NCBI RefSeq assembly: GCF_003149375.1
Contig: NZ_QFWH01000002.1
Span: 124,001 to 188,000 of the forward strand
DNA from: Vampirovibrio chlorellavorus
GTDB lineage: Bacteria; Cyanobacteriota; Vampirovibrionia; Vampirovibrionales; Vampirovibrionaceae
DNA: 64,000 bases
Direction: 5' to 3'
Shown here: one piece after another, positions 1 through 64,000 of the stretch
Position numbering within the stretch: the stretch's first letter is position 1
Layout: every line of letters starts with the position of its first letter
Program-made: the position numbers and the translations under genes
Notes under the pieces: model-generated
The model's input: only the letters and a program-made list of their open reading frames with translations
The model's database searches: none
What the model was told of the DNA's origin: nothing

Positions 1-1
1 C

Positions 2-259
2 ACCGGTTTGGGTGGCTTTGTGGGCCTTGACCCGGTGGCCGGGCTTTTACTGGCCGTGATTGCCTATACCACCATGCGCCTGACCCGGATGGTCTCGGTG
101 GGCTCCATGTTGGCCAGCGTGTTGGCGCCCATCCTGCTGATGGTGTTCAAGGCCCCCGTTCCGTATCAAATTTATGCCGCCATTGCCGGACTTTATGTTA
201 TTTATTTGCATAAGGCCAACATTCAGCGGCTGTTAAATGGTACGGAGAACCGTATTTAA
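2..259 (+). CDS. plsY: PlsY, acyl-phosphate:glycerol-3-phosphate acyltransferase, C-terminal part
   Basis: The gene is cut by the left window edge; only about 86 C-terminal residues are present. PlsY is an integral inner-membrane enzyme that moves an acyl group from acyl-phosphate to glycerol-3-phosphate, the first step of phospholipid synthesis. The visible part has two to three hydrophobic segments separated by the family's conserved TRMVSVGSM stretch, and ends with the typical tail containing HKANIQRLLNGTE, where an Asn and a GTE are usual. Its stop codon directly abuts the ATG of gpsA, which makes its substrate, so the two are surely one transcription unit. Identity rests on this tail and the gpsA linkage. 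Confidence 0.88.
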   Translation, partial: TGLGGFVGLDPVAGLLLAVIAYTTMRLTRMVSVGSMLASVLAPILLMVFKAPVPYQIYAAIAGLYVIYLHKANIQRLLNGTENRI

Positions 260-1282
260 ATGAAAAAACTGGCAATTTTGGGTGCAGGCAGTTGGGGGCT
301 GACCCTGGCCTGGTTGAACGGCGCTCAGCACGAGAACGTGTGGCTGTGGGACAGAAACCCGGACAAAGTAGCCGCCATGAGCCGGGATCGCAAGGTGCTG
401 TTTCCGTTGCCGGTGATTTTGCCCCAAAAGCTCAACCTGACCGCCTCGCTTGAAGAGGCCGTTCGGGATGCAGATGTGATTTTGATGGTGGTGACCGTTT
501 CCGGCACCCGGGAAGTCCTGCGCCGTTTGCGGGATGAGGTGAAGTTGCCTCGGCAGGTGGTGCTGGTCAACGCCTCCAAAGGGATAGAGTTTCCCAGCCT
601 GAAGCGCATGTCCGAGGTGTTTGCCGAGGAAATGCCGGACAATCCCTATGCGGTTTTGTCGGGGCCCACCTTGGCCATGGAGATTTTGAACGGCTTGCCC
701 ACCGCTTGTTCCATTGCTTGTGAGGATTTAGAGATTGCCGAAGCCCTGCAACGCGATTTATCCCACGATTTATTCCGCCTTTATTCCAACACCGATGTAA
801 CCGGGGTGGAGTTGGGCGGGGCTCTGAAGAACATTTTCGCCATCGCCAGTGGCTATATGAAGCAAAAACAGTTGGGTGATAATGCCCTGGGAGCCCTAAT
901 CACCCGTGGCTTATCGGAGATGACCCGCTTTAGCGTGGCTTTGGGGGCTGACCCGGAGAGTCTGTATGGAATGAGTGGTCTGGGCGATTTATTGGCCACC
1001 GCCAACAGCCCTTTGAGTCGAAACTTTCAGGTGGGGGCCCGTTTGGCCCAGGGGGAAACGCTGGACAATATTTTGACGGACCTCAAAGTGGTGGCCGAAG
1101 GGGTTAAGACCACCCACGCCGTTTACGAGTTGTCACATAAAATGGGGCTGGATACGCCCATTGTGGATATGGTGGAGATGTGTCTGTCCGGGCCTTTTTC
1201 CGAGAAAATGATTGTGAAAAGCCTGATGACCCGAAAGTTGAAGTCCGAGCAAAAGGAGGCTTCCGGTAAGCCGCTGTTATAG
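260..1282 (+). CDS. gpsA: Glycerol-3-phosphate dehydrogenase [NAD(P)+]
   Basis: Reduces dihydroxyacetone phosphate to sn-glycerol-3-phosphate in the cytoplasm, feeding PlsY. The 340-residue protein has the usual family length. The N-terminus carries the Rossmann fingerprint LGAGSWG (about residues 7-13). NASKGIE and SGPTLAMEI follow, then VELGGALKNIFAIASG, which holds the catalytic Lys, and the C-terminal helical domain with SGLGDLLAT. The ATG starts immediately after the plsY stop with no gap, so translation is probably coupled. Nothing is missing or disrupted. Confidence 0.97.
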   Translation: MKKLAILGAGSWGLTLAWLNGAQHENVWLWDRNPDKVAAMSRDRKVLFPLPVILPQKLNLTASLEEAVRDADVILMVVTVSGTREVLRRLRDEVKLPRQVVLVNASKGIEFPSLKRMSEVFAEEMPDNPYAVLSGPTLAMEILNGLPTACSIACEDLEIAEALQRDLSHDLFRLYSNTDVTGVELGGALKNIFAIASGYMKQKQLGDNALGALITRGLSEMTRFSVALGADPESLYGMSGLGDLLATANSPLSRNFQVGARLAQGETLDNILTDLKVVAEGVKTTHAVYELSHKMGLDTPIVDMVEMCLSGPFSEKMIVKSLMTRKLKSEQKEASGKPLL

Positions 1283-1343
1283 CGGGAGAGGGCTTGGGCC
1301 GATTTTCAGGCGGAGAATATTAACATAAGAGTGGGGGAGCAAC

Positions 1344-1895
1344 ATGATGTTACCAATTCGGCCCAATGCCGCCAGACAGTCCCAAGGCCCTTCCGGGTAT
1401 CAAAATTCAGCGCCCAAAAAAGGATTACGGTGGCGTGCGCCGCAGGGCAGGCCGCTCTTTTCCCGTCCTTCGTTGCAACGGAAAGACGGATTTGAGGGGG
1501 TACCGACTGGCTTCAGCCGAAGGCAGTTGCTTCAGGCGGGTTTGCTGAGTCTCTTACCTTTATCGGCGTTCGGGTTGAGGCCAGCGCCAGCCCAGGCCCA
1601 CCCTTGGGAGGATATCCCCATTGAGCGTCTGACCCCGTTCTCGGAGGCGGACTTGAGGCGAAGTCAGGCGGCGGTGGCCAAGGCCCGGCCTGAGCTTTTA
1701 CCCTTTGAAAATACCTTGCTGGATCGGCATCAACACTTCCTGCTGAAGGCCAACGATTGGGTTCGTCAGGCTCAGGAATTGAAAGCCCAGGGAAAAGACC
1801 CCCGGCAGGTGCTGGATCGAGCGGCTCAAAAAGCTCAGCGGGGCGACCCGGAGGCGCAAGCGGTTCTGGATGCCATGCGACAGTATTTTCACTAG
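1344..1895 (+). CDS. Exported protein with a twin-arginine-type signal, unknown function
   Basis: A 183-residue protein of unknown function. Residues about 57-85 form a Tat-like signal: FSRRQLLQAG, then a Leu-rich hydrophobic stretch and an Ala-x-Ala type cleavage site (PAPAQA-HPWED). Before it lies an unusually long, basic and Pro/Gln-rich N-terminal extension of about 55 residues. Either the real start is further in, or the extension is genuine; the ATG at 1344 is preceded by a good GGGGAG. The mature part is about 95 residues, largely helical and charged, and contains a possible His-rich spot (DRHQHFLLK). It follows gpsA after 61 bases. Its stop codon overlaps the stop of the convergent gene by four bases. 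Confidence 0.7.
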   Translation: MMLPIRPNAARQSQGPSGYQNSAPKKGLRWRAPQGRPLFSRPSLQRKDGFEGVPTGFSRRQLLQAGLLSLLPLSAFGLRPAPAQAHPWEDIPIERLTPFSEADLRRSQAAVAKARPELLPFENTLLDRHQHFLLKANDWVRQAQELKAQGKDPRQVLDRAAQKAQRGDPEAQAVLDAMRQYFH

Positions 1896-2311
1896 GCGTT
1901 CTGGGAACCGGCAGAAGGCTGTCCCATGGTGCGCACCATCTTGGAACGCAGCTCGTCAAAGCGCAGGGCTTCATCCTTGCTGTATTCGGTATTTTTAAGC
2001 ACCGCCTGGGCCGAGGGATGCACCATGATGATGTTGTCGATATGGAGTTGCATAAAGCTGTAAATCCGGGGCGAGCTGGGGCCGTTCCGGTTGATAAGTT
2101 TGGCGTCGGTGACGGCCAGAAAGCGTCGATCCGGGTCGTTGAGCAAGTCGCTGATGCGGCGTTCCTCACGGGCGTCTCTGGAAACGTGGATGATGCCCTG
2201 CACTTCGTGATCGGCGGTCAGGATGACCACTTCCATGGGAATGGCCGCTTCTTTGCCGCCAATGCGTCTGGTTTTGGGAGAATTTTCCGAGGGGAATGGC
2301 CCGGCTGACAT
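1892..2311 (-). CDS. Small conserved-looking cytoplasmic protein (possibly DUF6812-like)
   Basis: A 139-residue soluble protein with no signal peptide or membrane segment. The central part (MEVVILTADHEVQGIIHVS, then FLAVTDAKLINR, then YSFMQLHIDNIIMVHP) alternates hydrophobic and polar residues like a small all-beta fold. It resembles short proteins I associate with the DUF6812 label, but I hold that only weakly. The C-terminus is helical and charged. An internal Met (MEVVIL, residue 26) could be the true start. The gene converges on the Tat-exported protein, and the two stop codons share bases 1892-1895. No function can be stated. Confidence 0.6.
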   Translation of the reverse strand: MSAGPFPSENSPKTRRIGGKEAAIPMEVVILTADHEVQGIIHVSRDAREERRISDLLNDPDRRFLAVTDAKLINRNGPSSPRIYSFMQLHIDNIIMVHPSAQAVLKNTEYSKDEALRFDELRSKMVRTMGQPSAGSQNA

Positions 2312-2501
2312 GGTGTTGCTGTCCTCATGCTCGTAGGGTGTGGCGTATGAGGGGTATCGACCGTGTTGGGCAAAAGTTTAATCGGATTTTGAGACTGTAA
2401 ATTGAAACAACACAAATCAGTGTGATTGAAATTTAACCAGCAGGAGGCATTCCTGAGAAGGTTTGAACTTACAGCGATTGGGGCGTCGGGCGCACTTGTT
2501 T

Positions 2502-3521
2502 CTACGCCCGGCGCTGGGGGATGAACTCGGCCAGGTTGATCAGGGCGGTCTTGGCCTCGGAATCAGGTAGGAAATCCAGTGATTGCTTGGCTTTCTCCAC
2601 GTATTGATCGGCCAATCGTTGCGTACCAGCCACCGCATCGGCTTTGGTCAGATAGTCTTGGATTTTCTGGATCAACGTTTCATCACTGGGCGTTTCAAAC
2701 AACTGGGTGGTCAACTGCTTCAGTTCCGCTTGCGCTTCGGCGCTCAGTTTCTCCGATTCCAGGGCCAGCAGGATGGGAGCGGTCAGCAACCCGTTGCGCA
2801 GGTCATCCAGCACCGGCTTTCCCATTTCGGCTTCGGTGGCCGTGTAGTCCAGCAGGTCATCAGCCACCTGAAAGGCAATGCCAAAGTGGTGCCCGTAAGA
2901 TTTCAGGGCTTGTATCTGCGCTTCCGGCAAGCCGTTAATGACCCCTGCCGACTCGCACCCGGCGGAAAACAGGCTGGCGGTTTTGCACATGGTTTTGCGG
3001 TAGTAGCTATCCCAAGCGGTGTCCAGATGGTAGCTGCTGTTCATCTGTTCTACTTCCCCGTCACACAGGTCGGCCAGTACATGGGCGAAAATGGACACCA
3101 GACGAGGGTTTCCCAGTTTGGCCAGCTTGACGCTGGCCTGGGCCAGCAGATAGTCTCCGCTGAGAATGGAAATTTTATTGCCCCACTGGGCACGCACGGT
3201 TTTACGTCCCCGTCGCAGCTCGGAGCCATCAATAACGTCATCGTGCAGCAGGGTGGCCACATGAATCATCTCGGCCACTGCAGAGGCTTCCACGGCCTGA
3301 TGAATTTCGCTTGCGGATTGAGGCTTGCTGGCCTGCGCGCACAGTAAAGTAACCACGGGCCGCAGGTATTTCCCCCCACTGAGCAGGGAATATTCCACGG
3401 TCTCTGCAAGCACGGCGGATTGAGGGGGGATGATCGCTTTTAGGTTGTCCTTCACCGAGTTCAGGGGCGCCAGAATGAGATCAAACGCTTGTTGGAGGGT
3501 GGGTGACAGCAGGGAGGACAT
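2502..3521 (-). CDS. All-trans polyprenyl diphosphate synthase (long-chain type)
   Basis: Condenses isopentenyl diphosphate units onto an allylic primer to make the isoprenoid side chain of a respiratory quinone. The 339-residue protein has both aspartate-rich motifs: DDVID (residues 94-98) and DDLLD (221-225). It also has GGKYLRP near residue 49, which binds IPP. The residues just before the first motif are small (A-T at positions -5/-4), which in this family fits a long product such as octaprenyl or solanesyl diphosphate rather than farnesyl; that is inference. It is transcribed away from the helicase pair at 3706. The ribosome binding site before the ATG is weak. Confidence 0.93.
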   Translation of the reverse strand: MSSLLSPTLQQAFDLILAPLNSVKDNLKAIIPPQSAVLAETVEYSLLSGGKYLRPVVTLLCAQASKPQSASEIHQAVEASAVAEMIHVATLLHDDVIDGSELRRGRKTVRAQWGNKISILSGDYLLAQASVKLAKLGNPRLVSIFAHVLADLCDGEVEQMNSSYHLDTAWDSYYRKTMCKTASLFSAGCESAGVINGLPEAQIQALKSYGHHFGIAFQVADDLLDYTATEAEMGKPVLDDLRNGLLTAPILLALESEKLSAEAQAELKQLTTQLFETPSDETLIQKIQDYLTKADAVAGTQRLADQYVEKAKQSLDFLPDSEAKTALINLAEFIPQRRA

Positions 3522-3705
3522 TATTCAATCCAATCTTGTGGGGTAAAGGTAACTGGCCAGGGCTTTGCCTTATCGGGCATTATCGGTAAGAACCGGGGTG
3601 GCGTCAAACTGTCTCTATTTTACAAGGGACGCCTATCGGGGGAAAATAATAAAACGCAGTCTCAAACCTTCAATTTTTTATTGCTTTGCGCAGGGAGTCG
3701 AAAAA

Positions 3706-6700
3706 TTGAGTTCCAAGTTCCCGCCGGTTTTGTTGGTTACTGGCCCTCCCGGTAGTGGTAAAAGCCGTTTTTTAGCCCAGGAAGCCATTCGTCTGCACGT
3801 GCAGGAAGGGCTGCCCCTGTCCAGTCTCTATATGCTGGCGGTCAGTTCGCAGAATCAGTCCCGGTTACAGGCTTACCTGCAATTGGAAAGTCAATTGGCC
3901 GGTCTGGAAGCGGCGAAAGTTCTGTCTGAAATTACGGTGCAAACCGTGGATGCCTTTTGGCTGGCTCGGCTGAATCAGGGGCAGCCTGAAACAAGCCGAT
4001 GGCACTTGCTGAGTGAGCTGGAGAGCCAATCCCTGATTGCTCAAGCCGTGCAAACCATCATTAGCCCTCAACACCCCTTGTTTTCGGCCAGTCAGGATGC
4101 CTCTTTTATTCGGCTGATGGCGAATCTCATTCGGCAATGCCAGGTGCAGGGCTGCTTACCGGAGAGATTGGCAACGTATACGGACCTCTCTGAGGATCGG
4201 GCGGGTTTATTGGGACAGATTTACGCGCAATTCCTGCACTTTTGCCAGCAGGCCCGGCTGTTGACCTACCCGGCGCTGCTGCAAAGGCTCCAAGCTCAAG
4301 GCGCCGTTGTGGCCGCTGACCGGCCCCCTGTTCTACCTGCCCGGCTGTCGGCCCTTTTGATCGATGAGGCGCAGGAGTTATCGTCCGCGCATTACCATCT
4401 GTTGGCCTCGCTGCCGGTAAGGCTGGTGCTGGCGGGTAACCCAACGTTGGGGATTCGCAGCTACCGGGGCGGACAGCCGGACTGCTTTGAGACCTTCTTC
4501 CGGCAGCAGGGTCGAGGTGTTACCCATCAGGTGCAGCAGGCCAATTTGCGGAATAACGCGCCGGTCTTGTCGTTGCTGAATGGGCTGTTGCCTTCGCCTA
4601 TTTGGGAGGAGCAGGCCCCCGATCCGGCGCGGGTCTCCCAGATGCTTCAATTTGGCTATTTTACCGATGCGGCCGCCGAAGCCATCGCCCTGGCCGACTA
4701 CTTGATGGAGATTGTCAGCAAACAGTCGGTTACTGTGACTGATTTTACGGTGGAAGAGGGCACTCGTTCGGCCACTTGGGGGGATTGCGTGGTGCTGTTG
4801 CGTTCCGGGCGGTATAAATCGCACTTGTACGCCGCCTTTTTACAGCGAGGCATCCCGTTCCAGGATGAAAGTTTGAGTGAGGCGGTGCTAGATTTTCAGC
4901 GGGATTTTTACGCCTTGCTGCAGGTGCTGGCTCTGTGGGAACAGTGGGGCCTTCAGCCGGAGCAGTTTGAAGCGCCAGAAACACTGGAAAGCCAAGCCTT
5001 GCAAGCTGTAGCCTCCTCCCCGGAGTGGGCCCTTTCCCTGAAAAATCACAATCGATATTTGCTGCGCTGGTTAGAGGCGGTTCTGCACGATACGGCCCAC
5101 GCGGCGGCGTTGGCCAAACTGACAGCGCCTGTTCAGGACGCCGAACCCGTTTGGCTGCTAGGGCTGTGGCTCAACCCGGAGCAAACTTCTCCCGTGGTTG
5201 TGGAGAGGCTGCAAGTGGTGGTGGCTTTGTATCAACAGTGGTTGGAGCAGGCCGATCCGGGGCAGTTGCTGGATGGGGTCTTACAGGCGCTATCGCCTGC
5301 CGTCACACCGGATGACAACAGCCCTGAGTCGGTGTTGTGGACGTCTGTTCAGCCTGTGCGAAAAGCCTTGGGGCAATGGGGCCAGCGCTTTCAGCAGGCC
5401 ACCGGGCAAGGGGTGTCCTTGCAATTGCTATTGAACCAGTATGAGCAGTTCTGGCAGGCCTCGGCGGCCCCCGAAAAGCAGAATCAGGTTCGCTTGCTCA
5501 GCGTTCACCAGGCGCAGGGGGAGACGTTTCCCGTGGTGGCCATGCCTTTCCTGCAAAGCGAGGAATTCCCCAGTCAGCGGGAAAGCTCGGAGTGGCTCAG
5601 TCCCTCGGCGTTGGAAGCACTGGGCTTGCCCCTCCGGTTTAGCGAAGCCGAAGAGCGGCGTTTGTTTGCCGTGGCGGCCAGCCGGGCCAGTGAACGCCTG
5701 TTTTTAACCTGCCATCAGCAGCAGGAGGCCGAGCGGGTCTTGCCCTCCCCTTACTATATGGCCCTGCTGGCCCAAAAACGGCAGTTCCTGCAATGCCCTT
5801 CGGCGGCGCAGGTGTGCGCCTGTGAGTCTGGCGGTGCTTCGGTAGCGGCTTGTGAGGTGGATTTTTGTAATCAGCCCGCTCGGTTACAGGCTTTACAGCC
5901 AGAGGCATCCTTTGAAAGTGATTTGCCGGATTTTCAAACCGATTACCAGAGCCACAGCGCCTGGGCCCAACTCCAGCCGCAAGCCCCGGAACCGGTTTTT
6001 GAGGCGGGCGTGGATCTGTCCATCAGCCCCACGGCCATTACCCGCTACATGCAGTGCCCCCGGCAATACTATTACAAGCATTTGCTGGGCCTGAAAGAGC
6101 CGGGCTCGGTGGCGGCCAGTCTGGGCACGCTGATTCACAAGGTGATGGAAGCCTTCAACAGCCAAACCCCGACGGGGGAGCATACCCCTCAGCGCTTGCG
6201 GGAAGTGGCCGAGGCCTTCTTTGGATTTGAGGATGATGCTCATGCCTTTTACATGGCGGGCTTTGGGGAGCGGGAACGCCAGACCTTGGCCCAGATGAGC
6301 CCGCTGGCTCTGCATGCGCTTCGGCAGTCTTTGCTCGCTTCCATTGAGGACTTGACCGAGAAAGGGTATTTTGACCGATACGGCAGCCTGAAGGCCATTT
6401 ATGCCGAACGGGAGCTGAAAGAGGTCGCTCTGGCCGGGTTGGAACGGTGTCGCTTGAGCGGAAAAATGGACGCCTTGGTTCAATTGGCCGATGGGCGCTG
6501 GGAAGTGGTGGATTACAAAACCTACGGGCCCAGCAAGTACGGTACCCGCTGGGACTTGTGCGAGCAGCGCTTTGAGGCCACCGTGGACGCCTTGCCGGAC
6601 GAGCCGGAGCTGCCCCATCACCAACGTTTTGCCAACAAGTTAAACGCGGCCTACCCCATTGATTATCAATTGCCCCTGTACTATTGGGCCGCTCAGCAGG

Positions 6701-6981
6701 ATCCGGCGCTTGCGGGCGGTATGGCCGGAATTTCCCTGCAACTGGTGCGCCCCCAGTTCCCGGATAATCCCGATCAGGGTTCCATCCGGCTGGGCTTGGG
6801 CGCCGATGTGCTGGATGCCCAGCGAGAGCATGTGTTACGGGATATTCAGAGCCATGTGATTGACCCGATTCTCTCGACGACACACTTTCCACCGGTACCG
6901 GAATCGGGGGCTTGCGATTACTGCCCCTACGTGGGCATTTGCGAGCAGGGTAACGCCGCAGAGGGGGAGGGTTTGGAGTAA
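3706..6981 (+). CDS. AddB-like SF1 helicase/RecB-family nuclease with iron-sulfur cysteines
   Basis: Probable subunit of an AddAB-type double-strand-break resection machine. I choose TTG at 3706 (1091 residues) because CAGGGAG lies eight bases before it and the Walker A box starts about ten residues in; an open frame extends upstream to 3565 but reads as non-conserved. In order: Walker A GPPGSGKS (about 13), motif II LLIDEAQE (about 217), motif V SVHQAQGETFP (about 596), motif VI AASRASERLF (about 650). A C-terminal PD-(D/E)XK nuclease follows, with GTLIHKVMEAF, GKMDAL, VVDYKT and QLPLYYW. The cysteines CPRQYYYKHL and C-x2-C-x5-C (CDYCPYVGIC) match the AddB/Cas4 4Fe-4S staple. Unlike classical AddB, Walker A and DEAQ look intact. 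Its stop overlaps the start of the next helicase by one base. Confidence 0.87.
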   Translation: MSSKFPPVLLVTGPPGSGKSRFLAQEAIRLHVQEGLPLSSLYMLAVSSQNQSRLQAYLQLESQLAGLEAAKVLSEITVQTVDAFWLARLNQGQPETSRWHLLSELESQSLIAQAVQTIISPQHPLFSASQDASFIRLMANLIRQCQVQGCLPERLATYTDLSEDRAGLLGQIYAQFLHFCQQARLLTYPALLQRLQAQGAVVAADRPPVLPARLSALLIDEAQELSSAHYHLLASLPVRLVLAGNPTLGIRSYRGGQPDCFETFFRQQGRGVTHQVQQANLRNNAPVLSLLNGLLPSPIWEEQAPDPARVSQMLQFGYFTDAAAEAIALADYLMEIVSKQSVTVTDFTVEEGTRSATWGDCVVLLRSGRYKSHLYAAFLQRGIPFQDESLSEAVLDFQRDFYALLQVLALWEQWGLQPEQFEAPETLESQALQAVASSPEWALSLKNHNRYLLRWLEAVLHDTAHAAALAKLTAPVQDAEPVWLLGLWLNPEQTSPVVVERLQVVVALYQQWLEQADPGQLLDGVLQALSPAVTPDDNSPESVLWTSVQPVRKALGQWGQRFQQATGQGVSLQLLLNQYEQFWQASAAPEKQNQVRLLSVHQAQGETFPVVAMPFLQSEEFPSQRESSEWLSPSALEALGLPLRFSEAEERRLFAVAASRASERLFLTCHQQQEAERVLPSPYYMALLAQKRQFLQCPSAAQVCACESGGASVAACEVDFCNQPARLQALQPEASFESDLPDFQTDYQSHSAWAQLQPQAPEPVFEAGVDLSISPTAITRYMQCPRQYYYKHLLGLKEPGSVAASLGTLIHKVMEAFNSQTPTGEHTPQRLREVAEAFFGFEDDAHAFYMAGFGERERQTLAQMSPLALHALRQSLLASIEDLTEKGYFDRYGSLKAIYAERELKEVALAGLERCRLSGKMDALVQLADGRWEVVDYKTYGPSKYGTRWDLCEQRFEATVDALPDEPELPHHQRFANKLNAAYPIDYQLPLYYWAAQQDPALAGGMAGISLQLVRPQFPDNPDQGSIRLGLGADVLDAQREHVLRDIQSHVIDPILSTTHFPPVPESGACDYCPYVGICEQGNAAEGEGLE

Positions 6982-9725
6982 TGAGTCAACAGGATCTGTT
7001 TGAAGTGCCTGTATCCGAACCAACTGGGTCATCCGAAGTGCAACACGTGGGCAAGCCTTCGGGCGATAATTTCCTGAAGGGTCTGAACGCGCGGCAGCAA
7101 GAGGCGGTCATCACCCCTATTGATGAGCCTTTGCAGGTGTTGGCGGGCGCCGGAACCGGCAAGACGGAGCTGATTTCCCGGCGCTTTGTGAAACTGGTGC
7201 AGGATTTGCGCCAACAGGGCGTGGCTCGTCCGGAGGAAGCCATTGTGATGGTGACCTTTACCAAGGACGCCGCACAGGGCATGCGGGAGCGGATTCATCG
7301 TCGCCTGCTGGAAAATGGGGAAGGCGGTCTGGGCCCGGATACCTGGATTAGCACCTTTCACCAGTTTTGCATGCGATTGTTGCGCTTACACGCCGTGGAT
7401 GTCCACTTGCCGCCGGATTTTGTCATTCTCAACCCGCTGGACCAGCAAGTGTTGTTCAACCGGGTGGTTAAAAGCGTCTTGCTGGGGGAGAATCATTCGC
7501 TCGGGCCATTGTTGGCCCAGTTTGGCTTGTCCGGGCATTTGCCGCCGGATGTCTTGAGTCTGGCCTCCCTGCAAAATTGCGGGCTGGCGGATGTGGAAAG
7601 CACCTTGTCTCCCGAGCGCTTGTTCGCCCTGATTACCCGCATCAAAACCGCCGGGCTTTCCCCGCTGGAGTTTTATGAAACCGCCCTGCGCCAGTCCACG
7701 GCCCTGACCGAACGGTTGATCGATTTGCCTGTGCCCCATGATCCTGACGCGGCCAAGCTGGAGAACCTGTTGGCCAAGGTAGATGCGTGGACGGCCAGTC
7801 TGGCTCCCTGGGCCCATGGCAGTTGGCAACCCATTCAGGCGGCTGAGCGCAAAGCGGAAGCCAAGGGCAAGAAGCTGAGCCCCGGCAGTTACAAGGACGA
7901 GGTGGAGGGCTTGGCCAGGTTTTATCTGGTGCCCAAAACCTTTGAGCCTGCTTTCCCCGATACGGATTTATTAACAGCGGTACTGGCGGTTGAAACCCGC
8001 CTGATCGGCATTGTGGCTACGGTTTATGCTCTATATCAGGCCCGTCTGCTGATGGAAAAGGCCTGCGATTTCGATGATCTGATCAATCACACCATTCACC
8101 TGCTGGAACGCCGCCCGGATTTGCGCCAACGGTACCAGAACCAGTTTGCCGCGGTCATTGTGGATGAGTTTCAGGATTCCAACGGTAGCCAGTTGCGCTT
8201 GCTGAGCTTGATCATTCGGGAGCGGGCCCGAAATCTGACCGTGGTGGGCGATGAGAAGCAGTCCATTTACGCTTTTCGGTTTGCCCAGCCGGAGAACTTA
8301 AGGCTGATTTTCGGGAAGCATCCCCACAAGACGGTGAATCTGCAAACCAATTACCGATCCTTGCCGCCGGTGCTGGCTGTGGCCAACCAGTTGACCGAGC
8401 AAATTGCCCAAGGCCCCAATCAACAGTTGGAACCCTGTGAGAAAAACGCCGGGGTTGCTGAGCCCAAAGTGGTTTGGCTGGATCTGGATGAAATGATTGA
8501 AAAGGAGAACGGTCAGCCGGGCAAAAAAACCATTGAGGAACAAAAAGAGCGGGAAGCCCGCTTTATCGCTTTGGAAGTGGCCCGTCTGGTGGAGGCCGGG
8601 GAGTGTCGCTTCTCGGATATTGCGGTGCTGGTGAAATCCCACGCCAAGGCGGAGCGCATTCAAGCTCAAATGGCGGCGTTGGGGATTCCCTCCATTAAGC
8701 CCAAGAATCTGGGCTTTTTTCAGGAGGCAGTCATTCAGGATGCTATGGCCCTGCTGCGTTTAATGTGCGACTTGAGCGATGAGTTGTCACTGGTGCGGCT
8801 TTTGCAGGCCAAATTGAACCATCGGCAACTGCGGGCCTTGGTGACCCTGAAAGACAGCTTGCCCAATCCCTCTCCGGAATGGGCGCATCGCAAGGCCACT
8901 TTGTTCGATGCCTGTCTGCACTTGCACGGTAATCCAGAGGCTTGCCCTCGTTTGCCTGCCCTTGTGGCTCAGGCGGTAGGCGATCTGGCCTTTCAGCTAT
9001 TGGCCATCCGCAAGCGTAAGGCCCGGTTATCAGCGGTACAGTTGTTTCAGCAATTGGCGGGCGTCGTAGGATTGATTTCCTCCCAGACGCCGGTGTGGCA
9101 GCAAAAGCAACAGCGCATTACCCTGCGCATGTTTGAGAAATTGCTGTATTTATTTGGGCAAAATAAGCCCATTCAGCCCACGCTGGATGAGGTGCTGGAG
9201 ATTCTAGAGCAGTACGCCGCCAATCCCAATCAGGAATTGCCGGTGAAAGAGGAACTCTCCGGCGAGGACGCCGTGCGCATTATGACCGTGTTTGCCTCCA
9301 AGGGGCTGGAGTTTCCGGTGGTGTTTGCCGCTTATACCGATTTGGGCGGCAACCGGGGAGGCAACGATACTACTCTGATTTTTGATCCGCAATATGAGGG
9401 CAAGGCGGGCTTTGGCCTGATTCTGGGCAAGGTGAACGGTCTGGATAATTTGAAGAAGGAAGTTTATCAGAAGTGCTGGCAAGCCCCTCGGGCAGGAACG
9501 GAGGCGCAGCGGGTGTTTTATGTGGCCCTCACTCGGGCCATGCGAAAGCTGTATGTGATTCGTAGTAATCACGCCCCAGACTGGACAGCCCCGGATGAGT
9601 ACCCGGCGGCGTGGCGCACGGTTTTGTCTGAAACCCGTGATGAAGCAGTACTCTCGGAGCTTTATTGGGAGGCCGACACGGAGGCTTGGCGTCAGAAAAT
9701 GGGCCTTGTGCAGGCTTTGCCGTAA
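6981..9725 (+). CDS. AddA-like UvrD/REP-family helicase without a nuclease domain
   Basis: A 914-residue SF1A DNA helicase, the likely motor partner of the upstream AddB-like protein; the two overlap as TAATG. All motifs are present: Q-like LNARQQEAV, Walker A AGAGTGKT (55-62), Ia TFTKDAAQGMRERI, Ib STFHQFCMRLLR, II VIVDEFQDS (about 392), III VVGDEKQSIYAFR, IV LQTNYRS, V FASKGLEFPVVF (about 772), VI FYVALTRAMRKLYVI (about 846). It stops some 50 residues after motif VI, whereas bacterial AddA continues into a RecB-type nuclease. In this pair nuclease activity would therefore come only from the upstream subunit. A lone UvrD/PcrA is less likely given the coupling and the large insertions. Confidence 0.88.
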   Translation: MSQQDLFEVPVSEPTGSSEVQHVGKPSGDNFLKGLNARQQEAVITPIDEPLQVLAGAGTGKTELISRRFVKLVQDLRQQGVARPEEAIVMVTFTKDAAQGMRERIHRRLLENGEGGLGPDTWISTFHQFCMRLLRLHAVDVHLPPDFVILNPLDQQVLFNRVVKSVLLGENHSLGPLLAQFGLSGHLPPDVLSLASLQNCGLADVESTLSPERLFALITRIKTAGLSPLEFYETALRQSTALTERLIDLPVPHDPDAAKLENLLAKVDAWTASLAPWAHGSWQPIQAAERKAEAKGKKLSPGSYKDEVEGLARFYLVPKTFEPAFPDTDLLTAVLAVETRLIGIVATVYALYQARLLMEKACDFDDLINHTIHLLERRPDLRQRYQNQFAAVIVDEFQDSNGSQLRLLSLIIRERARNLTVVGDEKQSIYAFRFAQPENLRLIFGKHPHKTVNLQTNYRSLPPVLAVANQLTEQIAQGPNQQLEPCEKNAGVAEPKVVWLDLDEMIEKENGQPGKKTIEEQKEREARFIALEVARLVEAGECRFSDIAVLVKSHAKAERIQAQMAALGIPSIKPKNLGFFQEAVIQDAMALLRLMCDLSDELSLVRLLQAKLNHRQLRALVTLKDSLPNPSPEWAHRKATLFDACLHLHGNPEACPRLPALVAQAVGDLAFQLLAIRKRKARLSAVQLFQQLAGVVGLISSQTPVWQQKQQRITLRMFEKLLYLFGQNKPIQPTLDEVLEILEQYAANPNQELPVKEELSGEDAVRIMTVFASKGLEFPVVFAAYTDLGGNRGGNDTTLIFDPQYEGKAGFGLILGKVNGLDNLKKEVYQKCWQAPRAGTEAQRVFYVALTRAMRKLYVIRSNHAPDWTAPDEYPAAWRTVLSETRDEAVLSELYWEADTEAWRQKMGLVQALP

Positions 9726-9917
9726 CTGTCATAGGGGAGCGTCCCGGGTTTTATGAATGGGGTTGCTCTTTAAAGGTACGTAATTTTTTGAGCCTGTCAG
9801 TTTGTGGGTGTTTGTTCGCTTAATTGAAGATACGATATTTTTAGTTTTAAATTTCAGTACAGTTAGGCATTTGTGCCTTTAAATATTGTGGGTGTTTTGG
9901 GTGGGGAGTTTTGCAGT

Positions 9918-10808
9918 ATGTTAAGTCATTTGAGTCAGTTCCAACGGCCTTTTGTCATTATTGCCCATCGGGGGGCGACCACCAATCAGGATCTCAGTCG
10001 GGTGACTCCCGAAAATACCATGCCCGCCTTTCTGGAGGCTCAGAAGCAAGGTGCGGCCATTGAGCTGGATGTCATGACCACCCGGGATGGCACTGTGGTG
10101 GTGTATCACGACTTTAAGACGGGCCGGACGTTTCGTCTACCCGAGCAGCAAAAGCCCGTCCGGCAGACGGATTGGCATGAATTGCAGAAGGCCCGGTTTA
10201 ATGCGGCGGCGCATGAACGGGAGATTCAGCGCATGATGGGGCCATCGGGCAATTATAAAAGTCCGCAGTGGTTTGAAGGCTTGCAGGTGCCCTCTCTGGA
10301 CGCCGTGTTAACGGATTTTCCCAATACCCGGTTTTGTATCGAGCTGAAAACGGTGAATCCCTTTGCCAGTGGGCAGTTGGAACGGAAGGTGGCCCGCCTG
10401 ATTCGAGAGAAAAATTTATACGATCGGGTCACGGTGCTGAGTTTTTCCCCGGTCAGTTTACGGAAAATCAAGCGTTACGATCCACAGATTAAAACGGCCC
10501 TGAATGTGCAGGTTCCGGATCTGGTCAAGCAGTGGCCGGTTCTGCTGAAAGGGTTTATCAAGCTCTACGCGCAGCGATGGGTCGGGGTGGACGCCATTCA
10601 GCCCAGTTATAGCGATACCACCCCGGCATTGGTTGAAATCGCCCATTCGGCAGGCCTGCCGGTGGTGGCCTGGGCCAGCAGCGAGACTCGGGAGGAGGAG
10701 CGGCAAAAATTTCCTCAGTTAATGGCTATGGGCGTGGATGGCCTGATTACCAATGCCGTTGATTTGTTGAACGCAGCCGTGAAGGATCGCCCTCTGCCCT
10801 TGTGTTAG
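9918..10808 (+). CDS. Glycerophosphodiester phosphodiesterase
   Basis: Hydrolyses glycerophosphodiesters to glycerol-3-phosphate and an alcohol, recycling phospholipid head groups. The ATG at 9918 is preferred (296 residues): GGGGAG lies nine bases upstream and the catalytic region follows at once. A GTG at 9873 in the same frame is less likely. The family's core is clear: IIAHRGATT (His17, Arg18), then PENTMPAF, IELDVMTTRDG with the acidic metal ligands, VYHDFKTGR with the second catalytic His, and CIELKTVN. The C-terminus has VVAWASSETREE and MGVDGLITNAVDLL, typical of the TIM-barrel end. No signal peptide is seen, so it is probably cytoplasmic. Confidence 0.93.
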   Translation: MLSHLSQFQRPFVIIAHRGATTNQDLSRVTPENTMPAFLEAQKQGAAIELDVMTTRDGTVVVYHDFKTGRTFRLPEQQKPVRQTDWHELQKARFNAAAHEREIQRMMGPSGNYKSPQWFEGLQVPSLDAVLTDFPNTRFCIELKTVNPFASGQLERKVARLIREKNLYDRVTVLSFSPVSLRKIKRYDPQIKTALNVQVPDLVKQWPVLLKGFIKLYAQRWVGVDAIQPSYSDTTPALVEIAHSAGLPVVAWASSETREEERQKFPQLMAMGVDGLITNAVDLLNAAVKDRPLPLC

Positions 10809-10938
10809 ACTTTTAAGGCTGTCGACATCGTGTCGCGAGTCTTTTTGTCCTCCGTCTGGGCGGGCGTTCCGGCAAAGTGCCGGGCCTGCTTCCAACCTTT
10901 TGTACACCTCCTTTTAAAAAGAAAGATTATGGATACCT

Positions 10939-11835
10939 ATGGCACTTACATTTCAGGAGTTGGTCGCTAATTTAAACCAGTATTGGGCCCAGCAGGGCTG
11001 TGTGGTGCAGTTTCCCTACGACAGTGAAAAAGGCGCCAGCACCATGAACCCGGCTACCTTCTTGCGGGTGCTGGGGCCGGAACCCTGGAACGTGGGTAAC
11101 GTGGATCCGTGCCGTCGTCCTACCGATGGCCGGTACGGGGAAAACCCCAACCGCTTGCAGCACTATTTTCAGTATCAGGTCATTATGAAGCCTTCCCCGG
11201 ACAATATTCAGGATCTGTATCTGAAAAGTCTGGAAGTGCTGGGCATCAATATTGCTGAGCATGATATTCGTTTTGTGGAAGACAACTGGGAATCGCCCAC
11301 CCTGGGGGCTTGGGGCGTGGGCTGGGAAGTATGGCTGGATGGCATGGAAATCACCCAGTTTACCTATTTCCAGCAGGCTGGTGGTTTGGATATTCATCCG
11401 ACTGCCGTGGAAATCACTTACGGTTGCGAGCGGATCGCCATGTACCTGCAGGATGTGGACAGCGTCTATAAGCTGAAGTGGAATGAAACGCTTACGTACG
11501 GCGATATCTACCTGCAGAACGAGATTGAGCAGTCCAAGTACAACTTTGAAGTGTCCAATCCGCAGACCCTGATGCAGTTGTTTGATCTGTACCGGGGCGA
11601 GGTGGAGAACGCCTTGTCTCACCAGTTGGTGCTGCCCGCTTACGATTACGTGCTGAAATGCTCTCACGCCTTTAACTTGCTGGATGCCCGTGGCGTCATC
11701 AGCAAGGATGAGCGCACCAATTACATTTTGCGCATTCGGCGTTTGGCGGAGCAAGTGGCCAAGCTGTATGTGCAGCAACGGGAGGCGCTGGGCTTCCCCC
11801 TGCTGAAGCACCAACCCGCCCCGCAGTTGAATTAA
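10939..11835 (+). CDS. glyQ: Glycyl-tRNA synthetase alpha subunit
   Basis: Catalytic alpha subunit of the bacterial alpha2-beta2 glycyl-tRNA synthetase; it activates glycine and with GlyS charges tRNA-Gly. The 298-residue protein matches GlyQ along its length: [86 protein letters not shown], and [13 protein letters not shown] good AAGAAAG-like site sits upstream. The beta subunit glyS is not adjacent: the next gene is nfeD-like, so glyS must lie elsewhere. Confidence 0.98.
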
Positions 11836-11901
11836 GAAGTGCTTCTCCCTGTTCTATCAGTTACAATAGGAGAAGAGCAGGATTAGAGGTAAAGCAGACT
11901 G

Positions 11902-12372
11902 ATGGAAGTGGGCATGTCAAACGTCATGCTGGGCTGGGTGGCACTGGCCTTGCTGTTGGGAATTATCGAAGTGTTTACCGTGGGCTTCTTCGTGTGCTTT
12001 TTTGCCCTCGGCGCGCTGATAGCTGCACTGGCCTCCCTGTTTATTCCGGGCCTGTTGGGGCAAACGCTGGTTTTCGTGCTTTCTTCCCTGTTAATGGTAT
12101 GGTGGGCCCGCCCGGTGCTGACCAAAGCCTTCAAAGTGGGCAATCGCCCTGCCGTGGAGTCTAACGTGTCGGCCTTGCTGAATACGGTGGTGCTGGTGTT
12201 AGAGCCGGTGGACAAGTACACGGGTAAGGTCAAGGTCACCCATACCGGGGAGGTCTGGACGGCTTATCTGGCTAATGAGGATGGAGAAACCATTCCGGTG
12301 GGGCAGGAGGCCTTGATTGTGAAGGTGGACGGGGCCAAACTGGCCGTGACCCCCAAGCCGTCACCGTCCTGA
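11902..12372 (+). CDS. NfeD-like membrane protein
   Basis: A 156-residue short NfeD protein, normally the partner of an SPFH/stomatin-type protein in membrane quality control. The N-terminal 75 residues hold three hydrophobic segments (around residues 9-30, 33-50 and 52-70) with LGIIEVFTVGFFVCFFALGA. The C-terminal 80 residues form the small beta-barrel domain, recognisable by GEVWTAYLANEDGETIPVGQ and ALIVKVDGAKLAV, close to the family's usual end. It lacks the ClpP-like protease domain of long NfeD proteins. The SPFH partner follows after 84 bases. An internal ATG at 11914 is an alternative start. Confidence 0.9.
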   Translation: MEVGMSNVMLGWVALALLLGIIEVFTVGFFVCFFALGALIAALASLFIPGLLGQTLVFVLSSLLMVWWARPVLTKAFKVGNRPAVESNVSALLNTVVLVLEPVDKYTGKVKVTHTGEVWTAYLANEDGETIPVGQEALIVKVDGAKLAVTPKPSPS

Positions 12373-12456
12373 GTGCTTTGTGGGCAATCGGTTTTACAAC
12401 CGTTTTGGGTGATTTCAAGCGCATTTTTTGAATCGAGCGATAGGGAGTTTCTATAA

Positions 12457-13425
12457 ATGGAAGTACTGGGCGGTTTTCTGGTTTTTATTCTCATCATTTT
12501 CTCTCTGGTGGTGGTGGGTTCCTCGGTGCGTATTGTGCGCCAGTCTACTGTGGGAGTGGTAGAGCGTTTGGGGCAGTACCTGGCCACGCAAGAAGCTGGG
12601 ATTCGGTTGCTGGTGCCTTTTCTGGATAGCATTCGCATGGTGGATATGCGGGAGCAGGTCTACAATCTGCCCTCTCAGCCGGTGATTACCAAAGAAAACG
12701 TGACCATGAACATTGACGCCATCATCTACTTTCAGGTGACTGACCCGGTGCGGGCCACCTATGAGGTGGTTGATTTAATTACCGCCGTGGAAAAGCTGGC
12801 CCTGACCACCATGCGGAATATCATTGGGGAAATGACCCTGGATGAAACCCTGGCCAGCCGGGATGTCATTAACTCCAAGTTGCAGCACGTGCTGGACGAC
12901 GCCACGGGCAAGTGGGGCTTAAAAGTGAACCGGGTGGAAGTGAAGGATATCGATCCGCCCCGGGATATTGTGGATTCCATGCAGAAGGAAATGCGGGCCG
13001 AACGGGAAAAACGGGCCATGATTCTGACCGCGGAAGGCGAGAAGCAGTCCGCGATTTTGCGATCGGAAGGGGAGCGGGAAGCGGCCATCCGCAATGCCGA
13101 AGGCGTCCAGCAGGCCATGATTTTGGAGGCCGAAGGCCACAAGCAGGCTTCCATCAAAAAAGCGGAAGGGGAAGCCGCCGCCATTCGCAGTGTACAAAGC
13201 GCCGAAGCGGAAATGGTCTATAAAATGTTCACTTCTATTAAAGATGCCAACCCGTCTAAGGAAGTCTTGCAGGTGAAGTATCTGGAATCGCTGGAAAAAG
13301 TGTCTCAAGGGCAATCCAACACCCTGTTTTTACCGTATGAGTCCATTGCCTTTATGGGTGCTTTGGCCGGTTCGGTGCGGGCGGTACAAAATCAGGCGGA
13401 AAAAGGCGCTGGCGATCGGGGCTAG
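12457..13425 (+). CDS. SPFH/Band 7 (stomatin-like, QmcA type) membrane protein
   Basis: A 322-residue stomatin-family protein with one N-terminal membrane segment (residues about 5-25). The SPFH domain follows, with VRIVRQSTVGVVERLGQY, LVPFLDSIRMVDMREQVYNL, and NVTMNIDAIIYFQVTDP. After VNRVEVKDIDPPRDI comes a long Ala/Glu-rich coiled coil with repeated AEGE-like blocks (about residues 175-250), then the C-terminal segment LEKVSQGQSNTLFLPYE, which is highly typical of this subfamily. Such proteins oligomerise into membrane rings and pair with NfeD, here encoded directly upstream. A sirtuin gene follows after 53 bases and may be in the same operon. Confidence 0.94.
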   Translation: MEVLGGFLVFILIIFSLVVVGSSVRIVRQSTVGVVERLGQYLATQEAGIRLLVPFLDSIRMVDMREQVYNLPSQPVITKENVTMNIDAIIYFQVTDPVRATYEVVDLITAVEKLALTTMRNIIGEMTLDETLASRDVINSKLQHVLDDATGKWGLKVNRVEVKDIDPPRDIVDSMQKEMRAEREKRAMILTAEGEKQSAILRSEGEREAAIRNAEGVQQAMILEAEGHKQASIKKAEGEAAAIRSVQSAEAEMVYKMFTSIKDANPSKEVLQVKYLESLEKVSQGQSNTLFLPYESIAFMGALAGSVRAVQNQAEKGAGDRG

Positions 13426-13478
13426 CTATCGTAGAATGATAGCCAGAGAAAATGGTGCCAAACAAGGAGTAACCCCTC

Positions 13479-14273
13479 TTGCCCGATTTGGCCATTCTGC
13501 ATAAAGCAGTTCAAGCGCTCACACATTGCCACCAGACTCAAGGCAGTCTGGTGGTTTTGACTGGGGCGGGCGTTTCCAAAGAGAGTGGCATTCCCACCTT
13601 TCGGGATGCCCAGACTGGACTGTGGGCCAACTACAAGGCCGAAGATTTGGCCACCCGGGAGGGTTTTTTGAGTAACCCGGCTATGGTGTGGGACTGGTAC
13701 GACTTTCGCCGAAATACGGTGTGGCAGGCCCAGCCCAACGCCGCTCATCAGGCCCTGGCCGATTTGGAAACCCTATTTCCCGCTTTCACCCTCATCACCC
13801 AGAATATCGATAACCTGCACCAGCGGGCGGGTAGCCAGACCGTACTTGAATTGCACGGCAATATTTTTCGCCACAAATGCCTGGATCACAATCACCCGGT
13901 CAGTTTGGCGCTACTGGCCGATGCGGAAGTCTCTCCGCCACGTTGTCCGGTGTGCAACGCCTGGGTGCGTCCCGATGTGGTCTGGTTTGGGGAAATGCTG
14001 CCGCCTCAAGTGCTGGACAGGGCTTTTCTCGCTGCCGAACATGCCTCGGTGATGCTTATTGTGGGTACCTCCGGGGTGGTGCATCCGGCGGCCAGCCTGC
14101 CCCAGATCGCCAAAGAGGCCGGGGCGACCGTGATTGAAATCAACCCGGAGATGAGCGCATTCACCCCCTTCGTTGTGGATCACTTTTTGCAAGGGCCAGC
14201 GGCGGCGGTGCTGCCAGCCTTGCGATCGGCTTTGGCCCAAAAATTGGGTCTTGTGGAGGCTTCCCATGGCTGA
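13479..14273 (+). CDS. Sir2-family NAD-dependent protein deacylase
   Basis: Removes acyl groups from lysines using NAD+. The start is TTG at 13479, supported by AAGGAG nine bases upstream. The 264-residue protein has the NAD-binding GAGVSKESGIPTFRD (about residue 29), TQNIDNLHQRAGS, the catalytic ELHGNIF, RPDVVWFGEMLP, and VGTSGVVHPAASLP. The zinc knuckle is slightly odd: the usual first C-x2-C reads C-x2-H (KCLDH), while the second pair is CPVC, so the site would be Cys3His. The end overlaps the histidine kinase start by eight bases, suggesting coupled translation with a two-component pair. Confidence 0.93.
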   Translation: MPDLAILHKAVQALTHCHQTQGSLVVLTGAGVSKESGIPTFRDAQTGLWANYKAEDLATREGFLSNPAMVWDWYDFRRNTVWQAQPNAAHQALADLETLFPAFTLITQNIDNLHQRAGSQTVLELHGNIFRHKCLDHNHPVSLALLADAEVSPPRCPVCNAWVRPDVVWFGEMLPPQVLDRAFLAAEHASVMLIVGTSGVVHPAASLPQIAKEAGATVIEINPEMSAFTPFVVDHFLQGPAAAVLPALRSALAQKLGLVEASHG

Positions 14274-15420
14274 GTCGTTTCCTTTGGATGCTTTTGCTCT
14301 GGATGATTTGGGCGCGTTACCCTTGCTGGAAAGTTTAACCTCCGGGGCTATGGTGTGCGACGCGGCTGGACAGGTACTGTATGTTAATCCGGTCCTGCGG
14401 CAGTTGTTGGGATCACCGTCTCTGCCAACAGTTACCCGCCTGAACGATTGGATTCAGCCACTCCCCAAGGTGGATTGCGCCTTTTGTCTGGGGTTACCGG
14501 ACGGGGAGCCGACCCCGCTGCACAGTGGCTTTTTGCGATCTGCAGCCCAGCCAGCCCAACCGGAGGCTTTGAAAGTCAAGATCAAGCACAGCCCGCTGGA
14601 TCATGGCAGTGTGTTGACGCTGATCGACCCATTTTCGGAGGATACCACACTGACGCAGGCCCATTCCGATTTTGTAAGTACCGTCAGTCACGAGTTTAGA
14701 ACCCCCCTGACCAGCATCAAGGGCTTTGCCGATACCCTGCTGCGCTATGGGGGGCAGTTGCCGGATGAGGAAAAACGACGTTTTATCAGCATTATCAAGG
14801 ATCAGGCGGATCGTTTGATTCGGTTGGTGGAAAACTTATTGGCCGCTTCCCGGCTCAGCGCCGGGCGGGTGGAGTTGAGTTACCGGCCCATTCCCCTGAA
14901 AAAGCTGCTGGAAAAGACGGTGGAGAGCGTGCGGGCTAAGATCATGGCCCAGCAGTCTACCGTCCCCCCTCGTATGTTTCATCTGAGCGTACACCCGGAA
15001 TCGATTGAAGTATGGGCGGACGTGGACAAGCTGGAGCAGGTGTTCATCAATTTACTGGATAACGCGGCCAAATATTCGCCGGAGGGCACCCTGGTCACTG
15101 TTCGGGCGGAGTTTCTCCCGGAAGATGACACTCAGGTGCGCATTGTGGTGCAGGATCAGGGCCCGGGCATTCCGGCGGAATTGCTGCCTAAAATCTTCAC
15201 CCAGTTTTACCGGGTGGAAAGCCCTCTGAAGCAGCAAGTGGAGGGCACCGGTCTGGGCCTATACATCACCCAGTCCCTGACCACGGCCATGGGGGGGCGG
15301 ATTTCGGCGGAAAGCACCCCGGGTCAGGGCAGCAGCTTTACCGTTATTTTTCCGGCGGCCACCCCGGAGCGACAAGCCATGTACCAGCGTCGGCTGTCCG
15401 CCTCGGAGGTGGAGCGATGA
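14266..15420 (+). CDS. PAS-type sensor histidine kinase without membrane segments
   Basis: A 384-residue soluble histidine kinase. ATG 14266 is chosen because GGAGG lies seven bases upstream. Residues about 18-125 look like a single PAS-like sensory domain (GAMVCDAAGQVLYVNP) containing a C-x2-C (CAFC, about 71-74). HisKA follows with the phosphoacceptor in TVSHEFRTPLTSIKGF (His142). The ATP-binding domain has the N box INLLDNAAKYSPEG, the G1 box VQDQGPGIP, the F box FTQFYRVES, and the G2 box GTGLGLYI. The stop overlaps the start of the next gene as ATGA, so it is likely co-translated with that regulator. The stimulus cannot be read from the sequence. Confidence 0.94.
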   Translation: MAESFPLDAFALDDLGALPLLESLTSGAMVCDAAGQVLYVNPVLRQLLGSPSLPTVTRLNDWIQPLPKVDCAFCLGLPDGEPTPLHSGFLRSAAQPAQPEALKVKIKHSPLDHGSVLTLIDPFSEDTTLTQAHSDFVSTVSHEFRTPLTSIKGFADTLLRYGGQLPDEEKRRFISIIKDQADRLIRLVENLLAASRLSAGRVELSYRPIPLKKLLEKTVESVRAKIMAQQSTVPPRMFHLSVHPESIEVWADVDKLEQVFINLLDNAAKYSPEGTLVTVRAEFLPEDDTQVRIVVQDQGPGIPAELLPKIFTQFYRVESPLKQQVEGTGLGLYITQSLTTAMGGRISAESTPGQGSSFTVIFPAATPERQAMYQRRLSASEVER

Positions 15421-16763
15421 GTGACTTTCAGGTAGTGTTGCTGGTGGGAAATGCTCCCGGTCAGGATATGACCGCTTTGATGGGCAACTTTGGGCATCCC
15501 GGCATGCTGACCCTGTTGCACAGTGAGCGTCTGGGACCTGGGGGAGAGACGGTTCAGGCGATTCTGGCCGAGGTTATGCCGGATTTGATTTGCCTGTTCG
15601 CCGACGATTTGGAGGCTCAGGGTGATGATGTGCTGGGCTTCTGTGAGCAAATTCGGGAACAGGGTCTGAAGGTAAGACCCATTGTGGTAGTCCAGAGTGA
15701 CGCTCAGGAGAATCAGCGCATCCAGTATTTATTGCAGGGCGCGGATGATATTTTTGGACCAACCCTGTCAGAAGAGGAGTTTCAGATTCGTTTGCTGGTG
15801 CATTTGCGACGCAATCTGGACTTTGCGGCCAATGCCGTCACCCAGTTGCCGGGTTTGCAGTTTGCCCAGAAAGTGGTGCAGCGTCGCCTGAACCAGCAAA
15901 AGCCCGTCGCCCTGCTTACCGTGGCCCTGGATCATTTTGACGTGTACAGCGAAGCCTACGGAGATTTACCGGCCCGTCAGGTGCTGAAAACAGTAGCGGC
16001 CATGCTCAGCCGCATTGTGATGGTGCCTGACTTCATCAGTCAGAGCGATGAAAATCACTTCGTGATTGTTTCTCATCCAGATAAGGCTGATAAGCTGGCT
16101 GCTTTGGCCTGTCGGCAGTTTGAAACCGTTTCGCCCAACTTTTATTCGGAGAAGGATCGCAAGCAGGGTTACCTGATTTCAGTCATTTCGGATAACATTA
16201 GTCGCCGCGTGCCCTTGCTCAGTCTGAGTATTGGCATTGCCTCCACGGAAACCCAGCCATTTGACTCTTTTATGTCCCTGTTTAACGCCAGCCAGCAAAT
16301 GGGTAGTCTGGCCCGCATGCAATCGGGCTCCAGCTGGCAAAGTGATCGCTTGCGTTTGGCTGGAAGCATTGCCACGCCGGTTATTGCCGACCGGCGACCG
16401 GGTATTTTAATACTGGAAACGGATGCCGCACTGGCCTACCTGCTTAAAACCACGCTGGAAATGGAGGGCTTCGCCGTTGAACTGGTCACCAACCCTGTGG
16501 ACGCCTGGCAGCGATTGACCGAAAACGCCCGTTTGCCTGGAACCCGTCTGGTCATTCTGGATGCGTTGGTCAATCAGGAGGAAACCGGCTTGCAGCTGAC
16601 CTCTGAGATTCGGGCGCACTATCCGGAAGTCCGTATTATTTGCGCGTCCAGTCTGCATAACCGTCAACGGGTCTTACAGGCAGGCGCGGACTTATATTTG
16701 CCTCGCCCCTTTGAATTGTCTCGCCTGTTTTCCTGGGTACACCGGCTGTTGACAGAGAACTGA
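15417..16763 (+). CDS. Response-regulator-like protein: REC-like / degenerate GGDEF / REC
   Basis: A 448-residue protein coupled (ATGA) to the kinase gene. The N-terminal third is receiver-like, but the phospho-Asp position in PDLICLFADD appears to be Phe, so it is probably not phosphorylated. The middle (about 140-320) has a GGDEF-domain outline (LTVALDHFDVYSEAYGD, LLSLSIGIAST), but the signature reads SDENHF, so cyclase activity is unlikely. The C-terminal receiver (about 325-448) has the acidic pair in LILETD and the likely acceptor Asp in VILDALVN. The conserved Lys is replaced by Arg (LPRPFE). There is no DNA-binding domain, so output may be by protein contact. Domain boundaries are my estimate. 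Confidence 0.82.
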   Translation: MSDFQVVLLVGNAPGQDMTALMGNFGHPGMLTLLHSERLGPGGETVQAILAEVMPDLICLFADDLEAQGDDVLGFCEQIREQGLKVRPIVVVQSDAQENQRIQYLLQGADDIFGPTLSEEEFQIRLLVHLRRNLDFAANAVTQLPGLQFAQKVVQRRLNQQKPVALLTVALDHFDVYSEAYGDLPARQVLKTVAAMLSRIVMVPDFISQSDENHFVIVSHPDKADKLAALACRQFETVSPNFYSEKDRKQGYLISVISDNISRRVPLLSLSIGIASTETQPFDSFMSLFNASQQMGSLARMQSGSSWQSDRLRLAGSIATPVIADRRPGILILETDAALAYLLKTTLEMEGFAVELVTNPVDAWQRLTENARLPGTRLVILDALVNQEETGLQLTSEIRAHYPEVRIICASSLHNRQRVLQAGADLYLPRPFELSRLFSWVHRLLTEN

Positions 16764-16878
16764 GCGGAATAGCTGAGTCCTGCTGGTAAGGCTTGGCTTC
16801 ATGCGTTTAAGGGATGCCTTGCGGGCCGGATTCTTTTCATAATAGAGAGACAGCCCATTGATCAGGGATCTTTTCTTT

Positions 16879-17097
16879 ATGACTGCCAGCACCCCCATTT
16901 GTCCCATTTTAAGCATTCGCAATCCCAGTGTGGATGAATTGTGCCTGGGGGCCGACTGCGCCCTGTATTTGCCTGCGGTCAAAAAATGTTCTCTGGTGTA
17001 CCTGGGGTTTAAGGCCATGCTGGAGGTACAGCGTTTACAGCAGCCTCCGGCTCAACCCCAGCAACCGCAGCAGGCCCGTCCGCCCCAACAAGCCTGA
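16879..17097 (+). CDS. Small four-cysteine protein, possible metal-binding knuckle
   Basis: A 72-residue protein with no recognised function. Cysteines are spaced CPILS, then C-x4-C (CLGADC), then KCSL. This CPxxS...C-x4-CALY...C pattern resembles many short bacterial and phage proteins that look like zinc or iron-sulfur binding knuckles. The tail is a Gln/Pro-rich low-complexity stretch (QQPPAQPQQPQQARPPQQ). ATG 16879 is chosen; a TTG at 16858 in frame would add seven residues. The gene is alone between the response regulator and a strong terminator at 17257. Function unknown. Confidence 0.6.
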   Translation: MTASTPICPILSIRNPSVDELCLGADCALYLPAVKKCSLVYLGFKAMLEVQRLQQPPAQPQQPQQARPPQQA

Positions 17098-17256
17098 CGA
17101 TTCCATCATTCACGGTTTTCTGATTCGGGTTTTTAGCTTCATATAACTTAACCTGAGGTTTGGTTCACCTCGGGTATTGGTATTACACCTATACGGATTT
17201 ATAACAACCAAAAGTAGTGTGTCTTTCTTATTCTCCAATTTCGTGTGATTCATCAG

Positions 17257-17287
17257 GGAAAGCCCAGGCATAGGCTTTCCTTTTTTA
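17257..17287 (+). terminator. Rho-independent terminator
   Basis: Perfect 8-bp stem GGAAAGCC/GGCTTTCC (17257-17264 with 17273-17280), an 8-base loop, then TTTTTT. It ends rightward transcription from the small four-cysteine gene and anything reading through from the kinase/regulator operon. Confidence 0.85.
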
Positions 17288-17313
17288 TTGCCATCTTTTA
17301 TGACCCCCTCACC

Positions 17314-17343
17314 AAAAAAGCACGACCCGAAGATCGTGCTTTT
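17314..17343. terminator. Bidirectional terminator at the 3' end of trxA
   Basis: Stem GCACGA/TCGTGC (17320-17325 with 17334-17339) with an 8-base loop, flanked by A6 on the left and T4 or more on the right, so it works on both strands. It lies 26 bases after the trxA stop on the minus strand. Confidence 0.85.
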
Positions 17344-17368
17344 TGAGGTTTGATCCCGTGCGGTGGGA

Positions 17369-17698
17369 CTAGTTGTTCAGGTGCTTGTTCAGCACTTCGG
17401 TGAGGGTGGACTTTTTGTGGTTGCCCACCATTTGCTCAACCGGTTCACCATTCTTAAAGATGATCAGGGTGGGAATGCCGCTGATGTGGTAGTTTTGGGC
17501 GGTTTGCAAAGAGTCATCGGTATTCACCTTAACCACTTTCAGCTTCCCTTCGTACTCGCTGGCCAGTTCATCAATCACCGGGGCCAGGGCGCGGCAGGGC
17601 CCGCACCAGGGAGCCCAGAAGTCTACCAGAACCGGCACGTCGGCTTTTTTAACTTCCTGTTCAAAACTTTCATCCGTTACATTTAATACGTTTCCCAT
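17369..17698 (-). CDS. trxA: Thioredoxin
   Basis: Cytoplasmic thiol-disulfide reductant of 109 residues, the standard length. It has the active site [10 protein letters not shown], the buried Asp (VLVDFW), [16 protein letters not shown], and the cis-Pro loop [13 protein letters not shown]. It starts at ATG with AAAGGAG eight bases upstream. It is monocistronic: a bidirectional terminator follows, and the next gene upstream runs the other way. Confidence 0.98.
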
Positions 17699-17913
17699 GG
17701 GTGGGCTCCTTTACATAAACGCAATCACGGCGATCCCGGGGGCTGGCGTGTCTTGTCCTCCAACACTCAGGATCTTTGCTTTTCATTGCGTTTGATTCTA
17801 TCATAAAGCTGGTTGAACTTGAGCGTTACCCGGCATCCCCTCTCTGGCTCCTGATGGCTTACGTTTTCTCGCTCGTGTTTCCGAATCTCTCATTTGAGGC
17901 AAAGGTTTTTTCA

Positions 17914-19101
17914 ATGGCCCCCAAACTGCTCGATCGTTATATTTTCCGGCAACTGCTGGACTACTTTATTATGGGGGTGGTGGTCTTCACCCTGGTGGCT
18001 TTCTTTTCGGACACCCTGCTCAAGTTCATTCGGGATGTGCAGAAGTACGGCATACCGTTTAGCACCCTGATTACCATGGTGGGCTTGCAGCTCCCCCGAT
18101 CCATTGCCCTGGTGATGCCTGCCAGCGTGTTTTTGGCCGTGCTGCTGGTGTTTAACCAGTTGAACAACCAGTTTGAAATCATCGCCTTGCGCATGAACGG
18201 CATCAGCTTGTGGCGGATTATGGTTCCCGCTTTGGCCCTGGGCTTGCTGTGCAGTGGCATGGCTTACTGGCTGAATGATTACGTCGTGCCCTGGTGCAAC
18301 CAGAAAACCGAGCAAATGAAGCGGGTGGCCATCAGCGAATCGGCCTTGCCTGCCAACGGAAGCAGTTTTACCTACACCACCTTCGATGAGAAGCACAACC
18401 TGACCCAGATGATTTACGTCAGCAACTATCAGGGGCATCACCTGGAAGACACCACCATCCTTGATTTATCAAAGCCCAAGGCCATGCAAATTTATCAGGC
18501 CCGTTCTGGCGAGCTGAACGCTTATGACGGTTGGAGTCTGGAGAACGTGAACCATTACACCATTGTGCGGGGACAAAGTGCCGCCGCCGATGAGCAGAAA
18601 TTTAGCAGCGGCCATTTGGGCAGTTTGCGTCTGGGGGATCTCATCAAGAATCCCAATCAGGATGAAAAGCGGGCCGAACTGGAACGGGAACGAGCTTCTG
18701 GCACCTGGATCAGTTCTGAGCAACAAACCTTTGGCCAAATGCTGCAGGCCATTCAAAAGCGGGAATCCAATCAGGAGCGGGTGGCCCGTGGGAACTACCT
18801 GCAATTGTGGGCCAAGCTGACCTGGCCCCTGAGTTGTCTGGTCATTATCCTCAGTGCGGTGCCCCTCTCCATTACGCCGCCCCGTCAGGGTAGCAATCGT
18901 GGCTTTGTCTACGCCATTGTCGTGCTATTTCTGTTTTATATGTTGCACAATACGTTTCAAAATATCGGTAAATCCAGCCACTTTGATTTCATCGCCAGTA
19001 TGCCGCTTCCCGCTTACCTGACCCTGCTGGCCTGGATGCCGGTCACCATTATGGCCATCATTGGCTGTGTGCTGATTCAGCGAAAAACAAAAGTTTTGTA
19101 G
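17914..19101 (+). CDS. LptF/LptG (YjgP/YjgQ) family permease
   Basis: Likely inner-membrane subunit of the LPS-exporting LptB2FG transporter. ATG 17914 gives 395 residues and begins MAPKLLDRYIFRQLLDYF, the typical amphipathic start of this family; upstream frame to 17776 lacks conservation. Membrane segments are near residues 20-45, 65-90 and 105-125. A periplasmic beta-jellyroll of about 170 residues follows (from LNDYVVPWCNQKTEQM to about 300), then three C-terminal segments with LWAKLTWPLSCLVIIL and SITPPRQGSNRG. Only one such gene is here, whereas LptF and LptG are usually a pair, so a partner may be encoded elsewhere or the protein may act as a homodimer. Confidence 0.88.
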   Translation: MAPKLLDRYIFRQLLDYFIMGVVVFTLVAFFSDTLLKFIRDVQKYGIPFSTLITMVGLQLPRSIALVMPASVFLAVLLVFNQLNNQFEIIALRMNGISLWRIMVPALALGLLCSGMAYWLNDYVVPWCNQKTEQMKRVAISESALPANGSSFTYTTFDEKHNLTQMIYVSNYQGHHLEDTTILDLSKPKAMQIYQARSGELNAYDGWSLENVNHYTIVRGQSAAADEQKFSSGHLGSLRLGDLIKNPNQDEKRAELERERASGTWISSEQQTFGQMLQAIQKRESNQERVARGNYLQLWAKLTWPLSCLVIILSAVPLSITPPRQGSNRGFVYAIVVLFLFYMLHNTFQNIGKSSHFDFIASMPLPAYLTLLAWMPVTIMAIIGCVLIQRKTKVL

Positions 19102-19416
19102 AAATTTGTAGATAGAGGGTCTGTAAATAAATGCTTGGTGCGTATTGCGACAGGTTTGGGAAAAGTTTTCTGAAATTTGAATAATACTGCTTTTCAGGAA
19201 GATTGGCTGTTCGTGCGGAAACTTGTGAAAGTCTGTTTTGTTCTGCAAATTAAAACTGAATCATTGCGGAACAAAATAATTTCAATTGTCCAGTTGTCCA
19301 AGTGTGGACTAGTCGTGTGGTCAGCTTTGCAAGGCTTTTCGGGATTTTTGGGAACGCAGAGTGAAATGATTATTTTAAAAAAATAATGGGTTTGTATCGT
19401 TTTTTATGGAATTTGG

Positions 19417-19450
19417 GGGTGATTTTAAGGGTGATTTTTGGGGTGATTTT
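19417..19450 (+). repeat. Three direct repeats GGGTGATTTT with an exact 12-base period
   Basis: Identical 10-base units start at 19417, 19429 and 19441. The 12-base period is close to one helical turn, as seen when a regulator binds cooperatively to one face of DNA. They lie about 80 bases upstream of the -35 box of the Asn-rich protein gene, so an activator or nucleoid-protein site is the simplest idea. A simple slippage-generated repeat is also possible. Confidence 0.6.
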
Positions 19451-19530
19451 CCTACGGATGACGCTGTGAAGTCTGTATGAGGCGGGAATTCTGGGGCGTT
19501 TATATATAAATGATGTGCTTTGTTGCCGTG

Positions 19531-19558
19531 TTGACAGTTGGGTTTCATTGGCCATTAT
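19531..19558 (+). promoter_or_regulatory. Sigma-70-type promoter of the Asn-rich exported protein gene
   Basis: Perfect -35 TTGACA (19531-19536), 16-base spacer and -10 CATTAT (19553-19558, four of six). Predicted start near 19565 leaves a 5' leader of about 60 bases before the ATG at 19628. Confidence 0.65.
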
Positions 19559-19627
19559 GGGAGAGGTTAGTACCAAATTGTTAAAGTCAAATTTAGTTAA
19601 AGTCATTCTTTGGAAGGAAGTACTTCA

Positions 19628-20554
19628 ATGAAGAATAAATTATTCGCTTTGGCCTTGTCCTTGGCCGTTGTCAGCACCGCTGGCGCTTTCGCTGTTTCCG
19701 ATAACAACGATTTCAACAATGGCAGCAACATCGGCAGCACTGTTGGCAACACCACCAGCGCCGATAACGATCAGGTTAACGGTAACGATCTGTTCTCCAA
19801 CAACAACCTGACTGACGCCAGCCAGGACAACGACAACCTGAGCGACAACAACAGCTTCAACGATACCAACACCAACAACGATAACAACAGCTTCAACGAT
19901 ACCAACAGCAACAACGAAACCACCAGCCTTTCCTTGACTGATGCTTTCAAATCCAACGATGGCAACGACAACAACGTTAGCAACGATGGCAACGATGGCA
20001 ACGTCAGCAACAATGGCGATGACAACAACCAGGCCAACGGCAACAGCTTGCTGTCCGGCAACGAAACCAACGCCTTCTCCAAAAACAACCTGACCAGCAA
20101 CGATGGTAACGATAACAACGTTAGCAACGATGGCGATGACAACAACACCGCTAATGTTGCTTTGAGCGACAACTTCAACAATAAGAGCGTTAACGATTCT
20201 AACAACGACAACAGCCAGAACTTTGACCTGAACGTTCAGGACAACGTGCTGGGTGCTGGCTTGAACGCTTCCAACGCTTGCGTACAAGACAACGGCAACC
20301 TGATCAACGGCGACCAGCTGAATGGCTACGGCGTGATCGGTTCCGGTTCTTACATCGGTACTAACAATGGCTTGACCGAAGGTTCCGTGGGTGTGGTTGG
20401 TGATATGACCAACGCCATCTTCGTGAACGCTGGTGATCTGGGCGCTGGCGGCGGCACCATCAACTCCGCTAGCTTCTACAACACCACCGTGGGTCTGAAT
20501 GCTGCCTCTGTCACCGGTGACATTACTGCAACCCAAAACAACATCAACTTCTAG
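19628..20554 (+). CDS. Exported, extremely Asn/Asp-rich low-complexity protein
   Basis: A 308-residue protein of unknown function. ATG 19628 is preceded by GGAAGGAAG, and a clean Sec signal follows (MKNKLFALALSLAVVSTAGAF, cleavage near residue 22). From about 24 to 205 roughly half the residues are Asn or Asp, with Ser, Thr and Gly, and imperfect repeats: SFNDTN twice and SNDGNDNNVSNDG twice. The last 100 residues are less biased (YGVIGSGSYIGTNNG, AGDLGAGGGTINSAS, TGDITATQNNINF) and could form beta structure. It contains one cysteine. Asn is coded almost only by AAC, suggesting high expression. Its own promoter and strong site make it likely an abundant surface or secreted protein, perhaps calcium-binding, adhesive or matrix-forming; all of that is inference. 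Confidence 0.85.
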   Translation: MKNKLFALALSLAVVSTAGAFAVSDNNDFNNGSNIGSTVGNTTSADNDQVNGNDLFSNNNLTDASQDNDNLSDNNSFNDTNTNNDNNSFNDTNSNNETTSLSLTDAFKSNDGNDNNVSNDGNDGNVSNNGDDNNQANGNSLLSGNETNAFSKNNLTSNDGNDNNVSNDGDDNNTANVALSDNFNNKSVNDSNNDNSQNFDLNVQDNVLGAGLNASNACVQDNGNLINGDQLNGYGVIGSGSYIGTNNGLTEGSVGVVGDMTNAIFVNAGDLGAGGGTINSASFYNTTVGLNAASVTGDITATQNNINF

Positions 20555-20573
20555 TTGAAACTGTCTGAAACTT

Positions 20574-20601
20574 CAGATTCCAGGCTTCGGCCTGGGATCT
20601 G
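20574..20601 (+). terminator. Stable UUCG hairpin after the Asn-rich gene
   Basis: A 12-bp stem with one G-U pair (20574-20585 with 20590-20601) closed by a TTCG tetraloop, 19 bases after the stop. The following bases are only weakly T-rich, so it may be a leaky terminator or an mRNA 3'-stabilising structure that makes the upstream gene more abundant than the downstream ones. Confidence 0.6.
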
Positions 20602-20674
20602 GGTTTCACCCAATTTGAAAGAGTTCTTCGTTTCTTTTCATCCATTTGTTGTCAGCCCAGGAGCATCTAGTTAA

Positions 20675-21697
20675 ATGACTATTTTTCTGTTGAAGAAATC
20701 AGCTAAACTTTCTCTTAGGCTGTTCACCATTCTCGCATTTTTAATTGTACTCACGTCTCAAGTCATTCCTACTCAGGCTGAGGGTGAGCAAGGCTCTGCA
20801 ACTACAACCATTAATAACTCTACTATGAAAGATGTTTGTATGGGTCTCAATGGGAGTAACGTATCGGGTGAGTTATCTGCATTGTGCAACAATATTGGTA
20901 TTAATATTGGTGGTAACAGAACTCAGGTTTACGCTCCCACGCAGTCCAATGCGGTGGGCGGTACATCCGCCCTGGTGCTGCCCCGCAACCCCCTGGCCTT
21001 GCCCAACGCCAACTTGGGGCGCTCCAACTTCGGCTTGCAATTCGGTTTGAACAACAACCCCATTTTAGGGAATCTTAACTCCGTCAACGGCAAAACCGAT
21101 GCTATGAGCTGGTTTTTGCAAGGCGGTTTGACCATTCCCTTTGGCAAAATTCCCGATATTATCGCCAACCCTCGCAACAACCAGCTGGATGACATCCGCC
21201 AGCAACGAATGATGGACGAGCGGGAAGTGTTTGGCTCCCTGCAAAATCAGCAAAACGCCCGGGCCAACGTGCAAGGTAAAGTGGTCCGCCTGAACGCTTA
21301 CAATTACGCTACTACGGCCTCTCCCAAGTTGGAAGGTATTCGGGATGGCCTGAGACAGGTCGAATCTGAAAAGGCGAGCCTGTTGAGCGCTCCCAAGGTG
21401 CTGGCTCTGGCCGATGCTGCGGTTTATTCCAAGCCTTTGGGCAAAGGCGATAAAGTCGGCTCCACTACCACTGGCGAAGAATATCGTTACATTGGCCACA
21501 CCAATTCCGGCTGGGTGAAGATCATTATGTCCAATGGCCGGGAAGGCTGGGTTAAAGGGCAGTTTGAGTACCTCAAAAACGACTATACCGAGATTGATAC
21601 CGTTACCTTGGGCAATCCCACCGATGACCTGAAGAACGCCCAAACGCCCCTTCGTGGTAAATTGGCCACCACGACCTCCTCTTCTCGTAAACAATAA
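20675..21697 (+). CDS. Exported protein with C-terminal SH3-like domain
   Basis: A 340-residue protein with an N-terminal signal (hydrophobic residues about 10-30, cleavage near TQA-EGEQG). The mature N-terminus has two cysteines 16 residues apart (DVCMGLN, SALCNN) that could form a disulfide, in an Asn/Ser/Thr-rich context like the preceding gene. A middle region contains SWFLQGGLTIPFGKIPDI, then a charged helical stretch (QQRMMDEREVFGSLQNQQ). Residues about 245-305 resemble a bacterial SH3 domain (AAVYSKPLGKGDKVG, GWVKIIMSNGREGWVKGQF), which usually binds cell-wall or periplasmic partners. Exact function unknown. The first 250 bases are more AT-rich than the rest. Confidence 0.8.
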   Translation: MTIFLLKKSAKLSLRLFTILAFLIVLTSQVIPTQAEGEQGSATTTINNSTMKDVCMGLNGSNVSGELSALCNNIGINIGGNRTQVYAPTQSNAVGGTSALVLPRNPLALPNANLGRSNFGLQFGLNNNPILGNLNSVNGKTDAMSWFLQGGLTIPFGKIPDIIANPRNNQLDDIRQQRMMDEREVFGSLQNQQNARANVQGKVVRLNAYNYATTASPKLEGIRDGLRQVESEKASLLSAPKVLALADAAVYSKPLGKGDKVGSTTTGEEYRYIGHTNSGWVKIIMSNGREGWVKGQFEYLKNDYTEIDTVTLGNPTDDLKNAQTPLRGKLATTTSSSRKQ

Positions 21698-21731
21698 TCT
21701 TCCGCCCCTTCACTAAAGGCCTGCGTGCTCT

Positions 21732-22199
21732 ATGACGCTGACGCTTACGAAATTTCAAAGACAGACTTGCTTACTGACAGCGTGCTTGCTGTCTTTAAGT
21801 CTTTTCTGGGCTACCTCTGGCTGGGCCTTGCAAAACGCTACCCCGTGGACCTCTGAGCGCAGCGTTCAGAACCTGGTGTATGGTTCATCCTCTTTCAACG
21901 ATGTGACTATGGCGCTGGGACGCCCTCCGGATGAGATTGTGCGTTCTGAGCAAATGTATCCGCCCATCGTCAATTTTTACTATTTTGATGAAAACAAAAG
22001 CGGCGCGGCGACCGTCTTTGTTTTTGAGAATGGTTTTTTAGTGGGCATGCAGTATAAATCGCCTGATAATCAGTATATGGATGTCAGTTATTTCTTGCAG
22101 AATAACGGCGATCGCCAGTTGAACTTCCCTTACACCGGTGGCTATCAGGGCTACTTCCCTTTCTTTCCCCTATACGGCATGCGAGGGGCGTATTACTAA
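21732..22199 (+). CDS. Small exported protein, unknown
   Basis: A 155-residue protein with a signal peptide (hydrophobic about 12-32, cleavage after GWA). The mature part has VQNLVYGSSSFNDVTMALGRPPDEIVR-type spacing that resembles the beta-helix start of SmpA/BamE-like or 'outer membrane assembly' small folds (a position followed by a GxPxxI turn), but I cannot assign it. The C-terminus is aromatic and Gly-rich (PYTGGYQGYFPFFPLYG). It lies 34 bases after the SH3 protein, and its TAA overlaps the ATG of the next TPR protein by one base, so it belongs to that operon. Confidence 0.75.
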   Translation: MTLTLTKFQRQTCLLTACLLSLSLFWATSGWALQNATPWTSERSVQNLVYGSSSFNDVTMALGRPPDEIVRSEQMYPPIVNFYYFDENKSGAATVFVFENGFLVGMQYKSPDNQYMDVSYFLQNNGDRQLNFPYTGGYQGYFPFFPLYGMRGAYY

Positions 22200-23521
22200 T
22201 GCGCAAGGATTCCCGTCTTGTTGGTTGCCTGTTAAGTTTACTTCTGGTTTTTGCTTGTGGTCCTTTTGTCGCCCTGGCCGATATCACGGGGAATCTGGTA
22301 CAGGCTCGGGCTGCCATGCAGACCAAAGACTGGTCCGCGGCCAATTATGAATGGCGGCAGGTTTTGGCTGGTGATCCGGATAATATTGAGGCCAAAGTCG
22401 GTTTGGCGCAATCGTTGTTCAATACCAAATTTTATGAAGAATCGATTTCCCTGCTGGAAAGCATTCCGCCTCAAAAACGCCCCCTGATTGCCTCTTTGGG
22501 GCTTGCACGCACTTACGCCATTGCGCAGGATTACTTGAAAAGCCGAAATGAGTACATCGCTATTTTGCGCAATAATCCTTACGAGGTGAACGCCTTTATG
22601 GAGTTAAAGGCGTTGGAGCCCAAGTTGACCGAACCTGAGCGAAAGGCTATTGAAAGCAATTTGGCTAAAATTGCCAAAATGGCTCAGGCCAAGGGTAATC
22701 AGGCTTTGGATGAAGCCCGTTATAAAGATGCCGCTCGCTATTATGAGGTGGCTGCCGCTCAACTGAAAACGGTTGGGATTATTAATGATTACGGCATTAT
22801 TCTATTGCTAGCCGGTGATTACCCAAAGGCACATCAGCAGTTTATGTTATTGCGCTCCAAAAATAAAATGGGCTTTTCCGAGGTGACTTCCAACGCTTCC
22901 ATAGCCTCCTTGAGTGTCGGGAACTTGGCGCAGGCCAAGAAAGAAATTCTGGATGCCATAAAAGACGCGCCTTCAGATAAGCTCAAGGCTCAGTTATACA
23001 ATAATATGGGTTTCATTCTGGAGATGAGCCGGAAGCGCACGGATGCCAAGTTTGCCTATCAGCACGCCCTGGCCCTCAACCCCAATTTAGTCACCGCGCG
23101 TAAAAACCTGGCCTTTGTTTTACAAGCTAATCAGGATTACAACGAAGCCATCCGGGAGTATCAGGAGATTCTCAAAAAACATCCCAACGATGCGGAGTTG
23201 TGGAATCGGTTGGGTTTTGTCTATGAATTACAGTACAAGTCCAGACCTGCGGTGGCAGCCTATAAAAAGGCCATTCAAGCGGATCCCAGGAACAAGGACT
23301 CCTATTACAACCTGGCTCTGTTGTACAAAAAAATGAATCGCCTGAAAGAAGCCAACGACACTTTGAAAACTTACATGGAAGGTTTGTACGCCGATATTGA
23401 GTCGGCCACTCCTACCGAGCAGGAGCAAAACAAAGTTCAGGGCGCCGCTGCTGAAAAAAATCCACTTAAGTATGTGGTGTTGTTTCCTTCATCCCCTAAA
23501 GTAACAGCCAAGTTGCAATGA
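22199..23521 (+). CDS. Exported TPR-repeat protein
   Basis: A 440-residue protein with an N-terminal signal (LVGCLLSLLLVFACGPFVALA; the Cys residues do not form a good lipobox). Nearly all the rest is tetratricopeptide helices. Clear units include YEWRQVLAGDPDNIEAKVGL, then AKFAYQHALALNPNLVTARK, IREYQEILKKHPNDAELWNR and AAYKKAIQADPRNKDSYYNL. TPR scaffolds hold protein partners together in the periplasm or at the surface. It overlaps the upstream gene by one base and the downstream metzincin gene by four (ATGA), so the three are co-translated; the metzincin is the obvious candidate partner. Confidence 0.87.
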   Translation: MRKDSRLVGCLLSLLLVFACGPFVALADITGNLVQARAAMQTKDWSAANYEWRQVLAGDPDNIEAKVGLAQSLFNTKFYEESISLLESIPPQKRPLIASLGLARTYAIAQDYLKSRNEYIAILRNNPYEVNAFMELKALEPKLTEPERKAIESNLAKIAKMAQAKGNQALDEARYKDAARYYEVAAAQLKTVGIINDYGIILLLAGDYPKAHQQFMLLRSKNKMGFSEVTSNASIASLSVGNLAQAKKEILDAIKDAPSDKLKAQLYNNMGFILEMSRKRTDAKFAYQHALALNPNLVTARKNLAFVLQANQDYNEAIREYQEILKKHPNDAELWNRLGFVYELQYKSRPAVAAYKKAIQADPRNKDSYYNLALLYKKMNRLKEANDTLKTYMEGLYADIESATPTEQEQNKVQGAAAEKNPLKYVVLFPSSPKVTAKLQ

Positions 23522-24756
23522 AATTTCAGGTTTCTCTGCTTAATTTTTCCCTATGTTTGATGAGCGCCCTGTTATGTGGCTTGCTCGTGCCGGTCTCCGC
23601 TCAGGAAATGGATCATGATAAGACTTTAGACACGGTGGAAATTCAGGTTCTGGGGCGGAAGTACGAGAACCTGTCTCAGGAGCGCCGGTTGACCCAGCTG
23701 GAGAGGCAGTTGAACGCCAATCCGCCGGTCAAGGCCAGTTCCCAGTATCGGGTCAATCAGCTAATCAATGCCCACCAGCGTAGTGTTTCTGAGGCGCAGC
23801 GCCGAGAGGCGGTAAAAGCCTACAATACGGGCATTGATTTGTCTCGGCAGGGCAAAAATAATGAAGCTATTGCTATTTATCAACAGGCCTTGACCCTGGA
23901 TCCTTATCTGATTCCCGCTTATAACAACCTGGCCAATTTACAGGAAAGTCTGGGGGCTTTTGATCAGGCGCAAGGGACCTATCAAAAAGCCATTGAAATG
24001 GCTCCCAATGAACCTTTATTGCATTTTAATCTTGCGGTGATTCAGGAGAAGCAAGGTAAAATCATGGACGCTTATGAGCATTACCGCCAGTACGTCAAGC
24101 TCTCCTCCAGCCCGGATCCGCAAATTGTGGAGCTGGTGCGCAGTTTTGATGCTCGTCGTTTTTCGGCCAGCAGGGAGCCTGATTATTCCACGCTTACCAC
24201 CAAGGAGTCCCGCGGGGAGCGTCTGATTTGGCAGGACTGGCAAATGCCATTGCCTGTTTTCGTGGTGCTGAATGATCCCTCTCAAGCGTTGTTTGTTCCG
24301 GAAGTCTACAAGGATTTTGACACATGGACGCATGCTACGCAGGGCCGACTCCGTTTCCGGGAAGTCGGATATCCTGATCAGGCCCGCATTTTAATTACTC
24401 TTAAGCAGGGACCTTTAATGGATGCCAACGCCAGCATTGGTCACGCCAGCTTTAACATTGAAACGCTGAATACAGAAGATCCTATGAAGCGCTTGCGGGT
24501 GACCATTGTGGTTAATACTGGGGAACCAGGCACTGCTATCACCCTTGAGAACCGGAAACAGCAGGTACGTAAGCTGGTTTTGCACGAGCTGGGACATGCT
24601 ATCGGTATTTGGGGGCACAGCAGCGATCCGGGGGATATTATGTATACCCATCCTCTGGTGTCTGAACTGTCCAGCCGAGACGTGCGAACAATCCAGAAGC
24701 TGTACGGCATTCAGCCGGTACCTGCCCCGGTGACCAGTTATTCGGGTCAGCCTTGA
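23518..24756 (+). CDS. Exported TPR-metzincin (matrixin-like) zinc metalloprotease
   Basis: A 412-residue protein: signal peptide (cleavage near SAQ-EMDHD), two to three TPR units (about 95-200, for example AIAIYQQALTLDPYLIPAYN), then a metzincin protease domain. The zinc site is LHELGHAIGIWGHSSDPGDIM (about 359-378). It has HExxHxxG followed by a third His one position later than in classic matrixins (HExxHxxGxxGH), then the Met-turn DIMYTH. The Glu and all three His are present, so it should be active. It is the last gene of a coupled set and converges on a small exported-protein gene. A second TPR-metzincin lies 1.9 kb further on. Confidence 0.88.
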   Translation: MKFQVSLLNFSLCLMSALLCGLLVPVSAQEMDHDKTLDTVEIQVLGRKYENLSQERRLTQLERQLNANPPVKASSQYRVNQLINAHQRSVSEAQRREAVKAYNTGIDLSRQGKNNEAIAIYQQALTLDPYLIPAYNNLANLQESLGAFDQAQGTYQKAIEMAPNEPLLHFNLAVIQEKQGKIMDAYEHYRQYVKLSSSPDPQIVELVRSFDARRFSASREPDYSTLTTKESRGERLIWQDWQMPLPVFVVLNDPSQALFVPEVYKDFDTWTHATQGRLRFREVGYPDQARILITLKQGPLMDANASIGHASFNIETLNTEDPMKRLRVTIVVNTGEPGTAITLENRKQQVRKLVLHELGHAIGIWGHSSDPGDIMYTHPLVSELSSRDVRTIQKLYGIQPVPAPVTSYSGQP

Positions 24757-24766
24757 AGGGTGGCTT

Positions 24767-25102
24767 TTACCTGCCGGGGTTCGGCGTATTGAGGAGAAAG
24801 GGGCGATCCTGCCGAGTGGGCTGGACGGGCCAGTGCTTCAGGTCGTAAAAGATGACAGGCGCCTGCTGGCCGGAGTTTGTTTGAGAGGCCGGGACGCCCG
24901 GATCGAGTTTGGGTGTGTAAATACGGTTCATATTTAGCTCCCAGCCAAGCACAGCACCCGCTGAAGGAATGCTGGCCTGAGCCAGCGTCCAGGGCTGCCC
25001 CTGAGCCTTCTGGGGATTGGGTATAGAAACGGCCAAAACAGCCAGACACAGTACGGAATAGATGGTTTTGCACCGTCTTGGTGGTTTGCGTCCTGAAATC
25101 AT
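24767..25102 (-). CDS. Small exported protein, unknown
   Basis: ATG at 25102 (GGGGAG nine bases upstream) gives 111 residues. There is a basic N-terminus, a hydrophobic segment (TIYSVLCLAVLAVSI) and a possible cleavage after KAQG. The mature part of about 75 residues is Pro/Gln-rich with no recognised domain. An in-frame upstream ATG at 25162 would add 20 residues but lacks a site. It converges on the metzincin gene with a gap of only ten bases. Confidence 0.55.
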   Translation of the reverse strand: MISGRKPPRRCKTIYSVLCLAVLAVSIPNPQKAQGQPWTLAQASIPSAGAVLGWELNMNRIYTPKLDPGVPASQTNSGQQAPVIFYDLKHWPVQPTRQDRPFLLNTPNPGR

Positions 25103-25265
25103 GGCCCCAACTCCCCTTCCTGTGATTTTACCGTGGGTTATCCCCAAAACCGGTATTTTCAAGGAAAGACGCTACAGAGCCGGATTTGTTGCGCAACAGG
25201 CACTTTCGGTCGCCAGGGAGGCTTTTCTTGTTCACAGAGGGGGGCGTGGTTTTCTGAAAACGGAT

Positions 25266-25526
25266 CTACATGGCCCGACTGCGAAGCTGCTGCAGAATAT
25301 CGGCGCGTTGGGCAACGGGTAGAGCGGCAAACTGATCCCAGACCATTTTCAGGCTCATGCGATCAGTCGGAAACACGCAGGCATGGAGTAACACGGTGGT
25401 CATGATGTGCTTGTCACCCAAGACCCGTTTAACAGCTTTGAGGGTGCAACGAAAATCTCTTGAAATTTCAGTGAAGACTGAATTACCCAGTCCAACCTCG
25501 TGTGTCATCACGACATTTTTACTCAT
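25266..25526 (-). CDS. Small protein with strong ribosome binding site, unknown
   Basis: An 86-residue soluble protein starting at ATG 25526 with AGGAGGG five to six bases upstream. The C-terminal part (MVWDQFAALPVAQRADILQQL) is helical, with an LPxxxRAxIL pattern reminiscent of short helix-hairpin modules. The middle has VFTEISRDFRCTLKAVKRVLG. No membrane segment and no known family. It stands alone between two other minus-strand genes. Confidence 0.6.
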   Translation of the reverse strand: MSKNVVMTHEVGLGNSVFTEISRDFRCTLKAVKRVLGDKHIMTTVLLHACVFPTDRMSLKMVWDQFAALPVAQRADILQQLRSRAM

Positions 25527-25874
25527 AATCCCTCCTGGCTGATGGCTAAGCCTTGAATGGCTGCTATTTTGACTGTGCCAATCTTATCCTTCACTAGTAT
25601 TTTACACACAGTCCCGGCTTTTCTGCATTCGCGACATTGACGGCATTCTCGGTCGGGCGAATGAAGGAGCGCCGGATTTGACTACAGGACATGCTTTCTG
25701 CCCGGTTTAGGGGCTGGCCTTAATTTGTGAAGAAATATTGAATCCGGCGTCCGTGTTTCCGATCGGGTTATCAATTTTATATAGCGGCCAATTCTCTAAA
25801 AAATGAAGCCCTGATCCCCCGGTTTTCGGAAAACACGATGGTTTTCCCCTGAAAGTTTGGCGATTCCATGGTGT
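25527..25874. other. Intergenic stretch without a visible gene
   Basis: About 350 bases. It holds the leader of the 86-residue gene and a weak 7-bp inverted repeat, CATTCGC/GCGAATG (25626-25632 with 25657-25663, 24-base loop). A GTTTTC-GGAAAAC hairpin lies near 25820, downstream side of the minus-strand thioredoxin-like gene. I see no open frame with a ribosome binding site. Confidence 0.5.
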
Positions 25875-26408
25875 TTATAAATTCATGGTTTTGGATAAAG
25901 CCTTGTCGATGGCCTGTTGCAAGGTGCCTTTGGAGGTGAAAAATTCCGGCTTGATGGGGTGCTTCTTCATGTGATGGGGATCAAACACGAACACACCGGG
26001 CAAGGCGTCTACCCCGAATAACTTGGCAATGTCCTGGTTGGCCGGTTCGCTGACATCCAGCATGACCAGAGTCAGTCTGTGCTTGTAGGGGCCTTCTTTC
26101 AACTCGTGAATAACCGGTGTCAGTTGTTTGCAGGTGCCGCATGTGTCGCTGTAAAACTCAACCAGCAAAGGCACTTTGGAGGTTTTAAAGGCGGTTTCAA
26201 TGCTGAGCCCCGGATCGTAGGAGGAGGGCAGGTCTTTGGTCATCCATAACTGGGTGGCAAAGGCCGAGGCGAACACCAGAGAGGTAATCATCAAAACCAG
26301 TAAAAAGCTGCGTTTGAACATGGCGGCTGCCTTTGCTTGGGTGGGGACGGCACTGGGTTTTTCCACGGGAAGCTGTAAGGTCATTTTACTGGAAGTGGGT
26401 GCGATCAT
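25875..26408 (-). CDS. Membrane-anchored thioredoxin-like protein (TxlA/HCF164-like)
   Basis: A 177-residue protein. A hydrophobic segment at about 30-50 (SFLLVLMITSLVFASAFA) anchors or exports it, and a thioredoxin fold follows. LLVEFYSDTCGTCKQLTPV has the CxxC active site CGTC, then VMLDVSEPANQDIAKLFGV and the cis-Pro loop DALPGVFVFD. This layout matches cyanobacterial TxlA and plant HCF164, which reduce disulfides on the outer side of the membrane, for example for cytochrome c assembly. In this context it may serve folding of the many exported proteins nearby; that is inference. A start further in (MFKRSFLLV, residue 28) is possible. Confidence 0.82.
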   Translation of the reverse strand: MIAPTSSKMTLQLPVEKPSAVPTQAKAAAMFKRSFLLVLMITSLVFASAFATQLWMTKDLPSSYDPGLSIETAFKTSKVPLLVEFYSDTCGTCKQLTPVIHELKEGPYKHRLTLVMLDVSEPANQDIAKLFGVDALPGVFVFDPHHMKKHPIKPEFFTSKGTLQQAIDKALSKTMNL

Positions 26409-26627
26409 TCAATGTGTTCCTTCTTTTGTGCGGGTTGAAGGCGGGCATCCCTCGCCCGGGAGGTGGGAAGTCTGTAAAATGTGGAGGGCCTGGGTGGATG
26501 GCAGCTGGTGGATGAATCCGGAGCCGTTTCTAATGAACGGGCAGGGAGTAAAATAGAAATTACAGTTTGAGACTGGTTGGCCGATAGTGCCTTTAAGCGA
26601 GTGAGTGTTTGAGATTAACGCGTGAAC

Positions 26628-28124
26628 ATGAAAATAATTGCCGTTTTCAAATCGTATAGCGCCGTGTTTCCGTTGGGGGTGGCCTGTGCTGCGGTAGTCA
26701 TGTTGCTTGCTGCGGCCCCTGCCCATGCCGATGCCTATCAGCTGGGGCTGAACCTTTATACTCAGGGCAATTACGCGGGCGCCATCCGTTATTTTCTGGA
26801 CTCGGTGGCTCAAAACAGCCTGAACGCCAATGCCCATTATTATCTGGCGGACTCTTACCTGAAGTTGAACCGCTTTGCGGAGGCTCAGGCTGAATACCAG
26901 AAAATTTTGACGCTGGCCCCTGACTCTCAGGCCGCTCGTTTGTCTCGGGTGGGGCTGTCCCGTTTACGACTGTATACGGAAAGCAGCAACAGTCGGCAGT
27001 GGCGTTTGAGCGGAGAGACTGGAGGGGCAAAGGCGGATCGCTATGAAGGGGTCATTCCCAAGGGTGGTGATTACCTGGACAATGCCACAGAGGGGGGGAA
27101 GCGAGTGCGTTGGGCTTTGTCCCGGCTACCGCTGAGGGTTTATATTGAGGAGTCTCCTCTGGGCATTCGCAATTTTCAGCCGGGGTTTGTGGCTGAGGTT
27201 CGACGGGGGCTGGATGTATGGTGCGCGGCGCTTGAAAATCAGCTGTCCTACACGCAGGTGACCAGTAAAGAGCAGGCCGATATTCGGGTGAGCTGGGTGA
27301 ACAACATCGATAGTCAGGCGTATAACGAGGAAGGGCGAACCGCCTATACTGCGGGCTTGATGACCCCGCATTATCAGGGCGACCGTATTGACTACATGGA
27401 TGTGAAGATAGCCACCTTTGATATTTTGGGCAAGCCGCAGAGCGGTGAGCAGATTCATGCGGTGGCCGTTCACGAGCTGGGGCACAGTCTGGGCTTGATG
27501 GGCCATAGTGATCAGCCCGGGGACATTATGTACTCGGAAAACCGAAGCGTCATCAAGCCCTCCTTGCGGGACGTGATTACCATTCGTCGGCTTTATACGC
27601 TGGCCGCCGATATCAACAATCTTTCACCGGAACAGCGTGAGGTCACTACCGAGCGGGTGCAGGAGCTGGCCAATGCGCAGGAGAAGGCCCTTGGCAGGCT
27701 GGAGCGCACGGTGGAACAGAGCGGTACCCCCCTGAATTATCTGAATTTGGGGGTGGGTTATTATCAAAAGGCGCTTCAGGCTATTCAAAAGGGAGAAAAC
27801 GCCAGACCCTGGCTGGAAAAAGCATTGCAGGCCATTGATAAGACCATTGAGATGCAACCCAAAGATCCCCGGGCCTATCATCGCCGCAGCCTGGTGCATC
27901 AGGAGCTGGGGGACTTTGACAGTGCGTTCGGGGATATCCAGAGAGCCATTACTTATGATCGCAGTGAGCCGGAATACCTGATGCTGAAGGCTTGGTACCT
28001 CAGCCAGTTAAATCGCAAGGGAGAAGCCCGTGGGGCGCTGGACGCCTACTTGCTGGCCAAGCCTTCCGCCGCGGGTTCCGCCGAGGTAAAGCGTATTCAG
28101 CAAGCCCTGGTCAACAAGGTTTGA
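26628..28124 (+). CDS. Exported TPR-metzincin-TPR zinc metalloprotease
   Basis: A 498-residue protein from ATG 26628 (a GTG six bases earlier is possible). A signal peptide (cleavage after AHA-DAYQ) precedes TPR units (about 35-110: YQLGLNLYTQGNYAGAIRYF, FAEAQAEYQKILTLAPDS). A metzincin domain (about 165-330) has the zinc site VHELGHSLGLMGHSDQPGD and IMYSE Met-turn. More TPRs follow (about 370-495: AIDKTIEMQPKDPRAYHR, AFGDIQRAITYDRSEPEYL). As in the protease at 23518, the third His is one residue later than in classic matrixins. It is likely a paralogue with an extra C-terminal scaffold. It is monocistronic, with a terminator at 28344. Confidence 0.87.
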   Translation: MKIIAVFKSYSAVFPLGVACAAVVMLLAAAPAHADAYQLGLNLYTQGNYAGAIRYFLDSVAQNSLNANAHYYLADSYLKLNRFAEAQAEYQKILTLAPDSQAARLSRVGLSRLRLYTESSNSRQWRLSGETGGAKADRYEGVIPKGGDYLDNATEGGKRVRWALSRLPLRVYIEESPLGIRNFQPGFVAEVRRGLDVWCAALENQLSYTQVTSKEQADIRVSWVNNIDSQAYNEEGRTAYTAGLMTPHYQGDRIDYMDVKIATFDILGKPQSGEQIHAVAVHELGHSLGLMGHSDQPGDIMYSENRSVIKPSLRDVITIRRLYTLAADINNLSPEQREVTTERVQELANAQEKALGRLERTVEQSGTPLNYLNLGVGYYQKALQAIQKGENARPWLEKALQAIDKTIEMQPKDPRAYHRRSLVHQELGDFDSAFGDIQRAITYDRSEPEYLMLKAWYLSQLNRKGEARGALDAYLLAKPSAAGSAEVKRIQQALVNKV

Positions 28125-28718
28125 GGGGGTACTCTTGCAGTCTGGGACACTTCGGGGAGCCTGGCCTTTGAGGGTTGGGTTTTTTGGGTTTTAAAATTTA
28201 AAATAAAATTAAAAGTAAACTTATGTAAAAAGTTTTTTAGTTCAGGCAATTCATTTTTTTCAGGGGGATTTATGACAGTGCAAACAAACAACACACCAAA
28301 ACATAATGTCTCTCATTTAATAAATACTGCCTCTCTCTATCCGATCTCTTGCACTTTTCCCCCTCACGCAAGAGATTTTTTTTTGCCCGTTTTTTAAAAG
28401 CCCATCTTCCGCCTCATGGTTTGGGGGAGCCCGGCCTGCTGACTGGGGACGGTTTGCGTTAATGCGCTCAGTCTGCCGCAGCGTTACTCACCCCGTTCTC
28501 TTTGATGAGTCCTTCCTGTGGGGCCTTGGGCGGCATGGTATCGAAAGTTTGTTTATTTTTTGGAAGCGGGTGAGGCTGGCCATCCAATTGCCTGCTATGA
28601 TGGTGGATGAGACGTGCCTACCCGAATCTGTCCGTTGCCTCATCCTTTGAGCGGCGGACGGCTGACTTGATCGGGGTTTGGGATGGGGCACCGGAACCTG
28701 TTGGGGGAGGATGGCGTC
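28125..28718. other. Intergenic region with a terminator, no convincing gene
   Basis: About 590 bases. The first 250 are AT-rich and hold the terminator of the upstream protease gene. A 62-codon frame at 28462-28650 has no ribosome binding site and its product looks random. The last 40 bases hold the GGGGAGG site of the von Willebrand A protein gene. Confidence 0.5.
28344..28384 (+). terminator. Rho-independent terminator
   Basis: Perfect 9-bp stem ATCTCTTGC/GCAAGAGAT (28344-28352 with 28368-28376), 15-base loop, then a run of eight or nine T. It lies 220 bases after the TPR-metzincin stop and is the only strong terminator before the next gene. Confidence 0.85.
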
Positions 28719-29711
28719 ATGAGTCATCAGGATGATCGATCTCAGCGTTACTGGTTGAATCATATTGTGAACCGGATTGAGGCTTTTGTGCAAGGTTCCA
28801 GACAAACGGTAAAGAATGCGCCGATAGGCAGGATGGGGTATCCGTCCCTCTCCTGGTTGGCTGTGATCACGGTCAGTGTGGCTCTGGCGGCCATGGGGAT
28901 GGTTCCCTCAACGGCCAAGGCTCAGTTGCCGCCCATTACTGGTAATGTCCAGCAAAGCCAGCAGGGATTGAACCAACAGGCCGGGCCAGAGAACGTCATG
29001 ATCATTCTGGATTCCTCGTACTCCATGTCTGAGCCCATTGAGCAAAGCGGCGAGAATAAAATGATTGCCGCCAAGCGCACCGTGCTGGACGTGTTGCGCA
29101 ATATTTCGCCCCGTACCCGGGTGGGCTTGAGGGTCTATGGCAATTCCGCCAACCAGTTTACCGCCTGCAAGGCCACCAGCCTGTTGGTACCCCTGGGAGA
29201 GAACAACCGCAACCTGATCGCCAGTAAAATGATTGGCCTGCGCCCCACCGGGGCCACCCCCATCAGCTACACGGTATTGCGCTCCCTGCAGGAAGACTTC
29301 AACGCGGTCAATGGCACCCATTCCATTATTCTGATCAGCGATGGCATTGAGACCTGTGGGGAGGACCCCTGCGATGTGGCTGTGAAAATGCAGCAAATGG
29401 GTATTCACATCAAAATCAACGTGATTGGGCTTGGCTTACAGGACTATGCGGCGGTGAAGCAATTGCGCTGCGTGGCCTTGGCTACCAAGGGCCAGTTTTA
29501 TACCGCCAATACCGCCGCTGAGCTGGCCAATAGCCTGAACAAGGCCTTGGCCGTGGAAACCAACGTGCAAGGGACGGTCATTCAACACTCACAGAACCCG
29601 GTGGTCCCTATGCCTCAGTCCGTTCAGCCGCCGGTGGCTACGCCTCGCACGGTGACCGTTCCAGAGGTGGTTTTACCGGCTGCGGTACCCATTGAGTCCA
29701 ATAAGAGGTAA
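28719..29711 (+). CDS. Exported von Willebrand factor A domain protein
   Basis: ATG 28719 (GGGGAGG nine bases upstream) gives 330 residues; an upstream in-frame ATG at 28683 is less likely. A long basic N-region precedes a hydrophobic signal or anchor (LSWLAVITVSVALAAMGMV, cleavage near KAQ). The vWA domain has the complete MIDAS metal site: DSSYSMS, the Thr in LRPTGATPIS, and the Asp in LISDGIETCGEDPCD. Two extra cysteine pairs (TACKAT, TCGEDPC) may be oxidised. A Pro/Val-rich tail follows. Such exported vWA proteins bind other surface proteins. It is followed, after about 125 bases, by another exported protein. Confidence 0.87.
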   Translation: MSHQDDRSQRYWLNHIVNRIEAFVQGSRQTVKNAPIGRMGYPSLSWLAVITVSVALAAMGMVPSTAKAQLPPITGNVQQSQQGLNQQAGPENVMIILDSSYSMSEPIEQSGENKMIAAKRTVLDVLRNISPRTRVGLRVYGNSANQFTACKATSLLVPLGENNRNLIASKMIGLRPTGATPISYTVLRSLQEDFNAVNGTHSIILISDGIETCGEDPCDVAVKMQQMGIHIKINVIGLGLQDYAAVKQLRCVALATKGQFYTANTAAELANSLNKALAVETNVQGTVIQHSQNPVVPMPQSVQPPVATPRTVTVPEVVLPAAVPIESNKR

Positions 29712-29836
29712 AATAGGCCGCAGGATGGCATTCAGCGCCCGAAATGTATTTTTATACCCATGATTTTCACACAACGGCGGCCACGCCACTTTCATACTTG
29801 TATAGCCAAATTATAAATAGGATGGGACTTTTCAAT

Positions 29837-30481
29837 ATGCACAGCCAACCCTTAAACCGTCAGTCTGGCAGCCAGCGTTTTTTGCCACTGGCCTTGTCCG
29901 CTTTGTTCCTGTTTTCCGCGCTGGCAATGCCCGCTTCTGTAATGGCTGCCCCTCCAGCCAGCAAGCCGACCCCGGTTCAGAAAAAAGAACCCGGTAAGCC
30001 CCCTGCTACGGATAAAGTGGATAAAAAAGAACCCATGGGCAAGCTGGACGCCAAGGAAAAAGCGGCCCTGGACAAGGAGATTGAAGCCAGCGTGGCCAGC
30101 GCCACCAAGGTGGACAGTCTGGAGCTGCTGAAAAACCCGTCCCGGCACCTGAACCAGAAGGTGACCTTTACCGGCGTGTTCAACCGCTTTGCCGATACGG
30201 CCCTGGACTATAAAAAAGCCTTCCGCGATTCCCGGGATTACGTCAGCTTTTTCATCCTGCGTCCCGATGTGTCTCAGCACACCATACCGCTTTCCGAGCT
30301 GAAGCTGTTCTTTCCTCGCAAGAAGAGCAGTGAGGTGATGGATCTGGAAACCGGCGACAAAATCCAGATTGTGGGCACACAGTTCAGCAACGCGCTGGAT
30401 GAGCCCTGGGTGGATGTGGAGCATATCAAGATTCTGCAAAAAACAGAAAAGCCCGAGCGGAAGCACGATCCGGAGTTCTAA
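29837..30481 (+). CDS. Exported protein with OB-like C-terminal domain, unknown
   Basis: ATG 29837 gives 214 residues (an ATG at 29822 and one at 29744 are in frame). It has a signal peptide (FLPLALSALFLFSALAMPAS, cleavage after VMA), then a Lys/Pro-rich linker (about 40-75). A compact domain of about 120 residues (ELLKNPSRHLNQKVTFTGVF, DYVSFFILRPDV, HTIPLSELKLFF, GDKIQIVGTQFSNALDEPWV) has strands spaced like an OB fold. No enzymatic motif is seen. Function unknown. It precedes kdsD but is separated by nearly 200 bases. Confidence 0.75.
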   Translation: MHSQPLNRQSGSQRFLPLALSALFLFSALAMPASVMAAPPASKPTPVQKKEPGKPPATDKVDKKEPMGKLDAKEKAALDKEIEASVASATKVDSLELLKNPSRHLNQKVTFTGVFNRFADTALDYKKAFRDSRDYVSFFILRPDVSQHTIPLSELKLFFPRKKSSEVMDLETGDKIQIVGTQFSNALDEPWVDVEHIKILQKTEKPERKHDPEF

Positions 30482-30675
30482 TCGCCGGTACCTGCCGTTT
30501 GAGAGACTCCCCCGGTTTGGCCGTCTGGCGTAATCGGGGGGCTTCGCTCAGCGATCACTTCAAAAGGCCGCCCACTCTTGGTTTGGAGGGGCGCTTCCTT
30601 GGGGCCAGCCCAGGTCAATGCTACAATCGGGCTGGGTTTTATTCTCGTAATTGAAAACAGGATGCCGCTTTTTTC

Positions 30676-31737
30676 ATGTCAAACGCTTCGACCAATTCTG
30701 CTCCCATTGCTCAGCCACTCTCTCAGACCCCTCCCCTTCCTCCAGTCCCTCTCCAAAACGTGCCGGATGCCCCGGAAGCATTGCTGGCCCGTGCCCGTGG
30801 GGTGGTGGATATTGAAATTCAGGCCCTTGAAGACTTGAAGGCTCAAATGGACGATCAGTTCGTGCGGGCCGTGGAATTGATTGAGGCCTGCACCGGCCGG
30901 GTGGTGATTACCGGCATGGGGAAATCCGGGCACATTGGCAAGAAAATCGCCGCCACCCTGTCCAGCACCGGAACGCCCAGTTACTTTTTGCACCCTGCCG
31001 AAGGCAGCCATGGGGATTTGGGCTTGCTGACCCCGCAGGATATGGTGATTGCCATCTCCAATAGCGGGGAAACCCCCGAAATTCTCGGGATTTTACCGTT
31101 GGTGAAGCGATTCGGAGTTCCCCTGATTGGCATGACCGGTAAGGTCAGTTCCACGCTGGCCCAGCAAAGCGATGTGGTCTTGAATATCGCCGTGCGGCAG
31201 GAGGCCTGTCCTTTGGGCTTGGCCCCCACTGCCAGCACCACGGCTACCCTGGCCTTGGGAGATGCTTTGGCGGTGGTGTTGCTGGAGCGTCGGGGCTTTT
31301 CCCCGGATGATTTTGCCCTGTTTCACCCGGCGGGCAATTTAGGGAAGCGTTTGTTATTGCGGGTCTCCGATGTCATGCACACCGGGGACAGCTTGCCACG
31401 GGTGTCCGTGGATACCCCCTTTCTGGATGCCCTGATGGAAGTCAGCTCCAAAAAGCTGGGGCTGGCCATTGTGCTGGACGCTCAGGGTGTGATGCAGGGG
31501 ATTTTGACGGACGGAGACGTGCGCCGGGCTCTCACTCGCTTCAATGACCCCCGAACCATTCCACTGGCTGAGGTCATGACCGTGTCGCCCAAGCAAATTG
31601 AGCCGGACGCCTTGGCGGTGACGGCCTTGCGCCTGATGGAAACCCATAAAATCACCGTGCTGGTCAGTTGCTCCCCGCAGGGGCAGCCTATTGGGGTGGT
31701 GCATATGCACGATATTTTAAAAACCGGCATCAGTTAG
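30676..31737 (+). CDS. kdsD: Arabinose-5-phosphate isomerase (KdsD/KpsF/GutQ family)
   Basis: Interconverts ribulose-5-phosphate and arabinose-5-phosphate, the first step of Kdo synthesis for lipopolysaccharide. The 353-residue protein has a SIS domain: VITGMGKSGHIGKKIAATLS, FLHPAEGSHGDLG, ISNSGETPEI, and CPLGLAPTASTTATLALGDA. Two CBS domains follow (VMHTGDSLPRVS and VMTVSPKQIEPDA). The N-terminal 30 residues are Pro/Ser-rich and extra to the family. With the LptF/G-type permease in this window it argues for a Kdo-containing outer membrane. Confidence 0.95.
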   Translation: MSNASTNSAPIAQPLSQTPPLPPVPLQNVPDAPEALLARARGVVDIEIQALEDLKAQMDDQFVRAVELIEACTGRVVITGMGKSGHIGKKIAATLSSTGTPSYFLHPAEGSHGDLGLLTPQDMVIAISNSGETPEILGILPLVKRFGVPLIGMTGKVSSTLAQQSDVVLNIAVRQEACPLGLAPTASTTATLALGDALAVVLLERRGFSPDDFALFHPAGNLGKRLLLRVSDVMHTGDSLPRVSVDTPFLDALMEVSSKKLGLAIVLDAQGVMQGILTDGDVRRALTRFNDPRTIPLAEVMTVSPKQIEPDALAVTALRLMETHKITVLVSCSPQGQPIGVVHMHDILKTGIS

Positions 31738-31789
31738 CCGGGTTTTTGGGGCGGAGCTTTCTGTCAGATAAGCCTTTCGGGCGCTGGCG

Positions 31790-33502
31790 CTATCCTGCTT
31801 GAAAGACTTGCTGGCTGGTCTCCCCGGGGCGGGCATAGCAAACCCGGTTGCGACCCTGATTTTTGGCCGCGTACAGTTGCTCATCGGCCAGGGCCAGCGT
31901 ATCGGAAATCTCGGAGCGGTGCAGGCTGGCTTTGGGCAGGGTATTCACTTCGGCCACCCCCACACTGATGGTGACCTTGAGCGCTTCTCCGTTGATGCCG
32001 GTAATGCTCAGGCTCTCCACCGTCTGCCGAACCCGCTCCATCAGCTCCACCGCCGACTTCAGGTTGGTATCCGGCAGTAAAATGGCGAATTCTTCTCCGC
32101 CGAAACGGCAAATCACGTCACTACGACGCAGTTTTTGAGTGAACAGTTCGGCCAGCGCTTTCAGCACCAGATCGCCGCTGAGGTGACCGTAGGTATCATT
32201 GAAGTGCTTAAAGTGATCGACGTCTATTAAGGCCACGCAAAGCGGGGTCTGGTTGCGGCGGGCCCGCTCCAGTTCCGATTCAAACCGTTGATAGTATCCC
32301 CGGCGATTCATCAGCCCGGTCAGCTCATCGCTGGAGGCCATGGCCAGAGCCTTTTCCAGAACCAGCGCCCTGCTGATGGCCTGAGAAGCCAATCGAACGG
32401 CTTCTTGCGCCACCTGACGGCTTTCCTCGCCGATCAGGGCGTCGCTGGTGTAAAACAGGTTGAAAGTCCCCTGGATCTCCCCGGTGGCCAGGTCCACCAT
32501 GGGCAATAGCAGGGCCGATTGCACGTGCTTCACGCCGAAGATATCACCCAATGAACGTTCACCCAGTTTTTGTCCGTTCAGGTGCAGGTAAAACCGGTTG
32601 CGAGCCATCGAAGACAGCAGGCCCACCAGATTCGAAAATTCCCTGATTTTGCGGCGCTTGCCCTGCAGTCCGGCGTGGCTGTAACTGTGCAGCCTGACTT
32701 TTCCATCCTGATGGCGCATGTCAAACAGGACTTCCCCTTGTCCGTTTTCGGGATTGAAGCCCACGTACTGGCAGGCGTCAAACCCCAGCCGACGGGTAAA
32801 GATGTCCAGGGTGGCGGTAATGATGGCGTCTCGATCCACGGCGGTGACCAGTCTGGAGGCCAGTTCCAGTACCACGCCCTGCACGAACGGCAGGGTCTGG
32901 GATTGCCGGAAGCGCAGTAGTCGATTGACTTTGGTGGCCAGTGCAGGGCAAAGACTGTCCAGCAGGACCTGCTGCTGCGGGATTTGGCTGGAGGCGCTGA
33001 CGGCCAGCAGTCCCGTTTGACCATTTTCCAGTGGAAAGCAGCTTTGTGTAATCGCTTCCGGCAAGCGATTCCGCAGGGCGGCATCCTGAGGGCCGGTCAA
33101 TTCGTGGATCTTGGCCCCCGGGGTTTGCAAATCCTCTAGCAGGGCGTACAGGCCGGTTTGTTCATCGGCCACCAGTACGGCGCAATGAGGGGTGCCCAGT
33201 GCCTGAGCGAGGGCTTGATAGATCTGGCTGACCGCTTCCGGCAGCTGTTCGGAGAGATCGAACTGAAAGGCGGTTTGGCAGCGGGCCTGCTTCAGGGCAT
33301 AATCGGCCTGAGCCAGCGGATCCGAGTGGGCGGATTGCTGGTTGCAGCTTAAAATTGCCTGAAAGATCTGCCCGGCAGTCTGGCTTTCTTGGGCGCTGTT
33401 GCGCTTGAGCAGGGTGGACAATCCCACTGCCAGCCCGATTTGCTCCGAAGCGGTGGCGCTTGGGAGGGCATTGGCGTTTGGCTGTCGGTTCAGCATGCTC
33501 AT
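31790..33502 (-). CDS. Diguanylate cyclase with N-terminal GAF-like region
   Basis: Makes cyclic di-GMP from two GTP. The 570-residue soluble protein ends in a complete GGDEF domain: ASSDELTGLMNRRGYY, LIDVDHFKHFNDTYGH, the active site RFGGEEFAIL, and the inhibitory I-site RRSD five residues before it, so product inhibition is likely. Residues about 200-390 look like a GAF domain (FDACQYVGFNPENGQGEV through NLFYTSDALIGEESRQVAQ), and another GAF-like block lies before it (about 80-190). The N-terminal 60 residues are low in complexity. The gene stands alone, divergent from tRNA-Leu. c-di-GMP could act on motility or attachment; no target is visible here. Confidence 0.92.
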   Translation of the reverse strand: MSMLNRQPNANALPSATASEQIGLAVGLSTLLKRNSAQESQTAGQIFQAILSCNQQSAHSDPLAQADYALKQARCQTAFQFDLSEQLPEAVSQIYQALAQALGTPHCAVLVADEQTGLYALLEDLQTPGAKIHELTGPQDAALRNRLPEAITQSCFPLENGQTGLLAVSASSQIPQQQVLLDSLCPALATKVNRLLRFRQSQTLPFVQGVVLELASRLVTAVDRDAIITATLDIFTRRLGFDACQYVGFNPENGQGEVLFDMRHQDGKVRLHSYSHAGLQGKRRKIREFSNLVGLLSSMARNRFYLHLNGQKLGERSLGDIFGVKHVQSALLLPMVDLATGEIQGTFNLFYTSDALIGEESRQVAQEAVRLASQAISRALVLEKALAMASSDELTGLMNRRGYYQRFESELERARRNQTPLCVALIDVDHFKHFNDTYGHLSGDLVLKALAELFTQKLRRSDVICRFGGEEFAILLPDTNLKSAVELMERVRQTVESLSITGINGEALKVTISVGVAEVNTLPKASLHRSEISDTLALADEQLYAAKNQGRNRVCYARPGETSQQVFQAG

Positions 33503-33911
33503 CGTGCGGATTGGATCGTCCCTGTCAACTGAACGGGGCAGGCCTTGTAAATGTAAATCTCAAAAGGCCCACTTCATTCCGGCTTTCACTACAGACATAA
33601 AAACAAATTCCGGGGCGTTTGTGCTTGGGCTGTCTGTTTTGGCTAGGGGAGAGGATGTTTTTAAGGATGGTTTGTTCCACGGTATACCCGCCGCGAAAAC
33701 CCAAGCATAGTTATCATACATTTGGGCGCTTTCAGAATCGGCCAGCGTGTATAGGCCAATGGATCAGTTTTGCCAGATGCCCGTCAACGCAGCGTTTTCC
33801 ATGAGGGAATATAAACAATTTTTAGAATTTTTGGAGACAGGCTGCTCTGCCTCTTGATCTGCGGGCGCTGTTAGGCTACATTACAGTTCTCTTCCCCGTT
33901 ACCTACTTCAT
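33503..33911. other. Intergenic region between the diguanylate cyclase gene and tRNA-Leu
   Basis: About 410 bases with no supported gene. Open frames at 33399-33710 and 33619-33804 are short, lack ribosome binding sites and overlap the cyclase gene. The right end holds the tRNA promoter (33854-33882); the left end must hold the cyclase promoter, which I could not place. Confidence 0.5.
33854..33882 (+). promoter_or_regulatory. Sigma-70-type promoter of tRNA-Leu
   Basis: TTGATC (33854-33859), 17-base spacer, TACATT (33877-33882); each box matches four of six consensus positions. The predicted start near 33889 is about 23 bases before the tRNA. Confidence 0.5.
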
Positions 33912-33992
33912 GCGGAAGTGGTGGAATGGTAGACACGCATGTTTCAGGAGCATGTGGCGCAAGCTGTGGGGGTTCAAGTCCCCCCTTCCGCA
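33912..33992 (+). tRNA. tRNA-Leu (anticodon CAG)
   Basis: Acceptor stem GCGGAAG/CTTCCGC closes the molecule, with discriminator A at 33992. The anticodon arm is CATGT-TTCAGGA-GCATG, giving anticodon CAG, which reads CUG. The T arm is GGGGG-TTCAAGT-CCCCC. The variable arm (about GGCGCAAGC) is short for a class II tRNA but present. CCA is not encoded. A T6 run follows at 34003. Confidence 0.96.
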
Positions 33993-34083
33993 TATTCGCT
34001 AATTTTTTGATCCGGCGCTATAATATTTTCAAGATTTTTCGCTTAAGCCCGTTGTTTCTTTATCAGGTCTGGAGGAACGTTCT

Positions 34084-34623
34084 ATTTCCAAGTATCCACC
34101 CCAGCGGCAGGTTAATAAAGGTCCGCAAATTTTAAGTCCTGAAATCAGGGCTATGGAAGTTCGCCTGATTGATGGCGAAATTAATGAAGTCATCTCTCGC
34201 AGAGATGCAGAAGCCTTGGCCAGAGAGCGGGGCCTTGATTTGGTGGTGATGAGCTTTGACTCTTCGCCGCTTGTTGTGCGTCTGGTCGATTTCGGTAAAT
34301 TCAAGTTCGAGAATGACAAAAAGGCCCGTGAAGCCAAGAAAAAGCAGCACGTGGTCGAGGTCAAAGAGATCAAGATGAGCGTCCGGATTGACGATCATGA
34401 CTATGAAACCAAGAAGGCGCACGCTATCAAGTTTCTGGAAGCCGGCAACAAGGTAAAATGTACCATTCGCCTGAAGGGCCGCGAAACCCAGCATGCCAAT
34501 CTGGCATTTGATCTCGGCAGAAAGTTTGTAGTAGACTTGCAAGACTTCGGATCACCCGAAGGGGACATCCGGATGGAAGGCCGTACCATAACCATTAACA
34601 TCGGGCCTGCCAAGAAGAAGTAA
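34084..34623 (+). CDS. infC: Translation initiation factor IF-3, with AUU start codon
   Basis: IF-3 binds the 30S subunit and checks start codon and initiator tRNA. The first ATG (34153) would cut off the conserved N-terminus. Reading upstream, an ATT at 34084 gives MSKYPPQRQVNKGPQILSPE followed by IRAMEVRLIDGE, the normal IF-3 beginning, with GGAGGA seven bases before it. This yields 179 residues, the family length. The later motifs LVDFGKFKFE, VEVKEIKMSVRIDDHDY, and RLKGRETQHANL confirm identity. AUU starts are a known feature of infC and let IF-3 repress its own translation. It heads infC-rpmI-rplT; TATAAT at 34019-34024 may be its -10 box. Confidence 0.96.
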   Translation: MSKYPPQRQVNKGPQILSPEIRAMEVRLIDGEINEVISRRDAEALARERGLDLVVMSFDSSPLVVRLVDFGKFKFENDKKAREAKKKQHVVEVKEIKMSVRIDDHDYETKKAHAIKFLEAGNKVKCTIRLKGRETQHANLAFDLGRKFVVDLQDFGSPEGDIRMEGRTITINIGPAKKK

Positions 34624-34697
34624 GCGTTTGGGTTCCCTTTAAACGTTTTACATTCTGACTTTCCTGACCGTCCCATTTCCCAGTCCAGTCGAAAAAC

Positions 34698-34709
34698 AGG
34701 GTATACCCT
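34698..34709 (+). promoter_or_regulatory. Perfect palindrome just before the rpmI ribosome binding site
   Basis: AGGGTATACCCT reads the same on both strands and is immediately followed by AGGAG (34710-34714), the rpmI ribosome binding site. It could be part of the L20-responsive translational operator known in infC-rpmI-rplT operons, or a protein site. Too short to fold alone as a stable RNA hairpin. Confidence 0.35.
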
Positions 34710-34725
34710 AGGAGATTAGTTAGTC

Positions 34726-34935
34726 ATGCCCAAAATGAAAACGCACAAATCGGGTGCCAAGCGCTACCGCGTGACCGCTACCGGTAAAGTGATGCGGGCT
34801 CAAGCGTTTCGGGGTCACTTGAACGTAACCAAGTCCTCCCGTCGCAAGCGTCGCCTCAACCCGGATGTGGTCATCAGCACCGCCAACGAAAAGAAAATCC
34901 GTTTGGAACTGCCGTACCCCAAGTACTCCCGCTAG
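34726..34935 (+). CDS. rpmI: 50S ribosomal protein L35
   Basis: A 69-residue basic ribosomal protein of normal length: PKMKTHKSGAKRYRVTATGK, then HLNVTKSSRRKRRL, and a C-terminal tail LPYPKYSR. It sits between infC and rplT in the standard order, 102 bases after infC and 54 before rplT. Confidence 0.98.
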   Translation: MPKMKTHKSGAKRYRVTATGKVMRAQAFRGHLNVTKSSRRKRRLNPDVVISTANEKKIRLELPYPKYSR

Positions 34936-34989
34936 TTCTGGCCGCTCGTTTATTTTTGAATCACAACTCACCGTAAGGAAACTCAAATC

Positions 34990-35340
34990 ATGCGTGTAAA
35001 AAGAGGATTTGTATCCCGCCAGCGCCATAAGAAAATTCTGAAGCTGGCTAAAGGTTTCCGGGGCACCCGGAGCAAGCTCTTCAAAGTCGCCAACCAGGCG
35101 GTTATGAAGTCTTTGAAGTACGCTTACCGCGATCGTCGTAACAAGAAGCGTGACTTGCGCCGCTTGTGGATCGCCCGTATCAATGCCGCCGCTCGTCAGC
35201 ACGGTATGTCTTACAGCAAGTTTATCAACGGCGTTCAAAAAGCTGGCATCAACCTGAATCGTAAGCTGTTGGCCGATTTGGCCGCTCGCGACGCTCAGGC
35301 TTTCGCCCAGTTGGCCGCCCAAGTAAAAGCCGCTATCTAA
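34990..35340 (+). CDS. rplT: 50S ribosomal protein L20
   Basis: A 116-residue primary 23S rRNA-binding assembly protein. It starts [20 protein letters not shown] and has [40 protein letters not shown] and [19 protein letters not shown], all diagnostic. AAGGAAA precedes the ATG. A terminator follows within 30 bases, ending the operon. In other bacteria L20 represses this operon by binding its leader. Confidence 0.98.
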
Positions 35341-35369
35341 GCGCTTCTACTGTAGAAAACCTTTAAAAA

Positions 35370-35396
35370 GCCTCTCAGTTTCTGAGGGGCTTTTTT
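35370..35396 (+). terminator. Rho-independent terminator of infC-rpmI-rplT
   Basis: 8-bp stem GCCTCTCA/TGAGGGGC (35370-35377 with 35383-35390, one G-U), 5-base loop, followed by TTTTTT and preceded by AAAAA. Confidence 0.9.
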
Positions 35397-35493
35397 GTGG
35401 GCGGCGCTGAGTTGGTTTTTCGAGAAAGCCTCACTGTCCCCCAGTGAGTCGCCTGTTTCAGTCCGCAGGGCGTCTCTTCTTTTTTTAAATCGG

Positions 35494-37236
35494 CTAGCGC
35501 TGGGGCCAGGCGTAATTGGGGGGAACGTTCAAAAAAGCGTTGCCTGCCGGCGGCGTCATGGGGCGGGCCATTCCGGGGCTAAAGGGATTCGCGATGGTGG
35601 GCGTTGGCGCAAACGGCTTGGGAGCCACCGAGCCCAGAGCGGGCATGGGCTGTGCCTGTGGTTGTGCTTGTGGGGATTGGCCCAAGGTCGCATTCTGCTG
35701 TTTGCGCTTTTCGTTCCACTGGGTCCACTTGATGCCCGCCCAAGGGGCCAGCAGGCCCAAAATGCCAATGGTGCCCAGCGTGCTGCCAATGCCCACCCAC
35801 ACGTTTTTGGCCAAAGCCTGTTTAGAGAAGGCTTCCACAGCCTCTCTGCTTTTGAGGGCCCCCGCTTGGGTCAGTAGTTTCCGATCCAGCAATTTGGAGA
35901 CCCCCTTTTTGATCAGGGGGGTGCCTATAATCCAGGCTCCCCAGCCCACGGCGGAATCCAGAATGCGCTCTTTATACTCGTTATCGCTGCGGGAGGATAG
36001 CAGGCGGGAGGTGATGAGCAGGGCGAACATGGCGGCCATTTGCTGCTGGGAGGTAAAGGGCGCTTTCTTGCTGAAGTCAAACAGCTTTTTCAGTGTGCCT
36101 TCTTTCAGGCCTTTAATGGGGTTGATGAAGCGTCGGTTGTAGGTGTCAAAGGCGCCCACGGCGGCCAGTAACGGAACCAGTGCGCCGACCAGTGGCAGCG
36201 GATTGCCATTCTTGAGCGCCTCACCGACATACGGGAAGTGCTTTTCCCAAAAGCCTTTCTCCTTCGGGGAATGGTTAAGCGCACGGTTTGGCTGCTGCTT
36301 GCGCAGGCTGGTCTCCCCGGGGAAGTAATCAATGCCGGAGAATTTCTTGGTCAATCCATTGAGCAGAAAGGAGCTGGCAAAGGTGGCCGTCATTCCGGCG
36401 GCCAGACCGATGGGAATGGTCCAGTTTTTGGCGATGAGGGTTCGCCCAATGGCCTTTTTGGCCATGGCTTGCCAGGCGGTGCCTTGCGTGCCCTTGTTTT
36501 TCCAGGCCTCAGCCATAGAACAGGAAAAACGACTGACGTCATCCAGCAATTCGTTCGCAGCGAATTGAACGGTTTGACTGCCTTTGGGGGTATTCACCCG
36601 CAGGGACAGATTAAAGTCCTCGGCCTGTTGGTTAACCGCTTGCACCAACACTTTGGCCTTATCATTGATCACATCCCGGGTTGGTTTCTGGTTCCAAACG
36701 GCGTTCAAGGCTTGCAGGGCTTTATCCGGCAGGGCCTTCCCGTCTTTTAAAACAATCCGCTCAGCCAATGCTTCCCTGAATGCTGCTTGGGCCTCATTGG
36801 GGCAAGTGACCCCTTCCAGTTTGCTGGACTTGGCAATATCCTGAAATAGTTCTAAAGAAGGGTACTGAATAAACTGACTGCTGAAGGCCTGATTTTTACG
36901 GTCAAAAACGGCCTTGCCAACCCCCCAGGCCACCACGCCCCCCAGCACACAATCGGTCAGGATGGAAAGAATCTCTCGGGCGAAACGCTCTGCGGCGGCG
37001 GGCACGTTTAAGGAATCATCCCCATACATTTTATTGCGCCGCAAGTCCATGCCGGTTCGCAGCAACCCAAAGCCCACCACGTCTTCCACCAGCATTTCCG
37101 CCCCCCGATTGCTTTGGAACGATCGAAACAGGCCATCAACCGCTTTGGTCATGCCGGTCAAGCCGCTGCCACCCCCCGCGGAGCCGAAGCGGGGCGGGGG
37201 GGGGAAGCGTTGTGGAGATGGTGACAGGGGTTGCAT
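35494..37236 (-). CDS. Large membrane-associated protein, unknown
   Basis: I do not recognise this 580-residue protein (ATG 37236; a GTG at 37296 in frame would lie inside a strong hairpin and is unlikely). The N-terminus is Pro/Gly-rich (SPSPQRFPPPPRFGSAGGGS). Hydrophobic, probably membrane-crossing segments lie near residues 95-115 (VLGGVVAWGVGKAVF), 280-300 (IPIGLAAGMTATFASSFLL), 345-365 (LPLVGALVPLLAAVGAF), 405-420, 440-455 and 500-520 (GIGSTLGTIGILGLLAPWAG). The last 70 residues are a Pro/Ala/Gln-rich tail (QSPQAQPQAQPMPALGS). The pattern suggests several membrane spans with disordered ends. It follows dusB on the same strand after 310 bases. Confidence 0.75.
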   Translation of the reverse strand: MQPLSPSPQRFPPPPRFGSAGGGSGLTGMTKAVDGLFRSFQSNRGAEMLVEDVVGFGLLRTGMDLRRNKMYGDDSLNVPAAAERFAREILSILTDCVLGGVVAWGVGKAVFDRKNQAFSSQFIQYPSLELFQDIAKSSKLEGVTCPNEAQAAFREALAERIVLKDGKALPDKALQALNAVWNQKPTRDVINDKAKVLVQAVNQQAEDFNLSLRVNTPKGSQTVQFAANELLDDVSRFSCSMAEAWKNKGTQGTAWQAMAKKAIGRTLIAKNWTIPIGLAAGMTATFASSFLLNGLTKKFSGIDYFPGETSLRKQQPNRALNHSPKEKGFWEKHFPYVGEALKNGNPLPLVGALVPLLAAVGAFDTYNRRFINPIKGLKEGTLKKLFDFSKKAPFTSQQQMAAMFALLITSRLLSSRSDNEYKERILDSAVGWGAWIIGTPLIKKGVSKLLDRKLLTQAGALKSREAVEAFSKQALAKNVWVGIGSTLGTIGILGLLAPWAGIKWTQWNEKRKQQNATLGQSPQAQPQAQPMPALGSVAPKPFAPTPTIANPFSPGMARPMTPPAGNAFLNVPPNYAWPQR

Positions 37237-37281
37237 GGTAGTGGTTAAAACCTCTGGAATCAAATTTGGTGCCCATACGCA

Positions 37282-37313
37282 AAGAACCGTAAACACGGGG
37301 GCTTACGGTTCTT
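37282..37313 (-). promoter_or_regulatory. Strong leader hairpin upstream of the 580-residue protein gene
   Basis: Perfect 11-bp stem AAGAACCGTAA/TTACGGTTCTT (37282-37292 with 37303-37313) with a 10-base loop, about 45 bases before the ATG at 37236. There is no T-run on either side. It may be a weak terminator after dusB or a control element in the leader. Confidence 0.5.
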
Positions 37314-37546
37314 GTCGAATTTGGGTCTGGATAGAAAATCTGTGGGGGGTGTTGAACTCTTGCAGTTTTCTAATCGTTACCAGCCAGCAAGCCGTAAGCC
37401 ATCATCGGGTGATGATGGTGGTGGACGTGCTGATGATGCAAGACGAGATTCAACATGATGCGTATAAGAAAACCACAAACGGCTTCAAATTGCCAAGCAC
37501 TATTTTGGGAGGGGGGGATCGCCGTGGGCTTTTCAGGGCTGTTCGC

Positions 37547-38599
37547 TTAAACCGCTACGGCCAATTCCTGAGTGGCCGCATATTCGGCGATTTCACCCAA
37601 AATGGTGTGGACTTCCTCCAGGGTGCTGACACTGGTAATGCGGCTGCGGTAGGCGCTGGCCCCGGGGAAGCCTTTTACATAATCGGTCAGGTGGCGGCGC
37701 ATTTCCTTCACCCCAGTCACTTCGCCCCGGTAATCCGCCAACAGGCGGGCATGCTCATAGGCGCTTTCCAAACGCAGCTTGATGTTGGGCGGGGCCACGG
37801 GCTTGCCCGTTTTCAGGGCTTCATCAATGGCCCCAATCAGCCAGGGTTGGCCTTGGGTGCCTCGTCCAATCATCACCCCGTCCACCCCGTAGGTGGTCAT
37901 CACGTGCAGGGCGTCTTCCATGGACACAATATCCCCGTTGGCAATCACTGGAATGGATAGCGCTTCCTTCAGCTCGCCGAAGGCTTCCCATTTGCAGCCG
38001 GGCTTGTAGCCCTGGGCCCGGGTGCGGGCATGCAGGGTCACCATGCTGGCCCCAGCGTCCTGACACATCTTGCCGAATTCCAGATAGTTCATACTGTCGC
38101 TATCCCAGCCCAGCCGGAATTTGACAGTCACCGGGGTAGGGGTTCCGTCTCGCTCCAGCGTTTTCACCAAGGAAGAGATGAGCTTATAGGCCAAGTCCGG
38201 CTCTTTCATCAGGGCGCAGCCCTCAAAGTTGCCGGTAATCTTTTTAACCGGACAACCCATGTTAATGTCCAGCGTGTCGGGCTGCTTGTCCCGAATGATG
38301 GTGCGGGCCGCTTCCAGCAGCACTTCCTCCCGGTGGGCGGCCAACTGGTAGGCAATGGGCTGATCCACCACTGTTTTGTCCAGAATGGGGGCGTCAAAAC
38401 GTTTGGAATACACCAGTCCATTGGAGCTGATCATTTCCGTGCAAATGAGAGAATCCGGAGCCCAGCGGCGCACCAAGCCCCGAAAGACCACATCGGTGAC
38501 CCCGGCCATAGGGGCCAGGATGACCCGGCTGTTGACCGTCACGGTACCGATTTGCAGTGGCGTGGAAAAAATGGCGTGAGGGGTTGCAGGGGTGGTCAT
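37547..38599 (-). CDS. dusB: tRNA-dihydrouridine synthase
   Basis: FMN enzyme reducing specific uridines of tRNA to dihydrouridine. The 350-residue protein has the Dus signature set: RVILAPMAGVTDVVFRGLV, then YQLAAHREEVLLEAAR, DINMGCPVKKITGNFEG with the catalytic Cys, VTVKFRLGWD, VTLHARTRAQGY, and PVIANGDIVSMEDA, ending with MIGRGTQGQPWLI. The spacing fits the DusB branch; exact subfamily is not certain. It is divergent from the phosphatase gene at 38693. Confidence 0.93.
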   Translation of the reverse strand: MTTPATPHAIFSTPLQIGTVTVNSRVILAPMAGVTDVVFRGLVRRWAPDSLICTEMISSNGLVYSKRFDAPILDKTVVDQPIAYQLAAHREEVLLEAARTIIRDKQPDTLDINMGCPVKKITGNFEGCALMKEPDLAYKLISSLVKTLERDGTPTPVTVKFRLGWDSDSMNYLEFGKMCQDAGASMVTLHARTRAQGYKPGCKWEAFGELKEALSIPVIANGDIVSMEDALHVMTTYGVDGVMIGRGTQGQPWLIGAIDEALKTGKPVAPPNIKLRLESAYEHARLLADYRGEVTGVKEMRRHLTDYVKGFPGASAYRSRITSVSTLEEVHTILGEIAEYAATQELAVAV

Positions 38600-38692
38600 T
38601 GGGCAGAATGCTCAGCGGTTGTGGGTAAATTTGGTGGGCAAAATACGTCTTATGATTTGATATATCATATCTAAAACTGGAGGCGTCTGAAA

Positions 38693-39556
38693 ATGAATGG
38701 AGCCACGTCCAAGATGACCGAAGCTGAGAATGCCTTGTTGTTAGCCCCTGAGAAGGCGGAGCGGTGCCTGAAGGTGGCCATTCAGGCCGCGCAGGCTGCC
38801 GGAAAAATACAAATGGCCTCTTTTGGCCAGGCCGTGCAGGTGGAATTCAAAAATACCAGCATTGATCTGGTCACGGCGGTGGATAAAGAATGCGATGCGG
38901 TGATTGTCGATATCCTGAGTAAGGGTTGCCCGGAGGCTTTGCTGCTGACCGAAGAGACCTTTCAGGAAGGGCAAACGGTCGATTTATCCAATACCTGGGT
39001 GGTCGATCCGCTGGATGGCACCACGAATTATGCCCATGGTTTTCCCCATTTTGCCGTGTCCATTGCCTACTTTTACGCTGGGCAGCCGCAAATCGGGGTC
39101 ATTTACGATCCCTTCAAAAAAGAGCTGTTCTATGCCTTGCGCGGGCGGGGCGCTTTCTTGAACGATCAGGCCATTTTTGTCAGCAAGAACCGGGCCCACA
39201 CGCTCAATCACGCCTTGCTGGCCACCGGTTTTCCCTACGATATCGCCACCTCGACCGTGAATAATCTGCGGCACTTTGAGCGCATCGCCCCGCATTGTCA
39301 GGGGGTGCGTCGTCCGGGGGCCGCGGCGTTGGATTTGGCCTACGTGGCTTGCAGCCGGCTGGATGGTTTCTGGGAGTTGAAGCTCTCCATTTGGGATGTG
39401 GCCGCTGGCATTTTGCTGGTGGAAGAAGCCGGGGGCAAGGTGACCAGCCTGACCGGGGGGCCGGTTCCCTATGCGGAGCGGCGCATTCATCTGGTTGGCA
39501 CCAACGGGAATGACCTGCACGACGAGCTGGAGACACTGTTGGCTCAGGACGTCTAG
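38693..39556 (+). CDS. Inositol monophosphatase family protein
   Basis: A 287-residue Mg-dependent phosphatase (SuhB/IMPase family), acting on inositol phosphates or related sugar phosphates. Key motifs: DLVTAVDKECD, LLTEETFQEG holding the metal ligand Glu, VVDPLDGTTNYAHGFPHFAV, and CSRLDGFWELKLSIWDVAAG with the third Asp. A GGAGG lies upstream. The promoter region contains the palindrome TGATATATCA (38658-38667), shared with the divergent dusB. The N-terminal 25 residues are an extra extension. Substrate is not decided by sequence. Confidence 0.92.
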   Translation: MNGATSKMTEAENALLLAPEKAERCLKVAIQAAQAAGKIQMASFGQAVQVEFKNTSIDLVTAVDKECDAVIVDILSKGCPEALLLTEETFQEGQTVDLSNTWVVDPLDGTTNYAHGFPHFAVSIAYFYAGQPQIGVIYDPFKKELFYALRGRGAFLNDQAIFVSKNRAHTLNHALLATGFPYDIATSTVNNLRHFERIAPHCQGVRRPGAAALDLAYVACSRLDGFWELKLSIWDVAAGILLVEEAGGKVTSLTGGPVPYAERRIHLVGTNGNDLHDELETLLAQDV

Positions 39557-39621
39557 CGCGTTGGGGGTAGGCGTGCTTTCGGCGAGCTTTCCAGGCTTTG
39601 CCCTCATGCTTGCCGGATCGG

Positions 39622-39651
39622 TTGGGAGATCATTGCTCCTTACGGTATAAT
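39622..39651 (+). promoter_or_regulatory. Sigma-70-type promoter of ssb
   Basis: TTGGGA (39622-39627), 18-base spacer and a perfect -10 TATAAT (39646-39651). The predicted start near 39658 leaves a leader of about 33 bases to the ssb ATG. Confidence 0.6.
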
Positions 39652-39690
39652 GGGCCTCATTCATTGTAAAAAACTTTGGAGACTTCTGTT

Positions 39691-40044
39691 ATGGCAAACT
39701 CCGTAACCATTGTGGGCCGTTTGGGTCAGGACCCCGAGATCAAATACTTTGAAAGCGGCAGCGTTAAAGCCCGGTTCTCGGTGGCCGTGGATCGGAATTA
39801 CTCCAAGGAAAATCGTATTACGGACTGGTTCACCATCGAGGTGTGGGGCCGTAAGGCGGAGTTTGTGGGTGAGTGGATCAAGAAAGGCGCCCTGGTCAGT
39901 GTGACCGGACAGCTGGAAGTGAATCGCTACAACGATCAGGCGGGCAACCCCAAGGAATGGCCCTACATTAAAGCCACCGATGTCAGCTTTGTGGGCAGCA
40001 AACGGGATAACGCCGCCCCTATGGAAGTGGGCGCCTCTTTCTAG
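39691..40044 (+). CDS. ssb: Single-stranded DNA-binding protein
   Basis: ATG 39691 with TTTGGAGA eight bases upstream gives 117 residues; a TTG at 39676 is less likely. The OB fold is clear: MANSVTIVGRLGQDPEIKYF, RFSVAVDRNYSKENRITDWF, EVWGRKAEFVGEWIKKGALV, and VTGQLEVNRYNDQAGNPKEW. It lacks the long Gly/Gln linker and the DDDIPF-type acidic tail through which typical SSB recruits repair proteins; the end is MEVGASF. This short form is like the cyanobacterial-type short SSBs, and the genome may have another copy. Confidence 0.94.
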   Translation: MANSVTIVGRLGQDPEIKYFESGSVKARFSVAVDRNYSKENRITDWFTIEVWGRKAEFVGEWIKKGALVSVTGQLEVNRYNDQAGNPKEWPYIKATDVSFVGSKRDNAAPMEVGASF

Positions 40045-40146
40045 GTCAGTCTTTCCTGTCCGGTGACGGGACGTTTAAGATTGGCGGATCTCGGTATTAA
40101 TCCATTGTTATTCACTGTCTCCACTGAGCATTGATAAGGATATGCT

Positions 40147-41523
40147 ATGCAAATTCCCGGTTTAAGTGTCGGCATTATCGCGGATGACCTGACCGGGGCC
40201 TGTGACACGGCCCTGCAGTTTTTTTCCGCTCAGGCCCAGACGCACATTCTGCTGGACTTCCAGAAGATGGCCCATCAAGACCTTTCTCAGGCGGTCTCGG
40301 ATCAGGACAACCAGGTTTGGTCGATGAATACCGGCTCCCGGCACATGCAGCCGCTGGAAGCGCAATCCATGGTGCGTCAGGCGGTGGCTTTTTGCCGGGA
40401 CAGGCTGGGTGTGGAGAACTTCTATAAAAAAATTGACTCCACCTTGCGGGGGCACATTGCCCATGAGTGTCTTGGCATGCTGGACGAGCTGAAAGCCCAG
40501 TGCGCCGTGATTGTGCCAGCCTATCCGCTGGAAGGACGCCGCACCGTCGGTGGTTATCAGCTGGTGCGTGGGGTGCCCGTGGAAAAAACCGTGGTGGCTC
40601 GTGATCCCCTGTTTCCGGTGCGTCAATCTCATCTGCCCACCTTGTTGGAGCAGGCTACCCGGCCCGGTTTGGTGGGTTATATCCCGCTGAGCATGGTCTT
40701 GCACGGGGCTGGCCCGGTTTTGGTCAGGCTGAAAGAGCTGATTGAAGAAGGGAAAAAGTTGGTGGTTATTGACGCCACCAGTCATGAAGACCTGGAGCAG
40801 ATCGCTTTGGCCATTGAAAAGGCCCAGAAGTACGCCCGGGTCATTCCTTGTGGATCGGCGGGGCTGGCCTACGCACTGGCTGCCCTGTGGACCAATCGGC
40901 CCGAATTGGGTAGCGAACTTCCAAAAGAAAAGCGGGCTTTGCAGACCCACGCCTCTCCCATTTTGATTGTGAACGGTAGCACCACCGACATTACCCGCAC
41001 GCAAACCCTGCGGCTGATGGAAAATTACGCTTACTACGGGCAAGGCAGCAGTTTGGAACTGTTTGAGCTGACCCCGGATCAAATTTTAGGACTCAGTCCG
41101 CTGGATGGGTTGCTGGACAACCTGTTAGCCGCTTTGGGTGAACGAAATACGGTGGTTCTCTCCAGCGCCCTGAAGGAAGAGGCCTGTGCCCGAACCATGA
41201 ATTTGGCCAAAGAGCATAACCTGTCCGAGCTGGAGGCTTCCGAGCGAGCCCAGAAGGTGCTTTCCCTGCTCACGGAGTCGGTTTACCGTCATAAACCGGT
41301 CAAGCTGGTTTTGGTGGGAGGTGAGACCACCTGTCAGGTTTGTCAGGACTTGCGCAGTACTCAACTTGAAATACTGGCGGAGGCAGATGACTCTATTCCG
41401 TTGAGTACCGACAGTCAGGGGCGCTGGATTATTACCAAATCGGGTGGGTTTGGCACTCCCCTGGCCCTTGCCAACGTGGTAAAGTTTATCAAGCAACACG
41501 AGTCTACCTCCGTTCATGCCTGA
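40147..41523 (+). CDS. Four-carbon acid sugar kinase family protein (DUF1537/OtnK-like)
   Basis: A 458-residue kinase of the family that phosphorylates D-threonate, D-erythronate and related acids. The N-terminal domain starts VGIIADDLTGACDTALQF, diagnostic for the family, with YKKIDSTLRGHIAHEC after about 95 residues. The C-terminal nucleotide-binding domain has LIVNGSTTDITRTQ and VLVGGETTCQVCQDL. Near its end it overlaps a PdxA-family dehydrogenase by eight bases. Kinase plus PdxA2 is the known pair that converts D-threonate or D-erythronate to dihydroxyacetone phosphate and CO2, so a catabolic role is the best reading. Actual substrate unproven. Confidence 0.9.
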   Translation: MQIPGLSVGIIADDLTGACDTALQFFSAQAQTHILLDFQKMAHQDLSQAVSDQDNQVWSMNTGSRHMQPLEAQSMVRQAVAFCRDRLGVENFYKKIDSTLRGHIAHECLGMLDELKAQCAVIVPAYPLEGRRTVGGYQLVRGVPVEKTVVARDPLFPVRQSHLPTLLEQATRPGLVGYIPLSMVLHGAGPVLVRLKELIEEGKKLVVIDATSHEDLEQIALAIEKAQKYARVIPCGSAGLAYALAALWTNRPELGSELPKEKRALQTHASPILIVNGSTTDITRTQTLRLMENYAYYGQGSSLELFELTPDQILGLSPLDGLLDNLLAALGERNTVVLSSALKEEACARTMNLAKEHNLSELEASERAQKVLSLLTESVYRHKPVKLVLVGGETTCQVCQDLRSTQLEILAEADDSIPLSTDSQGRWIITKSGGFGTPLALANVVKFIKQHESTSVHA

Positions 41524-42529
41524 AACGCTGCCTAAACATGCCACTTTTTGCCTGACTATTGGCGATTACACCGGGATTGGCCCGGAAATTACCGCCCGTT
41601 TTTTGGCCCATCAGGCGGAGTTGCCCGATGACGGGGTGCGCTTGCGTATTTTCGGGGATATTGCCAACCTGGTGCATACGGCGGACGCCTTGGGTATTGA
41701 ACTGCCGGAAGGTCATCGTTTTGACTACGAAGATCTGCAGCACTCCCGGTTTTCGGCGCATCAAAAGCCGCCCGGCCAAGTGGCTTATGAGAGCATTGAG
41801 GCGGCTGTCGCTGAAATTAGCGCCGGGCACGCACAAGCCTTGGTAACCGGGCCTATTTCCAAGGAAAATTTGCACTTGGCAGGGATTCCCTTTACCGGGC
41901 ACACGGAAATGCTTCAGCAGCTGGCCCGCAAGAATTACGGGCAAACCTTTCAGTCCGATATGCTGTTTGTATATCGTCAGTTTCGCATGTTGCTCCTGAC
42001 CCGTCATGTGGCCTTGCGCAAGGTTTCTGAGTCTCTGAGCATTCGGGAAGTCTCTCAATCCCTCAGCAATCTGGCCGAGTTTTTTCAGGCGTCTTGCCAG
42101 ATTCAGTCTCCCCGCTTGTGCATCCTGGGGGTCAATCCCCATGCCGGTGAAATTGATGGAGAGGAAGAGGAACGTATTCTGAAACCAGCCTTAAAAGCAG
42201 TCTCCCAAAAGTATGGATTCGGCATCGAACCGCCGGTGGCCGCGGATGCCGCCTTTCGGCATTTTGATATTGATCGGCTGCGGTATGATGCCTACGTGGC
42301 CGCCTATCACGATCAGGGGCTGATTCCCTTTAAAATGGTGGCGGGCCTGAATGCGGTGAATGTGACCATTGGCTTGCCTTTCCTGCGTACGTCGGTTAGC
42401 CATGGCACGGCCCCCGATATTGTGGGGCAGGGTATCGCCGATCCCTGCAGCCTGATGGCGGCCTATAAAATGGCCCATCAGTTAAAAATGCCTGCAGTTC
42501 AACCCAGACAGTTGGCATTGCAATCCTGA
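41516..42529 (+). CDS. PdxA-family 4-phospho-acid dehydrogenase
   Basis: A 337-residue NAD-dependent dehydrogenase of the PdxA family: TIGDYTGIGPEITARFL, LVTGPISKENLHLAGIPFTG with GHTEML, TRHVALRKV, ILGVNPHAGE, and AYHDQGLIPFKMVAG. The three metal-binding His (in GHTE/TRHVAL, NPHAGE and AYHDQG) are present. The usual TPGDPAGIGPE start reads TIGDYTGIGPE. Biosynthetic PdxA makes the precursor of pyridoxal phosphate, while PdxA2 acts on 4-phospho-D-threonate or -erythronate. The overlapping kinase gene favours PdxA2, but no other pdx gene is in view, so a B6 role cannot be excluded. Confidence 0.88.
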   Translation: MPETLPKHATFCLTIGDYTGIGPEITARFLAHQAELPDDGVRLRIFGDIANLVHTADALGIELPEGHRFDYEDLQHSRFSAHQKPPGQVAYESIEAAVAEISAGHAQALVTGPISKENLHLAGIPFTGHTEMLQQLARKNYGQTFQSDMLFVYRQFRMLLLTRHVALRKVSESLSIREVSQSLSNLAEFFQASCQIQSPRLCILGVNPHAGEIDGEEEERILKPALKAVSQKYGFGIEPPVAADAAFRHFDIDRLRYDAYVAAYHDQGLIPFKMVAGLNAVNVTIGLPFLRTSVSHGTAPDIVGQGIADPCSLMAAYKMAHQLKMPAVQPRQLALQS

Positions 42530-42591
42530 AACAACCTTGCAGGATTCTGAGTGGCCCTGAAGGGCATGAAAGCCAGCGGCTTAGCCCTGCC

Positions 42592-42960
42592 CTAGACTTC
42601 CCCGCGTGAAATCTGGTTCAGCAACTGGGTAACCCGTGAGCCACGCTCCAGCGAATTGTCCAGATGGACTTCAATTTCGGGCGTGTAACGCAAACGAATG
42701 CGTTGGCCAATGGCCGAGCGAATCTTGGGCGTCTGCTCTTGCAGTACGGTCATCACCGCGTTTTGGGTTTCTTCATTGCCCATAACACTGACGAAAACAC
42801 GGACGTGTCGTAAATCGCCGCTGACTTCCGCATCGGTCACGGAAATTAATTGATTAACCAAGGCGGGATCTTTCACTTCCGTGGTCAGAATGTCACTGAA
42901 CTCCCGGATGATCGCTTTTCTTACCTTATCAGCCCGGCTGAAGTCACTTCGGTTGGCCAT
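42592..42960 (-). CDS. rbfA: Ribosome-binding factor A
   Basis: A 122-residue 30S maturation factor with a type-II KH fold: SRADKVRKAIIREFSDILT, SVTDAEVSGDLRHVRVFVSV, and the C-terminal LRYTPEIEVHLDNSLERGSR. GGAGG lies nine bases before the ATG. It ends the rimP-nusA-ylxR-infB-rbfA cluster, 120 bases after infB, and converges with the PdxA-family gene. Confidence 0.96.
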   Translation of the reverse strand: MANRSDFSRADKVRKAIIREFSDILTTEVKDPALVNQLISVTDAEVSGDLRHVRVFVSVMGNEETQNAVMTVLQEQTPKIRSAIGQRIRLRYTPEIEVHLDNSLERGSRVTQLLNQISRGEV

Positions 42961-43080
42961 GGCTTAAGACCTCCAATGGTTAATCTTTGTCTATTGAAAT
43001 AAAACGAAATGGCAAGCCCATTTGTTTTCAAGAATACCGGTTTGTTTCGGAATATACTTTACTGACCTGACATCAAGCCC

Positions 43081-45579
43081 TTACAGTGAGGTTCGCTCCA
43101 GCGCCTTGGTAGTGAAGACGTCAATGACATCGCCTTCTTGCAAGCCCTGGAACTTGTCGAACGAAATACCGCATTCGTAACCGGTGGCCACTTCTTTGAC
43201 GTCATCCTTGAAGCGTTTCAGGTTATTCAAGGTGCCAGAGAAAATTTCTTTGCCGTTACGCAGAACCACGGCCTTGGCGTTGCGGATCAGCTTGCCGCTG
43301 GTGACCATGCAACCTGCAATGGTGCCGGTTTTGCCCACTTTGAAAATTTGACGCACTTCGGCGGAACCGGTGTGTACTTCCTCGGTTTCTGGTTCCAGTT
43401 GGCCCAGAACCCATTTTTCAATCTCTTCGGTGATGTGGTAAATCACATCGTAACGCTTGATGGTGACGCCTTCCTGATCGGCCAGACGCTGCGGTGTGGT
43501 GTCCACTTTGGCATTGAAGGCGATAATCAGGGCATTGGCCGTTGAAGCCAGCATGACATCCGCCTCGGAAATATCCCCGGTGGCGCTGTGGACAATGTTG
43601 ATTTTCACTTCGTCGTTGGTCATGCGCTGCAGGACATCCACCACGGCTTCCAGTGAACCCTGAGTGTCTGCTTTCACCAGTAAATTGAACTGGTTTTCCT
43701 TGACCGCGTTGTCGCTTTCAATCTCGGAGCGGCCACTGAAGCCTGCTGCCACAGAGCGACTGACTCCGATGCGTTGATCCCGTTCCTTTTGCTTTCCGGC
43801 TGCCAACGATTGTTTGAATTCCTTGTCGTTGCGAACCACCCGGAAGGCATCGCCAGCGTTGGGAACGCCATCCAGACCTAAAATTTCAACCGGGGTGGAC
43901 GGGCCTGCCTGCTGGATGCGAGAACCGTGATCGTCGATCAAGGCCCGTACGCGCCCGCCGACTGAACCGATCAGCACGTTGTCGCCGACCTTCAGGTTGC
44001 CATTTTGAACCAAAGCGGTGGCCACCGGGCCCATGCGCTTGTCCAGTTGGGCTTCAATGATGATGCCCTCACCGGGCACTGTGGCGTCCGCCTTGAGTTC
44101 CAGCAGTTCAGATACCAGCAAAATGGAATCCAGCAAATCATCCAGACCCAGTTTTTGCAGCGCGCTGACTTCAACGGTCAGGGTGTCCCCGCCCCATTTT
44201 TCAGCAGACAAACCATAATCGGCCAGTTGAACCAGCACCCGATCCGGGTCGGCGTCGGCCTTGTCAATTTTATTGACCGCCACAATGATGGGAATTTTGG
44301 CGGCCTTGGCGTGGTTAATGGCCTCAATGGTCTGGGGCATCACCCCGTCATCGGCAGCCACCACCAGAATGGCGATGTCGGTGGACTGGGCCCCACGCAT
44401 ACGCATGGAGGTAAAGGCTTCGTGACCCGGGGTGTCCAGAAACACCACACGCTGCTCGCCCTTTTCCACTGTGTAGGCGCCAATACTTTGGGTAATACCA
44501 CCGGCCTCGCTGTCCACTACCTTGTGGCGACTTTCCCGAATGGAGTCTAGCAAGGTGGTTTTACCGTGATCCACGTGGCCCATAATAGAGACAACCGGAG
44601 CGCGACCCTGCAAGTTCTGAAACTTGGACTCATCCAACTTTTTGCTTTCCGCGCCCAGATGAGTATATTCGCCCTCGTGTTTGACCTTGGCGGTCTCTTC
44701 AACCTCGAAGCCAAACTCCTTGGCCACCCCTTTGGCAAAATCGACATCCAGTGTCTGGTTTACCGTGACCATCATGCCCTTCATAAACAAGTGCTTGATG
44801 ATTTCAGTTTCTCTCAGGCGGAGCTTTTCGGCCAAATCACGAACCACGATGGGCTCATCAATGCGAGTGACCTTGGGCAAGGCGTCCAGTGCCGCTTGCT
44901 CCTCTTCGCGCTTTTGGCGAATGCTGAGGCGGTTTTCGTAAGGTGAAGGACGACGCGACGACTGTCCCTGGCGCTGCTGTGGCTGCTGGAAGCCTCCCGG
45001 ACGCTGACCACCTTGGCCGGGGCGTTGTTGGCCGGGTCTGTTTGGGCTCTGAGCTGGCCGATAGCCTTGTGTGTTCTGGGGAGGGCCCTGTGGTCCTGCC
45101 TGGGGGGCACTCGCAGCGGGGTGAGCCGGTCTTTGAATGGTACTTGGCCCTGAAGCCGGAATAGATCCCCCGGCTGAAACAGCCCCTCCGGATGGTTTCG
45201 AACTGCCTGGCAAAGGTTGCGTGTGGGGTGGCTTCGCTTGTGGTGCCGGGGCTTTGCTGGCAGGCGACGCTTCCGCTTCCTTTTTGGGTGCGGCGGCTGT
45301 GGTGGGTGCCGTTTGAGCGGGCTTGCCTTTCAGTGCGCCTTCTTCGGGGGCGGCCGCTTTATTTTCAGTGGTTGCGGGCTTGTCCTGCTGACTGGCCGCC
45401 GCTGGTTGCCCTTGTGCTTTATACTGGCTGATCAGCCGATCGGCCACTGCCTGATCGACCGTACTGGAATGGCTTTTGACTTGAACGCCATGGTTTTTTG
45501 CAAGTAAATCAATCACTGCGGCATTACTGACGCCCAGGATTTTGGAGATTTCGTGGACTCTTACTTTGGGGGACGTCAC
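43081..45579 (-). CDS. infB: Translation initiation factor IF-2
   Basis: GTPase that delivers initiator tRNA to the 30S subunit. The 832-residue protein begins (GTG, AAAGGA upstream) with an IF2_N module ([20 protein letters not shown]). A long Ala/Pro/Gln-rich linker follows (about 50-210; [20 protein letters not shown]), then a second IF2_N module ([18 protein letters not shown]). The G domain has [17 protein letters not shown] (about 335), [10 protein letters not shown] and [10 protein letters not shown]. The C-terminal C1/C2 domains end with [16 protein letters not shown] overlap with ylxR indicates coupled translation. Confidence 0.98.
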
Positions 45580-45845
45580 AGTGAGGAGATTCCTTTCAAT
45601 TGGTCATTCAAGGCTTCCAATATAGCATCAGGGATCGCTCTTTTCAACGTGCGCTGAAATTTCTTTGCCCGTAGCGCCTCAGTTAGACAGGCTTTGTTCC
45701 TGCATACGTAGGAGGAGCGTCCTTGCAAAGGAGGATTTCCATTGATTGAAAAGTGGTGATCGCGATTGCTGGTCAAGCAAAGCATGCTTTCACGAGGAAG
45801 CTGTTGTCGGCAGTGAATGCACTGCCGAAGTATGGTACGTGGCAA
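45576..45845 (-). CDS. ylxR: YlxR (DUF448) RNA-binding protein
   Basis: An 89-residue protein of the YlxR family, encoded in most nusA-infB operons. TTG start at 45845 with GGAGG six bases upstream. It carries RQCIHCRQQLPRESML, then a loop with GRSSYVCRNKACL where the family usually has GRGAYVC, and the helical end AKKFQRTLKRAI. The four Cys (CIHC, C-x5-C region) are as in relatives. It overlaps infB by four bases. The role is RNA binding or transcription modulation, not settled for the family. Confidence 0.92.
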   Translation of the reverse strand: MPRTILRQCIHCRQQLPRESMLCLTSNRDHHFSINGNPPLQGRSSYVCRNKACLTEALRAKKFQRTLKRAIPDAILEALNDQLKGISSL

Positions 45846-45872
45846 GACTGACCTCCAGCCAGTGGGGAGGGT

Positions 45873-47189
45873 CTAGCCCTCCACTTCCTCCGTTTCCACA
45901 GAGGGTTCCGTGTCTTGTTCGAGTGTCTCCAGGCTGCCTGCATCGGCCTCGGTGTGGACTTCTTCCTCCGAGTGGATTTCACCCGCAGCCACCGGCACGG
46001 GTTGATCTTCACCTTCGGTAAATTCCTGACCTTCAGGGATGTAATCGGCGGGCGGAGCGGCCATTTGTTCAAAGTAGCCCATACCGCCTTCCTGTTCGAC
46101 TTGGCCAATGCTCTTGATATCCAGCTTGAAGCCAGTGAGTTTGGCCGCCAGGCGCACATTCTGCCCTTCCCGCCCAATGGCCAGAGAGAGTTGATCGTCC
46201 GGTACAATGACCAGCGCTCTGGATTGACGGGGGTCGTGCATGATGAGAACCCGGATAATTTTTGCGGGAGCCAAGGCGTTGACGATAAACTCCACCGGAT
46301 CGGGCGACCAGCGAATGATATCGATTTTCTCGTTCTTCAGCTCATTGACAATGGCCTGAATCCGGCTGCCACGGGTTCCAATACAGGCGCCCTGAGCGTC
46401 CACATCCGGGTCATGCGAAGTGACGGCCACTTTTGTCCGGTAACCGGCTTCCCGGGCAATGCTCTTGATTTCGACCAGACCGTCCTCGATTTCAGGCACT
46501 TCCAGCTCGAATACTTCCTTAACCATGGCGGCGTGGGCCTGGGACACGATGATTTGAGGCACTCGACCGGAGTCTTTCAAGTCCAGCACATAAACCCGCA
46601 GCTTGTTGCCGACCCGGTAGTACTCGGACGGTAATTGCTCTTTGGGAGGCAAAATGGCTTCGGACTTGCCGATGTTCACAATTACATTGCGGCCTTCGAT
46701 GCGCTGGACAATGGCCGTGGTCACCGAGCCGCGTTTTTCTTCAAATTCTTTTTGAACCAGCTTTTTCTCCGCTTCCCGAATCCGCTGGGTAATCACCTGC
46801 TTGGCGGACTGGGCGGCAATGCGGCCAAATTCATCCGGAGTGACCTCGATTTCCAGAATGTCATTAAGCTCGACATCCGGCTTTATTTTTCGGGCTTCTT
46901 TCAGCTCGATTTCAGGTTCCCGGGGGATTTCCTCGCCTTCTTCATCGAACTCGACCGCTTCCGGGTCGCTCAGCTCTTTAACCACCCGTTTGAGTTCGTA
47001 AATGCCAATCTCGCCGGATTTTTCATTCAGGCGGCACTCATAACCGGTCAGGCTTTCCAGCTTGGCGTAGCGCTTATAAGCAGCCAGCATGGCTTCTTTC
47101 AAGGAGGAAATGACAACGTCTCTGGGAATGCCACGTTCCCGCTCCAGTTGTTCAGCATGTTCCATCAACGCGGGGCCAACTTTAATCAT
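45873..47189 (-). CDS. nusA: Transcription termination/antitermination factor NusA
   Basis: A 438-residue RNA polymerase accessory protein. The N-terminal domain (about 1-125) is followed by an S1 domain with VNIGKSEAILPPKEQLPSEY. Two KH domains follow (VDAQGACIGTRGSRIQAIVN and IVPDDQLSLAIGREGQNVRL). It lacks the C-terminal acidic repeats of E. coli NusA but ends in a Glu-rich tail (TEGEDQPVPVAAGE onwards). AGGAGG lies about eleven bases before the ATG. It is in the normal rimP-nusA-ylxR-infB order. Confidence 0.97.
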   Translation of the reverse strand: MIKVGPALMEHAEQLERERGIPRDVVISSLKEAMLAAYKRYAKLESLTGYECRLNEKSGEIGIYELKRVVKELSDPEAVEFDEEGEEIPREPEIELKEARKIKPDVELNDILEIEVTPDEFGRIAAQSAKQVITQRIREAEKKLVQKEFEEKRGSVTTAIVQRIEGRNVIVNIGKSEAILPPKEQLPSEYYRVGNKLRVYVLDLKDSGRVPQIIVSQAHAAMVKEVFELEVPEIEDGLVEIKSIAREAGYRTKVAVTSHDPDVDAQGACIGTRGSRIQAIVNELKNEKIDIIRWSPDPVEFIVNALAPAKIIRVLIMHDPRQSRALVIVPDDQLSLAIGREGQNVRLAAKLTGFKLDIKSIGQVEQEGGMGYFEQMAAPPADYIPEGQEFTEGEDQPVPVAAGEIHSEEEVHTEADAGSLETLEQDTEPSVETEEVEG

Positions 47190-47230
47190 GGTGACGGCGT
47201 ACCTCCTGTTTATCCTTTGATTCCTGATAA

Positions 47231-47836
47231 TTATAATGGGTCAATCGCTGCGGATAAGGACGTTTCGTCCTCTTCTTCCGGGAAGCGAATAACCGGGTTG
47301 AGGTAAACAGCCTGCTCGTCCTGCAGGCAAACCTCGAAATCCTGGGCAGTCTTCTTATCACGGAGCATCACTGCCTTACGGGCTTCATCAAATCCGGTGA
47401 GGATGCCTTCCGCCACAGTGGGCAACTCGGAAGGCAAGGCCTTGGCCGCTTTTTTCTTGTTCCTGGATTCAATGGCGCCGGTGATGCGAACGGGCTCTCC
47501 CTGGTAAAACGTAAACTCACGAAGCGTTTTCAGCGGCCTGAATAGACCCGGAGAGCTGACTTCAAGACTGTAGGCCACGTCCGCCAGTAGGGGAAACGTT
47601 TCCAGAACCGGGTCCAGGCTACGACTGATGGCCTCACATTCGCTGATGGAAATAGAGCCTTCTTTCAGGTCGACGTAGACCCGCAAGTACCAGTATCCCG
47701 CCTCTTTTTCAAAGACGGCGTCCACCAGAAAATACCGGGGGTCCAGCTGGCTTTCAACCAGAGGAAAAACAGCCTGTTGAACGGCTTGCACTTGCTCTGG
47801 TTTGGGCTGCGTGGAGGGAGAGGCGGACCGTTTCAT
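47231..47836 (-). CDS. rimP: Ribosome maturation factor RimP
   Basis: Needed for 30S assembly. I prefer ATG 47836 (201 residues); an in-frame ATG at 47944 would begin inside a leader hairpin and add 36 non-conserved residues. The conserved core is VFEKEAGYWYLRVYVDLKEG, then ISECEAISRSLDPVLE, and AYSLEVSSPGLFRPL, a hallmark of RimP. The Sm-like C-terminal domain follows with FYQGEPVRITGAIE. It has a Lys-rich insertion (SRNKKKAAKALPS) and an acidic end. First gene of the cluster. Confidence 0.93.
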   Translation of the reverse strand: MKRSASPSTQPKPEQVQAVQQAVFPLVESQLDPRYFLVDAVFEKEAGYWYLRVYVDLKEGSISISECEAISRSLDPVLETFPLLADVAYSLEVSSPGLFRPLKTLREFTFYQGEPVRITGAIESRNKKKAAKALPSELPTVAEGILTGFDEARKAVMLRDKKTAQDFEVCLQDEQAVYLNPVIRFPEEEDETSLSAAIDPL

Positions 47837-47900
47837 ACCGGATTGCAAACTCCTGAAAGCTGTTGCGTCAATTGGGGTGCTGATTTTCTCTCTTAACAAA

Positions 47901-47932
47901 AGAAGTGGGCCTTTTTTCGTTGACCCACTTCT
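47901..47932 (-). terminator. Hairpin in the leader of the rimP operon
   Basis: Perfect 9-bp stem AGAAGTGGG/CCCACTTCT (47901-47909 with 47924-47932), 14-base loop. On the minus strand it is followed by TTTTG, so it resembles a weak terminator 65 bases upstream of rimP. It may either end antiporter transcription coming from the right or attenuate the rimP operon. Confidence 0.5.
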
Positions 47933-47994
47933 GACAATCATCAAGAAGTAGTGCTGATTTTAACATAAACAAATTTCTGGCAAGGACTCTGTGT

Positions 47995-50007
47995 TCAGGG
48001 GGACAGTAAATTTTCCAGGGCCTGCAACTGGGAGAGGGTTCCGGCACCCACCAGCATGTCTTCAGCTTGCAGGATCAAATCGGGATCGGCGGCCACCTGA
48101 ACTTTATCCTGTCCTTGCACCAGCGCGATAACATTGACTCCGGTTTTTTGTCGGATTTTGGCCTCTTTCAGGCTTTTTCCTGATAGCTCGCTGCCAGTGG
48201 AGATGGGTAACCAGCGGATTTGAGTGCCTTCCAGGAGGCTAAAGCGTCCAAAAATGGTATGCTCTCGGGTGACGGGCGCTCTGTGCAGGTTGTTTTCCAG
48301 TTGTCGAACCCGGGTGATCAGGCGATCCGTTTCTAGAACCGGGTAGTGTAGATGGTTCATAATGTTGAAAATAAAGCTGACGCTGGTTTCAAACTCTTCG
48401 TAGATGATGCTGTCCACCCCGATGCGATGGAGGCGTTCAATGTCAGCCCGGTATCTGGAACGGGCCATGCAATAGGTTTTGGGGTTAATTTGCTTGGCCA
48501 GTTGGGCGGCCGATTCGGCGGTTCGGATGTCGGGGAAGGTAATTGCCAGGATGGTAGTTTGTTCGATACCCGCGAATTCCAGTATCTCCCGGCGTGAAAT
48601 GTCGCCGTACACACAGCGAATCCCTCTGGCCTTGAGTTTTCGGACGGTTTTCAGGTTGGTTTCCACCACGATGTAGGGAATGCCCTGCTCTTCCAGAGCG
48701 GTGGTCAGGTTCCGGGCGATGGGGCCATAGCCAGCAACGATCACGTGCGCCAGAGAGCTTGCCTGTGATTCCTCGGGTTCGACAGTTGTTTTGACCCGTT
48801 TCATGCGGCCTTTCAGGTAGGGACTACTGAAGCGGTGGATGAGCCGTAGCACAAGGGGGGTAAGAAACATGGAAATGATAATGGCATCGATAATAATGGG
48901 GTTCCAGAAGCCAAGAAGCTCTTGCCAGCTGGGTACCTGACGAATGGTGTCCAGGGTTCTTCCCAGTAGCACAAAGGAGAATTCCCCCACCTGAAAGAGA
49001 GACAGTCCGGCCCATAAGGCGGTTCGGTGCGGAAAGCGCAAGGCCCGAACGGCTACGTATGCGCACACGGCTTTGAGGAGGATCAACAGGGTGGTTACCC
49101 CCAGTACCAGCCATCCGTTCTGCAATAAAAAGCGCACATCAAACAACAGGCCCATCGAAACAAAAAACAGGGTAATAAAAACGTCTCGAAACGCTTTACT
49201 GTCGGCAATGACCTGCCTGCAAAACAGACTGCGGCTGAGGGCAAGACCCGCTACAAATGCCCCTGCCTCATAAGACAGGCCCATTTGATGGGTGAGCAAG
49301 GCCATGCCCAGCCCAATGCAGACCAGGGCCAGGGTAAACACTTCTTTTTTGTTGGTGGATGCCAGTCGATCCAGAAAGACAGGGACTACCTTGAGGCTGA
49401 TGGCAACGGCAATGGCCCCGAAAATTAGCGCATTGAAGGTGATCCAGGCCAGTTGTGTGGTGGTTTCGCTGGTGAAAGGCTGCGTGAGAGAGGGCACCAG
49501 CGCCATGAGCGGAATGATGGACAGATCCTGAATGATGAGGACGCCCAGAATCAGTCGGCCGTGGTCCGAATCGATTTCCCGGTGTTCTTCCAGGCTCTTC
49601 AGCACGATGGCCGTACTGCTCAGAGAGAGGATAGAGCCTACCAGAAAGGCCAGTTGCCACGGAAACTTTCCCAGAAAGTGCAGGGCCAGCGTCAGGGCCA
49701 GTGCGGTCAGCCCCAATTGCATCAGGCCTGCCAGTGGTGCCTGGTATCGTAGCTGACGGAGCTTGTCCACAGAGAGATCCAGCCCGACAATGAACAGCAG
49801 GAAGATGATACCGACCTGGGCCATGGTCTGGATTTCCTGAACGTGAACCAGATTCAGGGCATTGGGGCCCAGCAGGATGCCGGTGAGGATGAAAGCCAGA
49901 AAGGTGGGGAGGTGAAAGCGTTGCAGGATGTAGGCAAAAATCGCTCCAATGGAGAAAATCAGAGCCAGTAAGACCAAAACGGAAGCATCCAGGGCGCTGT
50001 GTTCCAT
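47995..50007 (-). CDS. KefB-type monovalent cation:proton antiporter with TrkA domains
   Basis: A 670-residue inner-membrane CPA2-family antiporter or channel. About 12 membrane segments fill residues 1-390, beginning ALDASVLVLLALIFSIGAIF, with GIIFLLFIVGLDLSVDKLRQ and MGLSYEAGAFVAGLALS. A TrkA-N regulatory domain (about 415-540) has the nucleotide-binding VIVAGYGPIARNL and VYGDISRREILEFAGIEQ. A TrkA-C domain follows (about 595-670: GVNVIALVQGQDKVQVAADP). Substrate could be K+ or Na+. Monocistronic, divergent from nadB. Confidence 0.93.
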   Translation of the reverse strand: MEHSALDASVLVLLALIFSIGAIFAYILQRFHLPTFLAFILTGILLGPNALNLVHVQEIQTMAQVGIIFLLFIVGLDLSVDKLRQLRYQAPLAGLMQLGLTALALTLALHFLGKFPWQLAFLVGSILSLSSTAIVLKSLEEHREIDSDHGRLILGVLIIQDLSIIPLMALVPSLTQPFTSETTTQLAWITFNALIFGAIAVAISLKVVPVFLDRLASTNKKEVFTLALVCIGLGMALLTHQMGLSYEAGAFVAGLALSRSLFCRQVIADSKAFRDVFITLFFVSMGLLFDVRFLLQNGWLVLGVTTLLILLKAVCAYVAVRALRFPHRTALWAGLSLFQVGEFSFVLLGRTLDTIRQVPSWQELLGFWNPIIIDAIIISMFLTPLVLRLIHRFSSPYLKGRMKRVKTTVEPEESQASSLAHVIVAGYGPIARNLTTALEEQGIPYIVVETNLKTVRKLKARGIRCVYGDISRREILEFAGIEQTTILAITFPDIRTAESAAQLAKQINPKTYCMARSRYRADIERLHRIGVDSIIYEEFETSVSFIFNIMNHLHYPVLETDRLITRVRQLENNLHRAPVTREHTIFGRFSLLEGTQIRWLPISTGSELSGKSLKEAKIRQKTGVNVIALVQGQDKVQVAADPDLILQAEDMLVGAGTLSQLQALENLLSP

Positions 50008-50187
50008 TGTGATGTGTTTAACCCTCCTCCCTCTGTTTGTTTATCAGTCTAACAGCTTTTCTCGCCCGGGGCCAACCGACCCTCCAGGCTCGCCGGGCCG
50101 GGGTAGAGAACAGGTGTTCATGAGAAAATCAGTATGAGCGTGCGTGTGATTATGAGGAAATCAAAAGAAATTCGCAGAGTCTTAGGC

Positions 50188-50193
50188 TATAAT
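50188..50193 (+). promoter_or_regulatory. -10 box of nadB
   Basis: Perfect TATAAT. No clear -35 box 16-18 bases upstream. The predicted start near 50200 leaves a very short leader to the GTG at 50214, or about 38 bases to the ATG at 50238. Confidence 0.4.
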
Positions 50194-50213
50194 CACCAAG
50201 TAATTACGAAGTT

Positions 50214-51824
50214 GTGTTTAAGCAGCACCCCGCCTTCATGAACAATCATCATTTTTCGGTCAGGCAAGTTTCCGCACTGGTAGTGGGTACGGGAATTTCA
50301 GGTTTGTTTACGGCTCTAAAATTAGCGGAAGCAGGCGTGGACACGCTGTTGATAACGAAATCCGCACTGGATGAAAGTAACTCCCGTTATGCGCAGGGAG
50401 GTATTGCCGCCGTCTTGCCGTCGAATCCGGATGATTCCCTCGACTTGCACTTGCAGGATACCATTCGGGCTGGTGCCGGGCTCTGCAACGAACAGTCCGC
50501 CCGTTCCATTCTGGCGGAAGGGTATGCCTCCATCGAGGATTTGTTGTTTTACGGGGTTCCATTCGACCGGAACCCGGATAACCAGCTGGCTTTAACCCGT
50601 GAGGCGGCTCACAGTGTCCAGCGTATTTTACACGCGGGCGGTGATGCCACCGGTCACTCCGTGGAAATGGCCTTGATTGACAAGGTTCGCAAAAATCCCC
50701 GAATCGAGGTCATGGAATACGCCCAAGTGGTGGAATTGCTGCTGGTGGACGGCGTTTGTCAGGGCTGCCGGGCCGTCGATTACCACAAGCGAGAGGAAGT
50801 GGTGGTTTACAGTCCCCATACGGTTCTGGCTACCGGTGGAATTGGTCGAATCTACAGTCATACCACCAATCCGGCCATTGCCACTGGCGATGGAATCGCC
50901 CTGGCTGCCCAAGCGCGTGCCGCTATCGAGAATATGGAGTTTATTCAGTTCCACCCCACCGCATTTTACGCCGACGGGCAGCTTCATTTTCTGGTCTCCG
51001 AAGCCCTGCGGGGGGAAGGCGGCCTGCTGAGAGATCGGGAGGGGCGGCTGTTTGCCAGCAAGTATCACCCCGATGGGGAGTTGGCTCCTCGGGATATTGT
51101 GACCCGGGCCATTTACGCCGAGATGCGCGCCGCCCATCTGCCGTATGTTTATCTGGACATTACCCACCTTCCCGCGGAAACTATTGAGAAGCGCTTCCCG
51201 ACTATTTTGAGCAGCTGCTTGAAGTTTGGTGTGGATATTCGCAAGGACTGGATTCCCGTGGCCCCGGCCGCTCACTACCTCATGGGTGGCATCACCGTGG
51301 ATGTGGAAGGCAAAACCACCGTTCCCGGGCTGTATTCGGTAGGAGAAACTGCTTACACCGGTTTGCACGGCGCCAATCGGCTGGCCAGTAACTCATTGCT
51401 GGAGTGTGTTGTTTTGGCCCGGCGGGTGGCCCGTTACATCGGTGAAAATGCCCGGGCACTGGTTGAGCAGGCGTCTGGCGCCTCATCCGGGCAATATGGT
51501 TACGAGTCTCAGCCCGCTATGTTTGAGGCTTTAGGGAAGCTCCATGACCTGATGTGGCAGCAGGTGGGCATTTTACGAAGTGGCAAGGACCTTGAGCTGG
51601 CCTTGGCGGCGCTGGAGACACTGGAGGCGCAGGTGCTGTCCCATCACTGGCAGCAGGTCATTCCGGTCGGTTTTGAATTGATGAGTCAGTTGAAAGTGGC
51701 CCGGCTGATTGCGCAAGCGGCCCTGGCGCGTTGTGAAAGCCGTGGGGCTCACACACGGTTGGACTTTCCAGAGTCAGCGCCCGCTTTATCCACCGATGTC
51801 TTTGCCGGGGTTTCGGTTGTATGA
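50214..51824 (+). CDS. nadB: L-aspartate oxidase
   Basis: FAD enzyme oxidising L-aspartate to iminoaspartate, the first step of de novo NAD synthesis. It has 536 residues from GTG 50214; ATG 50238 is an equally possible start and neither has a strong ribosome binding site. Motifs: VVGTGISGLFTALKLAE (FAD), NSRYAQGGIAAVLPSNPDDS, and HSVQRILHAGGDATGH, with ENMEFIQFHPTAFY, SEALRGEGGLLRD, PAAHYLMGGITVD and GLHGANRLASNSLLECVV. The stop overlaps nadC as ATGA. nadA is not in this window. Confidence 0.96.
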   Translation: MFKQHPAFMNNHHFSVRQVSALVVGTGISGLFTALKLAEAGVDTLLITKSALDESNSRYAQGGIAAVLPSNPDDSLDLHLQDTIRAGAGLCNEQSARSILAEGYASIEDLLFYGVPFDRNPDNQLALTREAAHSVQRILHAGGDATGHSVEMALIDKVRKNPRIEVMEYAQVVELLLVDGVCQGCRAVDYHKREEVVVYSPHTVLATGGIGRIYSHTTNPAIATGDGIALAAQARAAIENMEFIQFHPTAFYADGQLHFLVSEALRGEGGLLRDREGRLFASKYHPDGELAPRDIVTRAIYAEMRAAHLPYVYLDITHLPAETIEKRFPTILSSCLKFGVDIRKDWIPVAPAAHYLMGGITVDVEGKTTVPGLYSVGETAYTGLHGANRLASNSLLECVVLARRVARYIGENARALVEQASGASSGQYGYESQPAMFEALGKLHDLMWQQVGILRSGKDLELALAALETLEAQVLSHHWQQVIPVGFELMSQLKVARLIAQAALARCESRGAHTRLDFPESAPALSTDVFAGVSVV

Positions 51825-52711
51825 TCCCGGTGATGCCTGTGACTCACACTCCTGTGGGCGCCGAGTCCCTCGCCATTCAAGGCATCGTCCATAACGCCCT
51901 GCTGGAAGATTTGGCCCAAGGGGATGTCACTACGGATTCATTGCCCCAGTTGGCCCGGCTGCAAAAGCAGGCCCTGTTCCGGGTGCGTCAGGATTGTGTG
52001 GTTTCCGGCTTGACGGTGGCTGGTTTGGTCTGTCAAATGGTAGATTCGGCCTTGGTGTTTACGCCCATGCTTCAGGATGGGGCTGTTGCGCATGCCGGGA
52101 CGGTCATCGCCCAGGTGCAGGGGCCTATGGCGTCCATTCTGAAAGCGGAGCGCACCGCTTTGAACTTTTTGCAGCTCCTGAGCGGGGTGGCTACCGAGAC
52201 CCGGCGTTTTGTCGAGGCAGTCAGTGGGACTAACACCCGAATTACCCACACCCGAAAAACCACGCCGGGCCTGCGCTTGCTGGAGCAACAGGCCGTTCTT
52301 CACGGGGGCGGGGTGCCGCACCGGTTTAACCTGGGCAGTTGCGTCATGCTGAAAGACAATCACTTGCAGGCGCTGGGGGATATCAGCCCGAATGAGGCGA
52401 TTGCGGTGGCCGTCAAGACCCTGCGCGCCAAAATTTCCCACACTACCAAGATTGAGGTGGAGGCCGACACGCTGGGGCAAGTCCAGCAAGCGGTAGAAGC
52501 GGGTGCCGATATTATTTTGCTGGATAACATGAGCCCTGACACCATTCGGGAGGCCTTGAGCCTTATCCAGAATCGGGCCATCGTGGAGGCCAGTGGCGGT
52601 ATCAGCCTGGAGACCATTCGGGCTTACGCTGAAACCGGGGTGGATGTCATTTCCACCAGCAAAATTACTCTGGGTGTTCCGGCCATTGATGTGGGACTGG
52701 ATTTGGCGTAA
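51821..52711 (+). CDS. nadC: Nicotinate-nucleotide pyrophosphorylase (carboxylating)
   Basis: Converts quinolinate and PRPP to nicotinate mononucleotide. The 296-residue protein has LLEDLAQGDVTTDSLP, RTALNFLQLLSGVATETRRF, THTRKTTPGLRLLEQQAVLH with the substrate-binding Arg/Lys set, GGVPHRFNLGSCVMLKDNHL, KIEVEADTLGQVQQAVEAGA, and VEASGGISLETIRAYAETGV. It is coupled to nadB by a four-base overlap and converges with the glycosyltransferase gene. Confidence 0.97.
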   Translation: MIPVMPVTHTPVGAESLAIQGIVHNALLEDLAQGDVTTDSLPQLARLQKQALFRVRQDCVVSGLTVAGLVCQMVDSALVFTPMLQDGAVAHAGTVIAQVQGPMASILKAERTALNFLQLLSGVATETRRFVEAVSGTNTRITHTRKTTPGLRLLEQQAVLHGGGVPHRFNLGSCVMLKDNHLQALGDISPNEAIAVAVKTLRAKISHTTKIEVEADTLGQVQQAVEAGADIILLDNMSPDTIREALSLIQNRAIVEASGGISLETIRAYAETGVDVISTSKITLGVPAIDVGLDLA

Positions 52712-52764
52712 CACCCATCCCCTTGGCGCTGAGCTGTCACAGCCTGAGGGTGGTCTCTTAAGGC

Positions 52765-53472
52765 TTAATCAATAAAGCGATACTTCACCAGCGTCCATAG
52801 GGCGGAAATGCCGTCCCGCCAGGTGATTTTCTTGCCTTCATCAAAGTTGCGGCCGCTGTAGGAAATGGGGGCTTCGTACAATCGGGCCCCGCGCTTTAGT
52901 ACCTTGGCTGTAATCTCCGGTTCAAAGTCAAATCGGTTGGATCGAATGACCACATCCTTTAAAAACTCGGCCCGGAAGGCTTTGTAGCAGGTTTCCATAT
53001 CCGTCAGGGTGGTGTTGTAGAGAATATTGGTCATAAAAGTGAGAAATTTGTTGCCAAAGTAATGCAGCACGTTGAAAGCCCGTACCGGCTTCCCGGCGGT
53101 TAACCGGCTGCCATAGGCCACATCGGCCTTGCCATCCAGAATCAGTTGAATCAGTTCCGGGTAGTCCTTGGGATCGTATTCCAGGTCGGCGTCCTGAATG
53201 ACGATAATATCCCCGCTGGCATGCTGAATGGCCGTTCGGAGGGCGGCTCCCTTGCCCTGGTTGTGCGTATGATACAGCACCGTGTAAGGCGGTTGTCCCT
53301 CATAGCGCTTCAACAGGTCGCGGGTCCCGTCGGTGGAACCGTCATCCACCAGAATGATTTGCTTTTGCAGGCCGCAGAAATCCACCGCGTTCACTTTTTC
53401 CAGCAGGGCGCTCAAGAAGCGAATCTCATTAAATACGGGGATCAGGATGCTGATGGTTTGATGGGTCGTCAT
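52765..53472 (-). CDS. Family 2 glycosyltransferase (dolichol-phosphate mannosyltransferase-like)
   Basis: A 235-residue soluble GT-A enzyme that transfers a sugar from a nucleotide sugar, in this subgroup usually to polyprenyl phosphate. It has ISILIPVFNEIRFLSALLEK, ILVDDGSTDGTRDLLKRY, NQGKGAALRTAIQHASGD, IIVQDADLEYDPKDYPELI-type DxD metal site (QDADLEYDP) and YGSRLTAGKPV. The end is GRNFDEGKKITWRDGISALW, typical of DPM1-like enzymes. There is no C-terminal membrane tail. It is the last gene of the fliW-csrA operon, three bases after the TPR gene. Confidence 0.92.
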   Translation of the reverse strand: MTTHQTISILIPVFNEIRFLSALLEKVNAVDFCGLQKQIILVDDGSTDGTRDLLKRYEGQPPYTVLYHTHNQGKGAALRTAIQHASGDIIVIQDADLEYDPKDYPELIQLILDGKADVAYGSRLTAGKPVRAFNVLHYFGNKFLTFMTNILYNTTLTDMETCYKAFRAEFLKDVVIRSNRFDFEPEITAKVLKRGARLYEAPISYSGRNFDEGKKITWRDGISALWTLVKYRFID

Positions 53473-53475
53473 GGC

Positions 53476-54210
53476 TCAATGCGTTTCGGGGGAATGATCG
53501 GTTAACGTCTCCAGTAAGTCACTGGCGGGGCGATAGGTTGGGCTGATGAGCAGGCACTGATTCAACATCAGGCGAGCCTCTTTCAGGTGCTTTGAAGCCA
53601 TGCTGTACTGCCCCAGATGGAAGTAGATTTCAGGGTCGTTGGGCAGGGCTTTTTGTCCTTGCAGAAGATATTTTCCCGCTCGATCCAGCCAACCGGCGTT
53701 CATCAGGGCCCGCCCGGCAAATTTGGGCGCTTCCAGATTGACTTGAGTCAGGAAATCCACGTAGTTCAGGTAATTTTCCAGGTATTCGACCCGGTTGGCC
53801 GCAATCAGGTTGGCGATATCGCTTTCCATGTGGTTGCGAATCTGGAAAATGGTGGGAACCGTCCTCAGTTGACCGCTGATTAATCCGTACAGGGACACGC
53901 ACCAGTGGTTTTGACGCTGGCTCAGCACCCTGCTCCAGGCCTGCTGCATGGCTTGCGTTTTGCCTTGTAACATGGCGCAGTAGCCACTCTGGTAGTAATC
54001 ATGAACCTGTGTGTAAAGCTCGGCAGCCTCCACGAACCGGCCTTGCGCCCTCAGCGCCAGACCCATCAGTTCAAACAGGGCCCGTTGCTCTTCAGCACTG
54101 AATGACTTGGCCTGCTTCATTAACGGGCCTAGCGATTTTTCGGCTGCCGGGGCCTTTCTCTCTCTGAATAACAGATCTCTGGCTTCATTAAGTTGAGAGA
54201 AGACAGCCAC
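53476..54210 (-). CDS. TPR-like helical repeat protein
   Basis: A 244-residue cytoplasmic protein of helical repeats. The last third holds a clear TPR pair (DRAGKYLLQGQKALPNDPEI, LKEARLMLNQCLLISPTYRP), and the first part has weaker units (GRFVEAAELYTQVHDYYQSG). No signal or membrane segment. It sits four bases after csrA and three before the glycosyltransferase gene. It may be a scaffold for protein glycosylation or flagellar assembly; that follows only from position. Confidence 0.8.
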   Translation of the reverse strand: MAVFSQLNEARDLLFRERKAPAAEKSLGPLMKQAKSFSAEEQRALFELMGLALRAQGRFVEAAELYTQVHDYYQSGYCAMLQGKTQAMQQAWSRVLSQRQNHWCVSLYGLISGQLRTVPTIFQIRNHMESDIANLIAANRVEYLENYLNYVDFLTQVNLEAPKFAGRALMNAGWLDRAGKYLLQGQKALPNDPEIYFHLGQYSMASKHLKEARLMLNQCLLISPTYRPASDLLETLTDHSPETH

Positions 54211-54214
54211 CGGC

Positions 54215-54475
54215 CTATCCCTCCTTTGCGGGAGGACTGGTTTTAATCAGGTTGACCGCCTCAATGGCCTTGTTCAGGCGGGCTGTTTCCGCATCCTGAG
54301 TGGCCAGTCGGTTGCTTTTTTTGATTTCCTCGAAAATTTCTTCCCGGTAGATGGTGATTTGTTTGGGGGCTTCAATGCCAATTTTGACCGAATCTCCCTT
54401 GGTTTCCAGGATGGTCACTTCGATTTCATTGGCGATGATGATTTTTTGACCGGTTTTCCGGGTGAGTACCAGCAT
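54215..54475 (-). CDS. csrA: Carbon storage/translation regulator CsrA
   Basis: RNA-binding dimer that represses or stabilises mRNAs, notably flagellin mRNA. The 86-residue protein begins MLVLTRKTGQKIIIANEIEV, followed by VKIGIEAPKQITIYREEIFE, the conserved RNA-binding core. It has a C-terminal extension of about 25 residues (AETARLNKAIEAVNLIKTSP) as in the FliW-controlled CsrA proteins, where the extension helps bind FliW. It follows fliW after five bases. Confidence 0.97.
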   Translation of the reverse strand: MLVLTRKTGQKIIIANEIEVTILETKGDSVKIGIEAPKQITIYREEIFEEIKKSNRLATQDAETARLNKAIEAVNLIKTSPPAKEG

Positions 54476-54480
54476 GAGTC

Positions 54481-54987
54481 CTACTCTCCTTTATCAGCGG
54501 ATGCCGGAGATGAGACCGAGGACGCTCCTTTGGGTTGCTGCTGTAGAACTTCATCAGGAATCAGGCGGGTTTTGGTGCTGTATCCACTGTCGTGCAGCAC
54601 CACTTGCAGGGCTTTTCGGCTGGCCTGATTGACCACAATGGGCCCCAGCAGGTTGGTGGTCATTTTACTGGGATCTTCCTGCGGAATGTTGACGATGGTC
54701 ATCACCAAAGCGTCATCAGCGCTATGCAGGGCTAAATGTTCTGCGGTTTCATCGGACAGGGTAAATTCGTAGTCGATATCGAACAACTTGGGGTTGGTCA
54801 CCACAAAGGCCAGTTCAGGATCATCAGCGGATTGGAGCCATTTAAACGGCGAATCTTCTGCGTGATCCAGAATTACGTAACGCGCGGAGTCGCTAAAGCC
54901 CAAAATCGGCTCAATGAAGTTAATGATGCGATCCTCGTCTACAGAGACCTCTCCAAAGCGCGCGGTTTGAATAATTTTGTTAGCCAT
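54481..54987 (-). CDS. fliW: Flagellar assembly factor FliW
   Basis: Chaperone of flagellin that sequesters CsrA when flagellin is low. The 168-residue protein has RFGEVSVDEDRIINFIEPIL, then GFSDSARYVILDHAEDSPFK, WLQSADDPELAFVVTNPKLF, and TIVNIPQEDPSKMTTNLLGP, followed by IVVNQASRKALQVVL. The last 25 residues are a Ser/Ala/Gln-rich extension. It heads a four-gene operon fliW-csrA-TPR-glycosyltransferase. A TATTATAC sequence near 55033-55040 on this strand may be its -10 box. Confidence 0.95.
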   Translation of the reverse strand: MANKIIQTARFGEVSVDEDRIINFIEPILGFSDSARYVILDHAEDSPFKWLQSADDPELAFVVTNPKLFDIDYEFTLSDETAEHLALHSADDALVMTIVNIPQEDPSKMTTNLLGPIVVNQASRKALQVVLHDSGYSTKTRLIPDEVLQQQPKGASSVSSPASADKGE

Positions 54988-55164
54988 TGGGGGTTCCCAT
55001 TCTCACCAACTTTTTACTTTTGATTACATTCTTGTATAATACCGTTTCAGGGATGCCTAGATTGTAACAATCCATAAGCTATTTTAAAGAAAAAGTCATA
55101 AATGGGCCAGTTTTTCTAAACTTTTCCACGATTGGGTCGATGACAGAGTGACTTGAGGCACGCA

Positions 55165-55338
55165 ATGGGACTGAGGGATTATTGCAAACGTATGATGACA
55201 AGCATCACGCAGCAGGAGCTGGAGCGACTTCTGAAGGAATCAGAGCAGATCGCCAAGGATTGGGACACCTATTTGCAGTTTCGGAAGAATCGAGAGGCCA
55301 TTTTAAGGCAATTTTTGCCCAGTGAGGGCGCAAACTAG
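55165..55338 (+). CDS. Small helical protein, unknown
   Basis: ATG 55165 with GAGG six bases upstream gives 57 residues (in-frame ATG at 55192 is also possible). The product is charged and helical (QQELERLLKESEQIAKDWDT, YLQFRKNREAILRQFL), like a short coiled coil. It lies 130 bases before the tandem-helicase gene on the same strand, and divergent from fliW. No function can be given, and it may be non-coding. Confidence 0.45.
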   Translation: MGLRDYCKRMMTSITQQELERLLKESEQIAKDWDTYLQFRKNREAILRQFLPSEGAN

Positions 55339-55467
55339 GCCCCTCCGGAACGGGCGTAGTGTGTGGTTGTTCCTAAGTTTTGATTCTGTGGGTTGAATTA
55401 TAGCGAAAACCGAAGATTGATCCCTGTTGGGCTTTCGGGGAATCCGGTATAGTAGTGCTGTTACAGT

Positions 55468-58400
55468 TTGGCGGGCTTGCAAGGGCAAGTCTCAAGGGCA
55501 CGTCCGGAAGCGATGTTATACGTGGAAGGCCCGTTGGGCTCTGGTAAAACCGGTCGTCTGGTGGCGGAAACCAGTCGATTGCTGCAAACCGTCCCGGCGT
55601 CCTCGGTGCTGGTTCTCTGTAGCAACCATGCCCGTCAGCAAAAATTTATTGAGCGCCTTCTGGAATCCCGGAAGCAGGCGGTGGCCCAACTGCCCATTTA
55701 CACCTACGCCGGTTTTGTGCGTAATACGTTGTTTAACTACTGGCCCCTGGTGGAGCAGGAAATCAGCCGCACCCTGAAAAAAGGCGCTGCGGTCATTCGC
55801 CCGGAATTATCCGGCCTGGAGGACAGCGAGCTGATTTTAAAATGGCTGCTGGCCCGCTTGCGCAAAGAGTCCGAGCAAAAGGGACAGGCCGTTTTCGAGA
55901 ACTTTCCCGGCTCGGATCAGCATATTTTAAAGCAACTGGTGCGTCGCCTGCGCCTGCGCTCGGAGAATCTGCTTTCCCGCAAGGACATGCAGGAACGCTC
56001 TATCTTGATGAACGAGATGTGCCACCCGGAAGTGAGTTGGCTGGAACAGCAGTTTGATATTGAGAGTTACCTGTTGCGGGTGTTAGACCCCAACAAGCAG
56101 CTCGATATTTTCAACAGCCTGCTGAAGAAGGACAACGCCCTGTCCACTGGGCTGAAAGGCGAGATTCGGCATTTGATTGTGGATGATGTGGATGAAACCA
56201 TTGTGGCCCAGCAGCGGCTCATTGAATTTTTAAGCCCGGAGCTGGAAACGCTGGTGTTGGCGGCGGATGTGGATGGCGGCTCCCGGCGGGGGTATTTAAA
56301 CGCCTATCCTTATGACTGGAATGCCCTGAAAGCCTTGCGACCCGGGGAGACGGTGGTTTTAACCCGAGAGGACAGCGCTTATCAGGCCGGACAAGCCCTA
56401 TTGGCCAACTGGAAGCGTACGGAAGGCTTTTTGCCCATGCCGCCCATGGTCAAGCTGGACGATGGCTTTATGACCCGGGTGGAGCTGCTGGAACAAGTGG
56501 TGGACGATGTTCTGGAAGCGCTGGAGGCGGGTTACAGTCCCGGCGATTTTTGTCTGGTACTGCCCAAAACGGATTTTCTGAGTTTTCATCAGTTGCACAG
56601 TCGCCTTAGTCAGCGAGGCATTCCGGTGCAGTTGTTGTCAGGCACCAAGCGCCCCAGCGATAATCCCAAGTGCAAAAGTTTTATTTCCCTGATTCAGTGG
56701 GCCAATGCCGCACAGTGGAATGTCTATCCTTCCCGGTGGGAAATTAAGACCATCCTGATGCAGGGTCTGGGTTTTCAGCATTTACCCGATATTTCCGGGG
56801 AGGGGCTGGATCAGTTGTCTCAAGCGGTGGGCGATTGGCTGGGCAGCAATTCGGAAGGCTTTTACCCCCTGCCGCCGCTGGAAGTGCTGCCTTTTGCCCT
56901 GAACGGCACTGCTTTATCCCGCTATGAATTGCTGGGGCAATGGTTGCAAAAGGCACCCGCCCTGGGGTTTGATCAACAGCTTTATTCGGCTTTTAAGGAA
57001 TTGCTGGCCCCTTGTGCCACGGAGCGGGATGGCTACGCGGATTTGAACCGTATTATTCAGAGCTATTTACGGCAGCGGGAAATTTATAAAGGGCTGACCC
57101 GATCGGGGCAAGCGCCGGATACGGTGGCCGGTGAGGATTTTAACCGCTGGTGGCTGGAGCAGGTGAAAAGCGGCACTATGGCCGATACGCCTGAAATGCC
57201 GGAGGCCGTGCAGCCAGACGCCCTGATTATTGGCACGCCTCAAAAGATGATTGATTTGGAAATTTACCGCAAAGTGCAGTGCTGGCTGGATGTCAGTGCC
57301 CGGGAGTGGGCCCGCAGTGACAATGCTCCGCTGTATAACGCCTGGGTGCATTCGGCGGTGTGGGATGGCTCTAATACGGCCTTCAGCGAGGAATTTAACG
57401 AGGCGGTCATTCGCACTCGGGCGGGGCATATTACCCGTTCTCTCATGTTGTTGGCCACAGAAAAGATTTTGGCCTACGCCAGCGATCTGGACGATTTAGG
57501 GGGAACGCACATGGGCTTGTTAAAACCGCGCTTGCTGAATGTACCGGAACTCACGCAGGATTTGCAGGCGCTGGAGCGAGCGGTACTGCGGGCGGATCAG
57601 CAACCCATTCTGGCGTATCAGGCTGGCACCATGGCCATTAGTGCCGTTCCCGGTGCGGGCAAAACCTTTGTGAACGTGGAATTGCTGCTGGAGTTGATTC
57701 AGCGGGGCACACAACCCGATCGCATTCTGGTGCTGACCTATATGGACAGCGCCGCCAAAACCCTGCTGGGTCGCTTGAAAAAGAAGCTGGCCGGGGTGAG
57801 CAATCAGTTGCCGGTGGTGTCTACCATTCACAGTTTGGCCTTTCGCATTCTGGCGGAAAACGATCATGCCGTGCTGGCCGGATTTTTACCCGATGATATG
57901 ACCATACTGGATGATTACGGGCGGGGCGAAATCCTCAGTAAAGTGGCCTTGCTCACCCAGCCGGAATCCACCAAAAATGTGATGGACTGGCAGCGGGCCA
58001 TTGATCGGGGTATGAACCACTGCAAAATGTTTGGCATCACCGAAGCCGCCATTCAGAAACACATTGAGAGCCAGCCCGGTAATTTTCGGCTGGCGGAATT
58101 TTTGCCCGCCTTCAAGTTGTATAATCACGAACTGCACCACAGCGGCTCGCTGGATTTTACGGATTTAATCACCAGAGCCGTGGATATTTTACGGTGTTTT
58201 CCCGATATTCGGGAAAAATATCAGCGGCAATTTGCCTATATTATCGAGGATGAGGCCCAGGACTCTTCTCGCCTGTTGCAGGAATTTATCGCCCTATTGG
58301 GTGGTGAAAATCCCAATTTAATTCGCACTGGCGATACCAACCAATCCATCACCACCACCTTCAGTTCCGCCGATACTGCCGTGTTTCGGGATTTTGTCAA

Positions 58401-59667
58401 AACCGCGCACGTGCCGGTTCACATGGTTCAAAGCGGACGCTGCGCCCCAGAAATTATCGCCCTGGCCAATTTCTGGATGCGACAGGCCAGTCAGCTTCCG
58501 GGGCTGGAACAAGCCTTTGAGCCAGTGGATATGCAACCCGTACCCGGACAAAACCCGGCTTTGTTGTATGCCCCCGCCGCCGAATTGTTTGATCTGGACA
58601 AGATGGAAGAGAGCTGGCTGGTGGAGCGCATTCAGCAAATCCGCTCTGAAGAACCGGAAGCCGCCATTGCCGTTTTGGTGCGCACCAATTCGCAGGTTAA
58701 CCGGGTCACCGGGTTGTTACACCAGGCCCAAATCCCGGCGGTCAGTTTGAGTGAGCAGTTGAACGTGAATCCGGTTTTTTCCTTCATCGTCTGCACCCTC
58801 AAGCTACTGGCCTCGCCTTCCGATTTAGCCCTGCAAAGTCAGTGGTATCAGTTGCAAGTGGAACGCTCTGGTTTGCCAGAGTCTCCTGCTCGCAAGGGCC
58901 TGATGGACAGCCAGCCCTTGCTGTATCAATCGCCGTTGAATTTGGATGATGAAACGCTGCGGCAGTGGTATTACGATTTTGTTGACTTCAGTCGGCAAGC
59001 GGCGGGAGGGAATGTCAGCGCCCTGGTGGCCCGCATCGTGGATCGGTTTTGCACGTCTGTGGCGGATCGCAGCAACGGATATTTGTGCGCCTTGATGGCT
59101 CAGGATATCTTGAACGCTTTTCAGCATTTGGTGCATTTATCGCCGTTGGAGATTGTGCTGCACCAGTTTGAGGCTTTTCAAAAATCCTGGCGGGGCAAGA
59201 AGGGCTTTGGCGAAGTATTGGCTCAAAACGCCAGTCAGGTGGTGCAGGTGATGAGCATGCACAAGTCCAAGGGGCAGGAATTTGACGTGGTGTTTATGCC
59301 CTTCTTGCAGGCGGAAACCTTTCCGCATGAGGTCGGTAGCATTCGCTTTGATGAAACGGATAAACTGGTTCAGGAGCTGGATCGCATTCACTTCAAGGGG
59401 CAAGGGCAATTGCTGGAAGAGCGTTATCAGGAAAATAAAAAGCGGGAAAAAATTGAAGAGGAAGCCCGATTAATTTATGTGGGCCTGACCCGGGCCAAGC
59501 GCGCTTTATACCTTTCAGCGCATTTGCAGACCATGACCCGCTATAACAAAATTCGGAAAGTTGAACCTGCCGCGGTTTTTCAAACCCTACACGCCAAATT
59601 GAATCCGCCGCTGAATAATGTGGTTCCGATTGGGGATGGGGAGGTTGAAAGTGCCCAGGCCACTTGA
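55468..59667 (+). CDS. Giant tandem SF1 helicase protein (AddB-like half fused to AddA-like half)
   Basis: A 1399-residue protein with two helicase folds in one chain. The start is uncertain: TTG 55468, or ATG 55513 (15 residues later). The first half (to about 690) keeps a Walker A box GPLGSGKT (about 22), but motif II reads LIVDDVDET (about 235) and motif III is unrecognisable, so it is probably inactive, like AddB/RecC. The second half is intact: AVPGAGKT (about 727), TIHSLAFRIL, IIEDEAQDS (about 925), RTGDTNQSI, SMHKSKGQEFDVVFMPF (about 1261), IYVGLTRAKRALYLS (about 1337). There is no nuclease; one is encoded by the overlapping next gene. It could be a one-chain AddAB-like motor for resection or defence. 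Confidence 0.85.
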   Translation: MAGLQGQVSRARPEAMLYVEGPLGSGKTGRLVAETSRLLQTVPASSVLVLCSNHARQQKFIERLLESRKQAVAQLPIYTYAGFVRNTLFNYWPLVEQEISRTLKKGAAVIRPELSGLEDSELILKWLLARLRKESEQKGQAVFENFPGSDQHILKQLVRRLRLRSENLLSRKDMQERSILMNEMCHPEVSWLEQQFDIESYLLRVLDPNKQLDIFNSLLKKDNALSTGLKGEIRHLIVDDVDETIVAQQRLIEFLSPELETLVLAADVDGGSRRGYLNAYPYDWNALKALRPGETVVLTREDSAYQAGQALLANWKRTEGFLPMPPMVKLDDGFMTRVELLEQVVDDVLEALEAGYSPGDFCLVLPKTDFLSFHQLHSRLSQRGIPVQLLSGTKRPSDNPKCKSFISLIQWANAAQWNVYPSRWEIKTILMQGLGFQHLPDISGEGLDQLSQAVGDWLGSNSEGFYPLPPLEVLPFALNGTALSRYELLGQWLQKAPALGFDQQLYSAFKELLAPCATERDGYADLNRIIQSYLRQREIYKGLTRSGQAPDTVAGEDFNRWWLEQVKSGTMADTPEMPEAVQPDALIIGTPQKMIDLEIYRKVQCWLDVSAREWARSDNAPLYNAWVHSAVWDGSNTAFSEEFNEAVIRTRAGHITRSLMLLATEKILAYASDLDDLGGTHMGLLKPRLLNVPELTQDLQALERAVLRADQQPILAYQAGTMAISAVPGAGKTFVNVELLLELIQRGTQPDRILVLTYMDSAAKTLLGRLKKKLAGVSNQLPVVSTIHSLAFRILAENDHAVLAGFLPDDMTILDDYGRGEILSKVALLTQPESTKNVMDWQRAIDRGMNHCKMFGITEAAIQKHIESQPGNFRLAEFLPAFKLYNHELHHSGSLDFTDLITRAVDILRCFPDIREKYQRQFAYIIEDEAQDSSRLLQEFIALLGGENPNLIRTGDTNQSITTTFSSADTAVFRDFVKTAHVPVHMVQSGRCAPEIIALANFWMRQASQLPGLEQAFEPVDMQPVPGQNPALLYAPAAELFDLDKMEESWLVERIQQIRSEEPEAAIAVLVRTNSQVNRVTGLLHQAQIPAVSLSEQLNVNPVFSFIVCTLKLLASPSDLALQSQWYQLQVERSGLPESPARKGLMDSQPLLYQSPLNLDDETLRQWYYDFVDFSRQAAGGNVSALVARIVDRFCTSVADRSNGYLCALMAQDILNAFQHLVHLSPLEIVLHQFEAFQKSWRGKKGFGEVLAQNASQVVQVMSMHKSKGQEFDVVFMPFLQAETFPHEVGSIRFDETDKLVQELDRIHFKGQGQLLEERYQENKKREKIEEEARLIYVGLTRAKRALYLSAHLQTMTRYNKIRKVEPAAVFQTLHAKLNPPLNNVVPIGDGEVESAQAT

Positions 59668-60400
59668 ATTTACCCAGATTTCCTCCGATGCCTTTAAATC
59701 CTGGAGCCGATGCAAACGTCAGTTTTTTTACAAGCACGTTAAAAAAATGCAGTGGCCCAGCGATATTCAGCATTTTCGGCTGGGCCGGGACGTGCATAAA
59801 TTGCTGGATTATCAGGCTCGGGGGCTGGATTGCAGCCTTCTACTGGAAAACGCCCCCATGGATGTGCGGGTGAGCTGGCAGAAGCTGATGGCGCATCCTG
59901 TGGCGCATTTACCGGTGATCGCCAACGAGTGGGCCTTTCACGTGCCCATGCCCACCAGCCAGGGATATACGGAGTGGTTGACCGGACGAATCGATCGGGT
60001 GGCTCGCCGGGAGGATACGGTGCTGGTGATCGACTGGAAAACCGGAACCGGGGTGCCACGCAATCCGGAAGTGGACTGGCAAACCCGCTTGTATTTGTTC
60101 GCCTTGGTGGAAGTGGCTCACACGCAATCCGCGGCGGATTTGAATTTGAACTGGCATGGGCCCCTTCAGCCGGAGCAGGTGCGGTTTGTATACGTGGAAG
60201 TGAAGGCCGATAATCACTCTCCGGTGCGGGAGGTGGTTCTGGATTACACTGCGGCCAAGCACGAGGCCACCCGGCAAACCCTGTCCGCCATTGTTTCGGC
60301 CATGGCGGTGGAAGAATCCTATGACTTGCCGGACAATCGTCAGTGCCCCGATAAGTTTTGTGCTTATCGAACCATTTGCGGTATCGATAGTTTAAATTAA
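59651..60400 (+). CDS. RecB/Cas4-like PD-(D/E)XK nuclease with four iron-sulfur cysteines
   Basis: GTG 59651, seven bases after GGGGAGG, gives 249 residues; it overlaps the helicase gene by 17 bases. Nuclease motifs in order: FRLGRDVHKLL (His), GRIDRVARRED (Asp), LVIDWKTGTG (D-x-K), and WQTRLYLFALVE (QxxxY). Cysteines: SRCKRQFFYKH near residue 15, then QCPDKFCAYRTIC at the end (C-x4-C-x5-C), the AddB/Cas4 cluster arrangement. It equals the C-terminal nuclease domain of AddB, but is a separate protein. With the fused helicase it would make a two-polypeptide helicase-nuclease. A Cas4 role is unlikely because no CRISPR or cas gene is near. Confidence 0.9.
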   Translation: MPRPLEFTQISSDAFKSWSRCKRQFFYKHVKKMQWPSDIQHFRLGRDVHKLLDYQARGLDCSLLLENAPMDVRVSWQKLMAHPVAHLPVIANEWAFHVPMPTSQGYTEWLTGRIDRVARREDTVLVIDWKTGTGVPRNPEVDWQTRLYLFALVEVAHTQSAADLNLNWHGPLQPEQVRFVYVEVKADNHSPVREVVLDYTAAKHEATRQTLSAIVSAMAVEESYDLPDNRQCPDKFCAYRTICGIDSLN

Positions 60401-60495
60401 GGAAAGCCTCGCCCCTATGAATTGGTGCCCCTATGAATTGCTCTCGGCGCTTTTGGAGACGGTGGTTTTGGCCTTCTCGGGCAGGGCTCAAATCT

Positions 60496-60529
60496 AAAGG
60501 CCCCCTTCTCGATGGAAAAGGAGGCCTTT
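60496..60529. terminator. Hairpin terminator between the nuclease gene and ahcY
   Basis: Stem AAAGGCC/GGCCTTT (60496-60502 with 60523-60529) extended by four inner pairs around one mismatch, with a loop of about ten bases. It lies in the convergent gap and probably serves both genes; T-richness is better on the plus side (TTTGGTGTTTGTTT). Confidence 0.7.
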
Positions 60530-60556
60530 GGTGTTTGTTTGCTGGAATCCTTGGGC

Positions 60557-61840
<1,284 letters not shown>

Positions 61841-61886
61841 CTAAATTGATTGCGGTCATATCGTTTGCATCGTGACCTACGGGCTC

Positions 61887-61915
61887 ACTTTACCAGAGAA
61901 GCAAGCCCAAGCCAA
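61887..61915 (-). promoter_or_regulatory. Candidate promoter of ahcY
   Basis: On the minus strand TTGGCT (61910-61915), 17-base spacer, TAAAGT (61887-61892); each box matches four of six consensus positions. The leader would be about 50 bases. Confidence 0.4.
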
Positions 61916-61937
61916 GCAGCCGACCGATGCCCCCTGC

Positions 61938-61965
61938 CGGGTTCAGACGTTCTGGCTGGAACCCG
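61938..61965 (-). terminator. Hairpin after the exported coiled-coil protein gene
   Basis: 7-bp stem CGGGTTC/GAACCCG (61938-61944 with 61959-61965) with a small inner hairpin, just three bases after the stop of the gene at 61968. There is no T-run, so termination efficiency is doubtful. Confidence 0.45.
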
Positions 61966-61967
61966 AT

Positions 61968-62621
61968 TTAATCTTCTTCCAGATCCTTTGACAGGGCCGC
62001 TCGGGTGTCCATCAGGCGTTTCAATTCCTCGATGGCGTTCACGGCTTTTAACAAGCGCACCCGTAGGATTTCATCGTCTTCCATCTGTTCCTTGGCCCCG
62101 CCCCGGTGTACCTTGCGGAAACGGTTTGAAACCCGCCAGTATTCCGTGGCCGCTTCCAGATTGGTTAGGGCCTCCTGAATCAGCCGATAACTTTGAAATT
62201 GGTCTTCACCGAGCTGGAAGGTGCTTTTAAACCGCAGGTTGGCCAGACTGACCTTTTGGCAAATGGCCCCCAGTTGTTGCAGGGAAATATCCTGACCTGC
62301 CGTGTTGATTTTTTGATTGACCCTGAGCAGTTCCTGGCTCATGGAGGCTGCTTTGTCCAGATAGCGCCGGTAGATATCTCTGGCCCGGATTTCCTGCCCG
62401 GCTACCACGGAGGCCTCTCCCACCAGTCCCTGACTGACCAAAGTGTCCAGTTTGTCCAAATCCTGCTTGAGTTGGGCCAGTTCGGCATCGCTGCTGATGC
62501 GGGCCTTGGCGGTCATTGTTTTTTGAGCCACTGCCCACCCGGTGAATAGGCAAAGCAACAGGGATAAAAATATAATGATCCCGGTACATTTTTTTAGCCG
62601 TAACTGCCGCAGACTCATCAT
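61968..62621 (-). CDS. Exported or membrane-anchored coiled-coil protein, unknown
   Basis: A 217-residue protein with a basic start and one hydrophobic segment (GIIIFLSLLLCLFTGWAVA, about 14-32), either a signal peptide (cleavage near VAQ) or an anchor. The rest is charged and helical, with coiled-coil potential (DAELAQLKQDLDKLDTLVSQ, LLKAVNAIEELKRLMDTR). No enzymatic motif. Possibly a periplasmic structural or envelope protein. It is not in an obvious operon: ahcY has its own promoter-like sequence downstream. Confidence 0.72.
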   Translation of the reverse strand: MMSLRQLRLKKCTGIIIFLSLLLCLFTGWAVAQKTMTAKARISSDAELAQLKQDLDKLDTLVSQGLVGEASVVAGQEIRARDIYRRYLDKAASMSQELLRVNQKINTAGQDISLQQLGAICQKVSLANLRFKSTFQLGEDQFQSYRLIQEALTNLEAATEYWRVSNRFRKVHRGGAKEQMEDDEILRVRLLKAVNAIEELKRLMDTRAALSKDLEED

Positions 62622-62864
62622 TTCTTGTGATTCACCGTTTTATGCTCTCACTGGATTAGCCGTTAACCCATCAAACCTTGTCGCTTCCTTTTGAACGGTC
62701 GGCTGGCATCCTGGTACTTTATTTTACGCCAATCGGACCGGCGTCAGGGGGGCTTGGCCTTGCACTGAGCAATTCCGTGCATTTGATTGTTTTTATATTT
62801 AAATAATGCATCGATTCAAGCCCATTTTTCAATACGGGAAAAGACGGGTTTGGAAGGAGTTCGT

Positions 62865-63266
62865 ATGCCTGACGTTGACCGCAACTGGTTGTACTTGGCC
62901 CACAATCGCACCGGCCTGCTGATTAAAAGCGGGAATCGGCTGCTGGCGGCAGTTTTGTTACTGGGGGGGCTGTTTGCGTTTGGCTGTACGGGTTTTCTAA
63001 ACTTTATGCAAAAACCGGAACACAGCTTGCAGCTTCAGGGTTTTCTGTTCAATCAGGCCGAGTTCGCTCAGGCGGAGCAAGGCCAGGCAGGGCTTCAAGG
63101 ACTTCGGAAGTCCCCGGTGCCCAAAGCGCTGGACCCCAATTGGGATGGCGCTGTTGCCGGAGCCAGTCTGGGAGCGTCCGCAGGACAGAGCATCCCAATG
63201 GTTGGTTGGATTGTAGGCCCGTTGGTGGGCGCCGCTGTCGGCTATCATCTGGATGCGCGGATTTAG
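62865..63266 (+). CDS. Glycine-zipper membrane protein
   Basis: ATG 62865 with GGAAGGAG five bases upstream gives 133 residues; an upstream in-frame start at 62787 is unsupported. A hydrophobic segment (LLAAVLLLGGLFAFGCTGF, about 28-46) could be a signal or anchor; the Cys does not make a proper lipobox. The C-terminal third has small-residue spaced glycines (GAVAGASLGASAG, GWIVGPLVGAAVGYHL), a glycine zipper that lets helices pack in membranes, as in SmpA/SlyB-like and OmpA-associated proteins. Function unknown. It converges with the next gene, three bases apart. Confidence 0.7.
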   Translation: MPDVDRNWLYLAHNRTGLLIKSGNRLLAAVLLLGGLFAFGCTGFLNFMQKPEHSLQLQGFLFNQAEFAQAEQGQAGLQGLRKSPVPKALDPNWDGAVAGASLGASAGQSIPMVGWIVGPLVGAAVGYHLDARI

Positions 63267-63269
63267 GGC

Positions 63270-63923
63270 CTAGTCGTATCCTTCCGGGCGCTGGTGATTG
63301 TCCTCGTGCGCGTCTGGATCATCGCTTTCCTGCTGACCCGCTGAAGGCATGATGGTTGCTGGTGCAGTGGTGGGAATGGCGCTGGGCACAAAGCCAGCCG
63401 GAAAGGCTCTGAAGTCTTGTCCATCAATGGTGTCCAAATCCAGTATGCCTCCGGTCAGGCGCTTTAGCTGCTCGGTGCGATCGGTCAGTTCGTAATAAAA
63501 GCGGTAAGGCTGGGTGGGCCGCTGGATGCGAAACCCCAGGATTTCATTGACCTCCTTGTCACCGTCAAACACGTACGTCCCCTTCAGGCAGCGGCCGCCT
63601 TCAGTCATTTGCAACTGAACATTGGCCCCGTACAACTGCCCGGGATCTTCCCCCAGCCTGCCCTGTAGCAGGGGGCCGGTCTGGGTGCCCCGAATGTAGC
63701 CAGAAGCGCTACCGGGGCCCTCCACCCAGCTGGGCCCAAATTGCACCAGCCGCAGTAACCCGAAGGTGGTTTGCCAGTACCCGGCAAATTTGTCCCCCGG
63801 TATGCTGGCGTTGGAGCCTGCCATGCCGCATAATTCGGCTTGTGCGGGGGGAACCTGGCTGTTCAGAAACAAAAGTCCAGCCGCCAACAGGGTAAAAGCC
63901 TTTCCGCATACTGTTCGATTCAT
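63270..63923 (-). CDS. Exported lipocalin-like beta-rich protein, unknown
   Basis: ATG 63923 gives 217 residues; a TTG at 63947 in the same frame is possible. A Sec signal (FTLLAAGLLFLNSQVPPAQA) is followed by a domain (about 45-150) with GYWQTTFGLLRLVQFG, GYIRGTQTGPLLQGRL and GTYVFDGDKEVNEILGF. These are alternating strands like the small lipocalin-type 'GTWxTxxG' repeats of unknown exported proteins. Three cysteines are present in the mature part. The tail is Pro/Ala/Asp-rich and disordered. No partner is evident. Confidence 0.7.
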   Translation of the reverse strand: MNRTVCGKAFTLLAAGLLFLNSQVPPAQAELCGMAGSNASIPGDKFAGYWQTTFGLLRLVQFGPSWVEGPGSASGYIRGTQTGPLLQGRLGEDPGQLYGANVQLQMTEGGRCLKGTYVFDGDKEVNEILGFRIQRPTQPYRFYYELTDRTEQLKRLTGGILDLDTIDGQDFRAFPAGFVPSAIPTTAPATIMPSAGQQESDDPDAHEDNHQRPEGYD

Positions 63924-64000
63924 GGTGACATTCACTTCCTCCGCCAACTCCTAAACCCAATACTTTTTATTCAATATTACAAGGATTTAGGCATCCGGAC

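What the first reader, a model, noticed from the sequence alone, without database searches (positions are those of the whole stretch)
19531..20554. Abundantly expressed, Asn/Asp-rich secreted protein of unknown function
Perfect -35 box, strong ribosome site, near-exclusive AAC codons, a clean signal peptide and about 180 residues that are roughly half Asn/Asp with imperfect repeats. This points to a major exported product. Asn/Asp-rich repeats can bind calcium or build extracellular matrices and adhesive fibres. It resembles no family I know.
Basis: partly seen in the sequence, partly recalled or inferred. Interest (0 to 1): 0.7.

Follow-up and report, generated by a model that had tools for sequence, protein, structure and literature searches.

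The report
Secreted asparagine-rich protein with matched partner
A relative of the alga-killing bacterium Vampirovibrio carries a gene for a probably abundant exported asparagine-rich protein whose tail matches the front of the protein made by the next gene, which suggests that the two lock together into a surface material.

Summary
The gene is real: 19628-20554, 308 aa, Sec-type signal peptide, a 173-residue middle that is 49% Asn+Asp, and a 110-residue tail. No Pfam, NCBIfam or PDB relative was found. The window is from genus Vampirovibrio. High expression is supported indirectly: AAC 70 against AAT 8, a near-invariant leader, a 12-16 bp hairpin just after the stop in 8 of 9 loci. Asn-richness is not the conserved feature: in relatives the middle becomes (DNS)n or Asp/Lys repeats. 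Conserved are the last ~35-50 residues and the neighbour, a bacterial-SH3 protein. The same module stands at the mature start of that SH3 protein and nowhere else in the genome. Within a genome the two copies match better than mismatched pairs (best of 40,320 permutations; control regions show nothing), without shared DNA tracts. Best reading: a two-part surface polymer, major subunit plus wall-bound partner, working like CsgA/CsgB or FapC/FapB but unrelated by sequence. Calcium motifs are absent. The V. chlorellavorus assembly has the gene frameshifted and one of five genus genomes lacks the cluster, so it is not shown to be essential. Fibre, binding and adhesion are inferred.

The parts
19531..19558 (+). 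sigma-70-like promoter TTGACA-16-CATTAT
   Evidence: both hexamers identical in three Vampirovibrio species
19580..19605 (+). leader with two direct repeats GTTAAAGTCA (19580-19589, 19596-19605), the only copies in the window
   Evidence: 2 found, 0.06 expected; conserved in three species
19614..19620 (+). ribosome binding site AAGGAAG, 7 nt before the ATG
19628..20554 (+). focal gene: secreted Asn-rich repeat protein, 308 aa
19628..19693 (+). signal peptide (residues 1-22, cut site read by eye)
   Evidence: similar starts in homologs
19694..20221 (+). low-complexity Asn/Asp/Ser/Thr middle, the fast-changing part
20222..20551 (+). conserved tail, 110 residues
20450..20551 (+). copy 1 of the shared module (C-terminus)
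   Evidence: (E 1.3e-10)
20574..20601 (+). 12-bp intercistronic hairpin with TTCG loop, 19 nt after the stop codon
   Evidence: (z -5.0)
20675..21697 (+). partner: exported bacterial-SH3 protein, 340 aa
20798..20929 (+). copy 2 of the shared module (mature N-terminus of the partner)
   Evidence: E 1.0e-13
21416..21562 (+). SH3_3 domain of the partner
   Evidence: 30.8 bits, cut-off 27
21732..22199 (+). p155, exported-looking protein of unknown family, next after the partner gene in all 10 loci
22199..23521 (+). TPR protein, accessory (not in all loci)
23518..24756 (+). TPR + Peptidase_M10 metzincin, accessory (not in all loci)

Best explanation
The gene encodes the major subunit of a two-part surface polymer. 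Step 1 (supported indirectly): it is made in large amounts from its own promoter and leader, and the hairpin after its stop lowers the amount of the downstream products relative to it. Step 2 (inferred from the signal peptide): it leaves the cytoplasm by Sec; how it crosses the outer membrane is unknown. Step 3 (inferred from sequence matching): its C-terminal module docks on the like module at the start of the SH3 protein, which holds it at the cell wall through the SH3 domain and may seed assembly, as CsgB does for CsgA and FapB is proposed to do for FapC. Step 4 (inferred): the polar, hydrated, fast-changing middle forms the bulk of an extracellular fibre or gel; p155 and, where present, the TPR/metzincin proteins help to assemble or trim it. 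Step 5 (speculation): in Vampirovibrio this material helps the predator to hold on to its algal prey, where a pad of unknown composition has been seen.
For: The gene pair is conserved: 8 complete pairs in 10 loci, 2 at contig ends. The module profile matches only these two proteins at E below 1e-7 in the 97 genomes searched; next best hit E 0.002. A profile of the N-protein tails scores the partner's start above 1000 of 1000 composition shuffles in 7 of 8 loci. Own pairs match best: z-trace 51.7 against a permutation mean of 23.9, best of 40,320; 6 diverged loci best of 720; without L086 best of 120; four control region pairings show nothing (fractions 0.64 to 0.83). The longest DNA word shared by the two copies is 7-9 nt in 7 of 7 loci tested, so recent gene conversion is unlikely. 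A hairpin follows the stop in 8 of 9 loci, six different sequences. Codon use as in or beyond EF-Tu. The SH3 domain is confidently modelled (residues 241-300, block means pLDDT 85-90) and its top matches are SH3 domains of cell-wall peptidases (Z up to 9.2).
Against: No fibre, binding, export or expression data exist. AlphaFold gives no fold for the tail (pLDDT 43) or the partner's start. The reverse profile (partner modules against N proteins) beats all 300 shuffles in only 5 of 8; it fails for the window protein (222 of 300 shuffles as good), V. chlorellavorus (47) and G002 (21). The V. chlorellavorus partner fails the forward test (702 of 1000 shuffles as good) and its own pair scores z -0.2. 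In that predator the focal gene is frameshifted after the signal peptide, and G001 of the same genus lacks the cluster. No outer-membrane pore was recognised in the operon; no CsgG in the genome. AAC is not preferred in L083 (35:56) and L085 (43:49).
Confidence: 0.45

Rival explanations
1. The protein is a disordered anionic stalk or spacer: it is tethered to the wall through its tail and the SH3 partner, and its hydrated middle forms a brush or gel that keeps distance or binds cations without ordered motifs, but it does not polymerise.
For: The middle is poor in hydrophobics (7-23%) and net negative in all 8 homologs (-10 to -118). Its sequence changes freely ((DNS)n, Asn/Asp-Gly, Asp/Lys) while the protein length varies from 308 to 683 aa. 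Docking through the module is equally well explained.
Against: Codon adaptation and the hairpin suggest a product in excess over its anchor, which a one-to-one tether would not need. Known calcium motifs are absent.
Confidence: 0.3
2. The two modules are not an interaction pair; they are sorting or export tags recognised by the same machinery (for example p155), so they track that machinery in each genome.
For: Same short module on two exported proteins of one operon; p155 is present in all 10 loci. Co-variation within genomes would follow if both fit one receptor.
Against: A tag would hardly sit at opposite ends of the two proteins; no other protein of the genome carries it.
Confidence: 0.12
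3. The protein is an adhesin or decoy substrate processed by the neighbouring TPR/M10 metzincins.
For: The metzincin gene follows in 7 loci.
Against: L082 and L085 lack the TPR/metzincin genes after p155; the genome has 10 Peptidase_M10 matches, most of them elsewhere.
Confidence: 0.08
4. Within-genome matching of the modules comes from repeated duplication or gene conversion between adjacent genes, with no functional meaning.
For: The copies lie about 250 bases apart, as gene conversion would favour.
Against: Longest shared DNA word 7-9 nt; identical residues use the same codon in only 62 of 128 cases summed over 7 loci.
Confidence: 0.05

Closest known systems
Curli: CsgA major subunit and CsgB nucleator
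   Same: Exported Asn/Gln-rich repeat protein plus a second operon protein with the same motif; CsgB seeds CsgA (PMC10192328, passages read).
   Different: No curlin repeat or CsgG in the genome; only one end module is shared, not the repeats; the partner carries an SH3 domain.
Fap: FapC/FapB with the FapD peptidase
   Same: Major subunit, related minor subunit proposed as nucleator, peptidase in the operon (PMC6173800, passages read).
   Different: No Pfam match; no FapF-like pore recognised in the operon; the peptidase is a metzincin and not in all loci.
Streptomyces rodlins RdlA/RdlB
   Same: Pair of secreted surface proteins needed together (PMC5314377, outline and abstract read).
   Different: Rodlins are highly similar proteins; here only a short module is shared. 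No Pfam match.
Dentin phosphophoryn and staphylococcal SD repeats (recalled, from no call)
   Same: Long low-complexity acidic triplet or dipeptide stretches, compare (DNS)n of L082.
   Different: No homology claimed; no phosphorylation, sortase signal or calcium data.

Membership tests
Curli (CsgA/CsgB) | curlin repeat PF07012 | tested here: not met
   0 matches in the own genome; control rings in E. coli
Curli (CsgA/CsgB) | CsgG outer-membrane pore PF03783 | tested here: not met
   0 matches in the own genome; rings in 4 control genomes
Curli (CsgA/CsgB) | amyloid fibres nucleated by the minor subunit | not testable with these tools
Fap (FapC/FapB) | Fap amyloid repeats | tested here: inconclusive
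   no Pfam family for the whole protein or for 8 tails; no Fap profile was searched on its own
RTX / EF-hand / TSP3 calcium repeats | GGxGxD, Dx[DNS]x[DNS]G or DxDxDGxxD repeats (patterns recalled) | tested here: not met
   0, 1 and 0 copies in the middles of 8 proteins, not above shuffles
Bacterial SH3 (SH3_3), for the partner protein | Pfam SH3_3 above cut-off; SH3 fold | tested here: met
   30.8 bits against 27; model 237-305 against SH3 chains, Z up to 9.2
Prion-like Asn/Gln-rich domain | about 30 or more Q/N per 80 residues (rule recalled) | tested here: inconclusive
   31 in the window protein; 28-33 in 7 of 8 homologs, 18 in L086, so not a family-wide trait

The most novel reading that the evidence does not exclude
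A new two-component extracellular polymer of Vampirovibrionales, in which a low-complexity major subunit and a wall-anchored SH3 nucleator recognise each other through co-evolving, lineage-specific end modules, and which forms part of the attachment pad of these predators.
Probability: 0.22. Interest if true: 0.8.

Novelty: new variant of a known kind. Interest (0 to 1): 0.6.

Why it matters
The pad with which Vampirovibrio attaches to Chlorella has been described as of unknown composition and was proposed to be a type IV secretion system (PMC4451040, passages read). This operon gives a short list of proteins to look for there. It would also be a protein polymer whose bulk sequence is almost free to change while a small end module is kept in step with its anchor: a natural, lineage-specific docking pair.

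Tried and rejected
Database routes that gave nothing: Pfam, NCBIfam and PDB sequence searches with the whole protein and the tail. The PDB profile search with tails gave two weak hits, named as a hexapeptide transferase and a gamma carbonic anhydrase (E 0.12 and 0.94), left-handed beta-helix proteins by recall; kept as a lead only. Phage records: no match. Viral contigs with the partner: none.

Structure: AlphaFold of the tail was uninformative; of the partner only the SH3 domain was confident. No fold search was made for the tail.

Rejected ideas: calcium motifs; curli proper; an Rfam element in the leader (one sub-threshold chance hit on the other strand); dependence on metzincins. Weak composition-driven BLAST hits in L047 and in a 2014-aa frame of L054 were set aside. 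A first hairpin scan missed the focal hairpin because terminal G-T pairs broke its filter; it was redone with a corrected rule.

Literature: 8 searches. Vampirovibrio with asparagine or amyloid gave no paper on such a protein in the titles and abstract starts listed; the five-term predator search gave 0. The library holds only open-licence papers, and supplementary tables of PMC4451040 were not read, so its list of predicted highly expressed genes was not checked.

Dropped before counts: G003a was left out of the hairpin, pair and module tests because its gene is split between two contigs; G006/L084 has only a 3' end upstream and was left out of the pair tests; L082 was not; the test left out V. 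chlorellavorus.

Full report
WHERE IT IS. The window lies in a 2.79-Mb genome (G000). Same-genus genomes G002 and G004 have contigs equal in length to the records of a Vampirovibrio sp. MAG and of Vampirovibrio chlorellavorus NCIMB 11383. So the organism is taken to be a member of genus Vampirovibrio, non-photosynthetic relatives of cyanobacteria that include a predator of Chlorella.

OBSERVATION. The ORF is 19628-20554, 308 aa, with a signal peptide, a 173-residue middle of 34% Asn and 15% Asp, and a less biased tail of 110 residues. AAC makes up 70 of 78 Asn codons, against 160 of 308 in 19 other genes of the window and 41 of 52 in EF-Tu, EF-G and an enolase-like gene together (the last two named from their sequence, recalled). 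The promoter match alone is not above chance, but the -35 box and 76 of 78 positions from the -10 to the start codon are the same in three species, with two GTTAAAGTCA repeats that occur nowhere else in the window.

RELATIVES. BLAST found clear homologs only in two other genus members among 97 genomes, but the next gene, an exported SH3 protein, led further: it occurs in 8 of 18 genomes of the order (9 loci), in none of the 79 other genomes, and in one more named MAG, L082. Directly upstream of it there is a signal-peptide protein of low complexity in 8 of these 10 loci; in G003a the pair is split between two contig ends and in G006 only a matching 3' end is present at the contig start. One of the 8, in V. 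chlorellavorus itself, is frameshifted between signal peptide and body; whether this is real or an error of an assembly from 36-year-old freeze-dried material is open. G001, of the same genus and 97% complete, lacks the cluster and shows no such gene after lptF.

WHAT IS CONSERVED AND WHAT IS NOT. The middle is not conserved: Asn/Asp/Gly in the window, (DNS)n in L082 (DNSDNS 47 times, lag-3 z 10.3), Asn/Ser/Thr in L083 and L085, Asp/Lys repeats with period 15 in L086 with 10% Asn. It is net negative in 8 of 8. The tail and the gene pair are conserved.

THE SHARED MODULE. The last 35-50 residues of the Asn-rich protein and the first residues of the mature SH3 protein are versions of one module, roughly N.GVG.NG...GS.LNN.QN.....N.N. 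A profile of both copies finds, among 97 genomes, 14 places with E below 1e-7, all in these two proteins, 1 to 2 per locus. A profile built only from the N-protein tails scores 7 of 8 partner starts above 1000 of 1000 shuffles; the V. chlorellavorus partner fails. The reverse profile is weaker: 5 of 8 above all 300 shuffles, not the window protein, V. chlorellavorus or G002.

THE COPIES KEEP STEP. If the two copies had parted long ago and drifted apart, the pair within a genome should be no more alike than pairs drawn from two genomes. It is more alike: the sum of own-pair z-scores is the best of all 40,320 pairings of 8 loci, of all 720 for 6 diverged loci, and of all 120 without L086; four control pairings of neighbouring regions show no excess. 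The DNA of the two copies shares no word over 9 nt in 7 loci, and identical residues use the same codon in 62 of 128 cases, so recent gene conversion is not the cause. Matching at protein level points to the two modules touching each other or the same third partner. The one genome whose own pair does not match (V. chlorellavorus, z -0.2) is the one with the frameshifted gene; a single case, but what relaxed constraint would look like.

EXPRESSION LAYOUT. Between the gene and its partner a perfect or near-perfect hairpin of 12-16 bp follows the stop codon by 8-19 nt in 8 of 9 loci examined (absent from L084/G006). Three of the 8 share one sequence; the six distinct sequences are not alike. Folding z-scores run from -2.7 to -6.0. 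Only 3 hairpins of 11 bp or more were found on this strand in 64 kb; six Markov controls gave 1 to 6. Such hairpins commonly protect the upstream message or thin out transcription downstream (established knowledge), which fits a major product followed by minor ones.

HOW IT WOULD WORK. The layout (abundant low-complexity subunit; partner with the same docking module and an SH3 domain close to those of cell-wall peptidases; a constant small protein p155; TPR and metzincin genes in most loci) is that of a surface polymer with an anchor or nucleator. This is how CsgA/CsgB works and FapC/FapB is proposed to work (passages read). It is not a member of curli: curlin repeats and CsgG were sought and not found, and no Pfam family matches. 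Whether the middle is an amyloid, a gel or a mere brush cannot be told; the Q/N rule is met or nearly met by most versions but not by L086, so cross-beta stacking of Asn cannot be the common principle unless only the modules stack.

LINK TO PREDATION. Soo et al. 2015 report a discrete attachment pad of unknown composition and propose a type IV secretion system for pad and spike (PMC4451040, passages read). The operon is a candidate for pad material, but the frameshift in the studied predator and the absence from G001 speak against it being indispensable. I rate this step as speculation.

VERDICT. A real, lineage-specific, uncharacterised secretion product whose conserved logic is the matched module pair, not the Asn repeats. 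Interest 0.6.

Noticed in passing
L041 6088-8227 and L046/L048 (G003): One Vampirovibrio genome holds two versions of the cluster at separate places, one of them with an Asp/Lys repeat protein.
   Followed up: partly
L079 8797-11104: In V. chlorellavorus NCIMB 11383 the focal gene is frameshifted after the signal peptide, and the partner's start has diverged from the module.
   Followed up: partly
19580-19605: Two GTTAAAGTCA direct repeats, 16 bases apart, in a leader that is nearly invariant between species: a possible operator.
   Followed up: partly
own genome, contigs C2, C3, C4, C6: Ten Peptidase_M10 matches in a 2.8-Mb genome; two of them, both in the window, are fused to TPR domains.
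   Followed up: no
L054 1-6043: G005 has, shortly after lptF, an open frame of at least 2014 aa with 18% Asn+Asp; unrelated beyond composition as far as seen.
   Followed up: no
21732-22199: p155 follows the SH3 gene in all 10 loci, has no Pfam or NCBIfam match, and by eye recalls BamE/SmpA-like proteins (recalled, not tested).
   Followed up: partly

Follow-up and report, generated by a model that had tools for sequence, protein, structure and literature searches.

A fused tandem SF1 helicase gene overlapping a PD-(D/E)XK nuclease gene in Vampirovibrio chlorellavorus, a putative helicase-nuclease with a different chain division

Genes at the locus

The DNA analysed, here called the window, is a stretch of 64,000 nucleotides from Vampirovibrio chlorellavorus, on the forward strand of which a long open frame is overlapped at its 3' end by a gene encoding a nuclease. 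The frame 55468-59667 was confirmed to be open, with 1399 codons counted from TTG, and to contain two SF1 helicase folds in one chain, as claimed in the first-pass annotation. The length of 1399 residues given there did not stand, since ATG 55513 is the conserved start of the fused chain in an alignment with 21 relatives and gives a protein of 1384 amino acids. The following features were assigned.

55513..59667, + strand: fused tandem SF1 helicase gene, 1384 aa (open frame reaches back to TTG 55468; 21 relatives aligned)
55513..57537, + strand: N-terminal half (N-half), inactive SF1/UvrD-like motor (PF00580, profile matches, hhalign)
55528..55551, + strand: Walker A of the N-half, GPLGSGKT (alignment of relatives)
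56182..56196, + strand: motif II position of the N-half, DDVDE in place of DExQD (alignment of relatives)
57538..59664, + strand: C-terminal half (C-half), intact PcrA/UvrD-like motor (UvrD-helicase PF00580, E 1e-45; PcrA profile, 5e-64; motifs conserved)
57652..57666, + strand: Walker A of the C-half, GAGKT (motif conservation)
58249..58263, + strand: motif II of the C-half, DEAQD (motif conservation)
59638..59644, + strand: ribosome-binding-site-like GGGGAGG, 6 nt upstream of the nuclease GTG
59651..60400, + strand: separate PD-(D/E)XK nuclease, 249 aa from GTG, with four cysteines (PF12705, E 1e-23)
59651..59667, + strand: overlap of the fused gene and the nuclease gene, 17 bp

The N-half and its stand-alone homologues are hereafter called the dead motor, and the set of dead motor, live motor and separate PD-(D/E)XK nuclease is called the trio.

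The open frame of the nuclease reaches back to ATG 59618. Homologues support GTG 59651 as the start: one close relative (L038) has ATG at the same codon and the nuclease of another (L040) begins with an identical 17-bp overlap. Together with the GGGGAGG, these bear out the overlap of 17 bases first read from the DNA alone. The two genes overlap by 1-35 bp in most relatives, and the 17-bp overlap suggests coupled translation. The description of the product as a four-cysteine PD-(D/E)XK nuclease was also supported, residues H49, E93, D115, D128-x-K130 and Q144 and cysteines C21, C232, C237 and C243 being invariant in 17 sequences. The best profile match was to AdnB (3e-10), and the protein is distantly related to nucleases of the Cas4, exonuclease V and MGME1 types. 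From the four invariant cysteines, and without metal data, it is inferred to be of the Fe-S type. Two solved PD-(D/E)XK proteins, 9iab and 9iac, were considered as orthologues and rejected; they were distant matches only, and no paper describing them was found.

Frames similar to csrA, fliW and the SAH-hydrolase gene ahcY, identified by sequence, flank the locus on the other strand. No further gene of the system was found adjacent to the fused gene and nuclease pair in the window.

The live and dead motors

Across 22 relatives, the GAGKT, DEAQD, motif III (GD.NQ) and HKSKG sequences of the C-half are invariant and motif VI (YV..TRA) is nearly so, in agreement with the earlier reading of an intact second SF1 motor. 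By profile score this motor is nearer to PcrA/UvrD/Rep than to AddA.

Against a PF00580 cut-off of 23 bits, the N-half alone scored 27, and a match was obtained for 17 of the 22 family members. Comparison of N-half and C-half profiles with hhalign gave 98.9% probability over 448 columns, and a broad N-half profile, with cyanobacterial relatives added, matched PcrA (3e-11) and, over about 500 residues, AdnA (8e-10). The N-half has lost motifs II, III, V and VI. At motif II, DDVDE here corresponds to DDxDE across relatives; motif III (GD..Q) is replaced by AD..GGSRRGYLNA here and by D..GG.RRGYLNA across relatives, and the region of motif V has the sequence GTPQK.ID here and TPQK.ID across relatives. 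An intact Walker A is seen in Vampirovibrio, a degenerate one in Gastranaerophilales and in one genome of family f3. The N-half is thus, as judged from its sequence, a degenerate member of the SF1/UvrD fold. The proposal that the first half is a helicase fold with motifs II and III lost was upheld by sequence profiles and not by structure: AlphaFold models were too poor for a fold search, with a mean pLDDT of 38 for the N-half (single sequence) and 41 for the nuclease (three near-identical sequences).

In comparisons with four relatives, dN/dS was 0.04-0.14 for the N-half and 0.06-0.19 for the live half. The N-half is under strong purifying selection, and so is kept as a functional component. 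Neither the N-half nor the helicase and nuclease pair is named by any model of NCBIfam, Pfam or PADLOC, and no known, named family with another role, which would have refuted the first reading, was met.

Distribution of the fused form

A whole-protein query recovered the same long frame in the genus, the family, the order and family f6 of the class. Matches to the N-half profile were found in 203 of 289 class genomes (200 of 244 among those of good quality), in most cases as part of a long open frame (about 1260-1500 aa). The fused chain is present as a single copy in nearly all sampled genomes of the Gastranaerophilales type and is found in most Vampirovibrionales, the order names being assigned from Vampirovibrio records and from the known make-up of the group. 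The N-half was not found in families f4, f5, f7, f8 and f9 among the genomes listed. One f6 genome has an additional N-half copy (G192:C18:23549-25357), in a shorter frame with 1132 aa, which may be a paralogue or contamination.

At the class loci inspected the N-half is fused to the live motor, and, where contigs allow, the nuclease gene is adjacent, usually overlapping and otherwise only a few bases away. The same order of fused helicase and separate nuclease, sought in other genomes as the first reading had proposed, is thus conserved across the class. An assembly artefact or recent frame fusion was ruled out, as the arrangement recurs across the class; neither a chance frame nor a recent fusion is compatible with the presence of the N-half in 203 of the 289 genomes together with its low dN/dS.

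Family f3 (L125-L127; G011, G013, G015) still has fused motors, with the trio nuclease at a different locus. Three Gastranaerophilales genomes of genus g74 in f6 (G178, G202, G255) and genome G160 keep the fused chain and have no recognisable trio nuclease, and only weak nuclease matches were obtained in other g74 genomes. The nuclease of g74 and G160 has been either lost or rapidly diverged.

Separate-gene forms and the origin of the fusion

Elsewhere in the phylum the N-half homologue stands alone, as a protein of about 610-770 aa. Three genomes without PsaA (G297, G302, G321) carry dead motor, live motor and nuclease in that order as three overlapping genes. The dead and live motor genes are adjacent in G293, also PsaA-negative, in which the trio nuclease was looked for and not found. 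Eight genomes bearing PsaA, the criterion used here for a photosynthetic genome, have each trio part at its own locus, three loci in all. A cemA-type gene adjoins the dead-motor gene at five of the six photosynthetic loci inspected (L113, L115, L116, L118, L120); as a functional partner of the dead motor it was judged unrelated.

Plasmids were searched with a dead motor from a cyanobacterial genome, which identified the 56-kb plasmid pSR56 of Salinibacter ruber M8, outside Cyanobacteriota. The full three-gene system and recJ are located at 7473-15356 (L153), in the order hypothetical protein, ATP-dependent helicase, PD-(D/E)XK nuclease and recJ, and the first three genes match the dead-motor, motor and nuclease family profiles at 341, 297 and 156 bits, respectively.

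The fused C-halves form one clade in the motor tree (support 100), which lies with the motors of the operons and of cyanobacteria and is separate from canonical UvrD, and the fused chains fall on one side of a branch with support of 92 in the N-half tree. The simplest account is that the fused form is derived and that one fusion occurred, in the line of Vampirovibrionales and Gastranaerophilales.

Co-occurrence and other helicase-nucleases

Outside the class, 203 genomes were compared: 130 have both dead motor and nuclease, 62 have neither, and 2 and 9 have only one of the two (Fisher 1e-39, uncorrected for shared ancestry). The two genes co-occur despite being unlinked in the photosynthetic genomes inspected. 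At three distant loci (pSR56, G302, G323) recJ adjoins trio genes, ordered in G302 as in Salinibacter and divergent in G323; these neighbours were confirmed by RecJ_OB and DHH domains.

The co-occurrence bears on whether the fused chain might be functional alone, beside an unrelated Cas4-like gene used, for example, in CRISPR adaptation. The location of the f3 nuclease at another locus and the lack of a recognisable nuclease in some g74 genomes are compatible with this, but dead motor and nuclease are strongly associated even when unlinked, the gene overlap is conserved, and the nuclease does not reach the cut-off of the Cas4 model TIGR00372 (27 vs 65 bits), so that the explanation seems hardly tenable. 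Cas4 of CRISPR systems was rejected as an identity for the nuclease on this score, its neighbours being the csrA-, fliW- and ahcY-like frames with no cas genes.

Class genomes outside f7 and f8 (n = 69) were compared for the trio and for long helicase-nucleases. All 21 genomes without the trio carry a long helicase-nuclease, 18 of the 48 with the trio have no other helicase-nuclease, and none of the 69 lacks both (p 0.0007, uncorrected for shared ancestry). Families f7 and f8, which are without the long type, were excluded after the data had been seen; genome G008, whose short frame is ambiguous, was also left out. The six near-complete f8 genomes (G022, G027, G037, G041, G046, G050) gave neither a PF12705 match nor a trio and appear to be without helicase-nucleases of this type. 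Family f8, with neither system, is a real exception, and the function is dispensable in some lineages. A whole genome with recC-recB-recD at 1010770-1020113 (G353) had no trio part that could be found; replacement of the trio by RecBCD was examined in this genome only.

This distribution also bears on another explanation, according to which the system is a replication-fork or lagging-strand factor (Dna2/Bad-like) that trims flaps or stalled forks and does not resect double-strand ends. The closeness of the live motor to PcrA/UvrD/Rep and the distant relation of the nuclease to Cas4, exonuclease V and MGME1-type enzymes are in its favour. A dead motor paired with a live one is, however, typical of end-processing enzymes (AddAB, AdnAB, RecBC), and the distribution complements that of long helicase-nucleases and, in one genome, that of RecBCD; a fork factor is considered distinctly improbable.

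A second helicase-nuclease pair is located at 3565-9725 of the window, consisting of a 1138 aa SF1 helicase with a C-terminal PDDEXK_1 domain followed by a 914 aa UvrD-like helicase without a nuclease domain. The pair is AddAB/AdnAB-like, yet scored far below the AddA and AddB model cut-offs. With a long helicase-nuclease pair in the same genome, the trio is not the sole candidate there.

Comparison with known systems

AddAB combines an inactive helicase partner, an active helicase and a four-cysteine nuclease of the Fe-S type. By its sequence motifs, the window system resembles AddAB/RexAB in having an inactive and an active SF1A motor and a four-cysteine nuclease. Unlike in AddAB, in which the nuclease is fused to the C-terminus of a motor, the nuclease here is a separate gene and the motors are fused to each other; addA_Gpos reached 103 bits where 708 are required, and none of the AddB models matched the N-half. 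The chain partition, proposed at the outset to be the reverse of that in AddAB, was borne out and is conserved across relatives. RecBCD is similar in that a live SF1A motor, RecB, is paired with a dead SF1 partner, RecC, and in having a RecB-family nuclease, but the nuclease is separate in the window, the RecB model scored far below its cut-off, and neither RecC nor RecD is encoded in the genes adjacent to the pair. AdnAB also has two UvrD-like motors and a RecB-family nuclease, and matched the N-half (AdnA) and the nuclease (AdnB) as given above, with PcrA equal or better for the motors. Each AdnAB chain bears its own C-terminal nuclease (PMC13309787), whereas the window system has its motors in one chain (two in relatives) and a single separate nuclease. 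Gabija (GajAB) was rejected, as the sole adjacent partner is PDDEXK_1 and not GajA, and the GajB score of 160 bits reflects the generic UvrD fold.

The closest precedent is an unfused UvrD/pfam12705 predicted operon in Clostridiales with a repair-like context (Hudaiberdiev 2017, PMC5704561). Such UvrD and Cas4-like pairs and fusions share the UvrD helicase and pfam12705 nuclease with the system described here, but consist of two genes, with no dead-motor third component mentioned in the section seen (PMC5704561).

In S. elongatus, RSF1010 is better maintained and natural transformation is improved when a Cas4-like nuclease, UvrD or RecJcy is lost, and likewise on loss of ago, rpoD2 or a PD-(D/E)XK gene; UvrD has a paralogue there, PcrA (PMC10653904). 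Motor, nuclease and RecJ are also the set linked here by gene neighbourhoods, and the screen fits the trio, although orthology is only inferred. The S. elongatus set is, however, tied to Argonaute and not to a helicase-nuclease complex, and no dead-motor gene is named in the passages seen (Taton 2023, PMC10653904). S. elongatus is also said to encode AddAB, the genes not being specified in the section seen (PMC10269773), and part of the trio may already be labelled AddAB in that species. No description of the three-part set or the fused form was found in the open literature, most subscription papers being outside the scope of the search, and their novelty is provisional.

Proposed role

The pair of genes probably specifies a helicase-nuclease that processes DNA ends in the manner of AddAB/AdnAB, with a different division of chains. 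By analogy with AddAB, AdnAB and RecBC, the PcrA-like motor of the C-half would move along a broken DNA end and unwind it, while the dead motor of the N-half, joined to it in cis, would grip the separated strand and guide or scan it, gripping and guiding being the part ascribed to AddB, RecC and the motor domain of AdnA. The separate Fe-S nuclease, its synthesis coupled to that of the motors, would be docked at the exit, where it would cut the unwound strand to leave single-stranded DNA for recombination with RecJ as a possible partner. Linear or stalled foreign DNA would be degraded as a by-product. Beyond domain identity and genetic linkage all of this is inference: a physical complex, its activity and polarity, the resection of ends and the role given to the dead motor.

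The first-pass annotation had left the choice between resection and defence undecided, and the evidence favours a housekeeping role in end processing. A dedicated defence system would serve to destroy plasmid, phage or transforming DNA entering the cell and would not be concerned mainly with repair. The S. elongatus losses that improve RSF1010 maintenance and transformation could be read in this way, as the combination of motor, nuclease and recJ matches the trio and its neighbours, and the Salinibacter copy is plasmid-borne. That the S. elongatus genes are trio orthologues is only inferred, however, and RecBCD and AddAB degrade foreign DNA too. Nearly all Gastranaerophilales moreover have the system, in single copy and apparently by vertical inheritance, the flanks in the window are housekeeping-like, and no relative was found in viral and phage collections. 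Defence as the main role is considered unlikely, although it cannot be excluded.

End processing by a helicase-nuclease remains the preferred reading, and under it the trio may be the missing stand-in for RecBCD/AddAB in much of the cyanobacterial phylum. Several model cyanobacteria, among them Synechocystis PCC6803 and Nostoc PCC7120, reportedly have neither recB(Ec) nor recC, and recBCD is reported in most P. marinus (PMC5101192). Double-strand-end processing is thus unsettled in these model cyanobacteria, for which the trio is a concrete and widely conserved candidate, open to deletion in laboratory strains. From the fused Vampirovibrio form it is predicted that the three proteins of cyanobacteria, whose genes lie far apart, make one complex; the form would also mean that helicase-nucleases can be redivided between chains while the set of dead motor, live motor and nuclease is kept.

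On a broader proposal the evidence is about evenly balanced, namely that an unnamed fourth class of bacterial helicase-nuclease acting on double-strand ends exists beside RecBCD, AddAB and AdnAB, in which a lone Fe-S nuclease is combined with one dead SF1 motor and one live, PcrA-like motor and acts with RecJ. Its three genes would have been present early in Cyanobacteriota and also occur in Rhodothermota, with the dead motor in Fusobacteriota; the motors would have fused once in Vampirovibrionales/Gastranaerophilales, and the system would replace RecBCD in most photosynthetic cyanobacteria. A dead-motor homologue without trio neighbours is carried by pILYOP01 of Ilyobacter polytropus, at 239 bits.
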